Below are positions 1 to 64,000 of a DNA stretch of 64,000 nucleotides, in pieces. The position numbers were made by a program, and so were the translations under genes. Origin of the DNA: Aliiroseovarius lamellibrachiae (GTDB lineage: Bacteria; Pseudomonadota; Alphaproteobacteria; Rhodobacterales; Rhodobacteraceae); NCBI RefSeq assembly GCF_018599245.1, contig NZ_JAHEVJ010000002.1:372001-436000 (forward strand), given 5' to 3'. Within the stretch, counting starts at the first letter, position 1. The number at the start of each line of letters is the position of its first letter. The notes beneath the pieces are model-generated. The model ran no database searches. It worked only from the letters and a program-made list of their open reading frames with translations, and was not told the DNA's origin.

Positions 1-1
1 G

Positions 2-748
2 CTGGTCGCCACATGGCATATCACCGCGCCGTTTTGGTTGGCCGCGGGGCTGGCCGGGGTCAATGTTCTGTTCGGAATTTTCGTTTTGCCAGAAAGCCTT
101 AGCCCGGAAAAACGGCGACGGATCACCCGCCGGGACATCAACCCCTTCAGCTCGATCCTTGATGCGTTTCGCCTGCCGGGGCTGGGCTTGCCGCTGGTGC
201 TTTTGTTCATTTTTGAGTTCGCAAATATGGTCTATCCCACCCTTTGGGCGTTCTGGACCAAAGAGGTGTTTGGCTGGAATGCGGCGCTGATTGGCATGAC
301 ACTTTCGGCGTATGGCATCGCGATTGCGATCACGCAAGGCGGCGTGATGCGCATCCTGATCCCACGCTTGGGTGAGTATAAAACCCTTATGTTTTCAGTT
401 GGTTGCGCCCTTATCGCCTTTTTGACTTTTGGGCTGACGGCGTCGGTTTACGTGATGTTCGGCTTTCTGTTCATCGCCGCCTTATCGGATATGGCGCCGC
501 CCACGATGACCGCGATCATGGCCAATCTGGTGTCGGATGACCGTCAGGGGCTGTTGCAGGGGGTGATTGCCTCGTTAGGGTCTATCTCGGCCGTTGTGGC
601 CCCGGTGGTGATGACCGGGTTGTTCCAAGCCTTCGCCGATGACACGGGCGCATACTATCTGCCCGGTGCACCATTTTTGTTTTCCGGGGTGCTTCTGGCG
701 CTGGCATTTCCGTTCTTTCTAAGGTTAAGACATCGCGGAACGTCTTGA
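2..748 (+). CDS. Tet-like MFS exporter, C-terminal part (5' end outside window)
   Basis: Proton-driven drug or metabolite exporter of the inner membrane, resembling the TetA/TCR group of the major facilitator superfamily. The reading frame is open to the left edge, so about the second half of a roughly 400-residue protein is present. It shows an N-terminal-half ending with the FVLPESL motif, followed by an Arg-rich cytoplasmic loop (KRRRITRRD) typical of the centre of TetA-like proteins. About six hydrophobic helices follow, with DRQGLLQG between helices 10 and 11 as in Tet proteins. The substrate cannot be told from the sequence. The family call is secure; tetracycline specificity is not. 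Confidence 0.8.
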   Translation: MVATWHITAPFWLAAGLAGVNVLFGIFVLPESLSPEKRRRITRRDINPFSSILDAFRLPGLGLPLVLLFIFEFANMVYPTLWAFWTKEVFGWNAALIGMTLSAYGIAIAITQGGVMRILIPRLGEYKTLMFSVGCALIAFLTFGLTASVYVMFGFLFIAALSDMAPPTMTAIMANLVSDDRQGLLQGVIASLGSISAVVAPVVMTGLFQAFADDTGAYYLPGAPFLFSGVLLALAFPFFLRLRHRGTS

Positions 749-788
749 AAAAGCCGTTTTTATTTGGCCTACTGGCGAAACAGGCAAG

Positions 789-1151
789 ATGGATACAACC
801 ATGAGGATTTTTCAACGTAATCGGCTTGGGATTGAACAAGGCAGCCGTGTTTTGTTCTCGGATTTCGAGCATGATGGCGAGATGTGGACCGGCAGCGGCC
901 CGCGTGAATTCCGCGCGGCTGTGAGCTTTGATGCCCGGTTTGACGAACTGCCCGTGGTTCAGGTGAGCATGTCGATGTGGGATATTTCCGGCGATACCAA
1001 TCAGCGTGCAGACATCACCGCGGAGCATATTTCACACGAGGGGTTCGAGATTGTGTTTCGCACTTGGGGCGATACGCGCGTGGCACGCATCCGCGCCGAT
1101 TGGCTGGCGCTGGGGGGAATGAGCGACCCGGACAATTGGGATGTGGACTAG
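789..1151 (+). CDS. Small H-type lectin domain protein
   Basis: A 120-residue soluble protein without signal peptide. Residues about 40-112 fit the H-type lectin fold (as in discoidin and snail agglutinins): an F-D-x-x-F-x-x-x-P-V-V-Q-V strand, then R-A-D-I-T-A-E, then G-F-x-I-V-F-x-T-W and a final R-I-x-A-D-W-L-A-L-G strand. Family members bind N-acetylgalactosamine-type sugars; whether this one does is unknown. The start could also be the in-frame ATG four codons on (801). It is a single gene, followed by a strong bidirectional terminator facing prs. Confidence 0.65.
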   Translation: MDTTMRIFQRNRLGIEQGSRVLFSDFEHDGEMWTGSGPREFRAAVSFDARFDELPVVQVSMSMWDISGDTNQRADITAEHISHEGFEIVFRTWGDTRVARIRADWLALGGMSDPDNWDVD

Positions 1152-1177
1152 GTCAGGATGTCCAGACTGAGCAGCAA

Positions 1178-1199
1178 AAAGGGCCCCGAGGGGCCCTTT
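1178..1199. terminator. Bidirectional terminator between H-lectin gene and prs
   Basis: Perfect inverted repeat AAAGGGCCCC-GA-GGGGCCCTTT, a 10-bp stem with a 2-nt loop. It lies between two convergent genes and can end transcripts on both strands. Confidence 0.75.
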
Positions 1200-1227
1200 G
1201 GTATTTGGCCTAAGGATTTGAATTACC

Positions 1228-2241
1228 TCAGGAATACATGCCTTCGTAAAGGGGCTCTAGCGTGCCGTGATCAAACAAGGAAGACACGGACATGCCGCCT
1301 GCGATGTTTTGGATCGCTTGGGCAAACATCGGTGCGGTGGGCACGATGCGAATGTTTGGTGCGTTTTCCACAGCCTCGGTTGGGGCGATGGAATCTGTCA
1401 GCACAAGCGACTTCATGACCGAATTGGTCACGCGTTCCACCGCGGGGCCGGACATGACGCCATGGGTGATATAGGCGTGCACTTCTTGTGCGCCTTTTTC
1501 CATCAGAACTTCGGCGGCTTTGCAAAGCGTACCTGCGGTGTCACAGATGTCATCGACGATGATACAACGCTTGCCGGTTACATCACCAATCACGGTCATT
1601 TCCGCAATTTCGCCTGCTTTTTCGCGACGTTTATCGACGATCGCAAGAGGGGCGTTGATGCGTTTGGCCAGTTCGCGCGCGCGCGCCACACCGCCAACAT
1701 CAGGCGAGATCACCATCACGTCTTCAAGGCAATCTTTAAAGTGGTGTTTCACGTCCAGCGCAAACACTGGGCTTGCATAAAGGTTGTCCACGGGGATGTC
1801 GAAAAACCCTTGGATCTGCGTGGCATGAAGGTCCATGGTCAGCACGCGTTCGATGCCGGATTGGGCAATCATATTTGCGACCAGTTTGGCGGAAATCGGG
1901 GTGCGCGCTTTGGTGCGACGATCCTGACGGGCATAGCCGAAATAGGGGATCACGGCGGTGATACGCGCGGCGGATGAGCGACGCAGCGTGTCTGAGATGA
2001 TCAGCAGCTCCATCAGGTTGTCATTCGCTGGATTGGACGTCGGCTGGATAATGAACATATCCTCGCCGCGGACGTTTTCATAAACCTCGACGAAAACTTC
2101 GCCGTCGTTAAAGCGTTCGACGCGGGCGTCGACCAGTCCAACACGTTCGCCACGGTGCAGCGACATACGTTTCGCAACCGCCCCCGCAAGCTGTGGGTTG
2201 GCATTTCCAGAAATCAGTTTTGGTTCGGTGAGCGGTGGCAT
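1228..2241 (-). CDS. prs: Ribose-phosphate pyrophosphokinase
   Basis: Makes phosphoribosyl pyrophosphate from ribose 5-phosphate and ATP in the cytoplasm, the precursor for purines, pyrimidines, His, Trp and NAD. The protein is 337 residues when started at the ATG at 2241 ([13 protein letters not shown]), preceded by GGGGA. A longer in-frame start at 2289 gives an N-terminus foreign to the family. Visible motifs are the [12 protein letters not shown]-binding loop, the [15 protein letters not shown] flexible/metal region, and the PRPP-binding [11 protein letters not shown] motif near residue 235. It is single, transcribed leftward, and divergent from the HCCA isomerase gene. Confidence 0.97.
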
Positions 2242-2282
2242 GAAGCAGTCCCCAGGGTGTTCGGTATGACAGAATCGTGACG

Positions 2283-2310
2283 TTGACACCCCTTACCACC
2301 GCGTTAGATT
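2283..2310 (+). promoter_or_regulatory. Candidate sigma-70 promoter for HCCA isomerase gene
   Basis: A consensus -35 TTGACA (2283-2288) is followed after 16 bp by TAGATT (2305-2310, 4 of 6 matches to TATAAT). It lies about 38 bp before the TTG start of the downstream gene, in the divergent gap with prs. Inferred from pattern only. Confidence 0.4.
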
Positions 2311-2347
2311 CCTTAATAGGGTCAAGATGACCGCAGGAGGATGAATC

Positions 2348-2944
2348 TTGAGACATATAGACTATTATTTCACAGTGTTGTCGCCTTGGGCCTATTTGGC
2401 GGGCACACGGCTGGAAGAGATCGCCGGAAAGCACGGCGTAAATGTCACCTATAAGCCAATGGACATTATGGCGATATTTGAACGCACCGGGGGGGTGAAA
2501 CCGGCCGAACGTCATGCCAGTCGGATGGAATACCGGATGCAGGAATTGCTGCGTTGGTCCAAAGAGTTGGAGATTGACCTGAACCCCAACCCCGCCTTCT
2601 GGCCCACCAATCCAGCCCCCGCGTCTTACGCCATTATTGCCGCACAAAAAGCAGGGGGTGGAGATTTGGGCGCCTTGGTGCACGGCCTTATGCGGGCTTG
2701 TTGGGCTGAGGAAAAAGACATTGCCCAAGATGACGTGATTGGTGATCAGCTTGAGGCGCATGGGTTTAGTCGCGGTCTGACCATGAGCGGGTTGATGGAA
2801 GGTGCTGACACCTATGCCGCAAACACGGATGCGGCGGTGAAGGCGGGGGTCTTTGGCTCGCCGTTTTATATCACCGAAGATGACGCAAGGTTCTGGGGGC
2901 AAGATCGCCTGCATCTGCTTGACGCCCATCTGGGCGCACGCTGA
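2348..2944 (+). CDS. 2-hydroxychromene-2-carboxylate isomerase family protein (DsbA-like fold)
   Basis: A 198-residue protein of the HCCA isomerase/kappa-class GST group (thioredoxin fold with helical insertion). The family isomerises 2-hydroxychromene-2-carboxylate in naphthalene breakdown, but genomic copies outside such pathways are probably general glutathione-dependent enzymes. Visible are the N-terminal YYFTVLSPWAYLAG strand-helix with the active-site Ser, the FWPTNP segment, and the C-terminal GVFGSPFYI cis-Pro motif. The start is a TTG with an ideal AGGAGG (2335-2340) seven bases upstream; no ATG is in frame nearby. It is followed 10 bases later by the alpha/beta hydrolase gene, probably one operon. 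Confidence 0.85.
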   Translation: MRHIDYYFTVLSPWAYLAGTRLEEIAGKHGVNVTYKPMDIMAIFERTGGVKPAERHASRMEYRMQELLRWSKELEIDLNPNPAFWPTNPAPASYAIIAAQKAGGGDLGALVHGLMRACWAEEKDIAQDDVIGDQLEAHGFSRGLTMSGLMEGADTYAANTDAAVKAGVFGSPFYITEDDARFWGQDRLHLLDAHLGAR

Positions 2945-2954
2945 TAAACGGGGC

Positions 2955-3821
2955 ATGACACAGCCCCAATCGACGCCCCCCAAACCGGAAATGGCCGACA
3001 TTCATTGGACCCGTCTGGGGCCCGCCACAAGCGCGGCCCCAGAGGCGCTTTTTCTGCACTGTTCGCTGGCCCATCTGGGCGCGTGGCGTGGTGTGGCAAA
3101 GGTGCTTTCGGGGGATCTGTCGATGTTGATGATGGATCTTCCGGGGCATGGGAAATCAGCGCCTTATGATGTCGCAGATCGGTCGCGGAACTATCAAGAT
3201 CTCGCCTTGTCTTGGGCTTTGGCGCTTTTGGCGGCCGAGGCAGCAGGGCCGGTGGATTTGGTCGGTCACAGCTTTGGTGCGACGATTGCGTTGCGTTTGG
3301 CACAAGTCGCCCCGGATCGGGTGCGCAGTCTGACGTTGATTGAACCGGTGTTGTTCGCCGCTGTCAAAACCGACCCGCTGTTTGCAGAAAACACCGCTTA
3401 TATGGAAGGTCCGTTCGCTGATGCAATGCGGGCAGGGGACAAAGACGAAGCTGCGCGATTGTTCAATGACCTTTGGGGCAATGGCACCCCGTGGCAGGCG
3501 GTGCCCGAACGGATGCGCAACGACATGGCGGCGCGGATTGACCTGATCCCGGTGGCGAAAAACGTAACGCATGACGATGTGCACGGACAGGTTGCGCCCG
3601 GTGCGCTTGAGGTCTTGGAAATGCCGTGTCTCTTGATCGAGGGGGCAACCTCGCCCGCGATCATTGCCGCCATTCACGATGTATTTGAAGCGCGCCTTCC
3701 GGATGTACGGCGGGTGGTCATTGAGGGGGCGGGGCATATGGCGCCGATCACGCATCCCGCGCAGGTTGCGCGTGCCCTTCATGATTTTCTGGGGACGGCT
3801 CCTCGCTTGCCGTCGCGCTGA
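2955..3821 (+). CDS. Alpha/beta-fold hydrolase
   Basis: A 288-residue soluble hydrolase of the alpha/beta-hydrolase superfamily. The oxyanion segment LFLHCSLAHLGAW is near residue 30, the nucleophile elbow VGHSFG near residue 100, an acid candidate follows strand 7 (LLIEGATS), and the catalytic His is in EGAGHMAPITHP near the end. The substrate is unknown. ATG 2955 is chosen because it follows the HCCA isomerase stop closely; an in-frame ATG at 2991 is possible. The start reported by a longest-frame rule (2853) would overlap the preceding gene by 90 bases and is unlikely. Confidence 0.85.
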   Translation: MTQPQSTPPKPEMADIHWTRLGPATSAAPEALFLHCSLAHLGAWRGVAKVLSGDLSMLMMDLPGHGKSAPYDVADRSRNYQDLALSWALALLAAEAAGPVDLVGHSFGATIALRLAQVAPDRVRSLTLIEPVLFAAVKTDPLFAENTAYMEGPFADAMRAGDKDEAARLFNDLWGNGTPWQAVPERMRNDMAARIDLIPVAKNVTHDDVHGQVAPGALEVLEMPCLLIEGATSPAIIAAIHDVFEARLPDVRRVVIEGAGHMAPITHPAQVARALHDFLGTAPRLPSR

Positions 3822-3834
3822 CGCGCGAATTTCT

Positions 3835-3870
3835 TGCCTTCGGCGAGGATATTTATGGAAAAAGGAAAAG
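3835..3870. repeat. Intergenic GAGGATATTT-type element, copy A
   Basis: A GC-rich stretch followed by GAGGATATTT and an A/G-rich run (3845-3870), sitting exactly between the convergent hydrolase and ltaE genes. Similar strings follow ftsX (34116-34138) and lpd (53535-53563). Such elements recur at convergent gene ends in this family; a role in transcript ending is plausible but not shown. Confidence 0.4.
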
Positions 3871-4920
3871 TTAGGCGCGGATCAGGTCTAGGAACTGGTC
3901 AACGTTTTCATCGCTCATCGACCAATCGGCCACCATGCGCGCGGTGAGGATTTCATCGGGGTCAACGCCGATCAGATCGTCGTTCCACACGTAATAAGAA
4001 GCCCCCGCATCATGAAGGCGTTGATGGCCTGCGCGCGACCAGCCGGCAAAGCTGATGTTTGCCTCTGGTTCAAATTGGTAAGTCGCGTCGGGAAGTTGTT
4101 TTAGCCCGCGGGCAAGACGGGCATTGGCACCATTTGCTTGGCGGGCCAGATCCAGCCAGAGGCCATCCTTGAGATAGGCCAGCATTTGGGCCGAGAGGAA
4201 GCGGTGTTTTGAGAAAAGATGCGCGCCACGTTTGCGGCGCAGTTCAAATTCTCGGGCGTGTTTGGGATCAAAGAAGATCACCGCCTCGACGCCCATGCAG
4301 CCATTTTTGGTGCCGCCAAAGCTGACCACATCAATGCCGGCTTTCCATGTCATTTCAGCGGGGGTGCAGTTCTGCGCGACCACGGCATTGGCAAAGCGCG
4401 CGCCGTCAAGATGGGTGGCAAGGCCGAAGTCTTTGGCGACCTTGGTCAGGGCGGAAAGTTCAGCCACCGAATAGACCGTGCCGCGTTCGGTGACATTTGT
4501 GATCGACACTGGGCCACGGGCTGGGCCATGAACGCCGCGCGTTTCTTCGCCCGCGATGGAGGCGCGAAGGCTATCTGGCGTCATTTTGGCGTTCACAGAT
4601 GGCACGAGTGTCAGCTTGGCCCCGCCGGTGAAGAACTCTGGGCCGTTGCATTCATCTTCGTGGATATGGGCCTCTGGCGTGCAGAAGATGGTTTCAAACG
4701 GTTGGGTCAGTGTGGCCAGGGACAGCACGTTGGCAGCGGTGCCTGTGGCGACCAGATAAACAGCGGCATCGGGCGCGTCAAACAACGCGCGAATTTGGGC
4801 GGTGACCTGCGTGTTCAGATCGTCAGCACCATAGGGCATGGCATAGCCATCGCTTGCGTTTACAATGGCTTCGAGGATTTTTGGGTGCACCGGGCCGGTG
4901 TTGTCAGAGGCAAAAAACAT
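3871..4920 (-). CDS. ltaE: Low-specificity L-threonine aldolase
   Basis: Pyridoxal-phosphate enzyme of fold type I that splits L-threonine and L-allo-threonine to glycine and acetaldehyde. At 349 residues it has the family length. Landmarks are SDNTGPVHP at the N-terminus, EAHIHEDE (PLP-stacking His near 85), THLDGARFANA around 169-179, and the Schiff-base lysine K205 in FGGTKNGCMG. The start codon shares one base with the stop of the YcgN gene (TGATG), indicating translational coupling and membership of the leftward operon. Confidence 0.95.
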   Translation of the reverse strand: MFFASDNTGPVHPKILEAIVNASDGYAMPYGADDLNTQVTAQIRALFDAPDAAVYLVATGTAANVLSLATLTQPFETIFCTPEAHIHEDECNGPEFFTGGAKLTLVPSVNAKMTPDSLRASIAGEETRGVHGPARGPVSITNVTERGTVYSVAELSALTKVAKDFGLATHLDGARFANAVVAQNCTPAEMTWKAGIDVVSFGGTKNGCMGVEAVIFFDPKHAREFELRRKRGAHLFSKHRFLSAQMLAYLKDGLWLDLARQANGANARLARGLKQLPDATYQFEPEANISFAGWSRAGHQRLHDAGASYYVWNDDLIGVDPDEILTARMVADWSMSDENVDQFLDLIRA

Positions 4921-5372
4921 CAGTGTGGTTCCTCGATTAAATGGTCTTCCCAGTCGTCTTCGTCGACTTCAAATTCAGGGATGGTCCAGCCTTTGACCGA
5001 CCGCCCTTCGGCGTGCATGCGTTCCGGCCCACCGGCAATCAGCGGGTGCCAATCGGCCAGAGGTTTGTCTTCGTGACGCAGGCGATAGGCGCAGCTGGCG
5101 GGCATGAAATAGGCGATGTCGCTGATGTTTTTCCGGCTGAGGACAATGCATTCCGGCACAAATTGCAGGCGGATGTCATATTGCGCACATTGGCAGCTTT
5201 CATTGTCCAAAAGGCGGCAGGCAACGCGGGTGAAAACCACCTCGCCGCTGTCTTCATCTTCGATTTTGTTCAGACAGCATTTGCCACAGCCATCACAAAG
5301 CGCTTCCCATTCAGAAGCATTCAAGTCGGCCAGTGGGCGGGTCCAGAATTTTTTGCGAAGTGGTTCGGTCAT
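4920..5372 (-). CDS. YcgN-type cysteine cluster protein (UPF0260)
   Basis: A 150-residue protein of the YcgN/UPF0260 family, function unknown. It carries the family's Cys pattern: C26, C29, C32 and C33 in CDGCGKCC, then C52, C60 and C62 and later Cys residues, suggesting a zinc- or iron-sulfur-bound structure. The C-terminus is acidic. It overlaps ltaE by one base and lies 9 bases after the Dabb gene. Confidence 0.9.
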   Translation of the reverse strand: MTEPLRKKFWTRPLADLNASEWEALCDGCGKCCLNKIEDEDSGEVVFTRVACRLLDNESCQCAQYDIRLQFVPECIVLSRKNISDIAYFMPASCAYRLRHEDKPLADWHPLIAGGPERMHAEGRSVKGWTIPEFEVDEDDWEDHLIEEPH

Positions 5373-5381
5373 CGCGTCACC

Positions 5382-5681
5382 TTAGCTGTCTTTGCGGGAA
5401 AGGAAATCGGCAGACATGCGCAAATCACGCAAAGGGCGCACGATGTCGATGGATTTTTGATAAATCGGGTGGGCTTTGAAGGCGGAAAGCGCGGCCTCAT
5501 CCTCAAACTCGCCATAAACCACAAAATCAGGCACCGCACCGGGAATGGGGTCGGTGGCCAGATTGCGGCCGACTTCCAAAAAGCGGGCATGTGGGTTTTG
5601 TTCGAGAATGGCCAGCCCGTCATAGATCGTGTCGCGGTCTTTGGCGTCGCGGGCTGTAAAAAACACCACATGTCTGATCAT
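5382..5681 (-). CDS. Dabb (stress-responsive alpha/beta barrel) protein
   Basis: A 99-residue single-domain protein with the Dabb dimeric barrel: an N-terminal MIRHVVFFTARD strand, then the PDFVVYGEFEDEAALSAFKAHP segment that is diagnostic of the family. It is probably cytosolic; no enzymatic activity is established for most members. The gene lies between ribF (14-base gap) and the YcgN gene, within the same leftward run. Confidence 0.88.
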   Translation of the reverse strand: MIRHVVFFTARDAKDRDTIYDGLAILEQNPHARFLEVGRNLATDPIPGAVPDFVVYGEFEDEAALSAFKAHPIYQKSIDIVRPLRDLRMSADFLSRKDS

Positions 5682-5695
5682 GGTTTGACCTCAGT

Positions 5696-6634
5696 TCAAC
5701 GCGCCGCGAGGATCTCGCGCGCTTTGTCACAATCGGCGTTCATCTGTGTGATCAGCGCCTCAAGGCTGTCAAAAACCTCTTCGGGGCGCAGATAGTCGAT
5801 GAGGGCGACGGACAAATGTTCGCCGTAAATGTCACCTTTGAAATCAAAGATGAAGCTTTCAAGATTGGGTATATTCTCGCCAAACATCGGGCGTGTCCCC
5901 ATGGATGCCGCGCCGCCATAGGTGCCTTTATGTGGCCCGGTCAGGATTTCAATCTCAACCACATAAACGCCAAATTTGGGCGGGTGCAGCCCGGCGATGG
6001 ACATATTTGCGGTGGGAAAGCCCAGATCGCGGCCACGCTGATCGCCACGGATCACTTCGCCTTCGATGCGGTGCAAATGGCCCAACATGCGCGCGGCGTC
6101 TTGCGGGCGACCATCGCCCAAAGCCTGACGGATCGCGGTGGAGCTGACCTCGCCCACGTCATCAGACAGCAGCGGGGCGATGGTGACGCCAAAGCCAAGT
6201 TCTTTTCCCAAAGCGGTCAGATCATCGGCGCTTCCGGCGCGTCCCTGACCAAAGCAGAAATCCGCGCCCACAACGACGTGTTTCAACCCTAACCCGTCGA
6301 CAATCACATCCTGTGCAAACTCGCGTGGGGTCAGCGCGGACAGGGTGTCATTGAAGCTGAGTTCATAAAGCCGCTCAACCCCAACCTTCTCTAATCGGTG
6401 CGCGCGGGCTTCGGATCCCATGAGACGGAAAGGCGGGGATTTCGGTGCGAAATATTCGCGCGGATGCGGTTCAAACGTCATGATCCCCAAAGGCGCGCCA
6501 AGGGCGTCAGCCTCTTTGCGGGCAAGGTCGATCACATATTGGTGGCCCAGGTGGACCCCATCAAAATTACCAATCGCAACGGACGCGCCGCGATCGGATT
6601 TTTCTGCGAATTGATAGTCTCGAATGATGCGCAT
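5696..6634 (-). CDS. ribF: Bifunctional riboflavin kinase/FAD synthetase
   Basis: Converts riboflavin to FMN and then FAD. At 312 residues it has the usual length. The N-terminal nucleotidyltransferase domain shows VAIGNFDGVHLGHQ (residues about 20-33) and the VSSTAIRQAL motif; the C-terminal kinase domain starts around 185 with RGDQRGRDLGFPTAN. The context is unrelated housekeeping genes transcribed leftward. No FMN riboswitch is visible upstream. Confidence 0.96.
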   Translation of the reverse strand: MRIIRDYQFAEKSDRGASVAIGNFDGVHLGHQYVIDLARKEADALGAPLGIMTFEPHPREYFAPKSPPFRLMGSEARAHRLEKVGVERLYELSFNDTLSALTPREFAQDVIVDGLGLKHVVVGADFCFGQGRAGSADDLTALGKELGFGVTIAPLLSDDVGEVSSTAIRQALGDGRPQDAARMLGHLHRIEGEVIRGDQRGRDLGFPTANMSIAGLHPPKFGVYVVEIEILTGPHKGTYGGAASMGTRPMFGENIPNLESFIFDFKGDIYGEHLSVALIDYLRPEEVFDSLEALITQMNADCDKAREILAAR

Positions 6635-6701
6635 ATCGCTGCCTTACCGCCCAATGCGGGGGCGTGCAAGCCCGCGCGTGCGATCGGCGCGGTTTGGGCG
6701 A

Positions 6702-7142
6702 TCAACTCTTGCGACGCGGGGCGAGAACTTTGGCCTCGCCGGTCAGCACCGCTTTGCCATCCACAAGGCATTCGGTCTTTAGCGTGGCGCGACCTTTCAC
6801 CGGGTCCACCTCCATCACAGTGACCTCAGCCGTGACCACGTCACCGGGGCGCACGGGGGCTTTGAACGCGAGGTGTTGCCCCATGTAGATGGTGCCGTGG
6901 CCGGGCAATTGTTCGCCAATCACGGCGGAGATCAGGCCAGCGGTCAACATGCCGTGGGCAATGCGGCCTTTGAACATGGTGCCTTGGGCATACTCATCGT
7001 CGAGATGCACGGGATTGCGGTCGGTGGAGACCTCGGCAAACAGCTCAATATCGCGGTCCGTGATCTCTTTGGTCAGGGTGCGACACATGCCAACTTCTAG
7101 CTCGTCAGCGTGGATGGTGCCGCGGGTGATGGTGTCGGGCAT
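6702..7142 (-). CDS. MaoC-like dehydratase (hot-dog fold)
   Basis: A 146-residue single hot-dog domain protein of the (R)-specific enoyl-CoA hydratase/MaoC group. The hydratase signature is visible: FAEVSTDRNPVHLDDEYA (catalytic Asp and His) followed by GRIAHGMLTAGLISAV. The ATG at 7142 has GGAGG six bases upstream; the upstream in-frame start at 7205 lacks such support. It probably hydrates a trans-2-enoyl-CoA, but the substrate is unknown. It is the first gene of the leftward ribF-ltaE run, 67 bases before ribF. Confidence 0.88.
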   Translation of the reverse strand: MPDTITRGTIHADELEVGMCRTLTKEITDRDIELFAEVSTDRNPVHLDDEYAQGTMFKGRIAHGMLTAGLISAVIGEQLPGHGTIYMGQHLAFKAPVRPGDVVTAEVTVMEVDPVKGRATLKTECLVDGKAVLTGEAKVLAPRRKS

Positions 7143-7257
7143 AGGAGGCCTCCGGAAAATCGTGTAAGCAACAAAAGGACGCTTGATTGCGTATTTTGGC
7201 AACAATATTACTTCGCGGCTGCAGAAAGCAAGCGTTCATTTGCCTCGGGATCCCCCG

Positions 7258-8133
7258 TTAACGCAGGTACCCAATCGCAAAGGTCGGCGTGATCATTTCC
7301 TTTTCCACAAAGGCACTTAGCGCCGTTTGATCGGGTTGATCTGTGGTGCCTGTGTCCTCGCGTGCCAATCCGCCAGTGATGAAAAGAGAATCGATGTCTT
7401 CGCCTTGCGCCCCGCGAATGTCGGTGTGGATGCCGTCACCGATGGCCAGAATGCGGGTGTCGCGCACATCGCGTCCCTCTGCCAGCATACGACGGCGGGC
7501 AAGGTCATAAATCGGTGGGTGGGGCTTGCCGAAATACAGGCTCTCGCCGCCCATTTCCGTATACATTTTGGCCACGGCCCCCGCGCACCATTCGCGGTCT
7601 TCCCCACGGTCCACGACGATGTCCGGATTGGCACAGAGGAGCTTTTGTCCCAGCTGTTTTGCCATCATCAAATCCGCGCGCCACGTCTTAGGATCCGCCA
7701 TCGGGTCAAACGGGCCACAGCAGACAATACCTTCGGCCTCAGACACAGGGACACGGGTGATTTCGACGGGGTTGTCGATGACGTCCATTGGTTCAAAGAA
7801 CCCGGCGTCACGGTCCCATTCGCCCATGAAATAGACCTTGTTGCCCACTGCACCCGTATACATCGCCGCGCGCGCACTGTCGCCTGAGGTGGCGATGGTG
7901 TCGTAGCAATCGGAGGGCACGCCAAACTCGGGCAGCTGCGCCATCACGCCCGCGCGCGGTTTTGGCGAATTGGTCACGAGGACCACAAACCCACCGTTTG
8001 CGCGGTAGGTTCTGAGCGCCGCCACAGCCTCGTCAAACGCGGTGATGCCGTTGTGCACACAGCCCCACAAGTCGACAAACAGCGCGTCGTAATTGGCGGA
8101 AATCTCAGATAGGGCAGTGATGATGCGGGTCAT
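7258..8133 (-). CDS. TIGR01459-type HAD-superfamily protein
   Basis: A 291-residue HAD protein with the NagD/p-nitrophenyl-phosphatase-like cap arrangement (HAD IIA). Motif I is FVDLWGCVHNG: the nucleophile D21 is kept but the usual second Asp (general acid) is Trp23, as is typical of the TIGR01459 group. Motif II is LVTNSPKP, the conserved Lys is in YFGKPHPPIY, and motif III is AIGDGIHTDIRGA. It could be a phosphatase of unusual mechanism or a non-catalytic relative. A single gene, transcribed leftward with its start facing the GlxA-type regulator's 3' end. Confidence 0.88.
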   Translation of the reverse strand: MTRIITALSEISANYDALFVDLWGCVHNGITAFDEAVAALRTYRANGGFVVLVTNSPKPRAGVMAQLPEFGVPSDCYDTIATSGDSARAAMYTGAVGNKVYFMGEWDRDAGFFEPMDVIDNPVEITRVPVSEAEGIVCCGPFDPMADPKTWRADLMMAKQLGQKLLCANPDIVVDRGEDREWCAGAVAKMYTEMGGESLYFGKPHPPIYDLARRRMLAEGRDVRDTRILAIGDGIHTDIRGAQGEDIDSLFITGGLAREDTGTTDQPDQTALSAFVEKEMITPTFAIGYLR

Positions 8134-8264
8134 GGGTGTCTCCTTGGTTGTGGGAGATATGGCAGAGGGGGCGGGAGGAGGCTAGGGGGAGTTTGGGAGC
8201 CGTAGCCGTTTGCGGACAATCTGGGCCTGTGTGGCTGTGGTCGCATTGACCGTTGTCTCATCTT

Positions 8265-9212
8265 TCAAACGGGGTGAATTCGAAAACGGTGCCGATATTC
8301 CCCGGCGCTAAGTCCCGTCGTGGACTTGAAGAGACGGTTGAACGCGGAAACATCCTGATACCCAACCTGCCAGCAAATTTCGCTCACACTAAGGGCGGTG
8401 AGTTCGAGCAGCCCTTTCGCTTTTTCGACGCGCAACTCTTGAACATATCGATTCACCGAAAGGCCCGTGCTGTTTGAAAACTTGCGGTGTAGGGATCGCA
8501 CGGAAAGCCCCGCCTGACCGGCAAGAGCGTCAACGGAAAGATCGGCCGCCACATGGCCTTCCATCCAGATTTGCAATGCTCGGATGGGTTGGTTCTGATG
8601 GGCCATGTTGGGGCTAAAAGAGCGATAGTTGCGTTGCTCTCGACCTGTTGGATCAATGAGCATTTGCCGGCAGGTTTGCGAAACAACAGTTGGGCCGAGC
8701 CAACGGCCAATGAGATGGACCCCCAAATCTATCCAGGCCATCACACCACCGGCGGTTACAATGTCATTGTCATCCACCAGGATATGCTCTGGGGTCAGGT
8801 GAACTTTGGGGAATTGTGACCTGAAATCTGCCTCAAGCGCCCAATGTGTTGTGGCGGGACGACCGTCTAGAATGCCAGAATGGCCCAGCCAGAACCCTCC
8901 TGCGCAGGCAGAGCAAATGATCGTTCCTGCAAGATGCTGGTGCATTATCCAACGGTGTAGATGCTGGTCATTATCCCCCCTTCGCCCTGTTAAATTTGGC
9001 GGGAGGATTAGCGCATCGGTACGTTCTGCGTTTCCAAGCTCGGATGGCGTCAAAACCTGGTGGTGTATTTGCTGACCGGCGCCTTCGTCGACAAGCCTGT
9101 TGGCAACATCGAATAACTCGCCAAGCCCATGCAGTGCGGATTTCTGTGCGCCTTCATAGGCGATGATGGTGACTATTGGCATATCTGGCACTTGGATTGG
9201 CGTTTCTGCCAA
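8265..9212 (-). CDS. GlxA-type AraC-family transcriptional regulator
   Basis: A 315-residue regulator with an N-terminal DJ-1/PfpI-like (class I amidotransferase-like) domain, residues about 10-190, including the CSACAGGFWLGHSG nucleophile-elbow-like turn. A C-terminal AraC double helix-turn-helix follows (residues about 215-310: LSVDALAGQAGLSVRSLHRKF and VSEICWQVGYQDVSAFNRLFK). An alternative start is the Met at residue 11. It is divergent from the cysteine hydrolase 67 bases away, which is probably its target. The pair has somewhat lower GC than its surroundings. Confidence 0.9.
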   Translation of the reverse strand: MAETPIQVPDMPIVTIIAYEGAQKSALHGLGELFDVANRLVDEGAGQQIHHQVLTPSELGNAERTDALILPPNLTGRRGDNDQHLHRWIMHQHLAGTIICSACAGGFWLGHSGILDGRPATTHWALEADFRSQFPKVHLTPEHILVDDNDIVTAGGVMAWIDLGVHLIGRWLGPTVVSQTCRQMLIDPTGREQRNYRSFSPNMAHQNQPIRALQIWMEGHVAADLSVDALAGQAGLSVRSLHRKFSNSTGLSVNRYVQELRVEKAKGLLELTALSVSEICWQVGYQDVSAFNRLFKSTTGLSAGEYRHRFRIHPV

Positions 9213-9279
9213 TCGTACCCATAAGATATCACGCAGTAAATGGTCTTACGAACCAAACAAGTCTTGAAATGAGAACAAA

Positions 9280-9846
9280 ATGACCAAACCTGCCTTGCTC
9301 TTGATAGATATTCAGAACGACTATTTCCCCAGCTTCAACGGAAGTAAGATGCCACTTCCGGGCATGGATGGTGCGTCGCAAAAGGCGGCAAACCTGCTTG
9401 CAGCAGCGCGTGGCACCGGCATGAAAGTGATCCATGTAAAACATGTCATGGCGTCAGATGCGGCCCCGTTTTTCCATCCGAACTCCAAAGGTGCAGAACT
9501 TCATAACAGCGTTGCCCCAATGGCCGGCGAAGTCGTTGTTGAGAAGGCTCGGCCGAACAGTTTTGTCGGCACGAAACTTGAGCAATTGTTACGAGAAGCA
9601 GGGATTGAGCACCTCGTGATCTGTGGCGCGATGAGCCAAATGTGTGTGGATGCGACTGTCCGCGCTGGTGTTGATCTGGGCTTTAAAGTGACGGTTGCAC
9701 ATGACGCTTGCGCCGCAGCGGACGTGGAACACGATGGCGTCAGCGCACCGTCCGCAATGGTTCATGCTGCGATTATGGCACCTTTGGCCGCCAGCTACGC
9801 AGATGTTCGGCCAACGTCAGACGTCGAAGCCATAATTCAAAATTGA
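9280..9846 (+). CDS. Isochorismatase-family cysteine hydrolase
   Basis: A 188-residue cytosolic hydrolase. The catalytic triad of the family is visible as D10 (LLIDIQNDY), K89 (VEKARPNSF) and C122 (CGAMSQMCVDAT, with the preceding cis-peptide region). Family members cleave nicotinamide, N-carbamoylsarcosine, biuret or isochorismate; the substrate here is open. It is divergent from a GlxA-type regulator, a common pairing for small amide or aldehyde response genes, which suggests local control. Confidence 0.9.
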   Translation: MTKPALLLIDIQNDYFPSFNGSKMPLPGMDGASQKAANLLAAARGTGMKVIHVKHVMASDAAPFFHPNSKGAELHNSVAPMAGEVVVEKARPNSFVGTKLEQLLREAGIEHLVICGAMSQMCVDATVRAGVDLGFKVTVAHDACAAADVEHDGVSAPSAMVHAAIMAPLAASYADVRPTSDVEAIIQN

Positions 9847-9858
9847 CTTTGTGCCAAA

Positions 9859-9889
9859 GACAAGCCCGCACAAATCGCGCGGGCTTGTC
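9859..9889. terminator. Hairpin between convergent hydrolase and pyrophosphatase genes
   Basis: GACAAGCCCGC and GCGGGCTTGTC form a perfect 11-bp stem with a 9-nt loop. It lies between two convergent stops and is probably a bidirectional terminator, with only a weak T-run on either side. Confidence 0.65.
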
Positions 9890-9910
9890 AAAATTGATGT
9901 CAAACGCGGT

Positions 9911-10831
9911 TTAAACAGCCAGGTTCGGGATGATCTGCTTTTTGCGGCTCATGATGCCGGGCAGGACCACGGTGTCGCCGGTGACGGTCGCACCGAAGCT
10001 TTTCTCAGCAACGGTTTTCACCAGATCGTTTGGCACAAACAGGGTGGCTTCTTCGTTCAGGATGTCGACGACGAACAGCAGCACTTGGTCCAGCGCGTCT
10101 TCTTTGGCGACATCTTCAAACGAAGCCATCAGTTCGTCTTTGCGGTCCAAAATCATTTTCGGTGCGGTGGTTTCCAACACACCCACGCGGAATTTTGTGC
10201 CGTCAACTTCGAACACTTTGCTGTCGAGGCGGCACAGTTCAGCGGCCGAGAACGCAGACACATCTGATTTCGCCTCAAACATTTCGGACGCGTATTCCGA
10301 GATATTGATGCCGAGATCCGCCGCCAGCTGCTCAGTCACTTCGCGGTCGTGATCGGTGGTGGTGGGCGAGCGGAATTCCAGCGTGTCGGACAGGATACAG
10401 GTCAGCGCGGCGGCTTTGATGTTGTCGGGCATTTTCGCCGCATCATCGCCCATCAGGTCAATCATAATGGTCGCGGTGCAGGCCAAGGGGCGGATGGTGA
10501 TGTCGATCGGGCCTTTGGTCTCAAGCCCGCCAACCAGCTTGTGGTGGTCGATGATCGCTTGCACATCCGCGCCGTTGATATTGGCGGGCAATTCCGCCGG
10601 GTTGTTGGTGTCCACAACCACACAAGCTTGTCCGTCGGCCACGTCCTCGATGATTTCGGGCATCTCAAAACCCCAGCGTTTCACCATGAACTGGGCTTCG
10701 GTGTTGGGGGTGCCCAAAAGAACGGGCTTTGCGTCGATGCCCTTTACTTCGTTCAGATACCAAGCCCAAACAAGGGGCGATCCGGTGCTGTCGGTGTCGG
10801 GGGATTTATGGCCGAATACAAGCGTGGTCAT
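9911..10831 (-). CDS. ppaC: Manganese-dependent inorganic pyrophosphatase (family II)
   Basis: Hydrolyses pyrophosphate to phosphate, driving biosynthetic reactions. The 306-residue length is typical of the DHH-superfamily class II enzyme. Metal ligands are visible: H8, D12 and D14 in GHKSPDTDS, D74 in VVVDTNN, and H96/H97 in DHHKLVGG; the C-terminal SRKKQ substrate-binding motif is present. The start at 10831 (MTTLVFGH) is chosen over an upstream in-frame start at 10969 whose 46 extra residues do not resemble the family. Divergent from the DUF2161 gene across the tandem array. Confidence 0.95.
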   Translation of the reverse strand: MTTLVFGHKSPDTDSTGSPLVWAWYLNEVKGIDAKPVLLGTPNTEAQFMVKRWGFEMPEIIEDVADGQACVVVDTNNPAELPANINGADVQAIIDHHKLVGGLETKGPIDITIRPLACTATIMIDLMGDDAAKMPDNIKAAALTCILSDTLEFRSPTTTDHDREVTEQLAADLGINISEYASEMFEAKSDVSAFSAAELCRLDSKVFEVDGTKFRVGVLETTAPKMILDRKDELMASFEDVAKEDALDQVLLFVVDILNEEATLFVPNDLVKTVAEKSFGATVTGDTVVLPGIMSRKKQIIPNLAV

Positions 10832-10968
10832 GGGGTCATTCCGTCTTTGCAATAAGGAGTTTGGGGGCCTTATAGGGGGGGGCTGCGATCTTGTCACCTG
10901 TGTTCGCGCTGACATTAGGCGGATGGGGTGCGGTCTTTTATTTGATTGACGAGCGCTCTGGCGTTTCA

Positions 10969-11100
10969 TTTTCTAGAAAACTAGAAAACTAGAAAACTAG
11001 AAAACTAGAAAACTAGAAAACTAGAAAACTAGAAAACTAGAAAACTAGAAAACTAGAAAACTAGAAAACTAGAAAACTAGAAAACTAGAAAACTAGTTTT
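10969..11100. repeat. Tandem array of the octamer CTAGAAAA (15 copies)
   Basis: Fifteen perfect, contiguous 8-bp units CTAGAAAA run from 10973 to 11092 and end in CTAGTTTT. The left flank is TTTT, so the array starts with the palindrome TTTTCTAGAAAA and ends with the palindrome AAAACTAGTTTT. It contains 16 CTAG tetramers in 124 bp. As 8 is not a multiple of 3 and CTAG contains TAG on both strands, stop codons occur in all six frames, so it is non-coding. It ends 22 bases before the GTG start of the DUF2161 gene and begins 137 bases upstream of ppaC. Confidence 0.97.
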
Positions 11101-11121
11101 CCCGTAAAGGCAGGGGGCCGC

Positions 11122-11784
11122 GTGGGCAAAATCGCTGAAACAGATCTGTATGACCCGGTGAAATCTTGGCTTGAGGGATTAGGGTATGAGGTGAAGGCTG
11201 AGGTTGGTGCGGCTGATGTGATGGCGCTCCGCGAGGGTGAAGCCCCGGTGGTGGTTGAGCTGAAGACCGGATTTTCACTGACCCTTTTGCAACAGGCCGT
11301 GGCCCGGCAAGCCATCACCGATCACGTCTATGTCGCGGTGCCGCGCTGGGCCGGCAAGGCAGGATGGCGGACGTTTAAAGGCAACATTGGCCTGTGTCGC
11401 AGGCTCGGTTTGGGCGTGTTGTCGGTGAAGGTGAAAGAGGGCGCGGTGCAGGTGCATTGTGACCCGGCGCCGTATCAACCGCGCAAATCCAAGGTGAAAT
11501 CTGCCCGTTTGTTGGGCGAGTTTGCCAAGCGCGAAGGCGATCCCAATACGGGGGGCACGCGCGGCAAAATCGTCACGGCCTATCAGCAAGAGGCCGAAAA
11601 GCTGGCCGCACATTTGGCCGCGCATGGCCCGATGAAAGGGGCGGAGTTGGTCAAGGCTACGGAAGTTTCGCGCGCCACGCGGATGATGGCGGACAATCAC
11701 TATGGCTGGTTTGAACGGGTTGAGCGTGGGGTGTATGGATTGACGGACACGGGGCTGGACGCGGCCAAACTCATCCGCAAGTAA
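11122..11784 (+). CDS. DUF2161 protein, PD-(D/E)XK nuclease-like
   Basis: A 220-residue protein of the DUF2161 family. Residues 1-95 look like a PD-(D/E)XK phosphodiesterase core: E-V-G-A-A-D-V-M-A-L-R, then V-V-V-E-L-K-T-G, with Asp and Glu-x-Lys in the expected order. The C-terminal 70 residues resemble a winged helix (AAHLAAHGPMKGAELVKAT ... RGVYGLT), probably for DNA binding. Biological role unknown. The start is GTG at 11122, preceded by AGGCAGGGGG and, 22 bases further up, by the octamer array. Stop is 11 bases before the FNR box of the peroxidase gene. Confidence 0.8.
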   Translation: MGKIAETDLYDPVKSWLEGLGYEVKAEVGAADVMALREGEAPVVVELKTGFSLTLLQQAVARQAITDHVYVAVPRWAGKAGWRTFKGNIGLCRRLGLGVLSVKVKEGAVQVHCDPAPYQPRKSKVKSARLLGEFAKREGDPNTGGTRGKIVTAYQQEAEKLAAHLAAHGPMKGAELVKATEVSRATRMMADNHYGWFERVERGVYGLTDTGLDAAKLIRK

Positions 11785-11794
11785 TCTGACAATT

Positions 11795-11808
11795 TTGATC
11801 GGGATCAA
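11795..11808. promoter_or_regulatory. FNR/FnrL box upstream of cytochrome c peroxidase gene
   Basis: TTGATCGGGATCAA is a perfect match to the FNR consensus TTGAT-N4-ATCAA. Its centre lies 62 bases before the peroxidase start codon, a distance that would allow activation from -41.5 with a leader of about 20 bases. Confidence 0.85.
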
Positions 11809-11862
11809 TTTTCTTTTACACGAATCAGATGTAAGCACGTCTGAACGGTAAAGGAGAGCGTG

Positions 11863-12984
11863 ATGCGCGGTTTGGCTATTTTTCTTGCACTCGGATTGGC
11901 AACCCCCGCTGCGGCACAAGACACACTTGAGGCCTTGGGGGAGGCGCTGTTTTTCGATGTGAACCTGTCAAAAAATCGTACCCAAAGCTGTGCCACCTGC
12001 CATGATCCGGCGTATGGCTTTGTGGACCCTCGTGAAACCGAGGTGGGCAAGGCGGTGTCCTTGGGCGATGATGGGGTCAGTTTGGGCGACCGCACGGCGC
12101 CAACGGCCGCCTACGCCATGTTTGCCCCCGGATTTTCGCAAGTGGATGAAAAGATGTGGGTTGGCGGCATGTTCTTGGATGGCCGCGAGGCGGATTTGGC
12201 GGGGCAAGCGGGTGGCCCGCCGCTCAATCCTATTGAGATGGGTATGCCGGACAAGGCGTCAGTGATCGCGCGCCTGTCCGAGAACTCTGACTATGTGGCC
12301 AGCTTTCAGGCGCTGTTTGGCGAGGGCATTCTGACTGACACCGATGCGGCGTATGCGGCCATGACACAATCCATTGCAGCGTTCGAGAAAACTGAAGTGT
12401 TTGCGCCGTTTGACAGTAAATATGACCGGTTTTTGAAAGGCGAAGTGACCCTGTCCAAAGAAGAGGAGCTGGGGCGCGTGTTGTTCTTTTCTGAGCAGTT
12501 CACCAACTGCAACCTGTGCCACCAACTGCGCGTCTCGCCGCTTGCGCAGGATGAGACATTTGCGAATTATGAGTATCACAACATTGGCGTGCCAGTGAAC
12601 CAAGCGGTGCGCGCGGCCAATGGTGTTACGGGGCGGGATTTGGGGTTGCTGGCCAACCCTGCCGTGACGGATGCTGCGGCGGGCGGGCGGTTTAAGGTGC
12701 CTACGTTGCGTAATGTCGCCGTGACAGGCCCCTATATGCACAATGGGGTGTTTCAGGATTTGCGCACGGTGGTTCTGTTCTACAACAAATATAACTCGCT
12801 TGCGAAAGCACGTCAGATCAATCCTGAAACCGGCAAGCCATGGAGGATGCCAGAGATCCCGCAAAACCTTGCGGTGACCGAACTGACCCACGGCCCTGCG
12901 CTGGACGACAAACGCGTGGATGCACTTGTGGCGTTCATGAAGACGCTGACGGATCGGCGGTATGAGCATCTGCTTGAGGAGTGA
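11863..12984 (+). CDS. Di-haem cytochrome c peroxidase (CcpA/MauG family)
   Basis: Periplasmic di-haem peroxidase that reduces hydrogen peroxide with electrons from c-type cytochromes. The 373-residue precursor starts with a signal peptide (MRGLAIFLALGLATPAAA). Two haem c sites are seen: C43-x-x-C46-H47 (CATCH) and C216-x-x-C219-H220 (CNLCH). The C-terminal domain has the family's TLRNVAVTGPYMHNGVF segment. ATG 11863 is preferred over GTG 11860 because AGGAG lies six bases before it. A perfect FNR box upstream suggests induction under low oxygen. It could instead be a MauG-like enzyme with another substrate; the context favours the peroxidase. Confidence 0.88.
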   Translation: MRGLAIFLALGLATPAAAQDTLEALGEALFFDVNLSKNRTQSCATCHDPAYGFVDPRETEVGKAVSLGDDGVSLGDRTAPTAAYAMFAPGFSQVDEKMWVGGMFLDGREADLAGQAGGPPLNPIEMGMPDKASVIARLSENSDYVASFQALFGEGILTDTDAAYAAMTQSIAAFEKTEVFAPFDSKYDRFLKGEVTLSKEEELGRVLFFSEQFTNCNLCHQLRVSPLAQDETFANYEYHNIGVPVNQAVRAANGVTGRDLGLLANPAVTDAAAGGRFKVPTLRNVAVTGPYMHNGVFQDLRTVVLFYNKYNSLAKARQINPETGKPWRMPEIPQNLAVTELTHGPALDDKRVDALVAFMKTLTDRRYEHLLEE

Positions 12985-13076
12985 TACGGGGGGGGCTTTT
13001 GTCGCGTGCGCCCAAACACTGGCCGTCTGGTAAATTGGTTTGCTGAAAAACTGTCAGAAATTCTTTGCGGCGCCTG

Positions 13077-13105
13077 TTGACACCCCTCATTTCGATGCCT
13101 AACTC
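13077..13105 (+). promoter_or_regulatory. Candidate groESL promoter
   Basis: TTGACA (13077-13082), then 17 bp, then TAACTC (13100-13105), directly upstream of the CIRCE element. The -10 is a poor sigma-70 match, so a heat-shock sigma-32-type overlap is possible. Confidence 0.35.
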
Positions 13106-13113
13106 TTTCGTCG

Positions 13114-13140
13114 TTAGCACTCACACGCAGTGAGTGCCAG
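13114..13140. promoter_or_regulatory. CIRCE operator (HrcA site) of groESL
   Basis: TTAGCACTC-N9-GAGTGCCAG: the left arm is perfect and the right arm has 7 of 9 bases of the CIRCE consensus. It lies 33 bp before the groES start, as expected for HrcA repression of the chaperonin operon. Confidence 0.9.
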
Positions 13141-13172
13141 AAAATAGAAACTGACGCTAAGGAGCCTCAGAA

Positions 13173-13460
13173 ATGGCATTTACTCCGCTGCATGACCGCG
13201 TTTTGGTCCGCCGTGTTGAAAGCGAAGAAAAGACCGCTGGCGGTCTGATCATCCCTGAAAGCGCAAAAGAAAAGCCCGCCGAGGGCGAAGTTGTTTCCGT
13301 GGGCGAAGGCGCACGCAAAGACAACGGCGAACTGATCGCACCTGCTGTAAAAGCTGGCGACAAAGTTCTGTTCGGCAAATGGTCTGGCACTGAAATCACC
13401 GTTGCCGGTGAAGAGCTGTTGATCATGAAAGAAAACGACATCATGGGCATCTTGTCCTAA
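13173..13460 (+). CDS. groES: Co-chaperonin GroES
   Basis: The 95-residue cap of the GroEL folding chamber. It shows the usual [33 protein letters not shown] start including the mobile loop, and the C-terminal [15 protein letters not shown]. It is the first gene of the CIRCE-controlled operon, followed 40 bases later by groEL. Confidence 0.98.
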
Positions 13461-13473
13461 TCGTCTGATCTGA

Positions 13474-15150
<1,677 letters not shown>

Positions 15151-15206
15151 GTTGAATTTCCATTAGGAAATTCGACTGCGACAGGCGATTGGCCTTATGG
15201 CCAATC
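15151..15206 (+). other. Two consecutive hairpins after groEL
   Basis: The first stem is GTTGAATTTCC (15151-15161) with GGAAATTCGAC (15166-15176), loop ATTA, one G-T pair, starting at the base after the stop codon. The second is GATTGGCC (15187-15194) with GGCCAATC (15199-15206), loop TTAT. Neither has a T-run, so they may protect or process the mRNA 3' end upstream of the real terminator. Confidence 0.6.
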
Positions 15207-15232
15207 TGCCGAGAGCCCAAAAAAAGAATTGG

Positions 15233-15262
15233 AAATGGCGGTCTTCGGGCCGCCATTTTTTT
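15233..15262 (+). terminator. Rho-independent terminator of groESL
   Basis: AAATGGCGG and CCGCCATTT form a 9-bp stem with an 8-nt loop including TTCGG, followed directly by a run that makes seven T residues in all. Confidence 0.9.
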
Positions 15263-15394
15263 GAGGGTTCGTGGCAATCTCCCGCCTTTCAATCACGCGA
15301 CGCGCGGCTTTGGGTATGGCCTGTCGGGCGCGCTGTTTTCGGGGGGCGGCAGAAATTTTCAATCCCCCCCTTACAACTGGACAAAAACCCCCTT

Positions 15395-15413
15395 ATGTTA
15401 ATGCGCATAACAT
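15395..15413. promoter_or_regulatory. Inverted repeat upstream of the bactofilin-like gene
   Basis: ATGTTA and TAACAT are perfect 6-bp arms around a 7-bp centre, 22 bases before the start codon. A possible operator; no regulator is assigned. Confidence 0.25.
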
Positions 15414-15435
15414 CAACATTTTGGCGGGGACAGCC

Positions 15436-16572
15436 ATGTTTAAACCTCTTTTGATTTCCCTCCTGACCCTTGCAGCGCTGCCAGCCACCGCGCAAGAGGT
15501 GTACCGTTTTGGGGGCGATGCCTATATGGCTGGCGATAACGTCACCCTGTCTGGAGATGCTGTGGATGACGCGTTCATCGTCGGCAATACGGTGGTGATC
15601 TCGGCCCCCGTCGAAGGCTCTGCTCATGCGGGGGGACGTTCGGTTTCGATTTCTGCTCCGGTTGGCAATGGTCTTTACGCGGCAGGTGTGAATGTGAATG
15701 TGGCGGCTGACGTAGGGGGCGATGCACAGCTTGCGGGCGACACGGTATTGGTTGCGGCTCCGGTTCTAGGTGATGTGCGTGTTGCGGCGCAACGCGTTGA
15801 ATTGACAGGGGCTATTGGCGACAGCGCATTGATCGCGGCTGAAAATATTCTGCTGACAGAAACCATTTCAGGCGATGCCAGCTTTGCGACCAAGAACATT
15901 TCGTTTGGGGAAAATGCCCGGATCAACGGCACGCTGCACCTCTATGCCAAGAACGTCGAGGACATTGTCGTGCCGGAATTTGTGGTGCCTGCTGACCGGA
16001 TTCAGCGCCATTCCGAAGAGGAATTCGATGGTGGGATTACCGTGGACGGAAGCAACGAAACGGATATGTCCAGCGGACAAGGTTGGATGTCTTGGTTCGG
16101 CGGCAAAATTGGCTCCATCCTGACCCTTACGGTTTTGGCAACCATCGTCGCCTATTTTGTACCGGGCGCTTTAATGAGCTTGCGCGAGCGTACGCTTGAA
16201 AGCCCGTTTCGGGCGATTTGGATGGGGTTCTTGGCGGTCTCGGCTTTGGCGGGGGCGTTGTTTGTGCTGGGCGTAACAGGCTACGGCATCTTGCTTGCGC
16301 CATTTGCGATTTTGGGTGCAGTGCTTTTGGCGCTCGCGGGGTATGTGATCGGCAGCTATATTCTGGGCGTTGGCGCAGTTTTGCTTGTGGGGCAACCGCA
16401 GCCTGCCACCTTGCCCGAGCGGGCGATTGCCGCACTTTCTGGTGCGGTCGCGGTGACCATTCTGGCGATGCTTCCGGTGGTTGGGTGGCCGCTGGTTGTG
16501 GCTGTGACCCTGGCCGGTGCCGGTGCGTTGGTTATTCGCTGGGTGGCACCTGGGTTCTACACTGAGGTCTGA
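15436..16572 (+). CDS. Secreted/membrane protein with bactofilin-like beta-helix repeats
   Basis: A 378-residue protein of unknown function. It has a signal peptide (MFKPLLISLLTLAALPATA). Residues about 20-190 are short, repetitive, Gly/Val/Ala-rich strands (GDNVTLSGDA, GNTVVISAPV, GRSVSISAPV, GDTVLVAAPV, and so on, about every 17-20 residues) resembling the right-handed beta-helix of polymer-forming bactofilins. An acidic linker follows, then four or five membrane helices (about 255-375). So the repeat domain is extracytoplasmic and anchored by a C-terminal membrane domain. Start chosen at 15436 (GGGGA upstream) rather than 15271, since only this gives a signal peptide. Confidence 0.7.
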   Translation: MFKPLLISLLTLAALPATAQEVYRFGGDAYMAGDNVTLSGDAVDDAFIVGNTVVISAPVEGSAHAGGRSVSISAPVGNGLYAAGVNVNVAADVGGDAQLAGDTVLVAAPVLGDVRVAAQRVELTGAIGDSALIAAENILLTETISGDASFATKNISFGENARINGTLHLYAKNVEDIVVPEFVVPADRIQRHSEEEFDGGITVDGSNETDMSSGQGWMSWFGGKIGSILTLTVLATIVAYFVPGALMSLRERTLESPFRAIWMGFLAVSALAGALFVLGVTGYGILLAPFAILGAVLLALAGYVIGSYILGVGAVLLVGQPQPATLPERAIAALSGAVAVTILAMLPVVGWPLVVAVTLAGAGALVIRWVAPGFYTEV

Positions 16573-16602
16573 AACCCGCCCGTCGTGAAAGGCTTGAAAC
16601 AG

Positions 16603-16630
16603 AAGGGCGTGCCAATGGCGCGCCTTTTTT
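16603..16630 (+). terminator. Terminator after the bactofilin-like gene
   Basis: AAGGGCGTGCC pairs with GGCGCGCCTT (one bulge, one G-T pair; loop AAT), followed by a T-run (six T residues counting the end of the stem). Confidence 0.7.
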
Positions 16631-16731
16631 ATTGGGAACACTCTTGCGGTTATGCGCTGGTGTTTGCCCATTTGGAAATCCGCGACATCCCGCCTCTCGT
16701 ATCTGAATGCAAGCCCGCCTATGTATGGGGC

Positions 16732-17511
16732 ATGTTGAAACGTTTGTTCGCCGCCAGCGCCCTTTGTATTGCCTCAGCCCAGTCTGCCTCGACCCAGTCT
16801 GCCCCAGCGCAGCCAGCCACGGACGAGTGCGTGGTGCTGCTGCACGGGCTTGCGCGTTCGCCATCTTCGCTTTGGGTGATGGAAGAGGCGCTGAGCGCCG
16901 AGGGCTATACGGTGGTCAATCTGGGGTATCCATCAACAAAAGCGGAAATTGATATTCTTGTCGAAGCTGCGATCCCACCAGCCGTAAAGGCGTGTGGGGC
17001 GCAAAAAATCAACTTTGTCACCCACTCGATGGGCGGCATTCTTGCGCGCGTTTGGTTGCAAGACCACCGTCCTGAAAACATGGGCCGTGTGGTGATGTTG
17101 GCACCCCCGAACAAAGGGTCGCAGTTGGTTGATGCCTTTCAATCTCTTGAGCCGTTTGAATGGATCAATGGCCCGGCGGGGCTGCAATTGGGAACCGATG
17201 AAAACTCGGTGCCCAATCACGTAGGGCTGCCCAATTATGAGGTGGGCGTGATTGCTGGGAACCGCTCGATGAACCCGATCTACTCAACATTGATTGAGGG
17301 GGAGGACGATGGGAAAGTGTCGGTCGAAAGCACCAAGATTGAAGGGATGACGGATCACATTGTCTTGCCGGTCACCCATACGTTTATGATGACCAATCCG
17401 CTGGTGATTGCGCAAGTGATTGGATTTCTCAAGCAGGGAACGTTTGAGAAAGACCTGACCTTGGGCACCGTCATTGAACGGGTTGCAGACGAGGCAGGAT
17501 ATCTGGATTGA
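16732..17511 (+). CDS. Secreted lipase/alpha-beta hydrolase
   Basis: A 259-residue exported hydrolase. The N-terminus is a signal peptide ([19 protein letters not shown]) followed by a short Ser/Ala/Gln-rich linker. The catalytic core has the oxyanion segment [15 protein letters not shown], the nucleophile in [12 protein letters not shown] (THSMG instead of the commoner GHSxG), and a late His (PVTHTFMM). This matches bacterial triacylglycerol-lipase-like or PGAP1-like proteins. The start is placed at 16732, not at the longer frame start 16585, because the latter runs through the preceding terminator. Confidence 0.8.
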
Positions 17512-17526
17512 CGCTTCAGAAATGAA

Positions 17527-17552
17527 AAAAGCACGCCGTGCGGCGTGCTTTT
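17527..17552. terminator. Bidirectional terminator between lipase-like gene and hemN
   Basis: AAAAGCACGCC-GTGC-GGCGTGCTTTT: perfect 11-bp stem with A-run and T-run arms, between convergent genes. Confidence 0.9.
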
Positions 17553-17571
17553 CAGGTGTGTTTAGAAGTGC

Positions 17572-18927
17572 TTACACCGCTTGGCTGTGGCCTGCGGCAT
17601 TCATCTCATAGGCGTCAAAATGACGGGCAATGATCCGCGCCAAGGGGCGTGATGCCTCATGGATGGTCAAGACATTGTCCGAAAGGTCAAAGGTATCAGG
17701 CATAGCGTCTGCCAGACCGTCGGCCATCGACACAAGCCGGGTCACATCGTCATGCAGCTCTTGCGCGACCTGTGCGAAATCGACTTTGAAATCGCATAAG
17801 ATCAGTTCGATAATCCGGCTGCGCACCCAGTCATCCCCGCCAAAGGCGTGGCCTTTTGAGACGGACAAATTACCCGCGCGCGCAGCGGCTTGGTATTTGG
17901 CTGTGGCTGGTTCGTTTTGGGCGTAACCTTGCGGGTAACGGGAAATGGAACTTGCCCCGACACCGATCAACACTTGCGAGGTATCTTCAGTATAGCCTTG
18001 GAAATTGCGGCGCATGGTGCCTGCTTTATGCGCGGTGGCAAGCCCGTCGTCAGGCAGGGCAAAATGGTCGATGCCAATTTCAACAAGGCCCGCATCCAAG
18101 AACATATCCCGCGCGGTGTTGAAAAGCTCTAGCCGCTCTTCTGCAGACGGCAGCGCTTCTGTTGGGATCAGGTTTTGACGGCGCGCCATCCACGGCACAT
18201 GCGCATAGCCAAACAAGGCCACGCGGTCGGGGCCAAGGCTGATCAGCTTCTCAACCGAGTCCGTAATCCGGGCTTGGTTCTGGTGGGGCAACCCATAAAG
18301 GATGTCCATGTTCAGACTGGTGATGCCGCGCGCGCGCAGCCCATCCACCGTCTGTTTGGTGATCTCATAGCTTTGCGGGCGACCGATGACCTCTTGGATC
18401 ATCGGATCAAAGTCCTGCACGCCGATTGAGGCACGGTTCATCCCCGCGGCGGCAAGCGCGTCTAGACGGGCGTCATCAACCTCGGACGGATCGATTTCAA
18501 CCGAGAACTGGGCGTTCTCAGCCAAGGGCATCGTGTCCAGAATGGCGGCGGTCAGATCAGTGATCATGTCCGGTTGCAACAGGGTTGGCGTCCCGCCGCC
18601 CCAATGCAGGTGTTCGATTTTCACGCCGGGCGCCACAAGCCCCTTGATGGTCGCAAGCTCTGTCTTGAGGCTTTCAAGATAGGCGGCCACGGGTTCGGCT
18701 GTTGCGGTGCCTTGCGTGCGACACGCACAGAACCAACACAACCGGCGGCAAAATGGGATGTGAACATAGAGCGACACAGTGTCGCCTGCTGGGATCGCCT
18801 GGATCCAGTTCGCGGCGGTATCGGGGCTGAACCCTGGCTTGAAGTGCAGAGCGGTCGGGTAGCTCGTGTAACGAGGAACCCGCGCATCAAAAAGTCCAAG
18901 GCGTCTGAGTTGCGTAAGTGTTTGCAT
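17572..18927 (-). CDS. hemN: Oxygen-independent coproporphyrinogen III oxidase
   Basis: A 451-residue radical-SAM enzyme that decarboxylates coproporphyrinogen III without oxygen, in haem synthesis. The cluster-binding motif is C60-x3-C64-x2-C67 (HIPFCRRLCWFCAC), followed by HWGGGTPT and the NMDILYGLPHQ segment. The start at 18927 (MQTLTQLRRLGLFD) fits the family; an in-frame start at 18963 would run into the FNR box. It is divergent from fnrL with the box between them, so low-oxygen induction by FnrL is expected. Confidence 0.96.
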   Translation of the reverse strand: MQTLTQLRRLGLFDARVPRYTSYPTALHFKPGFSPDTAANWIQAIPAGDTVSLYVHIPFCRRLCWFCACRTQGTATAEPVAAYLESLKTELATIKGLVAPGVKIEHLHWGGGTPTLLQPDMITDLTAAILDTMPLAENAQFSVEIDPSEVDDARLDALAAAGMNRASIGVQDFDPMIQEVIGRPQSYEITKQTVDGLRARGITSLNMDILYGLPHQNQARITDSVEKLISLGPDRVALFGYAHVPWMARRQNLIPTEALPSAEERLELFNTARDMFLDAGLVEIGIDHFALPDDGLATAHKAGTMRRNFQGYTEDTSQVLIGVGASSISRYPQGYAQNEPATAKYQAAARAGNLSVSKGHAFGGDDWVRSRIIELILCDFKVDFAQVAQELHDDVTRLVSMADGLADAMPDTFDLSDNVLTIHEASRPLARIIARHFDAYEMNAAGHSQAV

Positions 18928-18962
18928 TCGACTAGTCTCTATAGACGAACGCGCGCGCAACA

Positions 18963-18976
18963 TTGATCAGGATCAA
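18963..18976. promoter_or_regulatory. FNR/FnrL box between hemN and fnrL
   Basis: TTGATCAGGATCAA, a perfect TTGAT-N4-ATCAA match. It lies 36 bases upstream of the hemN start and 18 bases upstream of the fnrL start. It can serve hemN activation and fnrL autoregulation. Confidence 0.88.
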
Positions 18977-18993
18977 GCGGGATCAAATTCCCG

Positions 18994-19758
18994 ATGGAAA
19001 ACCTCATGAACACTGCAATTAAAGATCTTAAGTTCAATTCTCGCGAGTGTGGATCATGCCCGATTCGCCACCGGGCTGTTTGTTCGCGTTGCGAACCGGA
19101 CGAATTGGATCGGCTTGAAGAAATCAAGTATTACCGAACTTATGAGGCAGGCCAACCGGTGTTGTGGGCCGGTGATCAGATGGAATTTGTCGCCTCTGTG
19201 GTCAGCGGAATTGCGACCCTTAGCCAAACGATGGAGGATGGGCGCACCCAGATGGTGGGTCTGTTGCTGCCGTCGGACTTTATCGGTCGGCCGGGGCGGG
19301 ATTTTGCACCCTTTGATGTGGTGGCTGTTTCGGATCTGACAGTGTGCTGCTTTCGCAAAAAACCGTTTGAAGAGCTGATGGGCAGCACCCCGTCGATTGG
19401 AACGCGCCTGTTGCAGATGACATTGGATGAACTGGACAGTGCGCGGGAATGGATGCTGATTTTGGGGCGCAAAACAGCCCGCGAAAAGATTGCCAGCCTG
19501 TTGGCCATCTTGGCGCGCCGCGATGCGACGTTGAACCAGTTGACGCCCACCTCTGGTATGGCGCTTGATCTGCCGCTGACACGCGAAGCGATGGCGGATT
19601 ATCTTGGCCTGACGCTTGAGACGGTAAGCCGCCAGATTTCTGCGCTGAAAAAGGCCGGGATCATTGTGCTTGAAGGCAAGCGTCGTGTGATCATTCCAGA
19701 TTTCGCGATCCTGATGGCGGAAACCGGTGATGATTTTGATGGGGGGCCGTTGGCCTGA
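18994..19758 (+). CDS. fnrL: Oxygen-sensing regulator FnrL (Crp/Fnr family)
   Basis: A 254-residue [4Fe-4S]-dependent activator/repressor. N-terminal Cys residues C19, C22, C30 and C33 (ECGSCPIRHRAVCSRC) and C118/C119 in TVCCFRKKPF supply cluster ligands. A cAMP-fold domain follows, then the helix-turn-helix TREAMADYLGLTLETVSRQISALK with the Glu-x-x-Ser-Arg recognition pattern of FNR. ATG 19006 is an alternative start. Neighbouring FNR boxes (ccp, hemN, usp, ccoN, ccoG) are its presumed targets. Confidence 0.97.
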   Translation: MENLMNTAIKDLKFNSRECGSCPIRHRAVCSRCEPDELDRLEEIKYYRTYEAGQPVLWAGDQMEFVASVVSGIATLSQTMEDGRTQMVGLLLPSDFIGRPGRDFAPFDVVAVSDLTVCCFRKKPFEELMGSTPSIGTRLLQMTLDELDSAREWMLILGRKTAREKIASLLAILARRDATLNQLTPTSGMALDLPLTREAMADYLGLTLETVSRQISALKKAGIIVLEGKRRVIIPDFAILMAETGDDFDGGPLA

Positions 19759-19790
19759 CCTAACGACGCACGACGGGTCTCAGACTGTCA

Positions 19791-19822
19791 AAACGAGCCG
19801 TGCCCTACGGCTCGTTTTTTTT
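19791..19822. terminator. Terminator between fnrL and usp
   Basis: AAACGAGCCG and CGGCTCGTTT form a 10-bp stem with a 7-nt loop, followed by further T residues (eight in a row in all). The genes converge here, so it may act in both directions. Confidence 0.9.
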
Positions 19823-19853
19823 GTGCGGTTCTGTCTTCGTGAATGAAGTAGGG

Positions 19854-20693
19854 TCAATGCGCCAGAAATACTGGCTTTGCAGCAACTTCCAGCATGTGTC
19901 GGGTGGCGCCGCCCATAATGGATTCGCGGAACCGCGAATGACCATAAGCACCCATCACAATCAAATCGGCATCTTTGTCACGCGCGTGACGGTTCAGAAT
20001 ATCTGACACGCGGGGCAGGGTGCGCGCCATAACGGTGACCTCTGCGCGCACGCCATGACGCGACAGCATTTGGCTGAGCGCGCCACCGGGGTCCGAGCGT
20101 TCCGGCCCATGGCTGGGCGGGTCGATGATGGCGATGTAAACATTGCGGGCCCTTTGCAAAAACGGCATCGCAAGACGGATGGCACGCAGGGCTTCGGCGC
20201 TTTCATTCCAGGCAACAACCACGTTCTCGAGTGTCTCAGGAAGGGCGGATCCATCTGGCATGATAATCACCGGTGCGGAACCGTTGAACAGCGCGGCCTC
20301 GACCGTGGCTTCGGCGTCATGGCCGCGCCCTTCGCCGTAAGGGCGGGGCAAGACGACAAGGTCGGCGAACCGTGTGTGGTGGGCGATCAAGCCATTGAGG
20401 GCCACCATTTGCGAAGACAGGCAGGTTACGGACCAATCAAAGGTTGCACCGGACAAGGTCTTGCGCGCGTAATCTTCCATTTCAGCGGCCGCATCGCGGG
20501 CCATCGTTAGATTGTCCTGGATCATCATCGCTGAGGCGCCTGCGTAGTAGACACCTTGTTGCGAGTGATCGACGCCAAGGCAAAGCGTGTTCAAATGCGC
20601 CTCGTTGGTGCGGGCGAGGGTCTGTGCGGCCTTGAATGAGGCATCGCACATATTTTCGTCCGTGAGGACGGTGGTGATGGTTTTGTAGTCCAT
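19854..20693 (-). CDS. Universal stress protein, two-domain
   Basis: A 279-residue tandem UspA-type protein. The C-terminal domain carries the ATP-binding pattern G-x2-G-x9-G-T in MGAYGHSRFRESIMGGATRHML; the N-terminal domain is degenerate. The start is MDYKTITTV at 20693; the longer frame to 20798 would run through both FNR boxes. It is divergent from ccoN, with an FNR-type box 55 bases upstream, so it probably belongs to the low-oxygen response, as the usp gene does at this locus in relatives. Confidence 0.92.
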   Translation of the reverse strand: MDYKTITTVLTDENMCDASFKAAQTLARTNEAHLNTLCLGVDHSQQGVYYAGASAMMIQDNLTMARDAAAEMEDYARKTLSGATFDWSVTCLSSQMVALNGLIAHHTRFADLVVLPRPYGEGRGHDAEATVEAALFNGSAPVIIMPDGSALPETLENVVVAWNESAEALRAIRLAMPFLQRARNVYIAIIDPPSHGPERSDPGGALSQMLSRHGVRAEVTVMARTLPRVSDILNRHARDKDADLIVMGAYGHSRFRESIMGGATRHMLEVAAKPVFLAH

Positions 20694-20747
20694 GGACGGC
20701 TCCTGAAGGTATTGTCCATAGCCTGCACAACCCCCACCTGCGACGCT

Positions 20748-20761
20748 TTGACATGGGTCAA
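20748..20761. promoter_or_regulatory. FNR-type box, usp side
   Basis: TTGACATGGGTCAA, the TTGAC-N4-GTCAA variant of the FNR consensus, perfectly symmetrical in its arms. Centre 61 bases before the usp start. Confidence 0.75.
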
Positions 20762-20791
20762 AGGCAAGAAAACAGCCTTGGTGCGACAGTT

Positions 20792-20805
20792 TTGACATGG
20801 ATCAA
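20792..20805. promoter_or_regulatory. FNR-type box, ccoN side
   Basis: TTGACATGGATCAA, one TTGAC half and one perfect ATCAA half. It lies 44 bp (centre to centre) from the usp-side box and 106 bases before the ccoN start. Confidence 0.8.
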
Positions 20806-20911
20806 GGTAGTCACTAGGGGATAGGTCCAAACCGACAAAAGTCGACAAGTGTGTCCGAATCCCAGTTTTTCAAGGCGGGCACATTCATGACAGAGACGAA
20901 GGGACGCAAAA

Positions 20912-22510
20912 ATGTGGGATTACCTAAAATTGGTAGTGTTTGGCCTGATTGCAGTTTTGGCCGCCATTGCCGCTAGCTATGCTCGCGATCTCGCGTATGG
21001 GGTGCATGCCATCCTGGTGACGCTTATCGCGACTGGCCTTTTTGTTTATTCACTGAAAAAAGTGGGTGAACCTAAAGTTGTTGAAACAGGATATATGGAT
21101 GGGCCCATACGTGTGGGCGTGGCGCTGACGGCCTTTTGGGGCGCGGTTGGCTTTTTGGTTGGGACGTTCATTGCGTTCCAGTTGGCCTTTCCGCAATTGA
21201 ACTTCGGCTGGGCCGAGGGGTATTTGAACTTTGGTCGCTTGCGTCCGCTGCACACCTCTGCAGTGATTTTCGCATTTGGCGGTACCGCGCTGATCACCAG
21301 CTCGTTCTATATTGTTCAGCGCACCAGTGGCGCGCGCCTTTGGGGCGGCAATCTGGCATGGTTTGTGTTCTGGGGATATCAGCTTTTCATCGTGCTGGCA
21401 GCCACCGGATATCTGTTGGGTGCAACCCAATCGAAAGAATATGCAGAGCCTGAATGGTACACCGACCTGTGGTTGACCGTTGTTTGGGTTGCTTATCTTC
21501 TGGTGTTCCTTGGCACGTTGATAAAGCGCAAAGAGCCGCATATCTATGTGGCCAACTGGTTCTATCTGTCGTTCATTGTGACCATCGCGATGTTGCATGT
21601 TGTGAACAACCTGGCGTTGCCAGTTTCGATCTTTGGGTCGAAATCGGTTCAGCTCTTCTCGGGTGTGCAGGATGCAATGACACAGTGGTGGTACGGCCAC
21701 AACGCTGTTGGCTTTTTCCTGACCGCGGGCTTCCTTGGCATGATGTACTACTTTGTACCAAAGCAAGCTGAACGTCCGGTTTTCTCGTACAAACTGTCGA
21801 TCATCCACTTCTGGGCTTTGATCTTCCTGTATATCTGGGCTGGTCCTCACCACCTGCACTATACCGCTTTGCCCGATTGGGCTGGGACTTTGGGTATGGT
21901 CTTCTCGGTTATCCTGTGGATGCCGTCCTGGGGTGGTATGATCAACGGTCTGATGACCCTGTCTGGTGCATGGGATAAACTGCGCACCGACCCGATCATT
22001 CGTATGATGGTTGTGTCGATCGGTTTCTACGGCATGTCGACCTTTGAAGGTCCGATGATGTCGATCCGCGCGGTGAACGCCTTGTCACACTATACCGACT
22101 GGACCATTGGTCACGTACACTCTGGTGCGCTTGGTTGGAACGGCATGATCACCTTTGGTGCCTTGTACTTCCTGACGCCGAGACTGTGGAACCGTACCGG
22201 TCTTTACAGCCTTCGTCTGGTCAGCTGGCACTTCTGGCTCGCCACCATCGGTATCGTTCTGTACGCATCGTCGATGTGGGTGACCGGTATTCTCGAAGGT
22301 CTGATGTGGCGTGAAGTTGACGCACAAGGCTTCCTTGTGAACTCGTTCGCTGACACCGTGTCTGCCAAATTCCCAATGTATGTGGTTCGTGGTCTGGGTG
22401 GGGTTCTGTTCCTCTCGGGTGCATTGATCATGTGCTACAACCTTTTGATGACCGTATTGCGCGCTCCAGCTCAAGAAGCTGAAGCTCCCGCTGCGGCTCC
22501 GGCTGAATAA
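20912..22510 (+). CDS. ccoN: cbb3-type cytochrome c oxidase subunit I
   Basis: The catalytic subunit of the high-affinity oxidase, 532 residues, about twelve to fourteen membrane helices. It binds haem b, haem b3 and CuB; candidate ligands are seen in [30 protein letters not shown] (with the Tyr typical of cbb3) and [13 protein letters not shown]. It ends in an Ala/Pro/Glu-rich tail. First gene of ccoNOQP, behind the FNR-type box. The codon bias is strong towards the end, fitting high expression. Confidence 0.98.
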
Positions 22511-22523
22511 GGAGGGGATGACG

Positions 22524-23258
22524 ATGGGAATTCTTGATAAACACGTTGTTCTTGAAAAGAACGCAACGCTCTTGCTCGTCTCCAGCCTTTTGGTGGTGAG
22601 CATCGGCGGCATGGTTGAAATCGCACCGCTCTTCTACCTCGAAAATACCATCGAGGACGTAGAAGGCATGCGCCCCTACTCGCCGCTTGAGCTGGAAGGT
22701 CGGAACATTTATGTGCGCGAAGGCTGTTATGTCTGTCACTCGCAAATGATCCGCCCAATGCGTGACGAAGTTGAACGGTATGGTCACTATTCACTGGCCG
22801 CAGAAAGCCAGTATGACCACCCGTTCCAATGGGGATCCAAACGGACAGGTCCTGACCTTGCCCGTGTTGGGGCCCGGTATTCGGACGATTGGCATGTGGA
22901 TCACCTTTCGGATCCACAGTCGGTTGTTCCGGAATCGGTGATGCCTAAATATGCCTTCCTGGCAGAGCGTATAATCAGTCCGAAATATGTTCGGGACCTT
23001 CTGGAGGCCAATGCACTTGTCGGTGTGCCTTACACCGAAGAGCAATTGGCATCCGCCGAGGCTGATTGGTTGACCCAAGCAGACCCCGAAGGTGACAACT
23101 CCGATGTTGATGCATTGATGGCTCGTTATCCAAAAGCGCAAGCGCGCAACTTTGATGGCAAGCCGGGTGTGTCGGAAATGGACGCACTGATCGCCTATTT
23201 GCAGATGTTGGGCACATTGGTTGATTTCTCGACCTTTACACCTGACGCAAGCCGGTAA
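22524..23258 (+). CDS. ccoO: cbb3-type cytochrome c oxidase subunit II
   Basis: A membrane-anchored monohaem cytochrome c of 244 residues that passes electrons to CcoN. One N-terminal helix (about 14-35) is followed by the haem site C68-x-x-C71-H72 (CYVCH) and the family's [18 protein letters not shown] segment. ATG 22524 is preferred because GGAGG (22511-22515) lies eight bases before it; ATG 22518 in the same frame would be too close. Thirteen bases after ccoN. Confidence 0.97.
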
Positions 23259-23267
23259 GGAGCTGGG

Positions 23268-23447
23268 ATGATGGATACATATAGCCTTATGCGTTTGTTC
23301 GCAGACAGCTGGGTCCTTTTGGCCATGTTTTTCTTTTTCCTCGGGGTTGTGTTCTGGGCGTTTCGCCCAGGCAGCCGCGCGGTGCATGACGACACGGCCT
23401 CCATCCCCTTCCGCCATGAAGACAAACCTGCCGGTGACCGGGACTAA
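23268..23447 (+). CDS. ccoQ: cbb3-type cytochrome c oxidase subunit CcoQ
   Basis: A 59-residue single-helix protein (helix about residues 15-31, rich in Phe/Val/Leu), then a basic and an acidic stretch (FRPGSRAVHDDTASIPF). CcoQ stabilises the oxidase complex. It lies between ccoO (9-base gap) and ccoP. AAGGAG precedes; ATG 23271 immediately after the first ATG is an equal candidate. Confidence 0.9.
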   Translation: MMDTYSLMRLFADSWVLLAMFFFFLGVVFWAFRPGSRAVHDDTASIPFRHEDKPAGDRD

Positions 23448-23491
23448 CGTTATGTTAATCCCCCGGCGCTCAGCTCAAGGAGTTGTGGCAA

Positions 23492-24376
23492 ATGAGTAAA
23501 AAACCTGTTGAGAAGAAAAAGGTCGAGACCACCGGCCACAAATGGGACGGGATTGAAGAATTTAACAATCCGTTGCCCCGTTGGTGGGTCTGGGTGTTCT
23601 ATTTGACCATCGTTTGGGGTATTTGGTATTCCATCGCTTACCCCGCTTGGCCCATGATCAAAGGTGCGACAGCTGGCTATCTTGGCTGGTCCACCCGTGG
23701 TGACGTTGCCGAGGAAATTCAGCGGTTCAAAGATATGAACAGCGCGCTGGAAACCGAATTGGCCAGTGCTGATCTGACCACACTTGAACGTGGTTCGGAA
23801 CTTCACAACTACGCCATCCAGTCAGGCGGTGCGACCTTTGCGACCTTCTGTTCGCAATGTCACGGTGCGGGTGCCAACGGCATCACCGAAGGTTCGGGCT
23901 ATCCGAACCTTTTGGACAATGACTGGCTGTGGGGTGGGTCGATCGAAGAGATCCAGACTACGGTGACCCACGGGATCCGTTCGATGGATTTCGAAGACGA
24001 CACCCGTTTCTCGGAAATGCCAGCCTTTGGCGACGACTATCTGTCGGATGAGGAAATCGGCCAAGTTGCAAACTATGTGATGAGCCTGTCGCCCGTCACC
24101 AAAGCAGATGCTGATGCCACTCTGGCTGAGGCGGGTGCAATGGTGTTCGCAGACAATTGTTCGGCGTGTCACTCTGAAGATGGTACCGGGGATCGTTCGC
24201 AAGGCGCACCAAACCTGGCCGACGCCATCTGGCTTTACGGCAACACCGAAGATGAAATCATCCACACGATTTCTGTTGGTCCAAAAGGCGTGATGCCGGC
24301 GTGGAAAGGCAAGCTTTCCGACAGCCAAATCAACGCTGTTGCGACCTATGTACATGGATTGGGCGGCGGCGAATAA
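23492..24376 (+). CDS. ccoP: cbb3-type cytochrome c oxidase subunit III (di-haem)
   Basis: A 294-residue subunit with one N-terminal membrane helix (about 31-50, WWVWVFYLTIVWGIWY) and two cytochrome c domains with C120-x-x-C123-H124 (CSQCH) and C223-x-x-C226-H227 (CSACH). It receives electrons from soluble or membrane cytochrome c. ATG 23492 is chosen (AAGGAG nine bases upstream) over TTG 23483. Last gene of the operon, followed by a strong terminator. Confidence 0.97.
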   Translation: MSKKPVEKKKVETTGHKWDGIEEFNNPLPRWWVWVFYLTIVWGIWYSIAYPAWPMIKGATAGYLGWSTRGDVAEEIQRFKDMNSALETELASADLTTLERGSELHNYAIQSGGATFATFCSQCHGAGANGITEGSGYPNLLDNDWLWGGSIEEIQTTVTHGIRSMDFEDDTRFSEMPAFGDDYLSDEEIGQVANYVMSLSPVTKADADATLAEAGAMVFADNCSACHSEDGTGDRSQGAPNLADAIWLYGNTEDEIIHTISVGPKGVMPAWKGKLSDSQINAVATYVHGLGGGE

Positions 24377-24478
24377 GCCATCGACCAACCCAAATCTGAT
24401 CCGGGGCCTCACTCCCCGGCTCGGCACCAGCCCCTGATCCTGTTCGCGCGTTTCTCCGGGGTTGGTGCCATCTAATAG

Positions 24479-24508
24479 AAAAGCCCGGCCTTTGGTCCGG
24501 GCTTTTTT
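24479..24508 (+). terminator. Terminator of ccoNOQP
   Basis: AAAAGCCCGGCC and GGTCCGGGCTTTT form a 12-bp stem with a bulge, loop TTT, ending in six T residues. Separates ccoNOQP from ccoGHIS. Confidence 0.9.
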
Positions 24509-24791
24509 CATGCTATCTACAGATGTTGAAAAGGCTGTGTAATTTGCCTTTGGCGAAGAGCGGAAAACTGATTTTTGCGCAAAATCACTGACGGCTCGAT
24601 CGGACGCTCTGGTGTGAGGCGAACGCCCCCAAGTGATTTGCCACAAAGGATTGCGGTGTCACGTTGATAACTGAATTGTTGCAGGTGCGGCCTTTTGACG
24701 GGCTGCGACGAGACGTCACCGCGACAAAATTGAAAATTAAATAATAACAATAGCTTAAGGCGACGCTTCGCATGTTCAATAATGAAAATTT
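24509..24791. other. Intergenic region without recognisable gene
   Basis: About 280 bases between the ccoP terminator and the ccoG FNR box. I see no convincing gene. It contains a 12-bp palindrome TTTTGCGCAAAA at 24573-24584 and an AT-rich stretch from about 24725. Confidence 0.5.
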
Positions 24792-24805
24792 TTGATCCAC
24801 ATCAA
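24792..24805. promoter_or_regulatory. FNR/FnrL box upstream of ccoG
   Basis: TTGATCCACATCAA, a perfect TTGAT-N4-ATCAA match. About 23 bases downstream TACTAA (24828-24833) could be the -10 of a class II FNR promoter, predicting a start near 24840 and a leader of about 29 bases. Confidence 0.87.
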
Positions 24806-24868
24806 TGCTGAAATGTAGAATAATTCTTACTAACAAACTCTCACGATTATCAGGACAGGACCCTGTCA

Positions 24869-26281
24869 ATGTCAGACGCCCCGGAACAGCTATACGCCGC
24901 CCGCGAACCCGTATTCCCAAAACGGGTCAAAGGCATTTTCCGCAGCCTTAAGTGGTGGATCATGGGGATTACCCTTGGTCTTTATTATCTTGCACCGTGG
25001 ATCCGTTGGGACCGCGGTCCCAACCTGCCGAACCAAGCGATTTTGGTCGATATGGCCAACCGCCGGTTCTATTTCTTCTGGATCGAAATCTGGCCGCATG
25101 AATTTTATTTCATCGCCGGGCTTTTGATTATGGCCGGGCTGGGCTTGTTCCTGTTCACCTCTGCCGCTGGGCGGGTCTGGTGTGGTTATGCTTGCCCACA
25201 AACGGTCTGGACCGATTTGTTTATTTTGGTGGAACGCTGGGTCGAAGGGGACCGCAACGCGCGGCTTCGTCTGCACCGCCAGAAATGGAACGGCGAGAAA
25301 GTTCGTAAGCGTTTGGTTAAGTTCCTTCTTTGGATCGTCATTGCGGTTGCAACTGGTGGGGCGTGGGTATTTTACTTTGCTGATGCGCCGACATTGTTGA
25401 AAGATCTTGTCACGGGGCAAGCCCACCCGGTGGCTTACACAACAGTGTTGGTGTTGACGGCCACAACCTTTTTCTTTGGCGGGATCGCGCGCGAGCAGAT
25501 TTGTATTTACGCCTGCCCTTGGCCCCGCATTCAAGCGGCGATGATGGACGAAGATACCATCACCATCGCCTATCGTGACTGGCGTGGGGAACCCCGTGGG
25601 CGTGGTAAAGCCCGCGATGATCTGGGCGATTGTATCGATTGCAACGCTTGTGTGAACGTCTGTCCAATGGGCATCGACATTCGCGACGGTCAGCAAATGG
25701 AATGCATCACCTGTGGTCTCTGTATCGATGCCTGTGATGACATGATGGCTAAGGTCGGCAAAGAACGCGGGCTGATTGATTATCTTGCTTGGAAAGACGA
25801 AACCAGCGAGCGTGCAGGTAATCAAAAAGTACCGGTGATCAAACACCTGCTGCGCCCGCGTACCATACTTTATGTAAGCCTCTGGGCCGCAGTTGGCATC
25901 GGGCTGACCGTGTTGTTGTTTGTGCGCCCGGCCGTGGACGTGACAGTTCGCCCAGTGCGCAATCCAACCTATGTAACCCTTTCTGACGGTGCGGTTCGCA
26001 ACACCTATGATGTGGGTGTGCGCAACCGTCATGGCGAGGAATGGCCCTATTACTTTGCGCTGCCGCTTGGTTCGGATCTGGAACTGGAACTGGAAGGGTC
26101 GGACAAACTTGTGTTAGTTGCTAATCCTGATACCGAAGCCAAACAGCGTGTGTATGTGATTGCCCCTGCCGGTTCGGAGGCCGCCACCAAAGACCGCACT
26201 GAAATCCGGCTTTGGATTGTGGATGGGGTAACGGGTGATCGGACCTACCATGATACTGTGTTTAACGGGCGTGGCCGCTAA
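24869..26281 (+). CDS. ccoG: cbb3 oxidase assembly protein CcoG (FixG/RdxA-type)
   Basis: A 470-residue membrane iron-sulfur protein needed for copper delivery/maturation of cbb3 oxidase. About five membrane helices surround the motifs WCGYACPQTVW and YACPWPRIQ. Two ferredoxin-type [4Fe-4S] sites follow (CIDCNACVNVCP and CITCGLCIDAC, around residues 255-290). The C-terminal 120 residues form a periplasmic Ig-like domain. First gene of ccoGHIS, behind its own FNR box. Confidence 0.97.
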   Translation: MSDAPEQLYAAREPVFPKRVKGIFRSLKWWIMGITLGLYYLAPWIRWDRGPNLPNQAILVDMANRRFYFFWIEIWPHEFYFIAGLLIMAGLGLFLFTSAAGRVWCGYACPQTVWTDLFILVERWVEGDRNARLRLHRQKWNGEKVRKRLVKFLLWIVIAVATGGAWVFYFADAPTLLKDLVTGQAHPVAYTTVLVLTATTFFFGGIAREQICIYACPWPRIQAAMMDEDTITIAYRDWRGEPRGRGKARDDLGDCIDCNACVNVCPMGIDIRDGQQMECITCGLCIDACDDMMAKVGKERGLIDYLAWKDETSERAGNQKVPVIKHLLRPRTILYVSLWAAVGIGLTVLLFVRPAVDVTVRPVRNPTYVTLSDGAVRNTYDVGVRNRHGEEWPYYFALPLGSDLELELEGSDKLVLVANPDTEAKQRVYVIAPAGSEAATKDRTEIRLWIVDGVTGDRTYHDTVFNGRGR

Positions 26282-26321
26282 GGCCCGCCCCAACCGGCCG
26301 ACGCCATTTGGGACAAGAAAT

Positions 26322-26822
26322 ATGAAACAAGAGACAGGTAAAAATGAGGCTGGCAAAAAAGAATTTGTGCTGACCGGCAAGCATGTGCTGGCCATCACCG
26401 TGTCGGCCTTTGCCATTATCATCGGCGTGAATGTGTTCATGGCCTATTCGGCGATCACGACCTTTCCCGGGCTGGAGACTAAAAACTCCTATGTGGCCAG
26501 TCAGCAGTTTAATCGCCTGAAGGCCGCACAAGAGGGGCTGGGGTGGGATGTGGGCGCCAAGATCGAAGGGGAAACTCTGATCTTGGACATCAAAGACAAA
26601 GCCGGTGATCCGGTTAAGGTGGCGTCGATTTATGCCATCCTCGGTCGTGCGACCCAAGTGAAAGATGATCAAGAACCCGCGTTCACCCAAAGCTCCACCG
26701 GGGCCTATGTTGCCAATGTCGGTGCGTTGGATGGCGGGAACTGGAATTTGCGCCTGAATGCCACCGCTGAAAATGGCGTGACGTTTCAACAGCGCATCCA
26801 AATCTTTTTGTCTGAGAGTTAA
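26322..26822 (+). CDS. ccoH: cbb3 oxidase assembly protein CcoH (FixH)
   Basis: A 166-residue single-span protein (helix about residues 22-42, FVLTGKHVLAITVSAFAIIIGVN-type start) with a periplasmic FixH domain including the NSYVASQQFN segment and a C-terminal beta-rich region (NWNLRLNATAENG). It acts with CcoI and CcoG in cbb3 oxidase biogenesis. The longer frame from 26235 would overlap ccoG; ATG 26322 lies 40 bases after the ccoG stop. Confidence 0.93.
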   Translation: MKQETGKNEAGKKEFVLTGKHVLAITVSAFAIIIGVNVFMAYSAITTFPGLETKNSYVASQQFNRLKAAQEGLGWDVGAKIEGETLILDIKDKAGDPVKVASIYAILGRATQVKDDQEPAFTQSSTGAYVANVGALDGGNWNLRLNATAENGVTFQQRIQIFLSES

Positions 26823-26836
26823 TCCAAAGGTTTCTC

Positions 26837-29032
26837 ATGTCCGTCCCTCTGTCTGCCTGCCCTGCCTGTGACGCCGCCCCCCTTGCCAAAGCGCAAGCGG
26901 GAAAGGGGGTTGCGGGCAATGGGATGGAAGGCAAACGCATCATGCTGTCCTTGCCGCATATCTATTGTGCGGCCTGTATTGCAGGGGTTGAGGGCAACCT
27001 CGCCCAGCAAGATGGCGTGCGTGCGGCGCGCGTGAACCTGACCCTGAAACGGGCGACAGTTGATGTTGATCCTGATGTCGAGCCAGAGACATTGGCCAAT
27101 TACCTGACGGGTATTGGCTTTGAGGCATATGAGCTGGATGCGGGACAGCTGACCTCAACCGCGACGGACAAAATGGGCAAAGACCTGTTGATGCGTCTTG
27201 GCGTGGCCGGGTTTGCGATGATGAATGTCATGCTGTTGTCGGTGGCGGTCTGGTCGGGGGCGACGGATGCCACGCGCGACATGTTCCATTGGATTTCGGC
27301 GGCCATTGCCATTCCGACGATTGGCTTTTCCAGCCAGGTGTTTTTCAAATCCGCCTGGACCGCGCTTCGGGTGGGGCGATTGAATATGGATGTGCCAATT
27401 TCCTTGGCGATCCTCTTGGCGCTTGGCATGTCGCTTTATGAAACTGCGCAATCGGGCGAGCACGCCTATTTTGACGCAGCCTTGTCGCTGACCTTTTTCC
27501 TTTTGGCGGGTCGCTATCTTGATTACCGCACCCGATCCGTGGCGCGGTCCGCGGCGGAGGAGTTGGCGGCGCTGGAAGTGCCCCGTGCCCTTCGTTTGAC
27601 CGATGCGGGTGATGAACAAGTATCCGTTGCTGAGCTTGCGGTCGGCGACATCGTGCGTGTGGTTCCGGGCGCGCGGGTGCCGGTGGACGGGATTGTTGTC
27701 ACCGGAGAAAGCGAGCTTGATCGGTCTTTGTTAACTGGCGAAAGCCTGCCGGTGGCCGCAGGACCGGATACGGTCGTTTCAACCGGTGAGGTGAACTTGA
27801 CCGGGCCGATGACGGTGCGCGTGACGGCCGCAGGGCGCGACAGTTCATTGCACCGGATGGCCGACCTTGTGGCGATCGCGGAAACCGCCCGTAACCGCTA
27901 TACCTCGCTTGCGGATAAAGCTGCGAAAATCTATGCGCCTTTGGTGCATATCTTAGCGCTCGGGGCGTTTTTGGCATGGCTTTGGATCTCGGGTGGTGAC
28001 GTGCGATTGGCGCTGAACATTGCGGTCGCTGTCTTGATCATCACCTGTCCCTGTGCGCTTGGTTTGGCCGTTCCTGCGGTGACCACGGCGGCCTCTGGAC
28101 GGTTGTTCAAACAAGGCATGTTGCTGAAATCCGCCACCGCGATGGAGCGTTTGGCCGAAGTGGACCATGTGGTTTTCGATAAAACCGGCACGCTGACCCA
28201 AGGCAAACCGGTGATGGATGAGAACGCACAGCATCGCACGCAGGATCTGGAAATTGCTTTGGCCTTGGCCGAGGGATCCAGCCACCCGCTTGCCCTGTCC
28301 CTGACCCAAGCCGCACGCGCCAAAGGCATTGTACCTGCTGAGGTGTCACGCGTGCATGAGGTGCCGGGCAAGGGCATCGAGGGGATCTGGAACGGCAAAA
28401 CAGTGCGTCTTGGTCGTGCCGAATGGCTGGGGGCCAATGCGGTTGGCCAAACGGCGACCTACCTGTCGGTCTCTGGTGCGCGCCCGGTCGCGTTTACCTT
28501 TACGGATCGTCTCCGTGAGGCGGTGAATGAAGCCATTTCCGGATTGAAAGCGCAGGGCATGGGGATCACTTTGATTTCTGGCGACGTTCCTGCAGCGGTC
28601 GCGGATATTGCGGGCCGGGTTGGGATTTCCGACTGGAAAGCGGATACATTGCCCGAAGGCAAAGCCGAATATGTCGCGCGTCTGGGCAAGTCTGGAAAGC
28701 GCGTTTTGATGGTTGGCGACGGGCTGAATGACACGGCGGCACTGGCGGCGGCTCATGTCTCGATTTCGCCCGCCTCAGCGCTTGAGGCGGCGCGGGTTGT
28801 GTCGGACATCGTGTTGTTAGGGCAATCCATGGGCCCCTTGGGGGAGGCCACGTTGATGGCCAAGTCGGCAACGCGCAGAATTAAAGAAAACTTCGCCATC
28901 GCAGCGGGTTACAATGCAATCGCCATTCCGATTGCGTTGCTCGGGCTGGCCACGCCCTTGGCTGCTGCCCTTGCTATGTCGCTGTCATCTGTGACAGTTA
29001 GTCTGAACGCTTTGCGGTTGAAAAAAGGCTGA
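26837..29032 (+). CDS. ccoI: Copper-transporting P-type ATPase CcoI (FixI)
   Basis: A 731-residue P1B-type ATPase exporting copper for assembly of the CuB site. It has an N-terminal CPAC pair (residues 8-11), a heavy-metal-associated domain with C44-x-x-C47 (IYCAACIAG), and eight predicted membrane helices. TGES in the actuator loop, the transport motif CPC (TCPCALGL), the phosphorylation site DKTGT, and GDGLNDTAAL also appear. Fourteen bases after ccoH; ccoS follows four bases after the stop. Confidence 0.97.
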   Translation: MSVPLSACPACDAAPLAKAQAGKGVAGNGMEGKRIMLSLPHIYCAACIAGVEGNLAQQDGVRAARVNLTLKRATVDVDPDVEPETLANYLTGIGFEAYELDAGQLTSTATDKMGKDLLMRLGVAGFAMMNVMLLSVAVWSGATDATRDMFHWISAAIAIPTIGFSSQVFFKSAWTALRVGRLNMDVPISLAILLALGMSLYETAQSGEHAYFDAALSLTFFLLAGRYLDYRTRSVARSAAEELAALEVPRALRLTDAGDEQVSVAELAVGDIVRVVPGARVPVDGIVVTGESELDRSLLTGESLPVAAGPDTVVSTGEVNLTGPMTVRVTAAGRDSSLHRMADLVAIAETARNRYTSLADKAAKIYAPLVHILALGAFLAWLWISGGDVRLALNIAVAVLIITCPCALGLAVPAVTTAASGRLFKQGMLLKSATAMERLAEVDHVVFDKTGTLTQGKPVMDENAQHRTQDLEIALALAEGSSHPLALSLTQAARAKGIVPAEVSRVHEVPGKGIEGIWNGKTVRLGRAEWLGANAVGQTATYLSVSGARPVAFTFTDRLREAVNEAISGLKAQGMGITLISGDVPAAVADIAGRVGISDWKADTLPEGKAEYVARLGKSGKRVLMVGDGLNDTAALAAAHVSISPASALEAARVVSDIVLLGQSMGPLGEATLMAKSATRRIKENFAIAAGYNAIAIPIALLGLATPLAAALAMSLSSVTVSLNALRLKKG

Positions 29033-29036
29033 ACCG

Positions 29037-29198
29037 ATGAATGTGCTGGTCTATCTCATCCCTATTTCGCTCTTGCTTGGGGGCGGTGGATTGGCGGCAT
29101 TTTTCTGGACATTGCGCAGCGAACAATATGACGACCCGGATGGCAACAGCCAACGGATCTTGTCGGATCGTTGGGATGACAGACCGCCTGAAGAGTGA
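29037..29198 (+). CDS. ccoS: cbb3 oxidase assembly protein CcoS
   Basis: A 53-residue protein with one N-terminal helix (LVYLIPISLLLGGGGLAAFFW) followed by the family's TLRSEQYDDPDGNSQRIL segment. CcoS is required for cofactor insertion into cbb3 oxidase. Last gene of ccoGHIS. A different-frame 80-residue frame overlaps it but has no family resemblance. Confidence 0.93.
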   Translation: MNVLVYLIPISLLLGGGGLAAFFWTLRSEQYDDPDGNSQRILSDRWDDRPPEE

Positions 29199-29312
29199 GC
29201 TTTGGGTTAATGGGAGCATTTCCAGGTCATATTGTATCGCTTGTTCGCGGCCTTTCGCTCTGCTCCAACGCGAAAAGCAATAGCGGGGGCGTCTTAGAAA
29301 ACTGGAGGCGCG

Positions 29313-29930
29313 TTAAACCAAGTTAAGATCACGCGCGATCATGGCCGCATGGGTTCGGTTTTTCGCGCCCAATTTACGCACCACCGCGCGCATATGCATC
29401 TTGACCGTGACTTCCTGAATGGAAAAGGCGTGGGCGATTTCTTTGTTCTGCAACCCATCACAAAGGCCGCGCAAAATCTGTAATTCACGTTCCGACAATT
29501 GCACCAGAGAAATGGCCGCCGGATTGTGAACAAGATCTGTAAACAAACATAAAAACTGTCCTTGCCGTGCTAGTTCTAACGCGTGGGACATTTCATTTGC
29601 GGGCAGATCTTTGGATATGACCGCGTTTGCCCCAGCCCGATAGGCGCGTTGTGCCAATTCTAGTGATCCGCCACGCATAAGAAGCGCGAAAGGACGCCTA
29701 TCGTGCAGGTCCGACAGGTGATTGACCCCCTTAAGCCCGGACAGGCCCGGCAGGTCAAATTCAAGCACAACAAAATCAAATTGCCCGCCGCCCTTACGGG
29801 TGTTTGCCAGACGATTGATCGCGGCTGGCACCGTTTCGACTGATGTCAGATCAATGCCGTTCTGATCGGGAAAAGCAGCAGCAACACCATTCGTAATAGT
29901 TGCATCGGCTGTAACGACGAGTGTTTTCAA
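29313..29930 (-). CDS. LuxR/FixJ-type regulator with degenerate receiver domain
   Basis: A 205-residue response-regulator-like protein. The C-terminal GerE/LuxR helix-turn-helix is intact (LSERELQILRGLCDGLQNKEIA ... EVTVKMHMRAVVRKL, residues about 143-200). The receiver (1-120) is degenerate: the position of the phospho-Asp is Glu57 (VVLEFDLPGLSG), and the acidic pair near residue 9 is reduced to one Asp. It may thus act without phosphorylation. The only plausible start is TTG at 29930; no ATG or GTG is in frame upstream before a stop. Converges on ccoS; no sensor kinase is adjacent. Confidence 0.8.
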   Translation of the reverse strand: MKTLVVTADATITNGVAAAFPDQNGIDLTSVETVPAAINRLANTRKGGGQFDFVVLEFDLPGLSGLKGVNHLSDLHDRRPFALLMRGGSLELAQRAYRAGANAVISKDLPANEMSHALELARQGQFLCLFTDLVHNPAAISLVQLSERELQILRGLCDGLQNKEIAHAFSIQEVTVKMHMRAVVRKLGAKNRTHAAMIARDLNLV

Positions 29931-30136
29931 TGAGGGACCTGCAAACGCGCCAAAATTGGTTTTTAAGTAATTAAAACAGTGTCACATAGGGATGCTCTGG
30001 AACACCTATCAATAAGGATAGGTTTTCATTGGGTTTTTGCCGAAATTCGCAAATTGCAATACTCAACAAGGCGGTATCGTAAGAAGGGGTTCCATTTTGC
30101 AATGATGGTCGTGGGCAAGTGATAAAATCGAACCAT

Positions 30137-30871
30137 TCAATCAGTGCGAGAGAGTTCGCCTTGTTGAAGCCTTTGCAGAACTGAAAGAACCTCGGGGCCG
30201 ATTTTTTCGACAATCATGGCGACCCCCTGTGCGGTTGGGTGGATGCCGTCGCGCTGAAATAGCGTTTGCAGCACCTCTTGTCTGTTTGGCTGTTCTTCCA
30301 ATGCGGCAAAGAAGTTGGGGATGAATTGGCTGTGAAAACGTGCCGCAAGTTCGGGGAAGGCCATGTCATAGCTGGCCTTATGGTCGGGGCCAAAATTTAG
30401 CGACGCCGGAACTCGGATCAAGATGGTCGGCAGCCCGCGGGAGGCGAGTTCAGACAAAATCGCTTCAAGATTTTTGCGGGTTTCCTCCGGGGGAAGGCCA
30501 CGCAGCATGTCATTGCCACCAAGGTTGACCAGCACGGCGTCAATATCATCGGTCAACGACCACCCAAGCCGCGCTTGCCCGCTGGCTGTGGTGTCGCCCG
30601 AAACTCCAGCATTGATGACCTCTATTTCAGCGGACCGTGCCACCAGCCAGGCCTGAAGTTGCGGCACAAATCCTTCGCCTTGGGCAAGGCCATATCCGGC
30701 GGTCAAACTGTCACCCAATGCCAGAAGTTTTAGGGTCTTTGCCTGAAGGGCAGTCGGCTGAAGCCAACCGACAACAAGGGCCAGGATGAGCCCACAAATG
30801 GGCCTGCTTAAATTGAACTGCGTGGTCCTCTTGTGAACCGCGCGTTTGGCCCCATATGCATGTGAACTCAT
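30137..30871 (-). CDS. TesA-type GDSL esterase/arylesterase
   Basis: A 244-residue exported SGNH hydrolase. The N-terminus has a long basic region and a hydrophobic signal core (ICGLILALVVGWLQPTALQA). Block I is LALGDSLTAGYG, block II VSGDTT, block III LGGNDMLRG, and block V DGIHPTAQG with the catalytic Asp and His. The start at 30871 has GGGGAG upstream; a longer in-frame start at 30958 would overlap the divergent ABC gene. Only 24 bases separate the divergent starts, the arrangement known from tesA-ybbA in enterobacteria. Confidence 0.92.
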   Translation of the reverse strand: MSSHAYGAKRAVHKRTTQFNLSRPICGLILALVVGWLQPTALQAKTLKLLALGDSLTAGYGLAQGEGFVPQLQAWLVARSAEIEVINAGVSGDTTASGQARLGWSLTDDIDAVLVNLGGNDMLRGLPPEETRKNLEAILSELASRGLPTILIRVPASLNFGPDHKASYDMAFPELAARFHSQFIPNFFAALEEQPNRQEVLQTLFQRDGIHPTAQGVAMIVEKIGPEVLSVLQRLQQGELSRTD

Positions 30872-30895
30872 TGATTTTCTCCCCAAAGGTGCCAG

Positions 30896-31576
30896 ATGCC
30901 GTTTTCCAAACCAGATGCCGTTTTGACCCTTACTGATGCACGGCTGACGCTTGGCCATAATGCCGGTCGCACCGAGATCCTCAAGGGGATAGATTTAAGC
31001 GTTTCGCGTGGCGAGACATTGGGGCTGACGGGGCCGTCCGGGTCTGGCAAAAGCTCTCTCCTTATGTTGATGGGCGGGCTGGAACGTGCCACCGGGGGGC
31101 AGGTGCAAGCCCTGGGTCAAAACTTGGGTGCGATGGGCGAAGATCATCTTGCGCGCTTTCGCAGAGATCATATGGGGGTGGTGTTCCAATCTTTCCACCT
31201 TATCCCAACGATGACTGCGCTCGAAAATGTGGCAACCCCGCTGGAACTGGCGGGAAAGCGCGATGCGTTTGAACGTGCCGAAGAAGAACTGGCCGCCGTT
31301 GGGCTGGGCCACCGAATGCACCATTACCCCAGTCAGATGTCGGGCGGTGAACAACAGCGGGTCGCTTTGGCGCGGGCTGCGGCCCCTCGGCCCGATATTT
31401 TGCTGGCCGACGAGCCCACCGGAAATCTGGACGGGGCGACCGGCGAGGCGATTATGGATCTGCTCTTTGGTCTTCGTGATCGCCATGGCGCAACGCTGGT
31501 CATGGTCACTCATGCGCCAGAACTCGCCGCGCGATGTGACCGGATTTTGCACATTCAAGACGGGCTTTTGGCATGA
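30896..31576 (+). CDS. ABC transporter ATP-binding protein (LolD/YbbA type)
   Basis: A 226-residue ATPase of the MacB/LolD group. Walker A is GPSGSGKSS (46-54), the Q-loop GVVFQSFHLIP, the signature MSGGEQQRVALARA, and Walker B ILLADEPTGNLDG, with the H-loop His in VTHAPE. It pairs with the FtsX-like permease whose ATG overlaps its stop (ATGA at 31573-31576). YbbAP-like systems handle lipophilic molecules or periplasmic lipoprotein-related tasks; the substrate here is unknown. Confidence 0.93.
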   Translation: MPFSKPDAVLTLTDARLTLGHNAGRTEILKGIDLSVSRGETLGLTGPSGSGKSSLLMLMGGLERATGGQVQALGQNLGAMGEDHLARFRRDHMGVVFQSFHLIPTMTALENVATPLELAGKRDAFERAEEELAAVGLGHRMHHYPSQMSGGEQQRVALARAAAPRPDILLADEPTGNLDGATGEAIMDLLFGLRDRHGATLVMVTHAPELAARCDRILHIQDGLLA

Positions 31577-34095
31577 GCGCGCTGAGACAAGCCGCCCGAT
31601 TTGCCCGCCGAGATATGCGCGGCGGACTGCGAGGGTTTCGAATTTTTCTGGCCTGTTTGGCGCTTGGCGTTGCGGCGATTGCGGCCGTTGGATCTGTACG
31701 TGAAAGCCTTCAGGCGGGATTGGAAAGCCAGGGGGCGGTGCTTTTGGGGGGGGATGCGTCGGTCTCTTTCACCTATCGCTTTGCGGAGGAGGAGGAGGCC
31801 CAGCAACTTGGTGCCACTGCCGAGACTATGTCGGTCATTGCCGATTTCCGCTCGATGGCAGTGGTCGGTGAGGAACGCGGGCTGACGCAGGTGAAAGCCG
31901 TGGATGGGCAATACCCACTTTACGGTCAGGCCGTCTTGAACCCACCCATGAGTTTGGAAACGGCCTTTGCGGGGCAGAATGCGTTGCCCGGTGCGGTTAT
32001 GGATGACCTGTTGATGGCGCGCCTTGGATTGGTGCCGGGGGATCGGTTCAACCTGGGTGGTGCATCTTTTGTCTTGATGGCCGAACTGGTGAACGAGCCG
32101 GATAATGCCAGCGGTGGTTTTGGACTTGGCCCGCGCACATTGGTGCATCGTGCTGCGCTTGCGGGAACGGGATTGCTGTCGGAAGGCACGCTTTTTGACA
32201 GTCACTACAGGTTGCGCTTGCCGGAAGACGTGGATCTTGATCAAGAGAAAAAGCGCGTGATGGATCAGTTGGAAACCCACGGCGCGCGCTGGGAAGATGC
32301 GCGCAATGGCGCACCGGGGATGAGCCGTTTTATCACCCGCCTCTCGACCTTTTTGGTGCTGGTGGGCTTGGCCGGTTTGGCGGTTGGCGGCGTCGGAATT
32401 TCCGCTGCCGTGCGGGCCTATCTGGATGGAAAAACCGAAACGATCGCGATCCTGCGCGCGCTTGGAGCAGAACGCCGGGTGATCTTTCTATCCTATTTTC
32501 TGCAAATCGCAGTCCTGACCTTGGCGGGCTTGCTGATTGGCTTGCTGTTGGGGGCAGGGCTTCCGGTCATTTTGGCCCCTTGGATCGCGGGTGCCCTGCC
32601 GATTGAGGCGTCGATTTCTGTCTATCCCGGCCCGCTGGCCGAGGCCGCACTATATGGCTGTTTGGCGGCTCTTTTGTTTACCCTTTGGCCGCTTGCACAG
32701 ACCGAAGATGTGCAACCTGCAACCCTTTTTCGGGATGCCGCCCTTGGCGAGCGCCGGTTGCCGCGCCCGGTTTATATTGGGTTAAGCACGGCGATATTGG
32801 CCTTGCTTGTCTGGGCTGCGGCAACGTTGTCAGGGATGGCAACTCTGGCGATGTGGTCGTTTGTTGGCATTGCCGGGGCGTTTGCGGCGCTGGTTCTAAC
32901 CGGTTTGGGCATTCGCTATCTGTCGCGTTGGCTGGGGCATCTGAACTGGCTGCGCGGTCACCCGATTGCCCGCATGGCGCTGACGGCGGTTGGTGGCCCG
33001 GGCGGCGAGGCGGGTGCGGTGGTCTTGTCGCTTGGTCTGGGCCTTGCGGTTCTGGCCGCCGTTGGGCAGATCGACAACAACCTGCGGGGGGCGATTTCGC
33101 GTGAACTTCCCGATGTGGCCCCGAGCTTTTTTGTGGTTGATATTCAACCTGATCAGATCGAAGGCGTCCAGGCGCGACTGAAGGGGGATGCGGGCGTCAC
33201 GCGTGTCGATACGGCACCAATGCTGCGCGGTGTGATCACTCAGATCAACGACCGCCCGGCGGCTGAGGTGGCTGGCAACCACTGGGTCGTGCAGGGCGAT
33301 CGCGGGTTGACCTATTCAGATCGCCCCACCCGGACCAAAGTTGTTGCCGGGCGCTGGTGGCCGGAAAACTATGACGGCCCCCCACAGATTTCGTTTGCTG
33401 CCGAAGAGGCAGAGGAAATGGGGCTTGGATTAGGGGATATAATCACCGTCAATATCTTGGGCCGGGATATTGCGGGCGAGATTACGTCATTGCGAGAGGT
33501 GGATTTCTCGCAAGCTGGAATGGGCTTTGTTTTGACCATGAACCCTTCTGCGCTACAGGGCGCGCCACACACCTGGCTTGCCACGATTTATGCAGATCAA
33601 GCGTCAGAGGCGGCCATTCTGCGCGACCTTGGAAAAGCCTATCCGAACATCACACTCATCTCTGTGCGCGACGCGATCACGCGTGTCACTGGATTGATGG
33701 GGCAGGTGGCGGCCGCCATCACCTATGGCGCGATGGCCACCTTGGTCACGGGGTTTGTGGTGCTGATGGGGGCTGCGGCAGCCGGCGAGCGGGCGCGCAC
33801 CTATGAGGCGGCGGTGTTGAAAACGCTTGGCGCCACGCGGGGCGAGATTTTGCTGAATTTCGCGCTGCGTTCCGCGGTTCTTGGGGCCGCGGCGGGTGTG
33901 GTCGCGGTGATTGCGGGCGGCATATCGGGCTGGGCGGTGACCCATTACATCATGGAAAACGACTTTGTGTTTGAACCTGTGTCCGCCATTGCGATTGTAA
34001 CGGGAGGTGTGGTTGCGACCATTCTTGCGGGTTTGGCTTACGCGTGGCGTCCCTTGGCAGCACGTCCTGCACAGGTTTTACGCGCGCGCGAATAG
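31573..34095 (+). CDS. FtsX-like ABC transporter permease (YbbP type)
   Basis: An 840-residue permease with the duplicated FtsX architecture. There is an N-terminal helix (about 25-45), a large periplasmic region, three helices (about 255-400) with the LRALGAERRVI coupling segment, a second set of helices near 410-520, and a second periplasmic region. The final three helices (about 715-835) carry the matching LKTLGATRGEIL segment. It is translationally coupled to the ATPase gene. Length and duplication match YbbP rather than LolC/E. Confidence 0.92.
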   Translation: MSALRQAARFARRDMRGGLRGFRIFLACLALGVAAIAAVGSVRESLQAGLESQGAVLLGGDASVSFTYRFAEEEEAQQLGATAETMSVIADFRSMAVVGEERGLTQVKAVDGQYPLYGQAVLNPPMSLETAFAGQNALPGAVMDDLLMARLGLVPGDRFNLGGASFVLMAELVNEPDNASGGFGLGPRTLVHRAALAGTGLLSEGTLFDSHYRLRLPEDVDLDQEKKRVMDQLETHGARWEDARNGAPGMSRFITRLSTFLVLVGLAGLAVGGVGISAAVRAYLDGKTETIAILRALGAERRVIFLSYFLQIAVLTLAGLLIGLLLGAGLPVILAPWIAGALPIEASISVYPGPLAEAALYGCLAALLFTLWPLAQTEDVQPATLFRDAALGERRLPRPVYIGLSTAILALLVWAAATLSGMATLAMWSFVGIAGAFAALVLTGLGIRYLSRWLGHLNWLRGHPIARMALTAVGGPGGEAGAVVLSLGLGLAVLAAVGQIDNNLRGAISRELPDVAPSFFVVDIQPDQIEGVQARLKGDAGVTRVDTAPMLRGVITQINDRPAAEVAGNHWVVQGDRGLTYSDRPTRTKVVAGRWWPENYDGPPQISFAAEEAEEMGLGLGDIITVNILGRDIAGEITSLREVDFSQAGMGFVLTMNPSALQGAPHTWLATIYADQASEAAILRDLGKAYPNITLISVRDAITRVTGLMGQVAAAITYGAMATLVTGFVVLMGAAAAGERARTYEAAVLKTLGATRGEILLNFALRSAVLGAAAGVVAVIAGGISGWAVTHYIMENDFVFEPVSAIAIVTGGVVATILAGLAYAWRPLAARPAQVLRARE

Positions 34096-34138
34096 GGGCT
34101 CTGCCCCCCGGCCCCGAGGTATTTTGGGCAAGAAAAAG
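34095..34138. repeat. Intergenic GGGGCTCTGCCCC / GAGGTATTTT element, copy B
   Basis: Directly after the ftsX-like stop: GGGGCTCTGCCCC (34095-34107) and then GAGGTATTTT with an A-rich tail (34116-34138). It lies between convergent genes. Copy C after lpd has the same two parts in the same order. Confidence 0.45.
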
Positions 34139-34238
34139 CTAAGACGTGGCGTGGTCGGTTTGTTGGGTGGTCAATCCAAGCAAGGCGGGGCTGTTTCTAG
34201 GGCTCTGTTCTTTTTAAGTGGTGCGCCCGACGAGCCTG

Positions 34239-34952
34239 TCATGTTGTCAAGATATGGCCCAATAGTCCCAAAGCAAAGCCCAGAATCGCGCCAAAGGGCG
34301 GGGTCCAGCGTCGAGACAGGGGAATTTGGGGCGCAATGTCTTGATACATTAGATAAAGAATGCCGCCTGCGGAAAAGAGCATCAGCCAGCCCAAAATGAC
34401 GGGGGCATTTGCCAGCAGTGTCAGGCCAATCAGGGCGGCAATTGGGCCCAACGGGACCAGAAGTAGAAAGAGGCCTAGGCGTTTGGATCTGAGCATCGCG
34501 GATGTCTCGGCCAGTTCACGGTCTGCGTTAAACCCTTCGGGCAGGTTTTGCGCGCCGATCAATCCCGCAAGCAGCAAAGCGAGCGCGGGTTCAGCGGTGA
34601 GAACGGCGCCCAATGCGATGGTTTCCGGGATGAAATCCAGCAACATCGCCATAAATTGCGACTTTGACCCGCCGCGACGTGACAGGGCCACATCGACCAC
34701 AAGTGCAGCGATTGCGCCAAGCAAGAAGGGGATCAGCGCGCGCGCTCCGGTGACACGGTCCAATCCCTCGGGGATCAGCACCAAGGCAACAGCAGACAGG
34801 AGTGCGCCCGCGCCAAAGGCCATCACCCAATGGTTGGTTTCATTCCGGATCCACCCCGGAAGGATCCGGTCAAATCCGGCCAGCCATGCGCCAAAAGGAA
34901 TGGCCGCCCCAGCAAGGGCGGCCAATGTTATTGCATAGATCAGATCGCTCAT
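34239..34952 (-). CDS. ZIP-family divalent metal transporter
   Basis: A 237-residue membrane protein with about eight helices. The ZIP metal site residues appear in helix 4 (LLDFIPETIALGAVL) and helix 5 (AQNLPEGFNADR), although the usual His of helix 4 (HxxxE) is replaced here by an acidic/Pro motif. It probably imports zinc, iron or another divalent metal. Its start codon overlaps the sdhB stop by one base (TGATG), so it is translationally coupled as the fifth gene of the sdh operon. Confidence 0.82.
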   Translation of the reverse strand: MSDLIYAITLAALAGAAIPFGAWLAGFDRILPGWIRNETNHWVMAFGAGALLSAVALVLIPEGLDRVTGARALIPFLLGAIAALVVDVALSRRGGSKSQFMAMLLDFIPETIALGAVLTAEPALALLLAGLIGAQNLPEGFNADRELAETSAMLRSKRLGLFLLLVPLGPIAALIGLTLLANAPVILGWLMLFSAGGILYLMYQDIAPQIPLSRRWTPPFGAILGFALGLLGHILTT

Positions 34953-35731
34953 CAGAGTGTGCGTTCAACCATCATCTTTTTGATCGAGGCGATCGCCTTG
35001 GCTGGGTTCAGACCCTTTGGACAGGTCTTGGCACAGTTCATGATGGTGTGGCAGCGGTAGAGCTTGAACGGATCTTCCAGATCATCCAAACGCTCGCCTG
35101 TTGCCTCATCCCGGCTGTCAATGAGCCAGCGATAGGCGTGCAACAGCGCGGCTGGCCCCAGATACCGATCACCATTCCACCAATAGCTTGGGCAGGAGGT
35201 TGAACAGCTGGCGCACATCACGCATTCATACAGGCCATCAAGTTTCTTGCGGTCTTCAATCGACTGCCTCCACTCTTTCGCGGGGCGGTTGGTTTTGGTC
35301 TCGAGCCACGGCATGATCGACGCGTGTTGCGCGTAGAAATGCGTAAGATCCGGGATCAAATCCTTGACCACAGGCGTGTGGGGAAGCGGATAGATTTTCA
35401 CATCCCCCTTGATCTCATCCATGCCGTAAATACAGGCCAGCGTGTTGATCCCGTCGATGTTCATCGCACAGGACCCACAGATGCCTTCGCGGCAAGAGCG
35501 GCGGAAAGTCAGCGTTGGATCGATTTCATTTTTGATCTTGATCAGCGCGTCCAGCACCATGGGACCGCAATTGTCCATGTCGACGAAATAGGTATCGACG
35601 CGTGGATTTTGCCCGTCATCCGGGCTCCAGCGATAAATCTGGAACTTGCGCACATTGGCGGTGCCGGTGGGTTTGTCCCAGGTTTTACCGACACGAACGG
35701 TCGAGTTCTTGGGGAGCTTGAATTGTACCAT
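34952..35731 (-). CDS. sdhB: Succinate dehydrogenase iron-sulfur subunit
   Basis: A 259-residue electron-transfer subunit of complex II. The [2Fe-2S] ligands lie in [18 protein letters not shown], the [4Fe-4S] ligands in [16 protein letters not shown], and the [3Fe-4S] ligands in [17 protein letters not shown]. It follows sdhA by 12 bases and overlaps the ZIP gene by one base. Confidence 0.98.
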
Positions 35732-35743
35732 CTGGCGTCCTCC

Positions 35744-37549
35744 TTAGAACGTCCGCGCTTTGGGCGCGATTTTCTTGAGTGCAATGCCGCCTTCGGCTTC
35801 GGTGGTCAGCGGGTCAACCACAACCGGACGATAGGTCAGATCCACCTTGTTGCCTTCGACACGAGACACCGTGTGAACGCGCCATTTCTTATCGTCGCGT
35901 GTTGGGTAATCTTCGTGTGCATGCGCACCACGGCTTTCATGCCGGGCTTCAGCACCGTGAATGGTGGCCAAGGCGTTTGGCATCAGGTTGGCAAGCTCTA
36001 GCGTTTCCATCAGGTCAGAGTTCCAAACCAAGGAACGGTCGGTCACGGACAGGTCGTCCATTTTCGCCGCAACTTTGGTCATCTTCTCAACGCCCTCTTT
36101 CAGCGTCTTGTCGGTGCGGAACACAGCGGCGTCCGCCTGCATTGTTTTCTGCATCTCAAGGCGCAATTCGGCGGTGGGCACGGTGCCATTGGCGTGGCGC
36201 AACCCGTCGAAACGATCCAGAGCCGCGTCAATAGACGGTTGGTTCAGCACAGGGTTGGCGGCGTCTGCGTCGACAACCTTGCCGGCGCGGATCGCAGCGG
36301 CCCGGCCAAAGACCACAAGATCGATGAGCGAGTTTGACCCAAGGCGGTTCGCCCCATGCACAGAGGCACAGCCCGCTTCGCCCACAGCCATCAGGCCCGG
36401 CACAACAGCTGTCGGATCTTTGGCGGTTGGGTTCAGCACTTCGCCCCAATAGTTGGTTGGAATGCCGCCCATGTTGTAGTGAACGGTGGGCAGAACCGGG
36501 ATCGGTTCTTTGTTCACATCAACGCCTGCAAAGATCTTGGCGCTTTCTGAAATGCCGGGAAGGCGTTCGGCCAAAGCCTCGGGTGGCAGGTGGTCAAGGT
36601 GCAAAAAGATGTGATCACCTTCTTTACCCACACCGCGCCCTTCGCGGATTTCCATGGTCATGGAACGGGACACGTAATCGCGCGGCGCAAGGTCTTTATA
36701 TTGGGGCGCATAACGCTCCATAAACCGTTCGCCTTCCGAGTTGACGAGATAGCCGCCTTCGCCGCGCGCCCCTTCGGTGATCAAACAGCCAGAGCCGTAG
36801 ATGCCGGTGGGGTGGAATTGAACAAACTCCATATCCTGAAGCGCAAGGCCAGCACGCGCCACCATACCGCCACCGTCGCCAGTGCAGGTGTGGGCGGAGG
36901 TCGCCGAGAAGAACGCACGCCCGTAACCGCCGGTCGCCAAAACGACCATCTTGGCGTTAAAGACATGCAAGGTGCCGTCATCAAGTTTCCAGCACACAAC
37001 GCCCTGACATTCACCGTCTTCCGACATGATCAGATCAATCGCGAAATACTCAACATAGAATTCCGCGTTGTTTTTCAGGGACTGACCGTAAAGCGTGTGC
37101 AGGATGGCGTGACCGGTCCGGTCAGCGGCCGCACAGGTCCGTTGCACGGGGGGGCCGTCGCCAAATTCGGTGGTGTGACCGCCGAAGGGACGTTGGTAAA
37201 TCTTGCCCTCTTCAGTGCGGGAAAAGGGCACGCCGTAATGCTCCAGCTCGTAAACCGCTTTGGGCGCTTCACGGGCAAGGTATTCCATTGCGTCGGTGTC
37301 ACCGAGCCAATCCGACCCTTTCACAGTGTCAAACATGTGCCACTGCCAATTGTCCGGGCCCATGTTGGACAGGGACGCGGCGATGCCACCTTGCGCCGCA
37401 ACAGTGTGGCTACGGGTGGGGAAAACTTTGGTCACACAAGCAGTGCGCAGGCCTTGTTCGGCCATGCCAAGCGTGGCGCGCAGACCTGCGCCACCGGCGC
37501 CGACCACAACCACGTCATATTCATGCGTTTCGTATTCGTAAGCTGCCAT
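35744..37549 (-). CDS. sdhA: Succinate dehydrogenase flavoprotein subunit
   Basis: The 601-residue catalytic subunit oxidising succinate to fumarate with covalently bound FAD. It shows [16 protein letters not shown] at the N-terminus, the flavinylation His in [25 protein letters not shown], the substrate-binding [11 protein letters not shown], and the C-terminal [12 protein letters not shown]-type segment (here [14 protein letters not shown]). Follows sdhD by 15 bases. Confidence 0.99.
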
Positions 37550-37564
37550 TTGGAGGCTCCGATC

Positions 37565-37936
37565 TTAAAATGCGATACGCGCGAGGCCATACAGGGCCAC
37601 GGCGAGAACGGTGTAGGAAATGGCGGTGCAGAAAATCACCAGGACTTTCTTGGTCACGCCGCGCGAATAATCTTCGATCACCACCTGGATGCCGTGGCGG
37701 AAGTGAACCATGGTGGTCACAACCGTCATCGCGGCAACGATGGCGGGGAAGGGGTGTTGATAATAGGCGATGGCCTCGTTGTATGGCATGCCCAAGGCGT
37801 GGCCAAAGGTCAGGGCAAACATCGGCATCAAGATCAAAAGGCCCACGGCGGAAATCGCCTGACCCCAGAATTGTTCGGTGCCAGAATGCGAGGACCCTTT
37901 GCCCACGGCGCGCTTGCGGTCGGTCAGATAGCTCAT
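37565..37936 (-). CDS. sdhD: Succinate dehydrogenase membrane anchor subunit
   Basis: A 123-residue subunit with three membrane helices (about 28-47, 61-82, 97-119). It carries the haem-b-proximal His in MVHFRHGIQVVIEDY, followed by the conserved Asp-Tyr involved in ubiquinone binding. It lies between sdhC (10-base gap) and sdhA. Confidence 0.95.
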   Translation of the reverse strand: MSYLTDRKRAVGKGSSHSGTEQFWGQAISAVGLLILMPMFALTFGHALGMPYNEAIAYYQHPFPAIVAAMTVVTTMVHFRHGIQVVIEDYSRGVTKKVLVIFCTAISYTVLAVALYGLARIAF

Positions 37937-37946
37937 GTCCCGCTCC

Positions 37947-38330
37947 TTAAACGATGATTGCGACGAGGATCGCGAGAACGACAGAACCGCCGATCACGCC
38001 AAGCCCCATCTTTTCGGCGGTCTCAACATCAAGGCCAATGCCAATATCCCAGATCAGGTGACGCAGGCCGGACAGCGCGTGGTAGCACAGCGCCCAAAGC
38101 GCCATGAACATCACGACATCACCGATAAACGAGGTCATAAGCCCGTTCACGAAATTGTAGTATCCTTCGCCCATAGCGGCTGCAAAAAACCACCATGCCA
38201 CCAAAATCGCAGCACCCAGCAACGCAACGCCGGTAATTCGTGCAAAAATGGAGGTGATGGAGGTCAGCTGCGGGCGGTAAACCTGCAAGTGTGGGGAAAG
38301 AGGGCGGTTGCCTCTGTTCACATCGGCCAT
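37947..38330 (-). CDS. sdhC: Succinate dehydrogenase cytochrome b556 subunit
   Basis: A 127-residue subunit with three membrane helices. It has the family's RPLSPHLQVYRPQLTSITSI start, the Ser/Arg quinone-site segment, and the haem ligand His in YHALSGLRHLIWD. First gene of the leftward sdhCDAB-ZIP operon; AAGGAGG precedes the ATG. The start is 172 bases downstream of a pair of TGTGATCACA palindromes. Confidence 0.97.
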   Translation of the reverse strand: MADVNRGNRPLSPHLQVYRPQLTSITSIFARITGVALLGAAILVAWWFFAAAMGEGYYNFVNGLMTSFIGDVVMFMALWALCYHALSGLRHLIWDIGIGLDVETAEKMGLGVIGGSVVLAILVAIIV

Positions 38331-38501
38331 GGCGGCCTCCTTTGTCAGTTTCGACTTTAGGGTGTTTCGAGATGAAATTGATACACAACTTTATTTCGAA
38401 ACGCTTTAACGACAGGAATAGCCCTTTTTGCGTCACGGAGTCACGTCCGCAGAGAGGGTAAAAAGGGGTAATTTGCGCTAACTGATGCAAAAAATGATGC
38501 G

Positions 38502-38532
38502 TGTGATCACAATTTTTCTGAATGTGATCACA
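38502..38532 (-). promoter_or_regulatory. Paired TGTGATCACA operators upstream of sdhCDAB
   Basis: Two perfect 10-bp palindromes at 38502-38511 and 38523-38532, 21 bp apart centre to centre (two helical turns, so on one face of the DNA). The same pair with the same spacing stands before sucC, and one copy precedes the GntR/FCD gene. The 314-base sdhC-mch gap also holds a short hairpin CCCGAG/CTCGGG (38550-38568) and AT-rich DNA; no gene is seen in it. Confidence 0.75.
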
Positions 38533-38599
38533 AATTTACTGACTTTTTACCCGAGGAAAAAACTCGGGCAATACTTGCATTTGCATGCTGAAGTACACC

Positions 38600-38630
38600 A
38601 AAATCCGCGCCCCAAATGAGGCGCGGATTT
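38600..38630 (-). terminator. Terminator of the mch gene cluster
   Basis: AAATCCGCGCC (38601-38611) and GGCGCGGATTT (38620-38630) form an 11-bp stem with an 8-nt loop; on the minus strand it is followed by TTTT. It begins 14 bases after the mch stop. Confidence 0.85.
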
Positions 38631-38644
38631 GCTTTGTTCGGAGT

Positions 38645-39706
38645 TTAAACGGGCATCAGTGCCCAGTAATCCAGATCCAACATCACCTCGGGAAGATACT
38701 TTCCGTCGTCTCCCTTCAGCGCGAACTCGGGTGCGCCGTGTTTCACAGCCACCATCCGCAAGCGAATGGCGCCCACGCCGGGAATGTCCGTTTCGGCCTT
38801 GTCCAAGACCTCTGACCATGCGCGGATTGTGTCACCAGAGAAGCACGGGTTGGCGTGCGCCCCGCCGTTCAGGCCCACGATCATCTGCGCATTGGCGAGC
38901 CCGTTAAATGACAAAGCCCGTGCCATAGAAATTACATGGCCGCCATAGATCAGGCGTTGCCCATCGGGACGGAAGGTGGCATCGAAATGCACTTTGGCGG
39001 TGTTCTGCCACAGGCGCGTTGCCATCATGTGTTCGGCTTCTTCAACGGTCACACCGTCGACGTGGTCGATCTTTTCACCGACCTCATAATCGCCCCAGCG
39101 GTGCGGCTCGCCGGCTTGAGTGAACTCATAATCGGCAAATGTCAGTGTCTCTGGAATAGACAGATCACCAGCGGCGAGGGCGGATTTCAGCTCTGGGATC
39201 ACAGTCTCAGGGGCCGGGGCATCCAAGTTTCCTTTACGGACCATCACCCAGCGCACATATTCCAGAACCGTTTCCCCCATCTGGTCAAACCCGCGTGTGC
39301 GCACCCAGACCACACCGGATTTCCCGTTGGAGTTCTGTTTCAGCCCAATCACCTCGGACACTGACCGCAACGTGTCGCCCGGATAGACCGGTTTCAACCA
39401 ACGCCCCTCGGCGTAGCCAAGGTTCGCCACGGCATTCAGCGAGATATCCGGAACGGTTTTGCCAAAGATCACATGAAACGCGATGAGATCATCAATGGGT
39501 GAGCCTTCCAGACCGCAATTCGCGGCAAACTCATCGGATGAGTAAAGCGCGTGGCGGGCGGGATAAAGCGCGTGATAAAGCGCGCGTTCACCTTCGGCCA
39601 CAGTGCGCGGCACCGCGTGTTCGATCACATCACCGATTTTATAGTCTTCGAAAAACCGACCCGAATTGGTTTTGGCGTTGGTCTTGGAAGTGGTTTGGGC
39701 GGGCAT
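38645..39706 (-). CDS. mch: Mesaconyl-CoA hydratase (2-methylfumaryl-CoA hydratase)
   Basis: A 353-residue double hot-dog (MaoC-like) enzyme. In the ethylmalonyl-CoA pathway it hydrates mesaconyl-CoA to beta-methylmalyl-CoA. It opens with FFEDYKIGDVIEHAVPRTV; the first half-domain contains ERALYHALYPARHALYSSDEFA, and the second has the W-x-N-T-x-K-V-H-F-D segment and YGGHVISMARALSFNGL. Such length and architecture are specific for this group. Encoded with a malyl-CoA-type lyase/thioesterase in the same leftward cluster, supporting the assignment. Confidence 0.9.
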   Translation of the reverse strand: MPAQTTSKTNAKTNSGRFFEDYKIGDVIEHAVPRTVAEGERALYHALYPARHALYSSDEFAANCGLEGSPIDDLIAFHVIFGKTVPDISLNAVANLGYAEGRWLKPVYPGDTLRSVSEVIGLKQNSNGKSGVVWVRTRGFDQMGETVLEYVRWVMVRKGNLDAPAPETVIPELKSALAAGDLSIPETLTFADYEFTQAGEPHRWGDYEVGEKIDHVDGVTVEEAEHMMATRLWQNTAKVHFDATFRPDGQRLIYGGHVISMARALSFNGLANAQMIVGLNGGAHANPCFSGDTIRAWSEVLDKAETDIPGVGAIRLRMVAVKHGAPEFALKGDDGKYLPEVMLDLDYWALMPV

Positions 39707-39909
39707 TATTGCGCTCCTAGTTTTACGTCAGGGTGATAGTCGCCCGGCGCCTCTTTGATCACGGCCTGCGCACAACGCATTTTTCCGGTTTCAGGGTCGG
39801 GGGCATAAGCCGGGTCGCCGTAAAGCGCCCAGCCTTTGTTCAACGCGTCTGTCACTTTGTGGCAAAACGCGGCGGTGTCTTCTTCGGTGAGCAAGCGATA
39901 CAGCTTCAC
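39706..39909 (-). CDS. DUF1737 small protein
   Basis: A 67-residue protein (starting VKLYRLLTEED) of the DUF1737 family, function unknown. It shows the conserved TDALNKGWALYGDPAYA core and QAVIKE near the end. I prefer the GTG at 39909, with GGAG six bases upstream and one base after the nnrU stop; an ATG at 39936 would overlap nnrU by 26 bases. The stop shares one base with the mch start, so it is coupled to mch. Confidence 0.75.
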   Translation of the reverse strand: MKLYRLLTEEDTAAFCHKVTDALNKGWALYGDPAYAPDPETGKMRCAQAVIKEAPGDYHPDVKLGAQ

Positions 39910-39910
39910 A

Positions 39911-40459
39911 TCACGCTCCGAACGGATTTGGGCCAATGAGGCTGTGGATATAGCCGATCACCGCAAGCAAGATGAGCGAGGCAAACAAGAACATCGCATC
40001 CTTGGCAATTGACCCTTTGGGGATGGGGGTCCAGTTGGGTTCCGCGCGGTTGATCACGCGCATTTCAATCACCGACCAGACGGTCAATCCGCCAAAAAGC
40101 ATCATCGAGGCCGGATCCGGGTTCACGGCAACATGGGCCAGCGCCCAGATGATCATACCGGTCAGCATCGGGTGGCGCATCTTGTAAAAGATCGCGCCTT
40201 TTGAGGGGCCGGGGCTCATGAAATAGATCGCAAACAGGATGGCGAGATTGTTAATGTGTTTCAGAAAGCTTGGGTAAGACCACAAGTCATAGCTGTCCAT
40301 GGAGCTGTGCCCAACCACCATCAGAACAATACCTGTGACGATGATCAGCGCGGAAATCCCCTTTGCTTTGTCGCCCAAAGCGGCGTGCTTTTCAGGCCAT
40401 GCGCGTTTCCAAAAATGGCCTGCGTACCAAAGGGCAAGGCCCAGAATAAGGATGGTCAT
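39911..40459 (-). CDS. NnrU-family membrane protein
   Basis: A 182-residue integral membrane protein with about six helices. The NnrU/isoprenylcysteine-methyltransferase-like features are present: a KMRHPMLTGMIIWALAHV helix and the ERxxxR-like IEMRVINRAE segment. NnrU was named in nitrite/nitric oxide respiration, but related proteins occur widely; no denitrification genes are in this window. It lies between the CoA lyase-like gene and the DUF1737 gene. Confidence 0.88.
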   Translation of the reverse strand: MTILILGLALWYAGHFWKRAWPEKHAALGDKAKGISALIIVTGIVLMVVGHSSMDSYDLWSYPSFLKHINNLAILFAIYFMSPGPSKGAIFYKMRHPMLTGMIIWALAHVAVNPDPASMMLFGGLTVWSVIEMRVINRAEPNWTPIPKGSIAKDAMFLFASLILLAVIGYIHSLIGPNPFGA

Positions 40460-40531
40460 GATCAGCTCTCCTGCAGTGATCTGCGCGGATCAGAAAGCGT
40501 CCCTTTCCCAACCCGCGCGAAGATCCCCGGC

Positions 40532-41398
40532 TTAACCGCCGAGGGTTTGGATGGCTTCGGCTTTCGCCAGAATGCCTTTTGCAGTCACAACATGCAGGTT
40601 TTCGACGATTTTACCATCCACAACCGCAACGCCCTGGCCCGAGGCTTCTGCCTCTTCAAAGGCGGCGATCTGGCGGCGGGCAAGGTCGATTTCTTCCTCT
40701 GACGGGGCAAAGGCGGTGTTGGCCACGTCAAGCTGCGCGGGATGGATCAACGTTTTCCCATCCATGCCCATATCACGCCCTTGGTCGCATTCGGCGCGCA
40801 GCCCGTCATCGTCTTTGAATGCGTTGTAAACGCCGTCGATGATCACAACACCATGGGCTTTTGCGGCGATCAAACACATGTGCAACCCACCCATCATTGG
40901 CAAGCGGTCGGCGCGAAAGCGGGTGTTCAGCTCTTTTGCCAGATCGTTGGTGCCCATCACAAAGCCTTTCAGGCGCGGGTGGGCGGCAATCTCGGCGGCG
41001 TTCAACATCCCCTGCGGGGTTTCCATCATCGCCCAAATATCCACATCCGGGATCAAGGCGGCCAGCTCGTCCAGCTGTGCGGCTGACCCGACTTTCGGCA
41101 TCAGGATCGCGTCGATGTCCGCGCCGACAAAGGCGGCCACATCGTCCTTGCCCCATTCTGTGTCAAATCCGTTGATGCGGACAATTTTTGCGCGGGCGCC
41201 ATAGCCCCCCTTGTCCAGCTCTGCCTTCAGGATCGCGCGCGCCTCGGTTTTGGCATCCGGGGCAACGGCATCTTCAAGGTCAAAGATGATCGCATCTGCT
41301 TGCAGTCCACGGGCCTTTTCCAACGCGCGCTCTTTTGAGCCGGGAATGTAAAGGACGGACCGATAGGGGCGTTGGGTTTGGGCTGTGGCGTCTGTCAT
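40532..41398 (-). CDS. CitE/HpcH-type CoA ester lyase or malyl-CoA thioesterase (Mcl2-like)
   Basis: A 288-residue TIM-barrel protein. It shows RSVLYIPGSKERALEKA, the DAIIFDLEDAVAPDAK metal/CoA site, the strand VRINGFDTEWGKDD, IDAILMPKV, MMETPQGMLNA with the metal-binding Glu, and the C-terminal GMDGKTLIHPAQ. In Rhodobacter, Mcl1 is the malyl-/beta-methylmalyl-CoA lyase and Mcl2 the (3S)-malyl-CoA thioesterase. Length and the YIPGS start look closer to Mcl2. Start at 41398 (MTDATAQTQRPY). First gene of the cluster with nnrU, DUF1737 and mch. Confidence 0.85.
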   Translation of the reverse strand: MTDATAQTQRPYRSVLYIPGSKERALEKARGLQADAIIFDLEDAVAPDAKTEARAILKAELDKGGYGARAKIVRINGFDTEWGKDDVAAFVGADIDAILMPKVGSAAQLDELAALIPDVDIWAMMETPQGMLNAAEIAAHPRLKGFVMGTNDLAKELNTRFRADRLPMMGGLHMCLIAAKAHGVVIIDGVYNAFKDDDGLRAECDQGRDMGMDGKTLIHPAQLDVANTAFAPSEEEIDLARRQIAAFEEAEASGQGVAVVDGKIVENLHVVTAKGILAKAEAIQTLGG

Positions 41399-41411
41399 GA
41401 TTCTGTCTCTC

Positions 41412-41457
41412 CGCAATATTATTGCGCAAATGATCATGAACACGCACCATTGCGCAA
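41412..41457 (-). promoter_or_regulatory. Candidate operators TTGCGCAA upstream of the Mcl2-like gene
   Basis: TTGCGCAA occurs at 41422-41429 and 41450-41457, 28 bp apart, with an extra inverted repeat GCAAT-ATT-ATTGC at 41412-41424. They lie 14-59 bases upstream of the start codon. The rest of the 343-base divergent gap (to 41741) shows no gene. Confidence 0.45.
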
Positions 41458-41741
41458 GAGAAGATTTGCTGCGCCGCAGAAATTTTCAGGTGACGGGCCG
41501 GTTTCTCCAACTTTCGATTAACCAGTGAACCATGTGGTCGGACTCGCGCGCGTGCGGTTAACCAGTTTTTCGTCCTTACACCGCAGGCTGATATGGCTAG
41601 TCGAGCGACGGGAGGGCCCGCGGATGGCCGCCGTTTAAGAAACGGGATGCAGCTCGGCACCTGATCGGACTGGAGCGCAAATTGTCGCCGGAACACCGGA
41701 TGGCCCGATATTTTGCCCGCCTTGATTGAAAGGGAAGACCC

Positions 41742-42062
41742 ATGAAAAAGCATCTTTTTGCGTTTGGGATGATGGCAGGCGCGGTGCTGTTGTCGACACA
41801 TCACGCCCGTGCACAACAACAAAACTGCGCGCCGCGCGTGGCCGTGGTGGACCGTTTGGCACAAACCTACGGCGAAACGCGTCAGTCCATCGGGCTTGCG
41901 ACCAATAATACCGTGGTCGAGGTGTTTGCGTCTGTTGACAGTGGCACATGGACCATCGTGGTGACCACGCCCCAAGGGCTCAGTTGTCTGGTTGCGGCCG
42001 GTCGCAGTTTTGAGCAGGTGGATGAGGCTCTGACGCCAGCTATGTTGGGTGAACCCGCTTAG
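41742..42062 (+). CDS. Hypothetical exported protein
   Basis: A 106-residue protein not assigned to a family. It has a clear signal peptide (MKKHLFAFGMMAGAVLLSTHHARA, cleavage before QQQ). The mature part is about 82 residues with two Cys (CAPR near the start and SCLVAAGR near the end), likely a disulfide, and a PQGLSCLVA strand. AGGGAAGACCC precedes the ATG. It is divergent from the Mcl2-like gene and convergent with the TauE gene. Confidence 0.75.
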   Translation: MKKHLFAFGMMAGAVLLSTHHARAQQQNCAPRVAVVDRLAQTYGETRQSIGLATNNTVVEVFASVDSGTWTIVVTTPQGLSCLVAAGRSFEQVDEALTPAMLGEPA

Positions 42063-42076
42063 CATTGGCTAAAAGT

Positions 42077-42102
42077 GATCTGCCCACGCCGGTGGGCGGA
42101 TC
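42077..42102. terminator. Hairpin between convergent genes
   Basis: GATCTGCCCAC and GTGGGCGGATC form an 11-bp stem (one G-T pair) with a 4-nt loop. It overlaps the last two bases of the TauE gene. No T-run. Confidence 0.55.
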
Positions 42103-42859
42103 AGGTTAGGGCGTCGAAAATGAGCTTGCTGCCTGTTGCGATCAAAAACAGATACGTCAGGCCGAAAAAGGCACGCTCGGGCATCAAGTGATGCAGCTTT
42201 ACCCCGATCCAGATGCCAATGATACCAAATGGGGCGAGGTAAAGATCCGCGAGTGCCGTTTGTGTGGTAAAGATCCCCAACACAAAATAGGGGATGAATT
42301 TCATACCGTTGATGGCCCAGAACACGATGACGGTTGTGGCCTGAAATGTTGTTTTATCAAGCCTGCGCGACAGCAAAAAAACCGCGGCTGGTGGGCCTCC
42401 TGCATGGCTGATAAAACTGGTGAACCCGCCTATCGCCCCCCAAAAGGCGCCAGTTTTTGCGCCCATTGGCTGCGCCGCTGGTGTGATCCATCCGCGCGCG
42501 CGGGCCAGTTGAAATGCCACAAACCCCACCGCGATTAGACCGATCAGCAAGCGAAAGAGGTCTGGATTGGCGGTGCGATAAAGTAACGCCCCCACCAGTA
42601 CCCCCGGTGCCGCGCCAAGGATCAGGGCCTTGGCTGAGAGGCCATCCCATTTGCCCCAATACGGGCGCAGGGCGGTGATATCCATCAGCATCAAAAGGGG
42701 TAACATCAGCCCAATCGCGGCACCTGGTTCCAGAATCAGCGCAAGCAGCGGTGTCGCCGCAAAAGCAGCCCCAGAGCCGAACCCACCTTTCGAAATGCCC
42801 GCAAATATCACGGCGGGGATTGCGAAGGCAAAGAAAGTGAGATCAAGGATTTCGGGCAT
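42101..42859 (-). CDS. TauE/SafE-family sulfite/anion exporter
   Basis: A 252-residue membrane protein with about eight helices in two repeats. The family motifs GISKGGFGSGAAFAATPLLAL near residue 22 and IGGFTSFISHAGGPPAAVFLL near residue 140 are the duplicated TauE/SafE signature. Substrates in the family are sulfite, sulfoacetate or other small organic anions. A single gene; no sulfur-metabolism neighbours give a hint. Confidence 0.92.
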   Translation of the reverse strand: MPEILDLTFFAFAIPAVIFAGISKGGFGSGAAFAATPLLALILEPGAAIGLMLPLLMLMDITALRPYWGKWDGLSAKALILGAAPGVLVGALLYRTANPDLFRLLIGLIAVGFVAFQLARARGWITPAAQPMGAKTGAFWGAIGGFTSFISHAGGPPAAVFLLSRRLDKTTFQATTVIVFWAINGMKFIPYFVLGIFTTQTALADLYLAPFGIIGIWIGVKLHHLMPERAFFGLTYLFLIATGSKLIFDALT

Positions 42860-42917
42860 AAATTACTCGTTTCCTGCGCATTTATTGGCGCTTTAGCGCT
42901 ATCGCCTCCGGTGCTGA

Positions 42918-43978
<1,061 letters not shown>

Positions 43979-43979
<1 letters not shown>

Positions 43980-44632
43980 TGTCTTTGAGTTCAAAATACT
44001 TCAATGTGGCCGCAGTTTTTGCGGCCACATTTGTTTTTGCCCAATCCGTTTTTGTGGGCGCTGGTTTTACGCAACCGATTTTTGATGATGAGGCCTTCCC
44101 TAAGCCGCGACAAGCGCTGTCGACCGACCTGGATGGGGACGGTACTCCTGATCGGGTGTTGGTTTATGCCCTGAACAGATCCTTTGATATTTTGTCTTAT
44201 GAACTGGGCTATGGCGGGGGTGATTTTGGCGAGAGGGAAGCCTTTATCGTTCCGGTCAACCTGTCTGACTTTGACAGCCTTGCGCTTTTGCCGAACGGAA
44301 ATGTCACGCTCACCTGGGGGTGTTTTGCCTGCGGACGGTATCACACCCACATATCCCTCACGCTGCGCTTGGACCAAGACCGACTTCAGGTCATTGGGTA
44401 TGATCAGTATTATGCAGACCGCATATATGCGGCCGTGTTTTCGTGTTCGGTCAACCTGATCACCGGGAAAGCCGTGGTCGAGGCGGATGATATAGAACAG
44501 GTCTTGCTGACAACGCCGGAACGGGCGACACATTTGCAGGACTATCGTTTTGAGAGTACGCCAAAAGCCTGCGATGCGCTGCGCAAATATGATGATGCCT
44601 TTATGGAAGAGCATTTTGGGGATGAGCGCTAA
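43979..44632 (+). CDS. Hypothetical exported protein coupled to mdh
   Basis: A 217-residue protein not recognised. The N-terminus is a signal peptide (about 1-25, VAAVFAATFVFAQSVFVGAG). Residues about 48-60 (STDLDGDGTPDRV) match the calcium-binding D-x-D-G-D-G-x-x-D loop of FG-GAP/dockerin-type repeats, single copy. Four further Cys (GCFACG; SCSV; KACD) may form disulfides. The ATG overlaps the mdh stop by one base (TAATG), suggesting coupled translation, though the product should be periplasmic and mdh is cytosolic. Confidence 0.75.
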
Positions 44633-44709
44633 GCCGGCTCTGTGATTTCAGTTCGGCGAATGCGGCGATTCACATGTGAAATGCGTCATTCAGGCTTTGG
44701 CGCAGATTT

Positions 44710-44740
44710 TGTGATCACACATTTTAGGGGTGTGATCACA
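44710..44740 (+). promoter_or_regulatory. Paired TGTGATCACA operators upstream of sucC
   Basis: Perfect palindromes at 44710-44719 and 44731-44740, 21 bp apart centre to centre, exactly as before sdhC. The nearer copy ends 112 bases before the sucC ATG. The interval after them is AT-rich (44741-44800) and probably carries the suc promoter. Confidence 0.75.
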
Positions 44741-44852
44741 AAAGAGATAAAAACACCAAAAAAACGAATAATTGAACCGAAAACCGTTTCTTTACATGTT
44801 CTGTTGTGCATTCTGACCCAGAGTAAATGGACCAACTGGATAGGATGATTTC

Positions 44853-46046
44853 ATGAACATTCATGAATACCAGGCGAAGGCCCTTCTGAAATCTTACGGC
44901 GCCCCCGTTTCTGACGGTCGTGTTGTGCTGAAAGCAGAAGATGCAAAAACCGCCGCAGGTGAACTCGATGGCCCCCTTTGGGTGGTAAAAGCACAAATCC
45001 ACGCTGGTGGCCGCGGCAAAGGTTCCTTCAAGGAAGCCGACGCTGGCGACAAGGGCGGTGTGCGTCTGACCAAATCGGTCGAAGAAGCCGCGGAAGAAGC
45101 CAAAAAGATGCTGGGCCGCACGCTGGTCACGCACCAAACCGGCCCCATCGGCAAGCAAGTCAACCGCATCTATATTGAGGCCGGTTCCGGCATCGAGCGT
45201 GAACTTTACCTCGCTCTGCTGGTGGATCGCCAAACCTCGCGCATCTCGTTTGTATGCTCAACCGAAGGCGGCATGGACATTGAAGAGGTGGCTGCGTCCA
45301 CCCCTGAAAAGATCCTGAGCTTCTCGGTCGATCCTGCCACTGGGTACCAAGGTTTCCACGGTCGTCGTATCGCATTCTCGCTGGGCCTCGAAGGCGCGCA
45401 GATCAAGCAATGCGTTAAACTGATGGGCCAGCTCTATAAAGCTTTCGTTGAGAAAGACATGGAGATGCTGGAGATTAACCCGCTGATCATTTCCGACAAA
45501 GGCGACATCAAAGTGCTCGACGCCAAGGTCAGCTTTGACGGAAACGCGCTGTATCGCCACGGGGACATCGCGGAATTGCGCGACGTGACCGAAGAAGACG
45601 CGAAAGAGCTGGAAGCATCTAAGTATGACCTGAACTACATCACCCTTGATGGTGAAATCGGTTGTATGGTGAACGGTGCTGGCCTTGCGATGGCCACCAT
45701 GGACATCATCAAGCTGTACGGTGCTGAACCTGCCAACTTCTTGGATGTGGGCGGGGGCGCGACCAAAGAAAAGGTGACTGAGGCGTTCAAGATCATCACC
45801 TCGGATCCCAAAGTGAAGGGCATCTTGGTCAACATCTTCGGCGGGATCATGCGCTGTGATGTGATTGCCGAGGGCGTGGTTGCAGCCGTGAAAGAAGTGG
45901 GTCTGCAAGTGCCGCTTGTTGTGCGCCTAGAAGGTACCAACGTTGAGCAGGGCAAAGAGATCATCAACACCTCTGGCCTGAACGTGATCGCCGCTGACAA
46001 CCTCAGCGACGGCGCAGAGAAAATCGTGAAAGCGGTGAAGGGCTGA
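44853..46046 (+). CDS. sucC: Succinyl-CoA synthetase beta subunit
   Basis: ADP-forming succinate-CoA ligase, beta chain, 397 residues. It starts [19 protein letters not shown]; the ATP-grasp domain shows [19 protein letters not shown], and the C-terminal [15 protein letters not shown] with [13 protein letters not shown]. It substrate-level phosphorylates in the TCA cycle. First gene of the suc run behind the paired operators; sucD follows after a small unknown gene. Confidence 0.99.
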
Positions 46047-46061
46047 TGAGAGGTTGGAACT

Positions 46062-46454
46062 ATGGAGCCAATTGAAGCGATTGCATTGGTCGGCTTTCTA
46101 GTTCTGATTGTCGTTGTAATGATGATGAAGGAACAACGCCTGAGCGACCCTGATAGATCGGACACAATTTACATTGATCAAATGAGGTCTTTGTCGATGT
46201 TGCGGACTGGACCAGTTTTCGCAACATTAATCCGACAATCAGGAGGGGTTTATCGGGAGTTGGGTGCCTTCCCTTCTATTGGCGATGCTTTCACTGAGGT
46301 TGAAAAGTCTTTTAGACGGGCGAAGATTGAAAGTGTGTTTGTTGAAGAAAACTCAATGGATGAGTTTCGAGTAATCAGACTACATCATTCGCACGGGGGA
46401 AAGGCTGAAGGAAAAAAGCTTGGCGGCGCCTTGATCGTCGTCGAACAAGTCTAA
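46062..46454 (+). CDS. Hypothetical membrane-anchored protein between sucC and sucD
   Basis: A 130-residue protein I cannot assign. One membrane helix lies at the N-terminus (about 5-22, [18 protein letters not shown]), followed by a charged soluble part of about 105 residues. It interrupts the usual sucC-sucD pair, 15 bases after sucC and 41 before sucD, same strand. GC is clearly lower than in its neighbours, with codons such as AGA, TTA and CTA that are rare around it; a recent insertion is likely. The frame is intact and a GAGAGG stretch precedes the ATG, so expression is plausible. Confidence 0.65.
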
Positions 46455-46495
46455 CAGCGGCCATGATTGGCTCAGCGAATTAAGGAGACTCCTAA

Positions 46496-47380
46496 ATGGC
46501 AGTCCTTATCGACGAAAACACTAAAGTGATCTGTCAGGGCTTTACTGGCTCTCAGGGCACTTTCCACTCGGAACAGGCGATTGCCTATGGCACCAAAATG
46601 GTCGGCGGTGTGACGCCGGGCAAAGGTGGCATGGATCATCTTGGCCTTCCGGTCTTTAACTCGGTGCATGAGGCGAAAGCCAAGACCGAAGCAAATGCGA
46701 GCGTCATCTATGTGCCGCCCCCCTTCGCAGCGGACTCGATCCTCGAAGCCATTGATGCTGAGATGGAATTGATCGTTTGCATCACCGAAGGCATTCCGGT
46801 GCTGGACATGATGGGCGTGCAACGTGCGCTGGACGGATCAAAGTCGCGCCTGATCGGGCCAAACTGCCCCGGCGTGATCACGCCTGATGCGTGCAAAATC
46901 GGCATTATGCCCGGCCACATCCACAAACGTGGCTCGGTTGGTGTTGTGTCGCGCTCGGGTACTTTGACCTATGAAGCCGTGAAACAGACGTCTGACATCG
47001 GCCTTGGCCAGTCGACTGCTGTTGGCATCGGTGGCGACCCCATCAAAGGCACCGAGCATATCGACGTTTTGGACATGTTCCTTGACGACGACGAGACCCA
47101 GTCGATCATCATGATTGGTGAAATCGGTGGTTCCGCCGAAGAAGAAGCCGCCGCATTCCTGGCCGAGCAGAAGAAAAAAGGCCGCTGGAAACCCGTTGCT
47201 GGCTTTATCGCGGGTCGCACGGCCCCTCCCGGTCGTCGTATGGGCCACGCTGGCGCGATTGTTGCTGGCGGCAAAGGTGGTGCTGAGGACAAGATCGAAG
47301 CCATGAAATCGGCGGGTATTGTTGTGGCTGACAGCCCTGCAACCTTGGGTGAAGCTGTGCTTGCAGCGATTGCCAAATAA
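46496..47380 (+). CDS. sucD: Succinyl-CoA synthetase alpha subunit
   Basis: A 294-residue alpha chain carrying the phosphohistidine. It shows [19 protein letters not shown] (CoA site), [19 protein letters not shown], and the active His in [12 protein letters not shown] near residue 247. AAGGAG lies before the ATG. Pairs with SucC although a small gene stands between them. Confidence 0.99.
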
Positions 47381-47450
47381 ACATTTCAAATCGCGCGCGC
47401 CCGGTATGGTCTGGGCGCGCGCATTCCCATTTCAGTTGAGACCGACGCGC

Positions 47451-50420
47451 ATGACGGATCAGAGCCCCAACGACAGCTTTCACGCATCAAGCTTTATGCA
47501 AGGCCATAACGCCGAGTACCTTGAACAGCTTTATGCACAATATGCCAAAGACCCTTCGGCGGTCAACGCAGCCTGGGCTGCGTTTTTTGCCGAAATGGGC
47601 GACGCAGGCAGTGACGCCATCGCCGAGGCCGAAGGCCCCAGTTGGGCGCGCGCTGATTGGCCGCCGACCCCAACCGGCGATTTGGTGCATTCTCTGGACG
47701 GTATGTGGCCCGATGAGGACACGACCAAAGAGGGTAAGGCCGCTGGCAAAAAGATTGCCGAGAAGGCCGCCGCCAAAGGTGTTGAGGTTTCCGATCAGGC
47801 GATCAAACAGGCCGTGCTGGACAGTATCCGCGCGCTGATGATCATCCGTGCCTACCGGATCCGGGGCCATTTGGCCGCTGATCTTGACCCGCTGGGCATG
47901 CGCGAAGGATCCAAACATCCTGAATTGAACCCTGCGTCTTACGGGTTTTCTGAGGCCGACATGGACCGGCCGATTTTCATCGACAATGTACTGGGGCTTG
48001 AGATTGCCTCGATGCGTCAAATTGTTGAGATCGTGAAACGGACCTATTGCGGCACTTTTGCGCTGCAATACATGCATATTTCCAACCCGGAAGAGAGCGC
48101 TTGGCTGAAAGAGCGGATCGAAGGGTTGGGCAAGGAAATCGCCTTCACCCGTGAAGGGCGCCGGGCGATCCTGAACAAGCTGGTTGAGGCTGAGGGCTTT
48201 GAAAAATTCCTTCATGTCAAATACATGGGCACCAAGCGTTTTGGTCTGGATGGCGGCGAAAGCCTGATCCCGGCGATGGAGCAAATCATCAAACGTGGTG
48301 GAGCGCTGGGCGTAAAAGACGTGATTATCGGCATGCCACACCGGGGCCGTTTGTCGGTCTTGGCCAATGTGATGCAAAAACCCTATAAGGCGATCTTCAA
48401 CGAATTTCAGGGCGGAAGTTATAAGCCCGAAAGCGTGGATGGGTCGGGTGACGTGAAATATCACCTAGGCGCCAGTTCGGATCGCGAATTTGATGGCAAT
48501 ACTGTTCACCTGTCGCTGACTGCCAACCCCTCGCATCTTGAGGCGGTGAACCCGGTGGTTCTGGGCAAAGCGCGTGCCAAGCAAGAGCAGTTGAACGACA
48601 CGGAGCGGACACAGGTTCTGCCGGTCCTGTTGCACGGTGACGCGGCCTTTGCGGGTCAAGGTGTTGTGGCGGAATGTTTTGGCCTGTCGGGTCTTGTCGG
48701 TCACAAAACTGGCGGCACGATGCACATCGTGGTCAACAACCAAATCGGCTTTACAACCGCGCCGCATTTCTCGCGCTCAAGCCCCTATCCAACAGATATT
48801 GCCTTGATGGTCGAGGCGCCAATTTTCCATGTGAATGGCGATGACCCCGAAGCTGTGGTTCATGCGGCAAAAGTGGCCACGGAATTCCGTCAGAAATTCC
48901 ACCGGGATGTTGTGCTTGATATCTTCTGCTACCGCCGTTTTGGTCACAACGAGGGCGACGAGCCCATGTTCACCAACCCGGTGATGTACAAAAAGATCAA
49001 AAAGCAAAAGACCACGCTTCAGCTTTACACCGACCGATTGGTGGCCGAGGGGCTGATCCCGTCGGGTGAGATCGAAGACATGAAAGCGTCGTTCCAGGCG
49101 CGCATGAATGAAGAGTTTGAAGCCGGCAAGGAATTCAAACCAAACAAGGCGGATTGGCTGGATGGGCGTTGGTCACATCTGGACAAAAAAGCCGAGGAAT
49201 ATCAGCGCGGTCAGACTGCGATTGCGTCAGACACCTTTGCCGAAGTCGGTCGTGCATTGTCGACAGCGCCCGAAGGGTTCCCGCTGCATAAAACAGTTGG
49301 GCGTCTTTTGGATACGAAGGCCAAGATGTTTGAAACCGGGTCTGGGTTTGACTGGGCCACGGCCGAGGCGCTGGCGTTTGGGTCATTGCTCACCGAGGGG
49401 TTCCCGGTGCGTTTGTCCGGTCAGGATTGTACGCGCGGCACGTTTTCTCAGCGCCATTCGGGTCTGATCAATCAGGACAACGAAGACCGCTATTACCCGC
49501 TGAACAACATTCGTGAGGGTCAAGCGCATTACGAAGTGATCGACAGTATGCTGTCGGAATACGCGGTGCTTGGGTTTGAATATGGCTATACGCTGGCTGA
49601 ACCCAATTCCCTGGTGATGTGGGAAGCGCAATTTGGCGATTTCGCCAATGGGGCGCAGATCATGTTTGATCAGTTCATTTCGTCCGGTGAAAGCAAATGG
49701 TTGCGGATGTCTGGCCTGACTGTGCTTATGCCGCATGGGTATGAAGGGCAGGGACCAGAACACAGCTCGGCCCGTCTGGAGCGGTTCTTGCAGATGTGTG
49801 GTGGCGACAACTGGATCGTTGCCAACTGTTCAACACCTGCCAACTATTTCCACATCCTGCGTCGCCAGATGCACCGTGGATATCGTAAACCGCTGATCCT
49901 CGTGACACCAAAATCGCTTTTGCGTCACAAGATGTGCATCTCAAATGCTGAGGATTTCACCGAGGGGTCAAGCTTCCACCGTGTGCTGTGGGATGACGCC
50001 CAGAAGGGCAATTCCGACACCACACTTGCGGCGGATGACAAAATCAAACGCGTCGTTATGTGTTCGGGCAAAGTCTATTACGACTTGCTGGACGAGCGTG
50101 ACAAACGCGGCATCACCGACATTTACCTGCTCCGTATGGAACAGTTCTATCCCTTCCCAGCGATGTCGCTGGTGAAAGAGCTGGAGCGGTTTAAGGGCGC
50201 TGAAATGGTGTGGTGTCAGGAAGAACCAAAGAACCAGGGCGCCTGGACCTTTGTTGAACCAAATATCGAATGGGTGTTGACCCGGATTGGCGCAAAACAT
50301 CTGCGTCCCGTTTACGCTGGTCGTCCAGCATCCGCCTCGCCCGCGACGGGCCTGGCGTCACAACACAAAGCACAACAGGCCGCGTTGGTAGATGACGCGC
50401 TGAACATGGAAGGGAAATAA
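47451..50420 (+). CDS. sucA: 2-oxoglutarate dehydrogenase E1 component
   Basis: Thiamin-diphosphate-dependent decarboxylase of the 2-oxoglutarate dehydrogenase complex, 989 residues. It has the N-terminal SFMQGHNAEYLEQLYAQY peptide used for E2 binding, the ThDP site (IIGMPHRGRLSVLANV; GDAAFAGQGVVAE; HIVVNNQIGFTT), the FGHNEGDEP stretch, and DCTRGTFSQRH with the HSSARLERFLQ segment in the C-terminal domain. Start at 47451; the longer frame from 47319 would overlap sucD. Confidence 0.99.
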   Translation: MTDQSPNDSFHASSFMQGHNAEYLEQLYAQYAKDPSAVNAAWAAFFAEMGDAGSDAIAEAEGPSWARADWPPTPTGDLVHSLDGMWPDEDTTKEGKAAGKKIAEKAAAKGVEVSDQAIKQAVLDSIRALMIIRAYRIRGHLAADLDPLGMREGSKHPELNPASYGFSEADMDRPIFIDNVLGLEIASMRQIVEIVKRTYCGTFALQYMHISNPEESAWLKERIEGLGKEIAFTREGRRAILNKLVEAEGFEKFLHVKYMGTKRFGLDGGESLIPAMEQIIKRGGALGVKDVIIGMPHRGRLSVLANVMQKPYKAIFNEFQGGSYKPESVDGSGDVKYHLGASSDREFDGNTVHLSLTANPSHLEAVNPVVLGKARAKQEQLNDTERTQVLPVLLHGDAAFAGQGVVAECFGLSGLVGHKTGGTMHIVVNNQIGFTTAPHFSRSSPYPTDIALMVEAPIFHVNGDDPEAVVHAAKVATEFRQKFHRDVVLDIFCYRRFGHNEGDEPMFTNPVMYKKIKKQKTTLQLYTDRLVAEGLIPSGEIEDMKASFQARMNEEFEAGKEFKPNKADWLDGRWSHLDKKAEEYQRGQTAIASDTFAEVGRALSTAPEGFPLHKTVGRLLDTKAKMFETGSGFDWATAEALAFGSLLTEGFPVRLSGQDCTRGTFSQRHSGLINQDNEDRYYPLNNIREGQAHYEVIDSMLSEYAVLGFEYGYTLAEPNSLVMWEAQFGDFANGAQIMFDQFISSGESKWLRMSGLTVLMPHGYEGQGPEHSSARLERFLQMCGGDNWIVANCSTPANYFHILRRQMHRGYRKPLILVTPKSLLRHKMCISNAEDFTEGSSFHRVLWDDAQKGNSDTTLAADDKIKRVVMCSGKVYYDLLDERDKRGITDIYLLRMEQFYPFPAMSLVKELERFKGAEMVWCQEEPKNQGAWTFVEPNIEWVLTRIGAKHLRPVYAGRPASASPATGLASQHKAQQAALVDDALNMEGK

Positions 50421-50423
50421 CCC

Positions 50424-51920
50424 ATGAGCATCGAAGTACGAGTGCCCACCCTGGGCGAAAGTGTCACCGAGGCGACCGTTGCAACCTGGTTCAAGAAACC
50501 CGGTGACGCGGTGCAAGCAGACGAAATGCTGTGCGAGTTGGAAACCGACAAGGTGACGGTCGAAGTGCCCGCGCCCGCTGCCGGCGTTCTGAGCGAGATT
50601 GTCGCCGCAGAAGGTGTGACCGTTGGTGTCGACGCGCTTCTCGCGAATATCTCCGAAGGCGCGGGGGCGGCGGCGCCAGCTTCGGCCCCGGCTGCGGCGG
50701 CCTCTGCCCCAGCAGCATCCAGCGACAGCGTGGATGTCATGGTGCCAAGCCTTGGTGAAAGCGTATCGGAAGCGACCGTTGCCACATGGTTCAAAAAGGT
50801 CGGGGACGCGGTTGCCGCAGACGAAATGCTGTGTGAGCTGGAAACCGATAAAGTGTCGGTCGAAGTGCCTGCCCCCGCGGCGGGTGTGCTGACTGAGATT
50901 ATCGCGGCCGAAGGCACCACCGTTGATGCCACGGCCAAACTGGCGGTGATCGGTGGCGCCGGTGCGGTGGCAACACCTGCTGCGGCCCCTGCGGCCCCTG
51001 CTGCGGCGGCGGCCCCTGCGACGTCAGGAAAAGACGTTGAGGATGCCCCTTCGGCGAAGAAAATGATGGCAGAGGCCGGAATGACCTCGGCTGATGTAAC
51101 CGGAACAGGTCGGGATGGACGCGTGATGAAACATGATGTGCAAGCCGCCAAAGCAGCGCCGAAACCAGCGGCAACCCCTGCGGCGGCGCCTGCCTCAGCC
51201 CCGGCAGCACAGGACAATTCTGCGCGCGAAGAGCGGGTGAAAATGACCCGTCTGCGTCAGACCATCGCCAAGCGCCTGAAAGACAGCCAAAACACCGCCG
51301 CCATGCTCACCACCTATAACGAGGTGGACATGACCGAGGTGATGGCGCTTCGCAATGAATACAAAGCTGAGTTTGAGAAAAAGCACGGCACCCGCCTTGG
51401 GTTCATGTCGTTCTTCACCAAAGCCTGCTGTCATGCGCTGAAAGAAGTGCCGGAAGTGAACGCCGAAATCGACGGCACAGACATCGTTTACAAGAACTTT
51501 GTGAACATGGGTGTGGCGGCTGGCACGCCGACCGGCCTTGTGGTGCCTGTGATCAATGACGCGGACGCGATGTCCTTTGCGCAGATCGAAAAGGCTATTG
51601 CTGAAAAGGGCCGCAAAGCCCGTGACGGCAAACTGACCATGGACGAAATGCAAGGCGGCACCTTCACCATCTCAAACGGTGGTGTCTACGGCTCGCTGAT
51701 GTCCTCGCCGATCCTGAACCCGCCACAATCGGGCATCCTTGGCATGCACAAAATCCAAGACCGCCCAATGGCGATCAATGGTGAAGTGGTCATCCGCCCG
51801 ATGATGTATCTGGCGCTGTCCTACGATCACCGCATTGTCGACGGCAAAGGTGCTGTGACCTTCCTTGTGCGCGTGAAAGAAGCGCTGGAAGATCCACGTC
51901 GCCTTTTGATGGATCTGTAA
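50424..51920 (+). CDS. sucB: 2-oxoglutarate dehydrogenase E2, dihydrolipoyl succinyltransferase, two lipoyl domains
   Basis: A 498-residue E2 core. Two nearly identical lipoyl domains occupy residues 2-77 and 102-177; the lipoylated lysines are K43 and K143 in the repeated ELETDKV motif, exactly 100 residues apart. Ala/Pro linkers follow each. A peripheral-subunit-binding domain (about 208-245, [13 protein letters not shown] ... [11 protein letters not shown]) and the catalytic domain with YDHRIVDG near the end complete the protein. E. coli SucB has a single lipoyl domain. Four bases after sucA. Confidence 0.98.
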
Positions 51921-51928
51921 CGGATTTA

Positions 51929-51955
51929 ACGGCCCTGCCAATTTGGTGGGGCCGT
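51929..51955 (+). other. Hairpin between sucB and lpd
   Basis: ACGGCCC and GGGCCGT (with inner CCA/TGG pairs) form an imperfect hairpin 9 bases after the sucB stop. No T-run, so partial termination or 3'-end protection is likelier than full termination. Confidence 0.45.
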
Positions 51956-52045
51956 ATCACCGTGGGCAACTGCTAAGGTGATGTTGAATATTTATGTGCG
52001 CGTCCGGCTGACCCATAGGGCGGCTCTACGCCAAAGGAGGCCAAA

Positions 52046-53431
52046 ATGGCAGACTATGATGTAATCGTGATTGGTGGCGGTCCAGGTGGCTATGTATGCG
52101 CCATTCGGTGTGCCCAGCTGGGCCTGAAAACCGCCTGTGTTGAGGGGCGCGAGACGCTGGGCGGCACCTGCCTGAACGTGGGCTGTATCCCGTCAAAAGC
52201 GCTTTTGCACGCCTCGCATTCGCTGCACGAAGCCGAACATAACTTTGCCAAGATGGGCTTGAAGGGGAAATCCCCCTCGGTCGATTGGAAAGAAATGCTC
52301 GCCTATAAAGACGGTGTGATTGATCAAAACACCAAGGGCATTGAGTTTCTTTTCAAGAAAAACAAGGTCGACTGGCTGCGTGGCTGGGGGTCGATCCCTG
52401 CGGCGGGTCAGGTCAAGGTGGATGACGAAGTTCACACCGCGAAAAACATCGTGATCGCGTCTGGATCAGAGCCATCGACCCTTCCGGGTGTTGAGGTGGA
52501 CGAAAAAGTTGTCGTGACCTCGACCGGGGCGCTGTCGCTGCCGAAGATCCCCAAGAAACTCGTTGTGATCGGCGCGGGTGTCATCGGCCTTGAAATGGGG
52601 TCGGTTTACGCGCGTCTTGGGTCCGAAGTCACCGTGGTTGAATTCCTTGATCTGGTCACACCGGGCATGGACGCTGAACTGTCAAAAACCTTTGCGCGCA
52701 GCTTGAAAAAGCAGGGGCTGAAGTTCGTGATGGGCGCGGCTGTGCAAAAGGTTGAGGCCACGAAAACCAAAGCCAAGGTGCATTATAAACTGCGCAAAAA
52801 CGACAAAGAGGACATGCTTGAGGCGGATGCCGTATTGGTCGCCACGGGCCGCCGTCCTTACACCGAAGGGCTTGGACTGGACGCGATGGGCATCGAGATG
52901 ACCCAGCGTGGTCAAATTGCCACCGATCACTGGAAAACCAACATCCCCGGCATCTGGGCGATTGGTGATGTGACCGAAGGGCCAATGCTGGCGCATAAAG
53001 CCGAAGACGAAGGCATGGCGGCGGCAGAAGCCATCGCAGGCCAAGCGGGCCATGTGAATTACGACGTCATTCCGGGCGTGGTTTATACCTCCCCTGAGGT
53101 TGCAACCGTCGGCAAAACCGAAGAGCAACTGAAAGACGAAGGCGTTGACTATAAGGTTGGGAAATTCAGCTTTATGGGCAATGGCCGGGCGAAAGCCGTG
53201 TTCCAAGGCGAAGGTTTTGTGAAAATCCTAGCCGATAAGACCACCGACCGTGTGCTGGGGGTTCATATCATGGGCCCAGCGGCGGGCGAGTTGATCCACG
53301 AAGCGTGCGTGCTGATGGAATTTGGCGGATCCGCCGAAGATCTGGCGCGCACCTGTCACGCCCACCCGACGTTCTCGGAAGCGGTACGTGAGGCGGCGTT
53401 GGCGTGTGGTGACGGTCCGATCCATTCGTAA
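52046..53431 (+). CDS. lpd: Dihydrolipoyl dehydrogenase (E3)
   Basis: A 461-residue FAD-dependent disulfide reductase that reoxidises dihydrolipoyl groups of the 2-oxoglutarate dehydrogenase complex. It shows [21 protein letters not shown] (FAD), the redox pair C42/C47 in [33 protein letters not shown] (NAD), [21 protein letters not shown], and the C-terminal [15 protein letters not shown] with the catalytic His-Glu. AAAGGAGG precedes the ATG. Its position after sucAB points to the 2-oxoglutarate complex. Confidence 0.98.
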
Positions 53432-53450
53432 GGCCGAGAGCAAACAAAAG

Positions 53451-53481
53451 AAAAGCGCGTCCGATTTGGGCGCGCTTTTTT
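53451..53481 (+). terminator. Terminator of lpd
   Basis: AAAAGCGCGTCC and GGGCGCGCTTTT form a 12-bp stem (one G-T pair) with loop GATTT and a run of T residues. Confidence 0.9.
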
Positions 53482-53490
53482 GTTTGGGGT

Positions 53491-53563
53491 GGGGCTTTGC
53501 CCCTCTGTCCTCAACTTTGTTGAGGTCATTCACCCCAGGATATTTTTAGAAAGAGGAAGGGGG
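53491..53563. repeat. Intergenic GGGGCTTTGCCCC / AGGATATTTTT element, copy C
   Basis: GGGGCTTTGCCCC (53491-53503), a perfect hairpin CCTCAAC-TTT-GTTGAGG (53509-53525), then CCCCAGGATATTTTTAG and an A/G-rich tail to 53563. It fills the gap between the convergent lpd and GntR genes and resembles copy B in order and content. Confidence 0.45.
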
Positions 53564-53567
53564 AGGG

Positions 53568-54230
53568 CTAATCCGCAACCAGCATTTTTAGGCCCTGAGT
53601 GACGTCCGTGCGCACCGCCAGCCGAAGGGCGGGTTCGTCCCCTGCCGCAAGGGCCGCGAGGATCATGCGGTGATGTCGTTGTAAATCGGACCGGTGCCGA
53701 GTTGCGTAAAGCACGCGCATGGTTGGGCCAAGTTGAAGCCAGACGGTTTCTGCCATCGCCAGCATCGCGGGGGCATGGGCGCGCAGATAAAGCGTGCGGT
53801 GGAATTCCAGATTGGTGCGTAGATACCCCACGGCGTCTTTCTTGGCGACAAACTCTGACACCCGCGCATTGATGGCGCGCAGGCGATCCACAAGGGCCAG
53901 ATGCGCACGGGGGAGGGCGCGGGCGGCCAGTTCCGGTTCCAGAAGGGCGCGAAGGGCCGCTAGTTCTTCGATGCGTTCTGGTGACAGATCCGGTGTGGTC
54001 ACGCGACCGGAGCTGGACAGGGTCAACGCCCCCTCGGCGGCCAACCGCCGCACCGCTTCGCGTGCAGGTGTCATGGACACGTCATAGGTTTTGCCGATCC
54101 CGCGCAGGGTCAGGGCGGCGCCGGGGTCAATTTCACCGTGCATGATCTGGCTGCGCAAGCTGCGATAGACGCGTTCATGCGCGGCGCTGGTATCTTGCTT
54201 GTCTTGTTGAGGGCGTGTGGCAGAGGTCAT
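53568..54230 (-). CDS. GntR/FCD-family transcriptional regulator
   Basis: A 220-residue regulator: winged helix (about 18-80, VYRSLRSQIMHGEI ... GIGKTYDVSMTPAREAVRRLAAEGAL) and an FCD ligand-binding domain (about 90-215) with metal-site His residues in NLEFHRTLY and RHHRMILAAL. Start MTSATRPQQ at 54230. TGTGATCACA lies 9-18 bases before the start codon, and the same palindrome occurs in pairs before sdhC and sucC. So it is the prime candidate for an autoregulated regulator of TCA-cycle operons. A GntR-type regulator of TCA genes, AkgR, has been described in Rhodobacter sphaeroides; orthology is not tested here. Confidence 0.9.
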   Translation of the reverse strand: MTSATRPQQDKQDTSAAHERVYRSLRSQIMHGEIDPGAALTLRGIGKTYDVSMTPAREAVRRLAAEGALTLSSSGRVTTPDLSPERIEELAALRALLEPELAARALPRAHLALVDRLRAINARVSEFVAKKDAVGYLRTNLEFHRTLYLRAHAPAMLAMAETVWLQLGPTMRVLYATRHRSDLQRHHRMILAALAAGDEPALRLAVRTDVTQGLKMLVAD

Positions 54231-54238
54231 GGGTAAAC

Positions 54239-54248
54239 TGTGATCACA
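54239..54248 (-). promoter_or_regulatory. TGTGATCACA operator of the GntR/FCD gene
   Basis: A single perfect palindrome ending 8 bases before the ATG. No Shine-Dalgarno sequence is evident in the space, so a leaderless or near-leaderless transcript with the operator over the promoter is possible. Confidence 0.7.
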
Positions 54249-54262
54249 AACAGCCCCTAGGG

Positions 54263-54982
54263 TCAATCTCTGAAGCGATAACGGTGCAGGTCGGTACCGT
54301 GCTTTTGAAGCCATTTGCGGTGGATCTGATAGTCTGGGCAGATATCTTCGACCTGGCCCCAGAAGCGCGCGGAATGGTCCATATGCGCCAGATGAGACAC
54401 CTCATGCGCGGCCACATAATCCAGCACCTCTTCGGGTGCCATAACCAGCCGCCATGAGTACATCAAATTGCCATCCGAACTACAGGATCCCCAGCGAGAT
54501 CGCGTGTCGCGCAGGGTGATGCGGTTAACTTCATATCCAATTTCAGCGGCATAACGCCGACTTGCCAGATCCAAACGCTGCCGCGCTTCGTTCTTAAAGA
54601 GCGCCATAAGCCGTGGGCCGATTTTGTCGGGCGCCTTAGAGGGCAGCGTAATGACCCCGTCGCCAAGGCGCACCAGGCGGGTCTCTGCGGGGACAAGTTG
54701 GTGGGGCTTTCCAAGAAAGGGAACATGATCGCCAAAGCCGGGTCGCACATCCGTGGGGATGTCTTTCAAATGCCCGCGAATCCAGTCCGCGCGCTCTTGG
54801 GCAAATTTGACAGCCTCACGTCTGGGGGTGCCTTTCGGGACCGACATGGTGACACGGCCATCTAACCGGGAAATGCGCAACGAAAGACGCCGTGCGCGTG
54901 TGGATGGGCGCACCAAAAGCTCCACCTCCGGCGTGCCGGGTAAAGTAATCATTTCAGGTGACTTGATCCTCTGCCCCAACAC
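54263..54982 (-). CDS. YgjP-like metallopeptidase domain protein (M48/DUF45)
   Basis: A 239-residue putative zinc protease. The zinc motif is HEVSHLAHMDHS (HExxH plus downstream His) near residue 203, preceded by the family-typical TLRDTRSRWGSCSSDGNLMYSWRL. No signal peptide or membrane helix; cytosolic. The start is GTG at 54982 with AAGGA eight bases upstream; ATG 54952 is a possible alternative. A single gene between the GntR gene and the FYDLN protein gene. Confidence 0.88.
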   Translation of the reverse strand: MLGQRIKSPEMITLPGTPEVELLVRPSTRARRLSLRISRLDGRVTMSVPKGTPRREAVKFAQERADWIRGHLKDIPTDVRPGFGDHVPFLGKPHQLVPAETRLVRLGDGVITLPSKAPDKIGPRLMALFKNEARQRLDLASRRYAAEIGYEVNRITLRDTRSRWGSCSSDGNLMYSWRLVMAPEEVLDYVAAHEVSHLAHMDHSARFWGQVEDICPDYQIHRKWLQKHGTDLHRYRFRD

Positions 54983-55128
54983 GGGCTACATCCTTTCTTT
55001 ATATCTCTCGCCGACCATCAGACCGGACCTGTGCGCCATGCATGGCAAAAGCCTTTGACAGCTGGCGATAGTTATGGCAACTGGCGACAGATTTCGCACG
55101 AAGTTTTGAAAACAGAAAGGGGTCAACG

Positions 55129-55452
55129 ATGCCCAAGGAAGAATGGGGTGTGAAACGTATCTGCCCAACCACAGGCAAACGTTTCTATGACCTGAACGCC
55201 AATCCGATCGTCAGCCCTTATACGGGCGAGACGATTAGCGTGGAAACCGGCAAAGGCACACGCACGATGGTTGCTGACAAAGCGGACAAAGCCGCAATGG
55301 CAGAAGACCTTGTGGACGATGCAGATGCGGTTCTTGAAGACGACGATGATGATACCGATGTGGATCTGGGCGATGACGTCCTTGACGATGACGAGGACGA
55401 CGATGTTTCGCTGGATGAGATCGCGGATGTCGCAGCACCAGACGACGAATAA
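55129..55452 (+). CDS. FYDLN-acid family protein (TIGR02300)
   Basis: A 107-residue protein of unknown function found in alphaproteobacteria. The N-terminal 35 residues carry two-Pro-flanked WGVKRICPTTGKRFYDLNANP with the eponymous FYDLN. The C-terminal half is extremely acidic (runs of Asp/Glu from about residue 62 to the end), likely unstructured. A single gene, followed by a long hairpin and the tRNA gene. Confidence 0.92.
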   Translation: MPKEEWGVKRICPTTGKRFYDLNANPIVSPYTGETISVETGKGTRTMVADKADKAAMAEDLVDDADAVLEDDDDDTDVDLGDDVLDDDEDDDVSLDEIADVAAPDDE

Positions 55453-55458
55453 AAATTC

Positions 55459-55501
55459 TGCAAAGGCACATTTTGGGGTTGCACCCCTACGTGCCTTTGC
55501 A
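55459..55501 (+). other. Long structured element between FYDLN gene and tRNA-Ala
   Basis: TGCAAAGGCAC (55459-55469) and GTGCCTTTGCA (55491-55501) are perfect 11-bp arms. Within the 21-nt interval GGGGT-TGC-ACCCC (55475-55487) forms its own stem. It begins 6 bases after the FYDLN stop. Terminator-like but without a T-run. Confidence 0.6.
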
Positions 55502-55575
55502 TAAATACCGCCGCACAGAGAGCGATTTTTCGCGCTGGTGGCAACATCAGCTTGTTGAAATGACGCTGATGTAAT

Positions 55576-55651
<76 letters not shown>

Positions 55652-55775
55652 TTTCCCTACACCACCTGAGAATGGCTAGCGATCGGTGCCGAGTTGATTT
55701 GTGTGCATGTGACGTACGCATGCGCCTAAGAGGGCCTGTTTGCGGCGCCGTTGCTTACGTCTTTGGCATCTGTGT

Positions 55776-56741
55776 CTAACGGCTGGAAATAAAGTTCCGC
55801 GCGCCCAGCAGGCCAAAGTTTGGGTTTTGGTAAAGGTAAACCGGGAACTCCGCGCGCCATGCACTGTGCCGTCCCCCCGCGTTGAAGGCTTGCAGGAATT
55901 TATCATCAAAGAGCCAAGGATTGGACAGGGCCACGCCACCGGTGATAAAGACGCCACCTTTTGCATCAATCACCAAGCCCAAATCGCCCGCGATCATCCC
56001 GAGATACTTTTGAAAAAGGTCAATGGCTGTGAGCGCGCAGGGATCCGTGCCTTGCTGCGCCGCCATGAACACGTCTTCGGCCTCTAAGGTCAATTGCGGT
56101 TTGTTGTGCACCTTCGCGATGGCGCGGTAAAACCTTGGAATGCCTGTGCCGGACAGGATGGCCTCGGCCTCAATCGCGATGCCGGATCCGATCTGAACCT
56201 CTGGCCAAATCTCAATGAGGGCTTGGAAATACGCCAGTTCTTGCGCCGATTGCGGGGACAGGGTGACGTGGCCGCCTTCACCGCGCACCACGTTGGGTTG
56301 CCCGTTGGCCCAGACCAGCGATCCAACGCCCAACCCGGTGCCAGGACCAATGATCAACCGCGGGCCCATTGGAATGTCCTGCCCGCCCTGAAGGGGGGTG
56401 ACATCCGCCGGGGTTACCGTGGAAAGGGACCAGGCCGCCGCTTCGAAATCATTCAAAATCGTGACGTTGTCTGTGCCTGACGCCAAGGCCAAGTCAGCCT
56501 CTGAAAACCGTTGTTTTTTGGCATTGGTCAGCTCAACCTCGCCATCCTTCACGACGCCCGCCGCGGCCACCACAACCCCGGCCGGGGGCGTGGTGTGCTG
56601 GGCGACGAAAGCCTGACACGCAGCGGGCACCGAGACCTCACCTTTGCTGCCAAAACTTTGCTGGTCAATGATGGATCCCGCGTTTGAAATCGCGGCAAGG
56701 CGCATATTTGTGCCCCCGACATCTGCCACCAAGTTCCACAT
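55776..56741 (-). CDS. glk: Glucokinase
   Basis: A 321-residue ATP-dependent glucokinase of the bacterial Glk type (ROK-less). It shows NLVADVGGTNMRLAAI (phosphate loop), ILNDFEAAAWSL, IGPGTGLGVGSLVW and GEGGHVTLSP (substrate-binding Glu-Gly-Gly-His), and FITGGVALSNPWLF. The start at 56741 (MWNLVADVGG) fits; an upstream in-frame start at 56900 would overlap the ABC ATPase gene. It is the last gene of the leftward sugar-ABC operon, so it phosphorylates the imported sugar. Confidence 0.95.
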   Translation of the reverse strand: MWNLVADVGGTNMRLAAISNAGSIIDQQSFGSKGEVSVPAACQAFVAQHTTPPAGVVVAAAGVVKDGEVELTNAKKQRFSEADLALASGTDNVTILNDFEAAAWSLSTVTPADVTPLQGGQDIPMGPRLIIGPGTGLGVGSLVWANGQPNVVRGEGGHVTLSPQSAQELAYFQALIEIWPEVQIGSGIAIEAEAILSGTGIPRFYRAIAKVHNKPQLTLEAEDVFMAAQQGTDPCALTAIDLFQKYLGMIAGDLGLVIDAKGGVFITGGVALSNPWLFDDKFLQAFNAGGRHSAWRAEFPVYLYQNPNFGLLGARNFISSR

Positions 56742-56793
56742 CTTCAGATCCTTAAACAGAGCGCCGGGCGCACATATTTCATGCTGCGAAAGC

Positions 56794-57912
56794 TTACCCC
56801 AGACGCATTTCCGTTTCCGGATCAAACAGGCTGGCGCGCGACATGTCGACCGCAAACTCCATCGTACCTTCGATGATCTGCGCATAACCAGAGCTGACAC
56901 GGGCCATCACCTCTTTGCCATTCCAGTTCAGCACACAAAGCGTGTCTGCCCCGGTGGCCTCGGTCACATCAATATCGCTGGCAAAGCTTTGTGTGGTGTT
57001 TCCCGTGCTGTGCCCCGATTGTGTGATCGCCTCTGGGCGCAGCCCCACGACAATTTCGCGCCCAACATGACCTGAAAGGTCGGTGGGGTGATCCGAGAGG
57101 TCCAGAAGCACCGGCTGATCCCCACCGTTGGCGCGCACAGAAATCTCAGCGCCATAGCCTGTGTCGGTGCGTGTGACCGTTGAGGATATGAAGTTCATGG
57201 GGGGGGACCCCACCAGACCTGCGACAAACATATTGACCGGTTGGTCATAGATTTCCGCCGGGCTCGCCAGTTGTTGCACTTCGCCATCTTTCAGGATTGC
57301 AATTCGATCTGCCAGCGTCAACGCCTCGATCTGATCGTGGGTCACGTAAACCATTGTGGCGTTCAGGCGTTTATGTAACCGCTTGATTTCAGTCCGCATT
57401 TCAAGGCGCAACTTGGCATCAAGGTTTGAGAGAGGTTCGTCAAACAAGAACACTTCGGGACGGCGCACCAAGGCCCGCCCCATGGCAACCCGCTGGCGCT
57501 GACCGCCTGACAGTTGCGAGGGTTTTCGGTCCAAAAGGTGGTCCATTTGCAGCATCTTTGCCACTTCCAGCACCGCCACTTCGCGCTCTGCTTTTGGAAC
57601 ACCGCGCATTTCCAAACCAAACGAGATGTTCCGCCCGACGGTCATATTTGGGTAAAGCGCATAGGATTGAAACACCATTGCGATGTCGCGATCTTTGGGG
57701 TGCACATCGTTGATCAGACGGTCGCCGATCATAATCTCACCCTCGGTCACGGTTTCCAGACCCGCGATCATATTAAGCAGCGTGGATTTCCCACAGCCAG
57801 AGGCACCAAGCAGCACCAGAAACTCGCCGTCCTGCAGGTCGATATCGACGCCTTTCAGGACCTCAACCGAGCCATAGCGTTTGACGGCATTTTTGATTGT
57901 CAGAGAAGCCAT
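56794..57912 (-). CDS. Sugar ABC transporter ATP-binding protein (UgpC/MsmX type)
   Basis: A 372-residue CUT1-type ATPase. Walker A is LGASGCGKSTLLN (35-47), the signature LSGGQRQRVAMGRAL, Walker B EVFLFDEPLSNLD, and the H-loop YVTHDQ. Two C-terminal OB-fold (TOBE) regions from about 240 on are typical of MalK/UgpC regulators. It energises the two permeases encoded directly upstream (gap of 4 bases). Confidence 0.96.
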   Translation of the reverse strand: MASLTIKNAVKRYGSVEVLKGVDIDLQDGEFLVLLGASGCGKSTLLNMIAGLETVTEGEIMIGDRLINDVHPKDRDIAMVFQSYALYPNMTVGRNISFGLEMRGVPKAEREVAVLEVAKMLQMDHLLDRKPSQLSGGQRQRVAMGRALVRRPEVFLFDEPLSNLDAKLRLEMRTEIKRLHKRLNATMVYVTHDQIEALTLADRIAILKDGEVQQLASPAEIYDQPVNMFVAGLVGSPPMNFISSTVTRTDTGYGAEISVRANGGDQPVLLDLSDHPTDLSGHVGREIVVGLRPEAITQSGHSTGNTTQSFASDIDVTEATGADTLCVLNWNGKEVMARVSSGYAQIIEGTMEFAVDMSRASLFDPETEMRLG

Positions 57913-57916
57913 GTTC

Positions 57917-58804
57917 TTATCCTTTGACAGAGCCAGCGGTCAGTCCGCGCACAAAATAGCGGCCCGCGACGATATAGACGAAAATTGTGGGGGCGGCGGT
58001 GATCAGGGCGGCTGCCATGTCCACGTTATACTGTTTGACGCCCGTTGTGGTGTTCACCAGATTGTTCATCGCAACCATGATCGGTTGCGCACCACCGGTG
58101 GTAAAACTGGCGCCAAACAGAAAGTCATTCCAGATTTGGGTGAATTGCCAGATCACCGACACCACGATGATTGGGGGGGAGAGCGGCAAGATGATGCGCC
58201 GAAAGATCGTAAAGAACCCCGCGCCATCAATGGTGGCCGCCCGGACCAGCTCGTCCGGAATGGTGACATAATAGTTGCGGAAAAACAGCGTGGTAAAGGC
58301 CAGCCCGTAAACCGAATGCACCAAGATCAACCCATAGACGGTATTGGTGATGCCAATGATCCCCAGCGTTTGCGCCATCGGTAGGATGACCACCTGAAAG
58401 GGGACAAAACAACCAAACAAGATCAGAGCAAAGACCATGTTGGCGCCTTTGAACTGCCATTTTGTCAGGGCATAGCCGGTCAGCGCACCCAGCAGGGTGG
58501 ACAGGGTCACAGCGGGGATCGCCATCTTGACCGAGTTCCAGAAGTAAGGCTCAAGCCCATTACATGTCACGCCGATACAGGCCTCGGACCAGGCGTGTTT
58601 CCATGCCCAGAAGTTCAACTCATGGGGCAGGGACAACAAGGACCCGCCACGGATTTCTTCAAGCTCTTTCAACGAGGTGCCAACCACCACGTAAGCGGGC
58701 AAAAGGAACCAGATCGCAAAGACGATCAAAACCGCCCAGAGGAGCAGCCGCATCCAGACCGCTGATCGCGTCTGGGCGGGTACAAAAGTGGTCTGTTCAG
58801 ACAT
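57917..58804 (-). CDS. Sugar ABC transporter permease 2 (MalG-like)
   Basis: A 295-residue inner-membrane permease with about six helices and the EAA coupling loop (VRAATIDGAGFFTIFRRIILPLS, residues about 195-217). It has the long N-terminal region and a periplasmic loop with two Cys (EACIGVTCNGLE). Start at 58804 (MSEQTTFVPAQ); it overlaps permease 1 by 8 bases. Works with permease 1 as a heterodimer. Confidence 0.94.
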   Translation of the reverse strand: MSEQTTFVPAQTRSAVWMRLLLWAVLIVFAIWFLLPAYVVVGTSLKELEEIRGGSLLSLPHELNFWAWKHAWSEACIGVTCNGLEPYFWNSVKMAIPAVTLSTLLGALTGYALTKWQFKGANMVFALILFGCFVPFQVVILPMAQTLGIIGITNTVYGLILVHSVYGLAFTTLFFRNYYVTIPDELVRAATIDGAGFFTIFRRIILPLSPPIIVVSVIWQFTQIWNDFLFGASFTTGGAQPIMVAMNNLVNTTTGVKQYNVDMAAALITAAPTIFVYIVAGRYFVRGLTAGSVKG

Positions 58805-59693
58805 GTTTCTTCCCCCGCAGTTCGGAATAAAGATAAGGCACCATGATCGCGGCAACGGTGGCCAACATGACCATGGCAGAGGCGGCACCAACGCCGATTT
58901 CATTCCGGCGGAAGGTCATTTCATACATGAAGTTCGCCGGCAGCGTTGAGGCATAGCCCGGGCCACCCCCTGTGAGTGCGACAACAAGGTCGAAGCTCTT
59001 GATCGCGAGATGGGCAAGGATGACAACCGCGCTCATGAACACAGGGCGCATCGACGGCAGGATGATCCGGATATAGATCCGCCAGGGCGACGCGCCATCC
59101 AGGCTGGCGGCTTTGATAATGTCCTGATCCACGCTGCGAAGCGCAGACAGAAACAACGCCATCACAAACCCGGCGCTTTGCCAGACGGCGGCCATGACAA
59201 GGGCATAAACCGCCATGGTTTCCGAGTTGGTCCAGCCGAAAGAAAAGCTTTCCCATCCCCAGCCGCGCACCACAGTTTCAAGACCCAGCGAGGGGTTCAT
59301 GATCCATTTCCACGCGGTCCCCGTGATGATGAATGAGATCGCCATTGGGTAAAGGTAAATCGTGCGGATGAATCCCTCGGCACGGATTTTTTGATCGAGC
59401 AGAATGGCCAGCAAACAGCCGATGACAATTGCGGCGAAAATGAACAGAAAGCCGAAGACAAACAGGTTTTCCAAGGCGACCGACCAGCGGTCCATCTGGA
59501 AAAGCCGCTCGTATGGGCGAAATCCGATCAGGTTATAGTTGGGCAACATCTTGGATTTGGTCAACGAGATGTAACCGGTCCAAATGATGAATCCATAAAC
59601 GAAAAACAGGATTGCGGCGAAGCTTGGGGCCACGACAATTTGTGGCAGCGCGCGGGCAATTCTATCGGTCAGTTTTAGGGGGGGGCGGGTCAC
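58797..59693 (-). CDS. Sugar ABC transporter permease 1 (MalF-like)
   Basis: A 298-residue permease with six helices and the EAA loop IKAASLDGASPWRIYIRIILPSM around residues 190-212. The start is GTG at 59693 with GGAGGAG eight bases upstream; no ATG is near. It stands after the binding protein gene, separated by an 11-bp hairpin. Confidence 0.94.
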   Translation of the reverse strand: MTRPPLKLTDRIARALPQIVVAPSFAAILFFVYGFIIWTGYISLTKSKMLPNYNLIGFRPYERLFQMDRWSVALENLFVFGFLFIFAAIVIGCLLAILLDQKIRAEGFIRTIYLYPMAISFIITGTAWKWIMNPSLGLETVVRGWGWESFSFGWTNSETMAVYALVMAAVWQSAGFVMALFLSALRSVDQDIIKAASLDGASPWRIYIRIILPSMRPVFMSAVVILAHLAIKSFDLVVALTGGGPGYASTLPANFMYEMTFRRNEIGVGAASAMVMLATVAAIMVPYLYSELRGKKHV

Positions 59694-59754
59694 GATGTGA
59701 ACTCCTCCTGGTGATCAGGGCGGGCAAACAGGGGCTTGCGTGTGGCAAACAATT

Positions 59755-59786
59755 GACCGTGGCCCACCATATCGCGGGCCACGGTC
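59755..59786 (-). other. Hairpin between binding-protein gene and permease genes
   Basis: GACCGTGGCCC and GGGCCACGGTC form a perfect 11-bp stem with a 10-nt loop, 12 bases after the binding-protein stop. No T-run; such hairpins in ABC operons commonly raise the amount of binding-protein mRNA relative to the permeases. Confidence 0.7.
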
Positions 59787-59798
59787 TTGGGAGAAAGG

Positions 59799-61055
59799 TT
59801 ACTGAGCCAGTTTGATGGCGTCGACCAGTTTGCTTACAGCTTCTTCTGAGGACATGTCCGAATTGAAGTGGGCGGTTGCCACGTCAATAAAGGCACCACG
59901 CACGGCGCCAGACTGGGCAATCTCATGCGCCATGGAGCCCAAAAGCGTGCCACCTTCGGCAGCGGACACCATGTCGTCCATGGATTTGATGGCGCAATCG
60001 TCAAACTTGCCGCGCGGAACGTCTGTGCGCGCAGGGATCGAACCTTTGAGAAGGTTGAAGGTCTCTTGGAACTCTGTGCCCAAGATCAGTTCAGCCAACA
60101 GGGCCTGTCCCTGTTTGTTGTCTTCGCCGGACACTTCAAACATCGCAAAGCTGTCAGAGTTCAAAAGGTAACCGTTTTCAGATGGGGTTGAGGCGCAGAT
60201 GTAATCTTTGCCCGGCACCTTGCCAGCGGCGGCAAACTCGCCTTTTGCCCAATCCCCCATGATTTGCATCGCAGCTTCGCCGCGCATCACCATTGCGGTG
60301 GCGAGGTTCCAGTCGCGGCCCGGGAAATCGGGGTCCACATAACCGCGCATTTTGCGCATCTGGTCAAAGACTTTGACCATTGTGTCTGATCCCAAAGCGT
60401 CCATGTCCAGATCAACCAGCGCTTTGCGATAGAAGTCTACACCGCCAATGCCAAGCACAACGGTTTCAAACACGGTTGCGTCCTGCCAAGGCTGACCGCC
60501 ATGGGCCAGTGGAATGATGCCAGCCGCCAAGAGCTTGTCGGCGGTTGCGTTGAATTCGTCCCAAGTTGTGGGAACTGTTGCGCCGACTTTCGCCAGAACT
60601 TCTGGGTTGGCCCAGATCCAGTCCACGCGGTGTACGTTCACCGGAACCGCAACATAGTTGCCTTCGTATTTCACGATGTCCTGAATGGCGGCGGGCAGAA
60701 CCGCGTCCCAGTTTTGGGCGCTTGCCACACTGGACAGATCCGCCAAAGCGCCTGCCTCGGCCCATTCCTGAATGTTTGGACCTTTGATTTGAACGGCAGC
60801 GGGTGGGTCACCTGCCAAAACGCGTGCACGCAGCACGGCGGCCTGGGCGTCACCGCCGCCGCCTGCAACGGGGGCATCAACCCATTCACCGCCACGCGCG
60901 GCAAAAGCTTCTTGCAGGGATTTGACCGCTGCGGCCTCACCACCAGATGTCCAATAGTGTAAAACCTCTGCCTTTGGATTTGCCAGCGACGGTGTGGCCA
61001 TAAAGGTGGCGGAAAGCGCAAGGGCGCTGACGAGCGAAAGTGAAATCGTTTTCAT
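59799..61055 (-). CDS. Glucose/mannose-type ABC transporter substrate-binding protein
   Basis: A 418-residue periplasmic binding protein of solute-binding family 1. It has a signal peptide (MKTISLSLVSALALSATFMATPSLA). The mature start VLHYWTSGGEAAAVKSLQEAF, the HGGQPWQDATVFE segment and MQIMGDWAKGEF resemble the glucose-binding proteins of the Pseudomonas GtsA/Thermus type. Together with the adjacent glucokinase this makes glucose the likely substrate. First gene of the leftward operon. Confidence 0.92.
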   Translation of the reverse strand: MKTISLSLVSALALSATFMATPSLANPKAEVLHYWTSGGEAAAVKSLQEAFAARGGEWVDAPVAGGGGDAQAAVLRARVLAGDPPAAVQIKGPNIQEWAEAGALADLSSVASAQNWDAVLPAAIQDIVKYEGNYVAVPVNVHRVDWIWANPEVLAKVGATVPTTWDEFNATADKLLAAGIIPLAHGGQPWQDATVFETVVLGIGGVDFYRKALVDLDMDALGSDTMVKVFDQMRKMRGYVDPDFPGRDWNLATAMVMRGEAAMQIMGDWAKGEFAAAGKVPGKDYICASTPSENGYLLNSDSFAMFEVSGEDNKQGQALLAELILGTEFQETFNLLKGSIPARTDVPRGKFDDCAIKSMDDMVSAAEGGTLLGSMAHEIAQSGAVRGAFIDVATAHFNSDMSSEEAVSKLVDAIKLAQ

Positions 61056-61098
61056 GTGTTCCTCCCAGAATCAACAATCGGCAATTTGAAAGCCTACC

Positions 61099-61112
61099 TA
61101 AACGTACGTCTA
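61099..61112. promoter_or_regulatory. Palindrome around ACGTACGT upstream of the glucose ABC operon
   Basis: TAAACGTACGTCTA is symmetrical except for one base pair per side; the core ACGTACGT (61102-61109) is perfect. It lies about 44 bases before the binding-protein start in the divergent gap with the two-component system. Candidate operator, regulator unknown. Confidence 0.4.
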
Positions 61113-61252
61113 AAACCCGACACGCCAATCCGGTGAAATGTTGCGTTTTGTAACGAGGTTTGCTCAGTATCGGACAGCTCAGGGCAAGAATGCTAGTGTT
61201 GACTGTGGGTTGCCCGAAGAAACCGCCCTTGTTGAAATGAGGAATTGCACAT

Positions 61253-61954
61253 TTGTCCCGTGTTCACATCATCGAAGATGACACTGAAATCTCGACACTT
61301 TTGTCGACCTATTTAGAACGTCGCGATTATGAATGTCTGGTGTCAAACTCAGCCGAAGCGGCACAAAATCATCCGCCCGATGGTTTTGATTTGTTCATTG
61401 TGGACATTATGTTGCCGGGCATGGATGGGTTGGGGTTTTGTCGGTGGGTGCGCGAAACTTCGGACGTGCCATTGATCATCCTGTCTGCGGAAAAAGGGGA
61501 TGCAAAGCGGATCTATGGCATCGAGCTGGGGGCGGATGACTATTTGGAAAAACCCTTTAGCCCGCGTGAATTACTGGCGCGCATGAAGGCGCTTTTGCGG
61601 CGCAGTGGCGGCGGTGCGCGTCCGCGCAACAGCGGTAAAATCACCTTTGGGGGATGGCTTCTGGATCGTACAAATCAAAAGCTTCACAGCCCAAACAAGA
61701 TGCATGTCCCGCTTAGCTCAACGGAATATCAATTGATCGCAATGCTTGTGTCGGCCTCGCCCGATCCGGTCAGCCGGGATGACATTGGGCGAACAATTAT
61801 TGGTGTGGAACTGGGCCCAGAAGATCGCCGGGTGGATATCTTGATCAGTCGGTTGCGGAAAAAAATGGTTGGAATGGACCGGAATGCAGACTTTATCAGA
61901 ACCGTCCGAAATCGCGGGTATCAGTTTTGCGCTGATATGGACGAGCTGGATTGA
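61253..61954 (+). CDS. OmpR-family response regulator
   Basis: A 233-residue regulator. Receiver domain with acidic pair IIEDD (8-10), phospho-Asp D51 in FIVDIMLPGMDG, and the Lys of YLEKPFSP. The winged-helix output domain (about 130-228) ends in RTVRNRGYQF. Start is TTG 61253, with GAGGA nine bases upstream; no in-frame ATG is available. Followed four bases later by its sensor kinase. Divergent from the glucose ABC operon, recalling GltR-GtrS in pseudomonads. Confidence 0.93.
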   Translation: MSRVHIIEDDTEISTLLSTYLERRDYECLVSNSAEAAQNHPPDGFDLFIVDIMLPGMDGLGFCRWVRETSDVPLIILSAEKGDAKRIYGIELGADDYLEKPFSPRELLARMKALLRRSGGGARPRNSGKITFGGWLLDRTNQKLHSPNKMHVPLSSTEYQLIAMLVSASPDPVSRDDIGRTIIGVELGPEDRRVDILISRLRKKMVGMDRNADFIRTVRNRGYQFCADMDELD

Positions 61955-61957
61955 CGG

Positions 61958-63427
61958 ATGACAGCAGTTTTTTATCGTCTATTGCATACACTGCCTGCAT
62001 CGCTTTCCCAACGCCTGCCGATGCTTGTCGTGGCTGCCTATCTGTTTGGCACAGTGATCACCGCATGGACGGTGCAAAGCCTTTACCAACGCAGCAACGC
62101 CTTGGCCGTGGCCGAAACCTCGGGCGAGATTTTGCATCAAATCATCCGGCGGGGTACGTTGCTGGAAGAACCCGATGTCATTGAATATCGTACCGGCCCC
62201 TTTGAGGTGCGCCAGACAGAGGGGTTGCCAAGGGCGCTCTCCGCGCAATCCATCCCCTTGATACTGGAGCTGGATGGCGACCGGTATCGGGCTGCAATCT
62301 CCTTTTCTGCGCGACCGCAACTGCCCGAAGCGCTGCGCGCGAGCCAGCGTGATCAATCGGCCACCGCCCGCCTGTCTGAACTTGCTCGCGGCATCGCACG
62401 GCAAGACCAATCGGCACAGCTGACCATCTTCTTACCCTCTGGTGAGGTGTTGAGCATCAAAGCCCCAAGCGTGTGGCGCGACCGTCTGGGGCAAACGCGA
62501 AGCGTCTTGATTGGTCTCGCCATTTTCGCCATCGGACTTTCCGTGATTATCCCCCTGTCAACCAATCTGGCAGGGCCGTTCCAGCGCTTGGCAGAACGGG
62601 GTCGAACGCCCGAAAACCTTGGCGAATTGGCATCGACCGAAGCGGTGCTGATTGCGGACCGGATGCGACGCCTGAATGAACGGTTTCAGCTTGAACAAGA
62701 TCGCAAAACTCGTGGGTTGGCGGCGATCTCTCATGATCTCCGAACCCCGGCCACCCGAATGCGTTTGCGCACAGAGCTGCTTGAGGATGACGCCGTGCGC
62801 GGCCGGTTTGAGGCGGATTTGGATGAAATCACCAACATCGTGGACGGCGCGCTGGACCTGCTCAGCATTCGTGAACTGCCCGAAGAAACCTATCGCTTTT
62901 CTTTGGTTGCGCTGCTTGAAAGCCTTATCAACGATTACCGCGACGTGGGCAAACGGGTGAATTTTACAAACCCTGAAGAGATAGATCTGAATTCGGCCTC
63001 GTCGATCTTCGCCACCTCCGAACATGTGGTGGTGAAAGGAGGCGCGGAATGCATCATGGAAGGTCAGCCTGATAAATTGCGCCGGGCATTTTCCAACCTG
63101 ATCGACAACGCTTTGAAATACGGCGATCGCGCCTGTGTCGAAGTGCGGCCAAAATCGACAAATACACTAGAGGTGAGCATTCATGATTTTGGTCCTGGTA
63201 TTGAACCCGACCAGATCGATCGGATGCTTTTGCCGTTTGTTCGCGGGCATGTTTCCCAAACCCAACGCGGCATCGGGCTTGGCCTGTCGATTGCGTCAGA
63301 AATCATCGAATTGCATGGCGGGTCATTAAGTTTCGCCAATGCGGATCCGGGTTTGATTGTGACGGCCACTGTTTCGCGCGACGGCGGGGGCCCCGCGTCC
63401 AGCCCTCCTGCGCGCTCTGATCGTTGA
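61958..63427 (+). CDS. Sensor histidine kinase
   Basis: A 489-residue membrane kinase. Two membrane helices (about 21-41 and 182-203) flank a periplasmic domain of about 140 residues without recognised fold. HAMP follows, then the HisKA domain with phospho-His H259 (AAISHDLRTPATRMRL). The ATPase domain has the N-box NLIDNALKYG, the G1-box DFGPGI, and the G2-box GIGLGLS. It phosphorylates the adjacent OmpR-type regulator. A role in sensing sugar or sugar-binding protein is inferred only from position. Confidence 0.93.
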   Translation: MTAVFYRLLHTLPASLSQRLPMLVVAAYLFGTVITAWTVQSLYQRSNALAVAETSGEILHQIIRRGTLLEEPDVIEYRTGPFEVRQTEGLPRALSAQSIPLILELDGDRYRAAISFSARPQLPEALRASQRDQSATARLSELARGIARQDQSAQLTIFLPSGEVLSIKAPSVWRDRLGQTRSVLIGLAIFAIGLSVIIPLSTNLAGPFQRLAERGRTPENLGELASTEAVLIADRMRRLNERFQLEQDRKTRGLAAISHDLRTPATRMRLRTELLEDDAVRGRFEADLDEITNIVDGALDLLSIRELPEETYRFSLVALLESLINDYRDVGKRVNFTNPEEIDLNSASSIFATSEHVVVKGGAECIMEGQPDKLRRAFSNLIDNALKYGDRACVEVRPKSTNTLEVSIHDFGPGIEPDQIDRMLLPFVRGHVSQTQRGIGLGLSIASEIIELHGGSLSFANADPGLIVTATVSRDGGGPASSPPARSDR

Positions 63428-63540
63428 AATCAGCCAAGACGAACCAGAGCTTGTCGAAATTGGACGTGTTTTCGTCCGAAATGAACATCGTCATTTTGAA
63501 GCAGATTCGGCTTTACTGTTGGTAACTGACAGGAGCCAAT

Positions 63541-64000
63541 ATGGGTTATTCAGGTCTGAGACTGATCAAAGAGGCGCTGACCGGCCATAAGGGCTGGGGG
63601 CCACAATGGCGTGATGCTTCCCCGCAAGACGCGTATGATTATGTGATCATCGGCGGGGGCGGGCACGGGCTGGCCACGGCCTATTATCTGGCGAAAGAGT
63701 TCGGCGGAGCGCGGATTGCGGTACTGGAAAAGGGCTGGATTGGCGGCGGGAATGTGGGGCGTAACACCACGATTATCCGGTCAAACTATCTGCTGGATGG
63801 TAATGAGCCGTTTTATGAGTTTTCGCTGAAACTTTGGGAAAACCTCGAACAGGATCTGAACTATAACGCGATGGTCAGCCAGCGCGGGATCCTGAACCTT
63901 GTGCATTCTGACGCGCAACGTGATGCGGCGCGCAGGCGCGGGAATGCGATGATCCTGAACGGATCTGACGCAGAGCTTTTGGGTGTGGACGGGGTGCGCA
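63541..64000 (+). CDS. Sarcosine oxidase beta subunit-like FAD protein (3' end outside window)
   Basis: The frame is open from ATG 63541 (AGGAG before it) to the right edge: 153 codons. It starts MGYSGLRLIKEALTGHKGW, then the FAD-binding YVIIGGGGHGLATAYYLAKE at about residues 34-53, and GGGNVGRNTTIIRSNYL, which is typical of the heterotetrameric sarcosine oxidase beta subunit. That enzyme oxidises sarcosine to glycine and formaldehyde equivalents. The remaining subunits would lie outside the window. Confidence 0.9.
   Translation, partial: MGYSGLRLIKEALTGHKGWGPQWRDASPQDAYDYVIIGGGGHGLATAYYLAKEFGGARIAVLEKGWIGGGNVGRNTTIIRSNYLLDGNEPFYEFSLKLWENLEQDLNYNAMVSQRGILNLVHSDAQRDAARRRGNAMILNGSDAELLGVDGVR

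Follow-up and report, generated by a model that had tools for sequence, protein, structure and literature searches.

The octamer array upstream of a DUF2161 gene in the window (the whole stretch of 64,000 nucleotides that was analysed) is one of at least 20 arrays of CTAGAAAA dispersed through its own genome, and we give roughly equal chances of being right or wrong to the reading that these form a dispersed family, specific to one clade, of hairpin cassettes that face promoters and expanded by slippage. The tally, which answers a search for further arrays proposed in the initial annotation, comprises 18 right ends, the array at C1:44191 (with AAAA after it) and the array at C16:44093. Perfect arrays of at least four copies in 331 kb of the genome are all of this unit (18 of 18, no other unit), in a sample that consists of the window and 18 stretches chosen for carrying arrays. 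The window array and its surroundings comprise the following features:

9911..10831, minus strand: divergent neighbour gene with DHH and DHHA2 domains (start at 10831 picked by eye), by eye a manganese-type pyrophosphatase
10946..10951, plus strand: TTGACG, minus-35-like box directed into the array (from the letters and a four-species comparison)
10967..10972, plus strand: CATTTT, candidate minus-10 hexamer, suggested by the TTGAC alignment, with a strict consensus scan against it
10973..11096, plus strand (A-strand on plus): the array, (CTAGAAAA)15 CTAG (Tandem Repeats Finder and the letters)
11097..11100, plus strand: TTTT right end, which gives AAAACTAGTTTT, the centre of the founding palindrome
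11122..11784, plus strand: DUF2161 gene, putative PD-(D/E)XK phosphodiesterase, a neighbour outside the repeat family

According to Tandem Repeats Finder, the window array has a period of 8, 15.5 copies, a 100% match and a score of 248, the second-best array within the window scoring 68, which bears out the perfect octamers and 16 CTAG initially described for 10973-11096. The array matches no known RNA family (801 bp searched; two matches elsewhere lie far below the gathering score), and a CRISPR was ruled out, as the perfect 8-bp units are contiguous and lack unique spacers. An assembly artefact is excluded, as three other assemblies have arrays with other copy numbers at the orthologous site, and no array lies at the 12 own contig ends inspected (6 of 20 contigs). 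Copy numbers from other draft genomes are unsafe because arrays do occur at contig ends there. The window contains 47 CTAG, 16 inside the array and 31 outside, and whole-window shuffles average 54. The earlier description of CTAG as a rare word holds in a milder form, since it is moderately rare, at 0.68 of expectation (106 vs 156.6 in 330 kb of the own genome with arrays masked). CTAG-specific restriction was rejected as a driver, as this depletion is no stronger than that at the sampled, partly overlapping and gene-rich loci of array-less relatives (0.47).

All of the 19 arrays inspected are intergenic, and they occur in every orientation relative to their neighbours, the genes and orientations coming from crude ORF picks. 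At two of them the first CTAG provides the TAG stop of the preceding gene (rnpA and hemC). Most neighbours are unrelated housekeeping genes, and those that match Pfam are of an ordinary kind, among them rnpA and yidD, hemC, mutS, purA and secG, two genes of the uracil-DNA-glycosylase family, D-Tyr-tRNA deacylase, NUDIX and DctM. A check for replication-strand bias placed the A-strand on the G-rich strand in 41, on the C-rich strand in 23 and in flat sequence in 21 of 85 arrays, and intrinsic terminators are present at the left edge of some arrays (e.g. L055 and L058), not in general. The DUF2161 gene begins with a GTG 25 bp beyond the end of the last CTAG and matches Pfam PF09929 (E 3.2e-40); it had been proposed that leader slippage in the array alters the expression of this gene as a contingency switch, or that the array binds its product. 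Copy number does vary at the locus and the TTGAC is directed at the gene, but at least 19 further arrays in the own genome adjoin other genes, and 17 of the 21 genus genomes lack an array although the gene is there, so a DUF2161-specific array is not supported and such a switch would be quite improbable. DNA matching the gene is present in 21 of 21 genus genomes, and its product was set aside as the cognate protein on this distribution.

The history of the family can be followed at orthologous loci in the genus. CTAGAAAACTAGAAAACTAG was found in 4 of 101 genomes (the own genome and 100 relatives), all 4 among the genus's 21, and a genome-wide search found no array anywhere in the other 17. The four array species form one clade with a local support of 1.000 in a tree of rnpA and yidD. 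In all 17 array-less species these two genes overlap at ATGA, whereas each of the four array species has an array inserted between them together with some 20 to 26 bp, the first CTAG serving as the rnpA stop; at least between rnpA and yidD, a cassette was thus gained before this clade diversified. The four species carry at the window locus 15 copies, 6 copies, one copy plus ten of CCAGAAAA, and 1 copy, so that array length does change, as initially proposed. Ten of the other 17 could be read across this gap and have no array there; in six the flanks are about 815 bp apart, and no comparison came from G011 (56% complete). KMU-50, a related species, carries eight copies of CTAGAAAA directly behind a terminator-like hairpin that follows a gene resembling HemN (named by eye), and window positions 17511-17572 are an empty site, without an array where KMU-50 has 8 copies. 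Copy numbers differ between species across orthologous loci, a mark of phase-variable contingency loci, and single variant units have been multiplied (CCAGAAAA ten times, CTGGAAAA 14 times and CTAGGAAA ten times), in a grouping of loci in which a few groups join neighbouring, non-orthologous sites.

The octamer itself changes little. At the window locus, rnpA-yidD and L145 (loci chosen by their flanking genes; at L145, G019 yielded just one flank), all but one of 11 locus-species cases have the unit CTAGAAAA, whereas the spacer beside the window array matches at 8 to 11 of 22 positions between the two halves of the clade. The constant octamer beside diverged spacers therefore suggests that the octamer is held by selection or by a genome-wide copying process, as neutral turnover at independent loci should have altered it. 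A neutral satellite, that is, a palindrome spread once by chance or hitch-hiking that now merely slips without function, would account for unrelated neighbours, random gene orientation and length changes among loci, but this constancy and the inward TTGAC rule described below speak against it, and we consider it unlikely. At L145 an ArsR-like gene (7220-7534, minus strand; Pfam HTH_20) adjoins the array, and array-less genus members with both flanks readable have tens of bases between the neighbouring genes. The ArsR-like gene and the array may have come together, and this gene was considered as a candidate CTAG binder.

Short copies make the origin of the arrays visible. The founding unit is the octamer palindrome AAAACYRG-AAAACTAGTTTT-CYRGTTTT, and the short copies in the sister species show all or part of AAAACYRG-AAAA-CTAG-TTTT-CYRG-TTTT; 5 of 11 CTAG-centred copies have both arms (L355, L356, L357, L359 and L360), and two of the 11 are interrupted by N. 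AAAACTAGTTTT occurs 14, 9, 13 and 12 times in the array genomes G000, G001, G008 and G019, respectively, and once in total across the other 17. TTTT or TATT continues the array in 43 of the 91 arrays with sufficient flank, and the arrays are, to judge from these copies, the founding palindrome with one arm expanded. The two palindromic caps initially noted at the window array, TTTTCTAGAAAA and AAAACTAGTTTT, are both present, but the left one is not general: the left spacer in about 90 tabulated Rhodobacteraceae arrays is AAAA in 44, TTCA in 17 and TTTT in 5. The right-hand palindrome is a family signature and the left-hand one is not.

REP and REPIN sequences are likewise palindromes dispersed between genes, and the short palindromic intergenic unit would suit an element of the REP type, mobilised by a Y1 (RAYT) transposase that was possibly lost after the spread. 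However, there is no Y1_Tnp match in G000, G001 or G008 (G008 being 87% complete), and G019 is the sole array genome of the four with Y1 (IS200-type, 8 matches), compared with 5 of 14 controls. Such mobilisation was rejected because three of the four array genomes lack a resident Y1 transposase, and we regard it as extremely improbable. The CTAGAAAA cassettes also differ from REP and REPIN in that one arm grows in tandem.

The strongest positional rule concerns TTGAC. Between 22 and 40 bp outside the array, TTGAC points inward in 39 and outward in 1 of 81 Rhodobacteraceae arrays, and 42 of the 81 are without it; farther out, at 41-59 bp, there are 2 inward and 0 outward, and by chance about 4% of random points carry TTGAC, or about 3 of 81. 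The 81 arrays have full flanks on both sides and were drawn from 120, of which 24 were dropped by locus as other groups and the rest for short flanks; L115, not named as Rhodobacteraceae, is still included, and the counted arrays are partly orthologous and hence not independent. In the own genome 13 of 19 arrays have an inward TTGAC. At the window locus the start of TTGAC lies 27 bp ahead of the array's first CTAG in every one of the four array species, though the spacer has diverged, and the TTGAC distance is conserved in 15 of 16 orthologous pairs, the exception (L147/L315) arising because the array edge is drawn differently there. Outside Rhodobacteraceae no such bias is seen (2 inward and 2 outward of 22), and this, like the 42 arrays that lack TTGAC, counts against the preferred reading.

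When the arrays are aligned on TTGAC, the minus-10 position tends toward a CATTTT- or YAGTTT-like hexamer (the window array being anchored on TTGAT at 31, not on TTGAC at 27), and in arrays with TTGAC on the T-side the first CTAG itself (TACTAG) tends to occupy this position. With such a placement the start of the array would coincide with, or closely follow, the stretch of a promoter that melts. The strict consensus scan found no promoter at the window array. Counted for TTGAY over all groups, the next gene opposes the direction of the box 31 times in 46, so the box is not simply a gene promoter. A terminator-like hairpin lies at the right end of the window array on the minus strand (2 found vs 0.6 expected in the region), and an inverted-repeat end is present in 14 of 25 A-side TTGAC arrays, 2 of 14 T-side ones and 11 of 42 without TTGAC, so that the order promoter, array, hairpin suits the A-side TTGAC arrays only.

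In the explanation that we prefer, a palindromic cassette most likely spread once into intergenic gaps; it occupies 20 or more sites in the own genome. One arm then grew and shrank independently at each site, and single variant octamers were multiplied 10 to 14 times. In single-stranded DNA, CTAG-N3-5-CTAG could form hairpins of 4 bp with a 3-5-nt loop, and these would favour slippage to more or fewer copies, perhaps assisted by the open DNA of the abutting promoter and by transcription. Such a rule on loop size would explain why units are 7 to 9 long and why spacers are free; it accounts neither for the choice of CTAG over other palindromes nor for the CCAG array, which is incapable of a CTAG hairpin and counts against hairpin slippage. 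Selection would hold the octamer, most simply as a transcribed leader plus hairpin or as the site of a CTAG-reading protein. As RNA, the seed is predicted to form 14 pairs at -16.1 kcal/mol (z -5.0), three array ends have predicted z of -3.9, -5.8 and -2.4, and the whole window array has z -6.3 with an open centroid, this open centroid fold speaking against the preferred explanation.

A more specific version is that the cassettes are miniature transcription units, in which a TTGAC promoter would be followed by an initially transcribed (AAAACUAG)n array and then by a palindromic hairpin that ends in a run of U, the unit frequently running antisense to the next gene. Such units would make self-pairing CUAG-repeat RNAs or pause the polymerase at the array, and a CTAG-reading factor would police the sequence genome-wide. 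This version is fairly unlikely as it stands; if true, it and the CTAG factor would also explain the CTAG-N3-5 arrays of unrelated marine bacteria. These came to light in a wider search. Among the matches listed from a scan of genome contigs are Aliiroseovarius, Halocynthiibacter, Paenihalocynthiibacter, Thalassobius I31.1, Maritimibacter, Robiginitomaculum, Vibrio, Photobacterium, Thalassotalea and Pseudoalteromonas, along with two genomes of Bacteroidales type, so that alpha- and gammaproteobacteria have the octamer unit in common. One unit genome-wide that also turns up in distant bacteria (among the matches listed) could point to templated synthesis, with a reverse transcriptase or telomerase-like enzyme writing the octamer at breaks or promoters. 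Against this, blocks of different units occur in one genome and in one Vibrio array, and the sites are inherited orthologously in the clade, which leaves such an enzyme very improbable.

Some Vibrio, Photobacterium and Thalassotalea genomes carry CTAG arrays with other spacers. In 14 of the genomes with listed matches there are 3 to 846 CTAG-N3-5 triples per strand vs 0 to 28 for the reversed pattern, with Vibrio maerlii at 846 vs 8 and two of the 14 (G483 and G489) below control. A 360-kb sample of V. maerlii has nine runs of at least three CTAG, in which CTAG is constant and the spacer mostly purine and variable (AGAG, AGG, AAAA, ATAA, AAG, GAA, GCA and AAA). The CTAG arrays of 7- and 8-bp units (CTAGAGAG and CTAGAGG) are numerous in this species, with examples at L403 4-159, L410 19418-19557 and L408 15659-15739, two of them at contig ends. 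The Bacteroidales MAG UBA4353 (L121 1467-1646) has 260 CTAG-N3-5 triples per strand vs 0 in the control, mainly at 9-bp steps with varied spacers, and these may be of coding origin. A viral carrier was rejected, as viral contigs contain no CTAGAAAACTAGAAAACTAGAAAACTAG; 75 viral stretches have CTAG-N4 runs of other kinds, and in none of them do AAAA spacers form a run.

The main rival to the hairpin cassettes is a CTAG-reading factor. TrpR and MetJ recognise tandem sites spaced by 8 bp, and the trp operator, found at few sites at the trp genes, has CTAG half-sites with this spacing. The CTAGAAAA arrays resemble it in the 8-bp CTAG spacing and differ in having up to 16 CTAG beside unrelated genes. 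In a protein-binding lattice, CTAG every 8 bp would be the putative site of a cooperative regulator or nucleoid protein, the arrays acting as strong or decoy sites in which the spacers are minor. In Vibrio and others CTAG is indeed constant as the spacer changes in its letters and in its length (3-5), and the unit is conserved across species; the neighbours, however, form no coherent set, and CCAG and CTGG arrays exist, and we judge the lattice somewhat unlikely. Four CTAG at 8-bp steps are found in 4 of 390 genomes sampled from the order (the own genome, one more with CTAGAAAA, one with CTAGAGAC and one mixed), and the reversed control (GATC) at 8-bp steps in 9 of 390, mostly as single runs. 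CTAG is thus not the sole palindrome that forms such runs, and the distinctive feature is the number per genome. A perfect CTAGAGAC array (L287, genome G191) lies in another genus of the order, and genome G123, likewise from another genus, has eleven GATC-run matches at 8-bp steps.

To our knowledge, no mechanism of spread has so far been available for dispersed intergenic short tandem repeat families that recur in unrelated bacteria. The CTAGAAAA family offers a branch-dated gain, filled and empty sites (rnpA-yidD and window 17511-17572), a copy-number series at orthologous loci, a visible founding palindrome and a strong positional rule in the promoter-like box that points inward, so that origin, expansion and function become testable inside one genus; if the promoter link holds, repeat growth would be tied to transcription start sites. 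No report of CTAG arrays was found among open-licence PMC papers. New here are the founding palindrome, the occupied and empty sites, the rule that TTGAC points inward, and a CTAG core that unrelated marine bacteria share and whose spacers are free. Both marks of STRR-type repeats are found for CTAGAAAA, namely many dispersed intergenic arrays of one 7-8 bp unit and a unit common to distant lineages (among the matches listed).

Nearest in kind are the TAACTGA (PMC4679880) and GGGNATC (PMC4692102) repeats. TAACTGA direct repeats are described in Beggiatoaceae, Cyanobacteria and Bacteroidetes (MacGregor, 2015; PMC4679880) and, like CTAGAAAA, are short tandem units between genes of distant lineages, with neighbours that have no common function and a mechanism of spread reported as unknown. 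They are a heptamer of other sequence, in the best-studied strain located mostly just upstream of start codons, whereas the CTAGAAAA arrays are built from an octamer around CTAG, go back to a palindrome, and have TTGAC pointing inward and neighbours in any orientation. The heptameric GGGNATC repeats of Xanthomonas and Nostoc share dispersed intergenic arrays of variable copy number, but they form G-quadruplexes and prefer four copies, neither of which is true of CTAGAAAA arrays (PMC4692102). The tandem repeats of archaeal Borgs are also perfect, A-rich and rapidly evolving, and differ in comprising many different units on linear extrachromosomal elements (PMC9879509).
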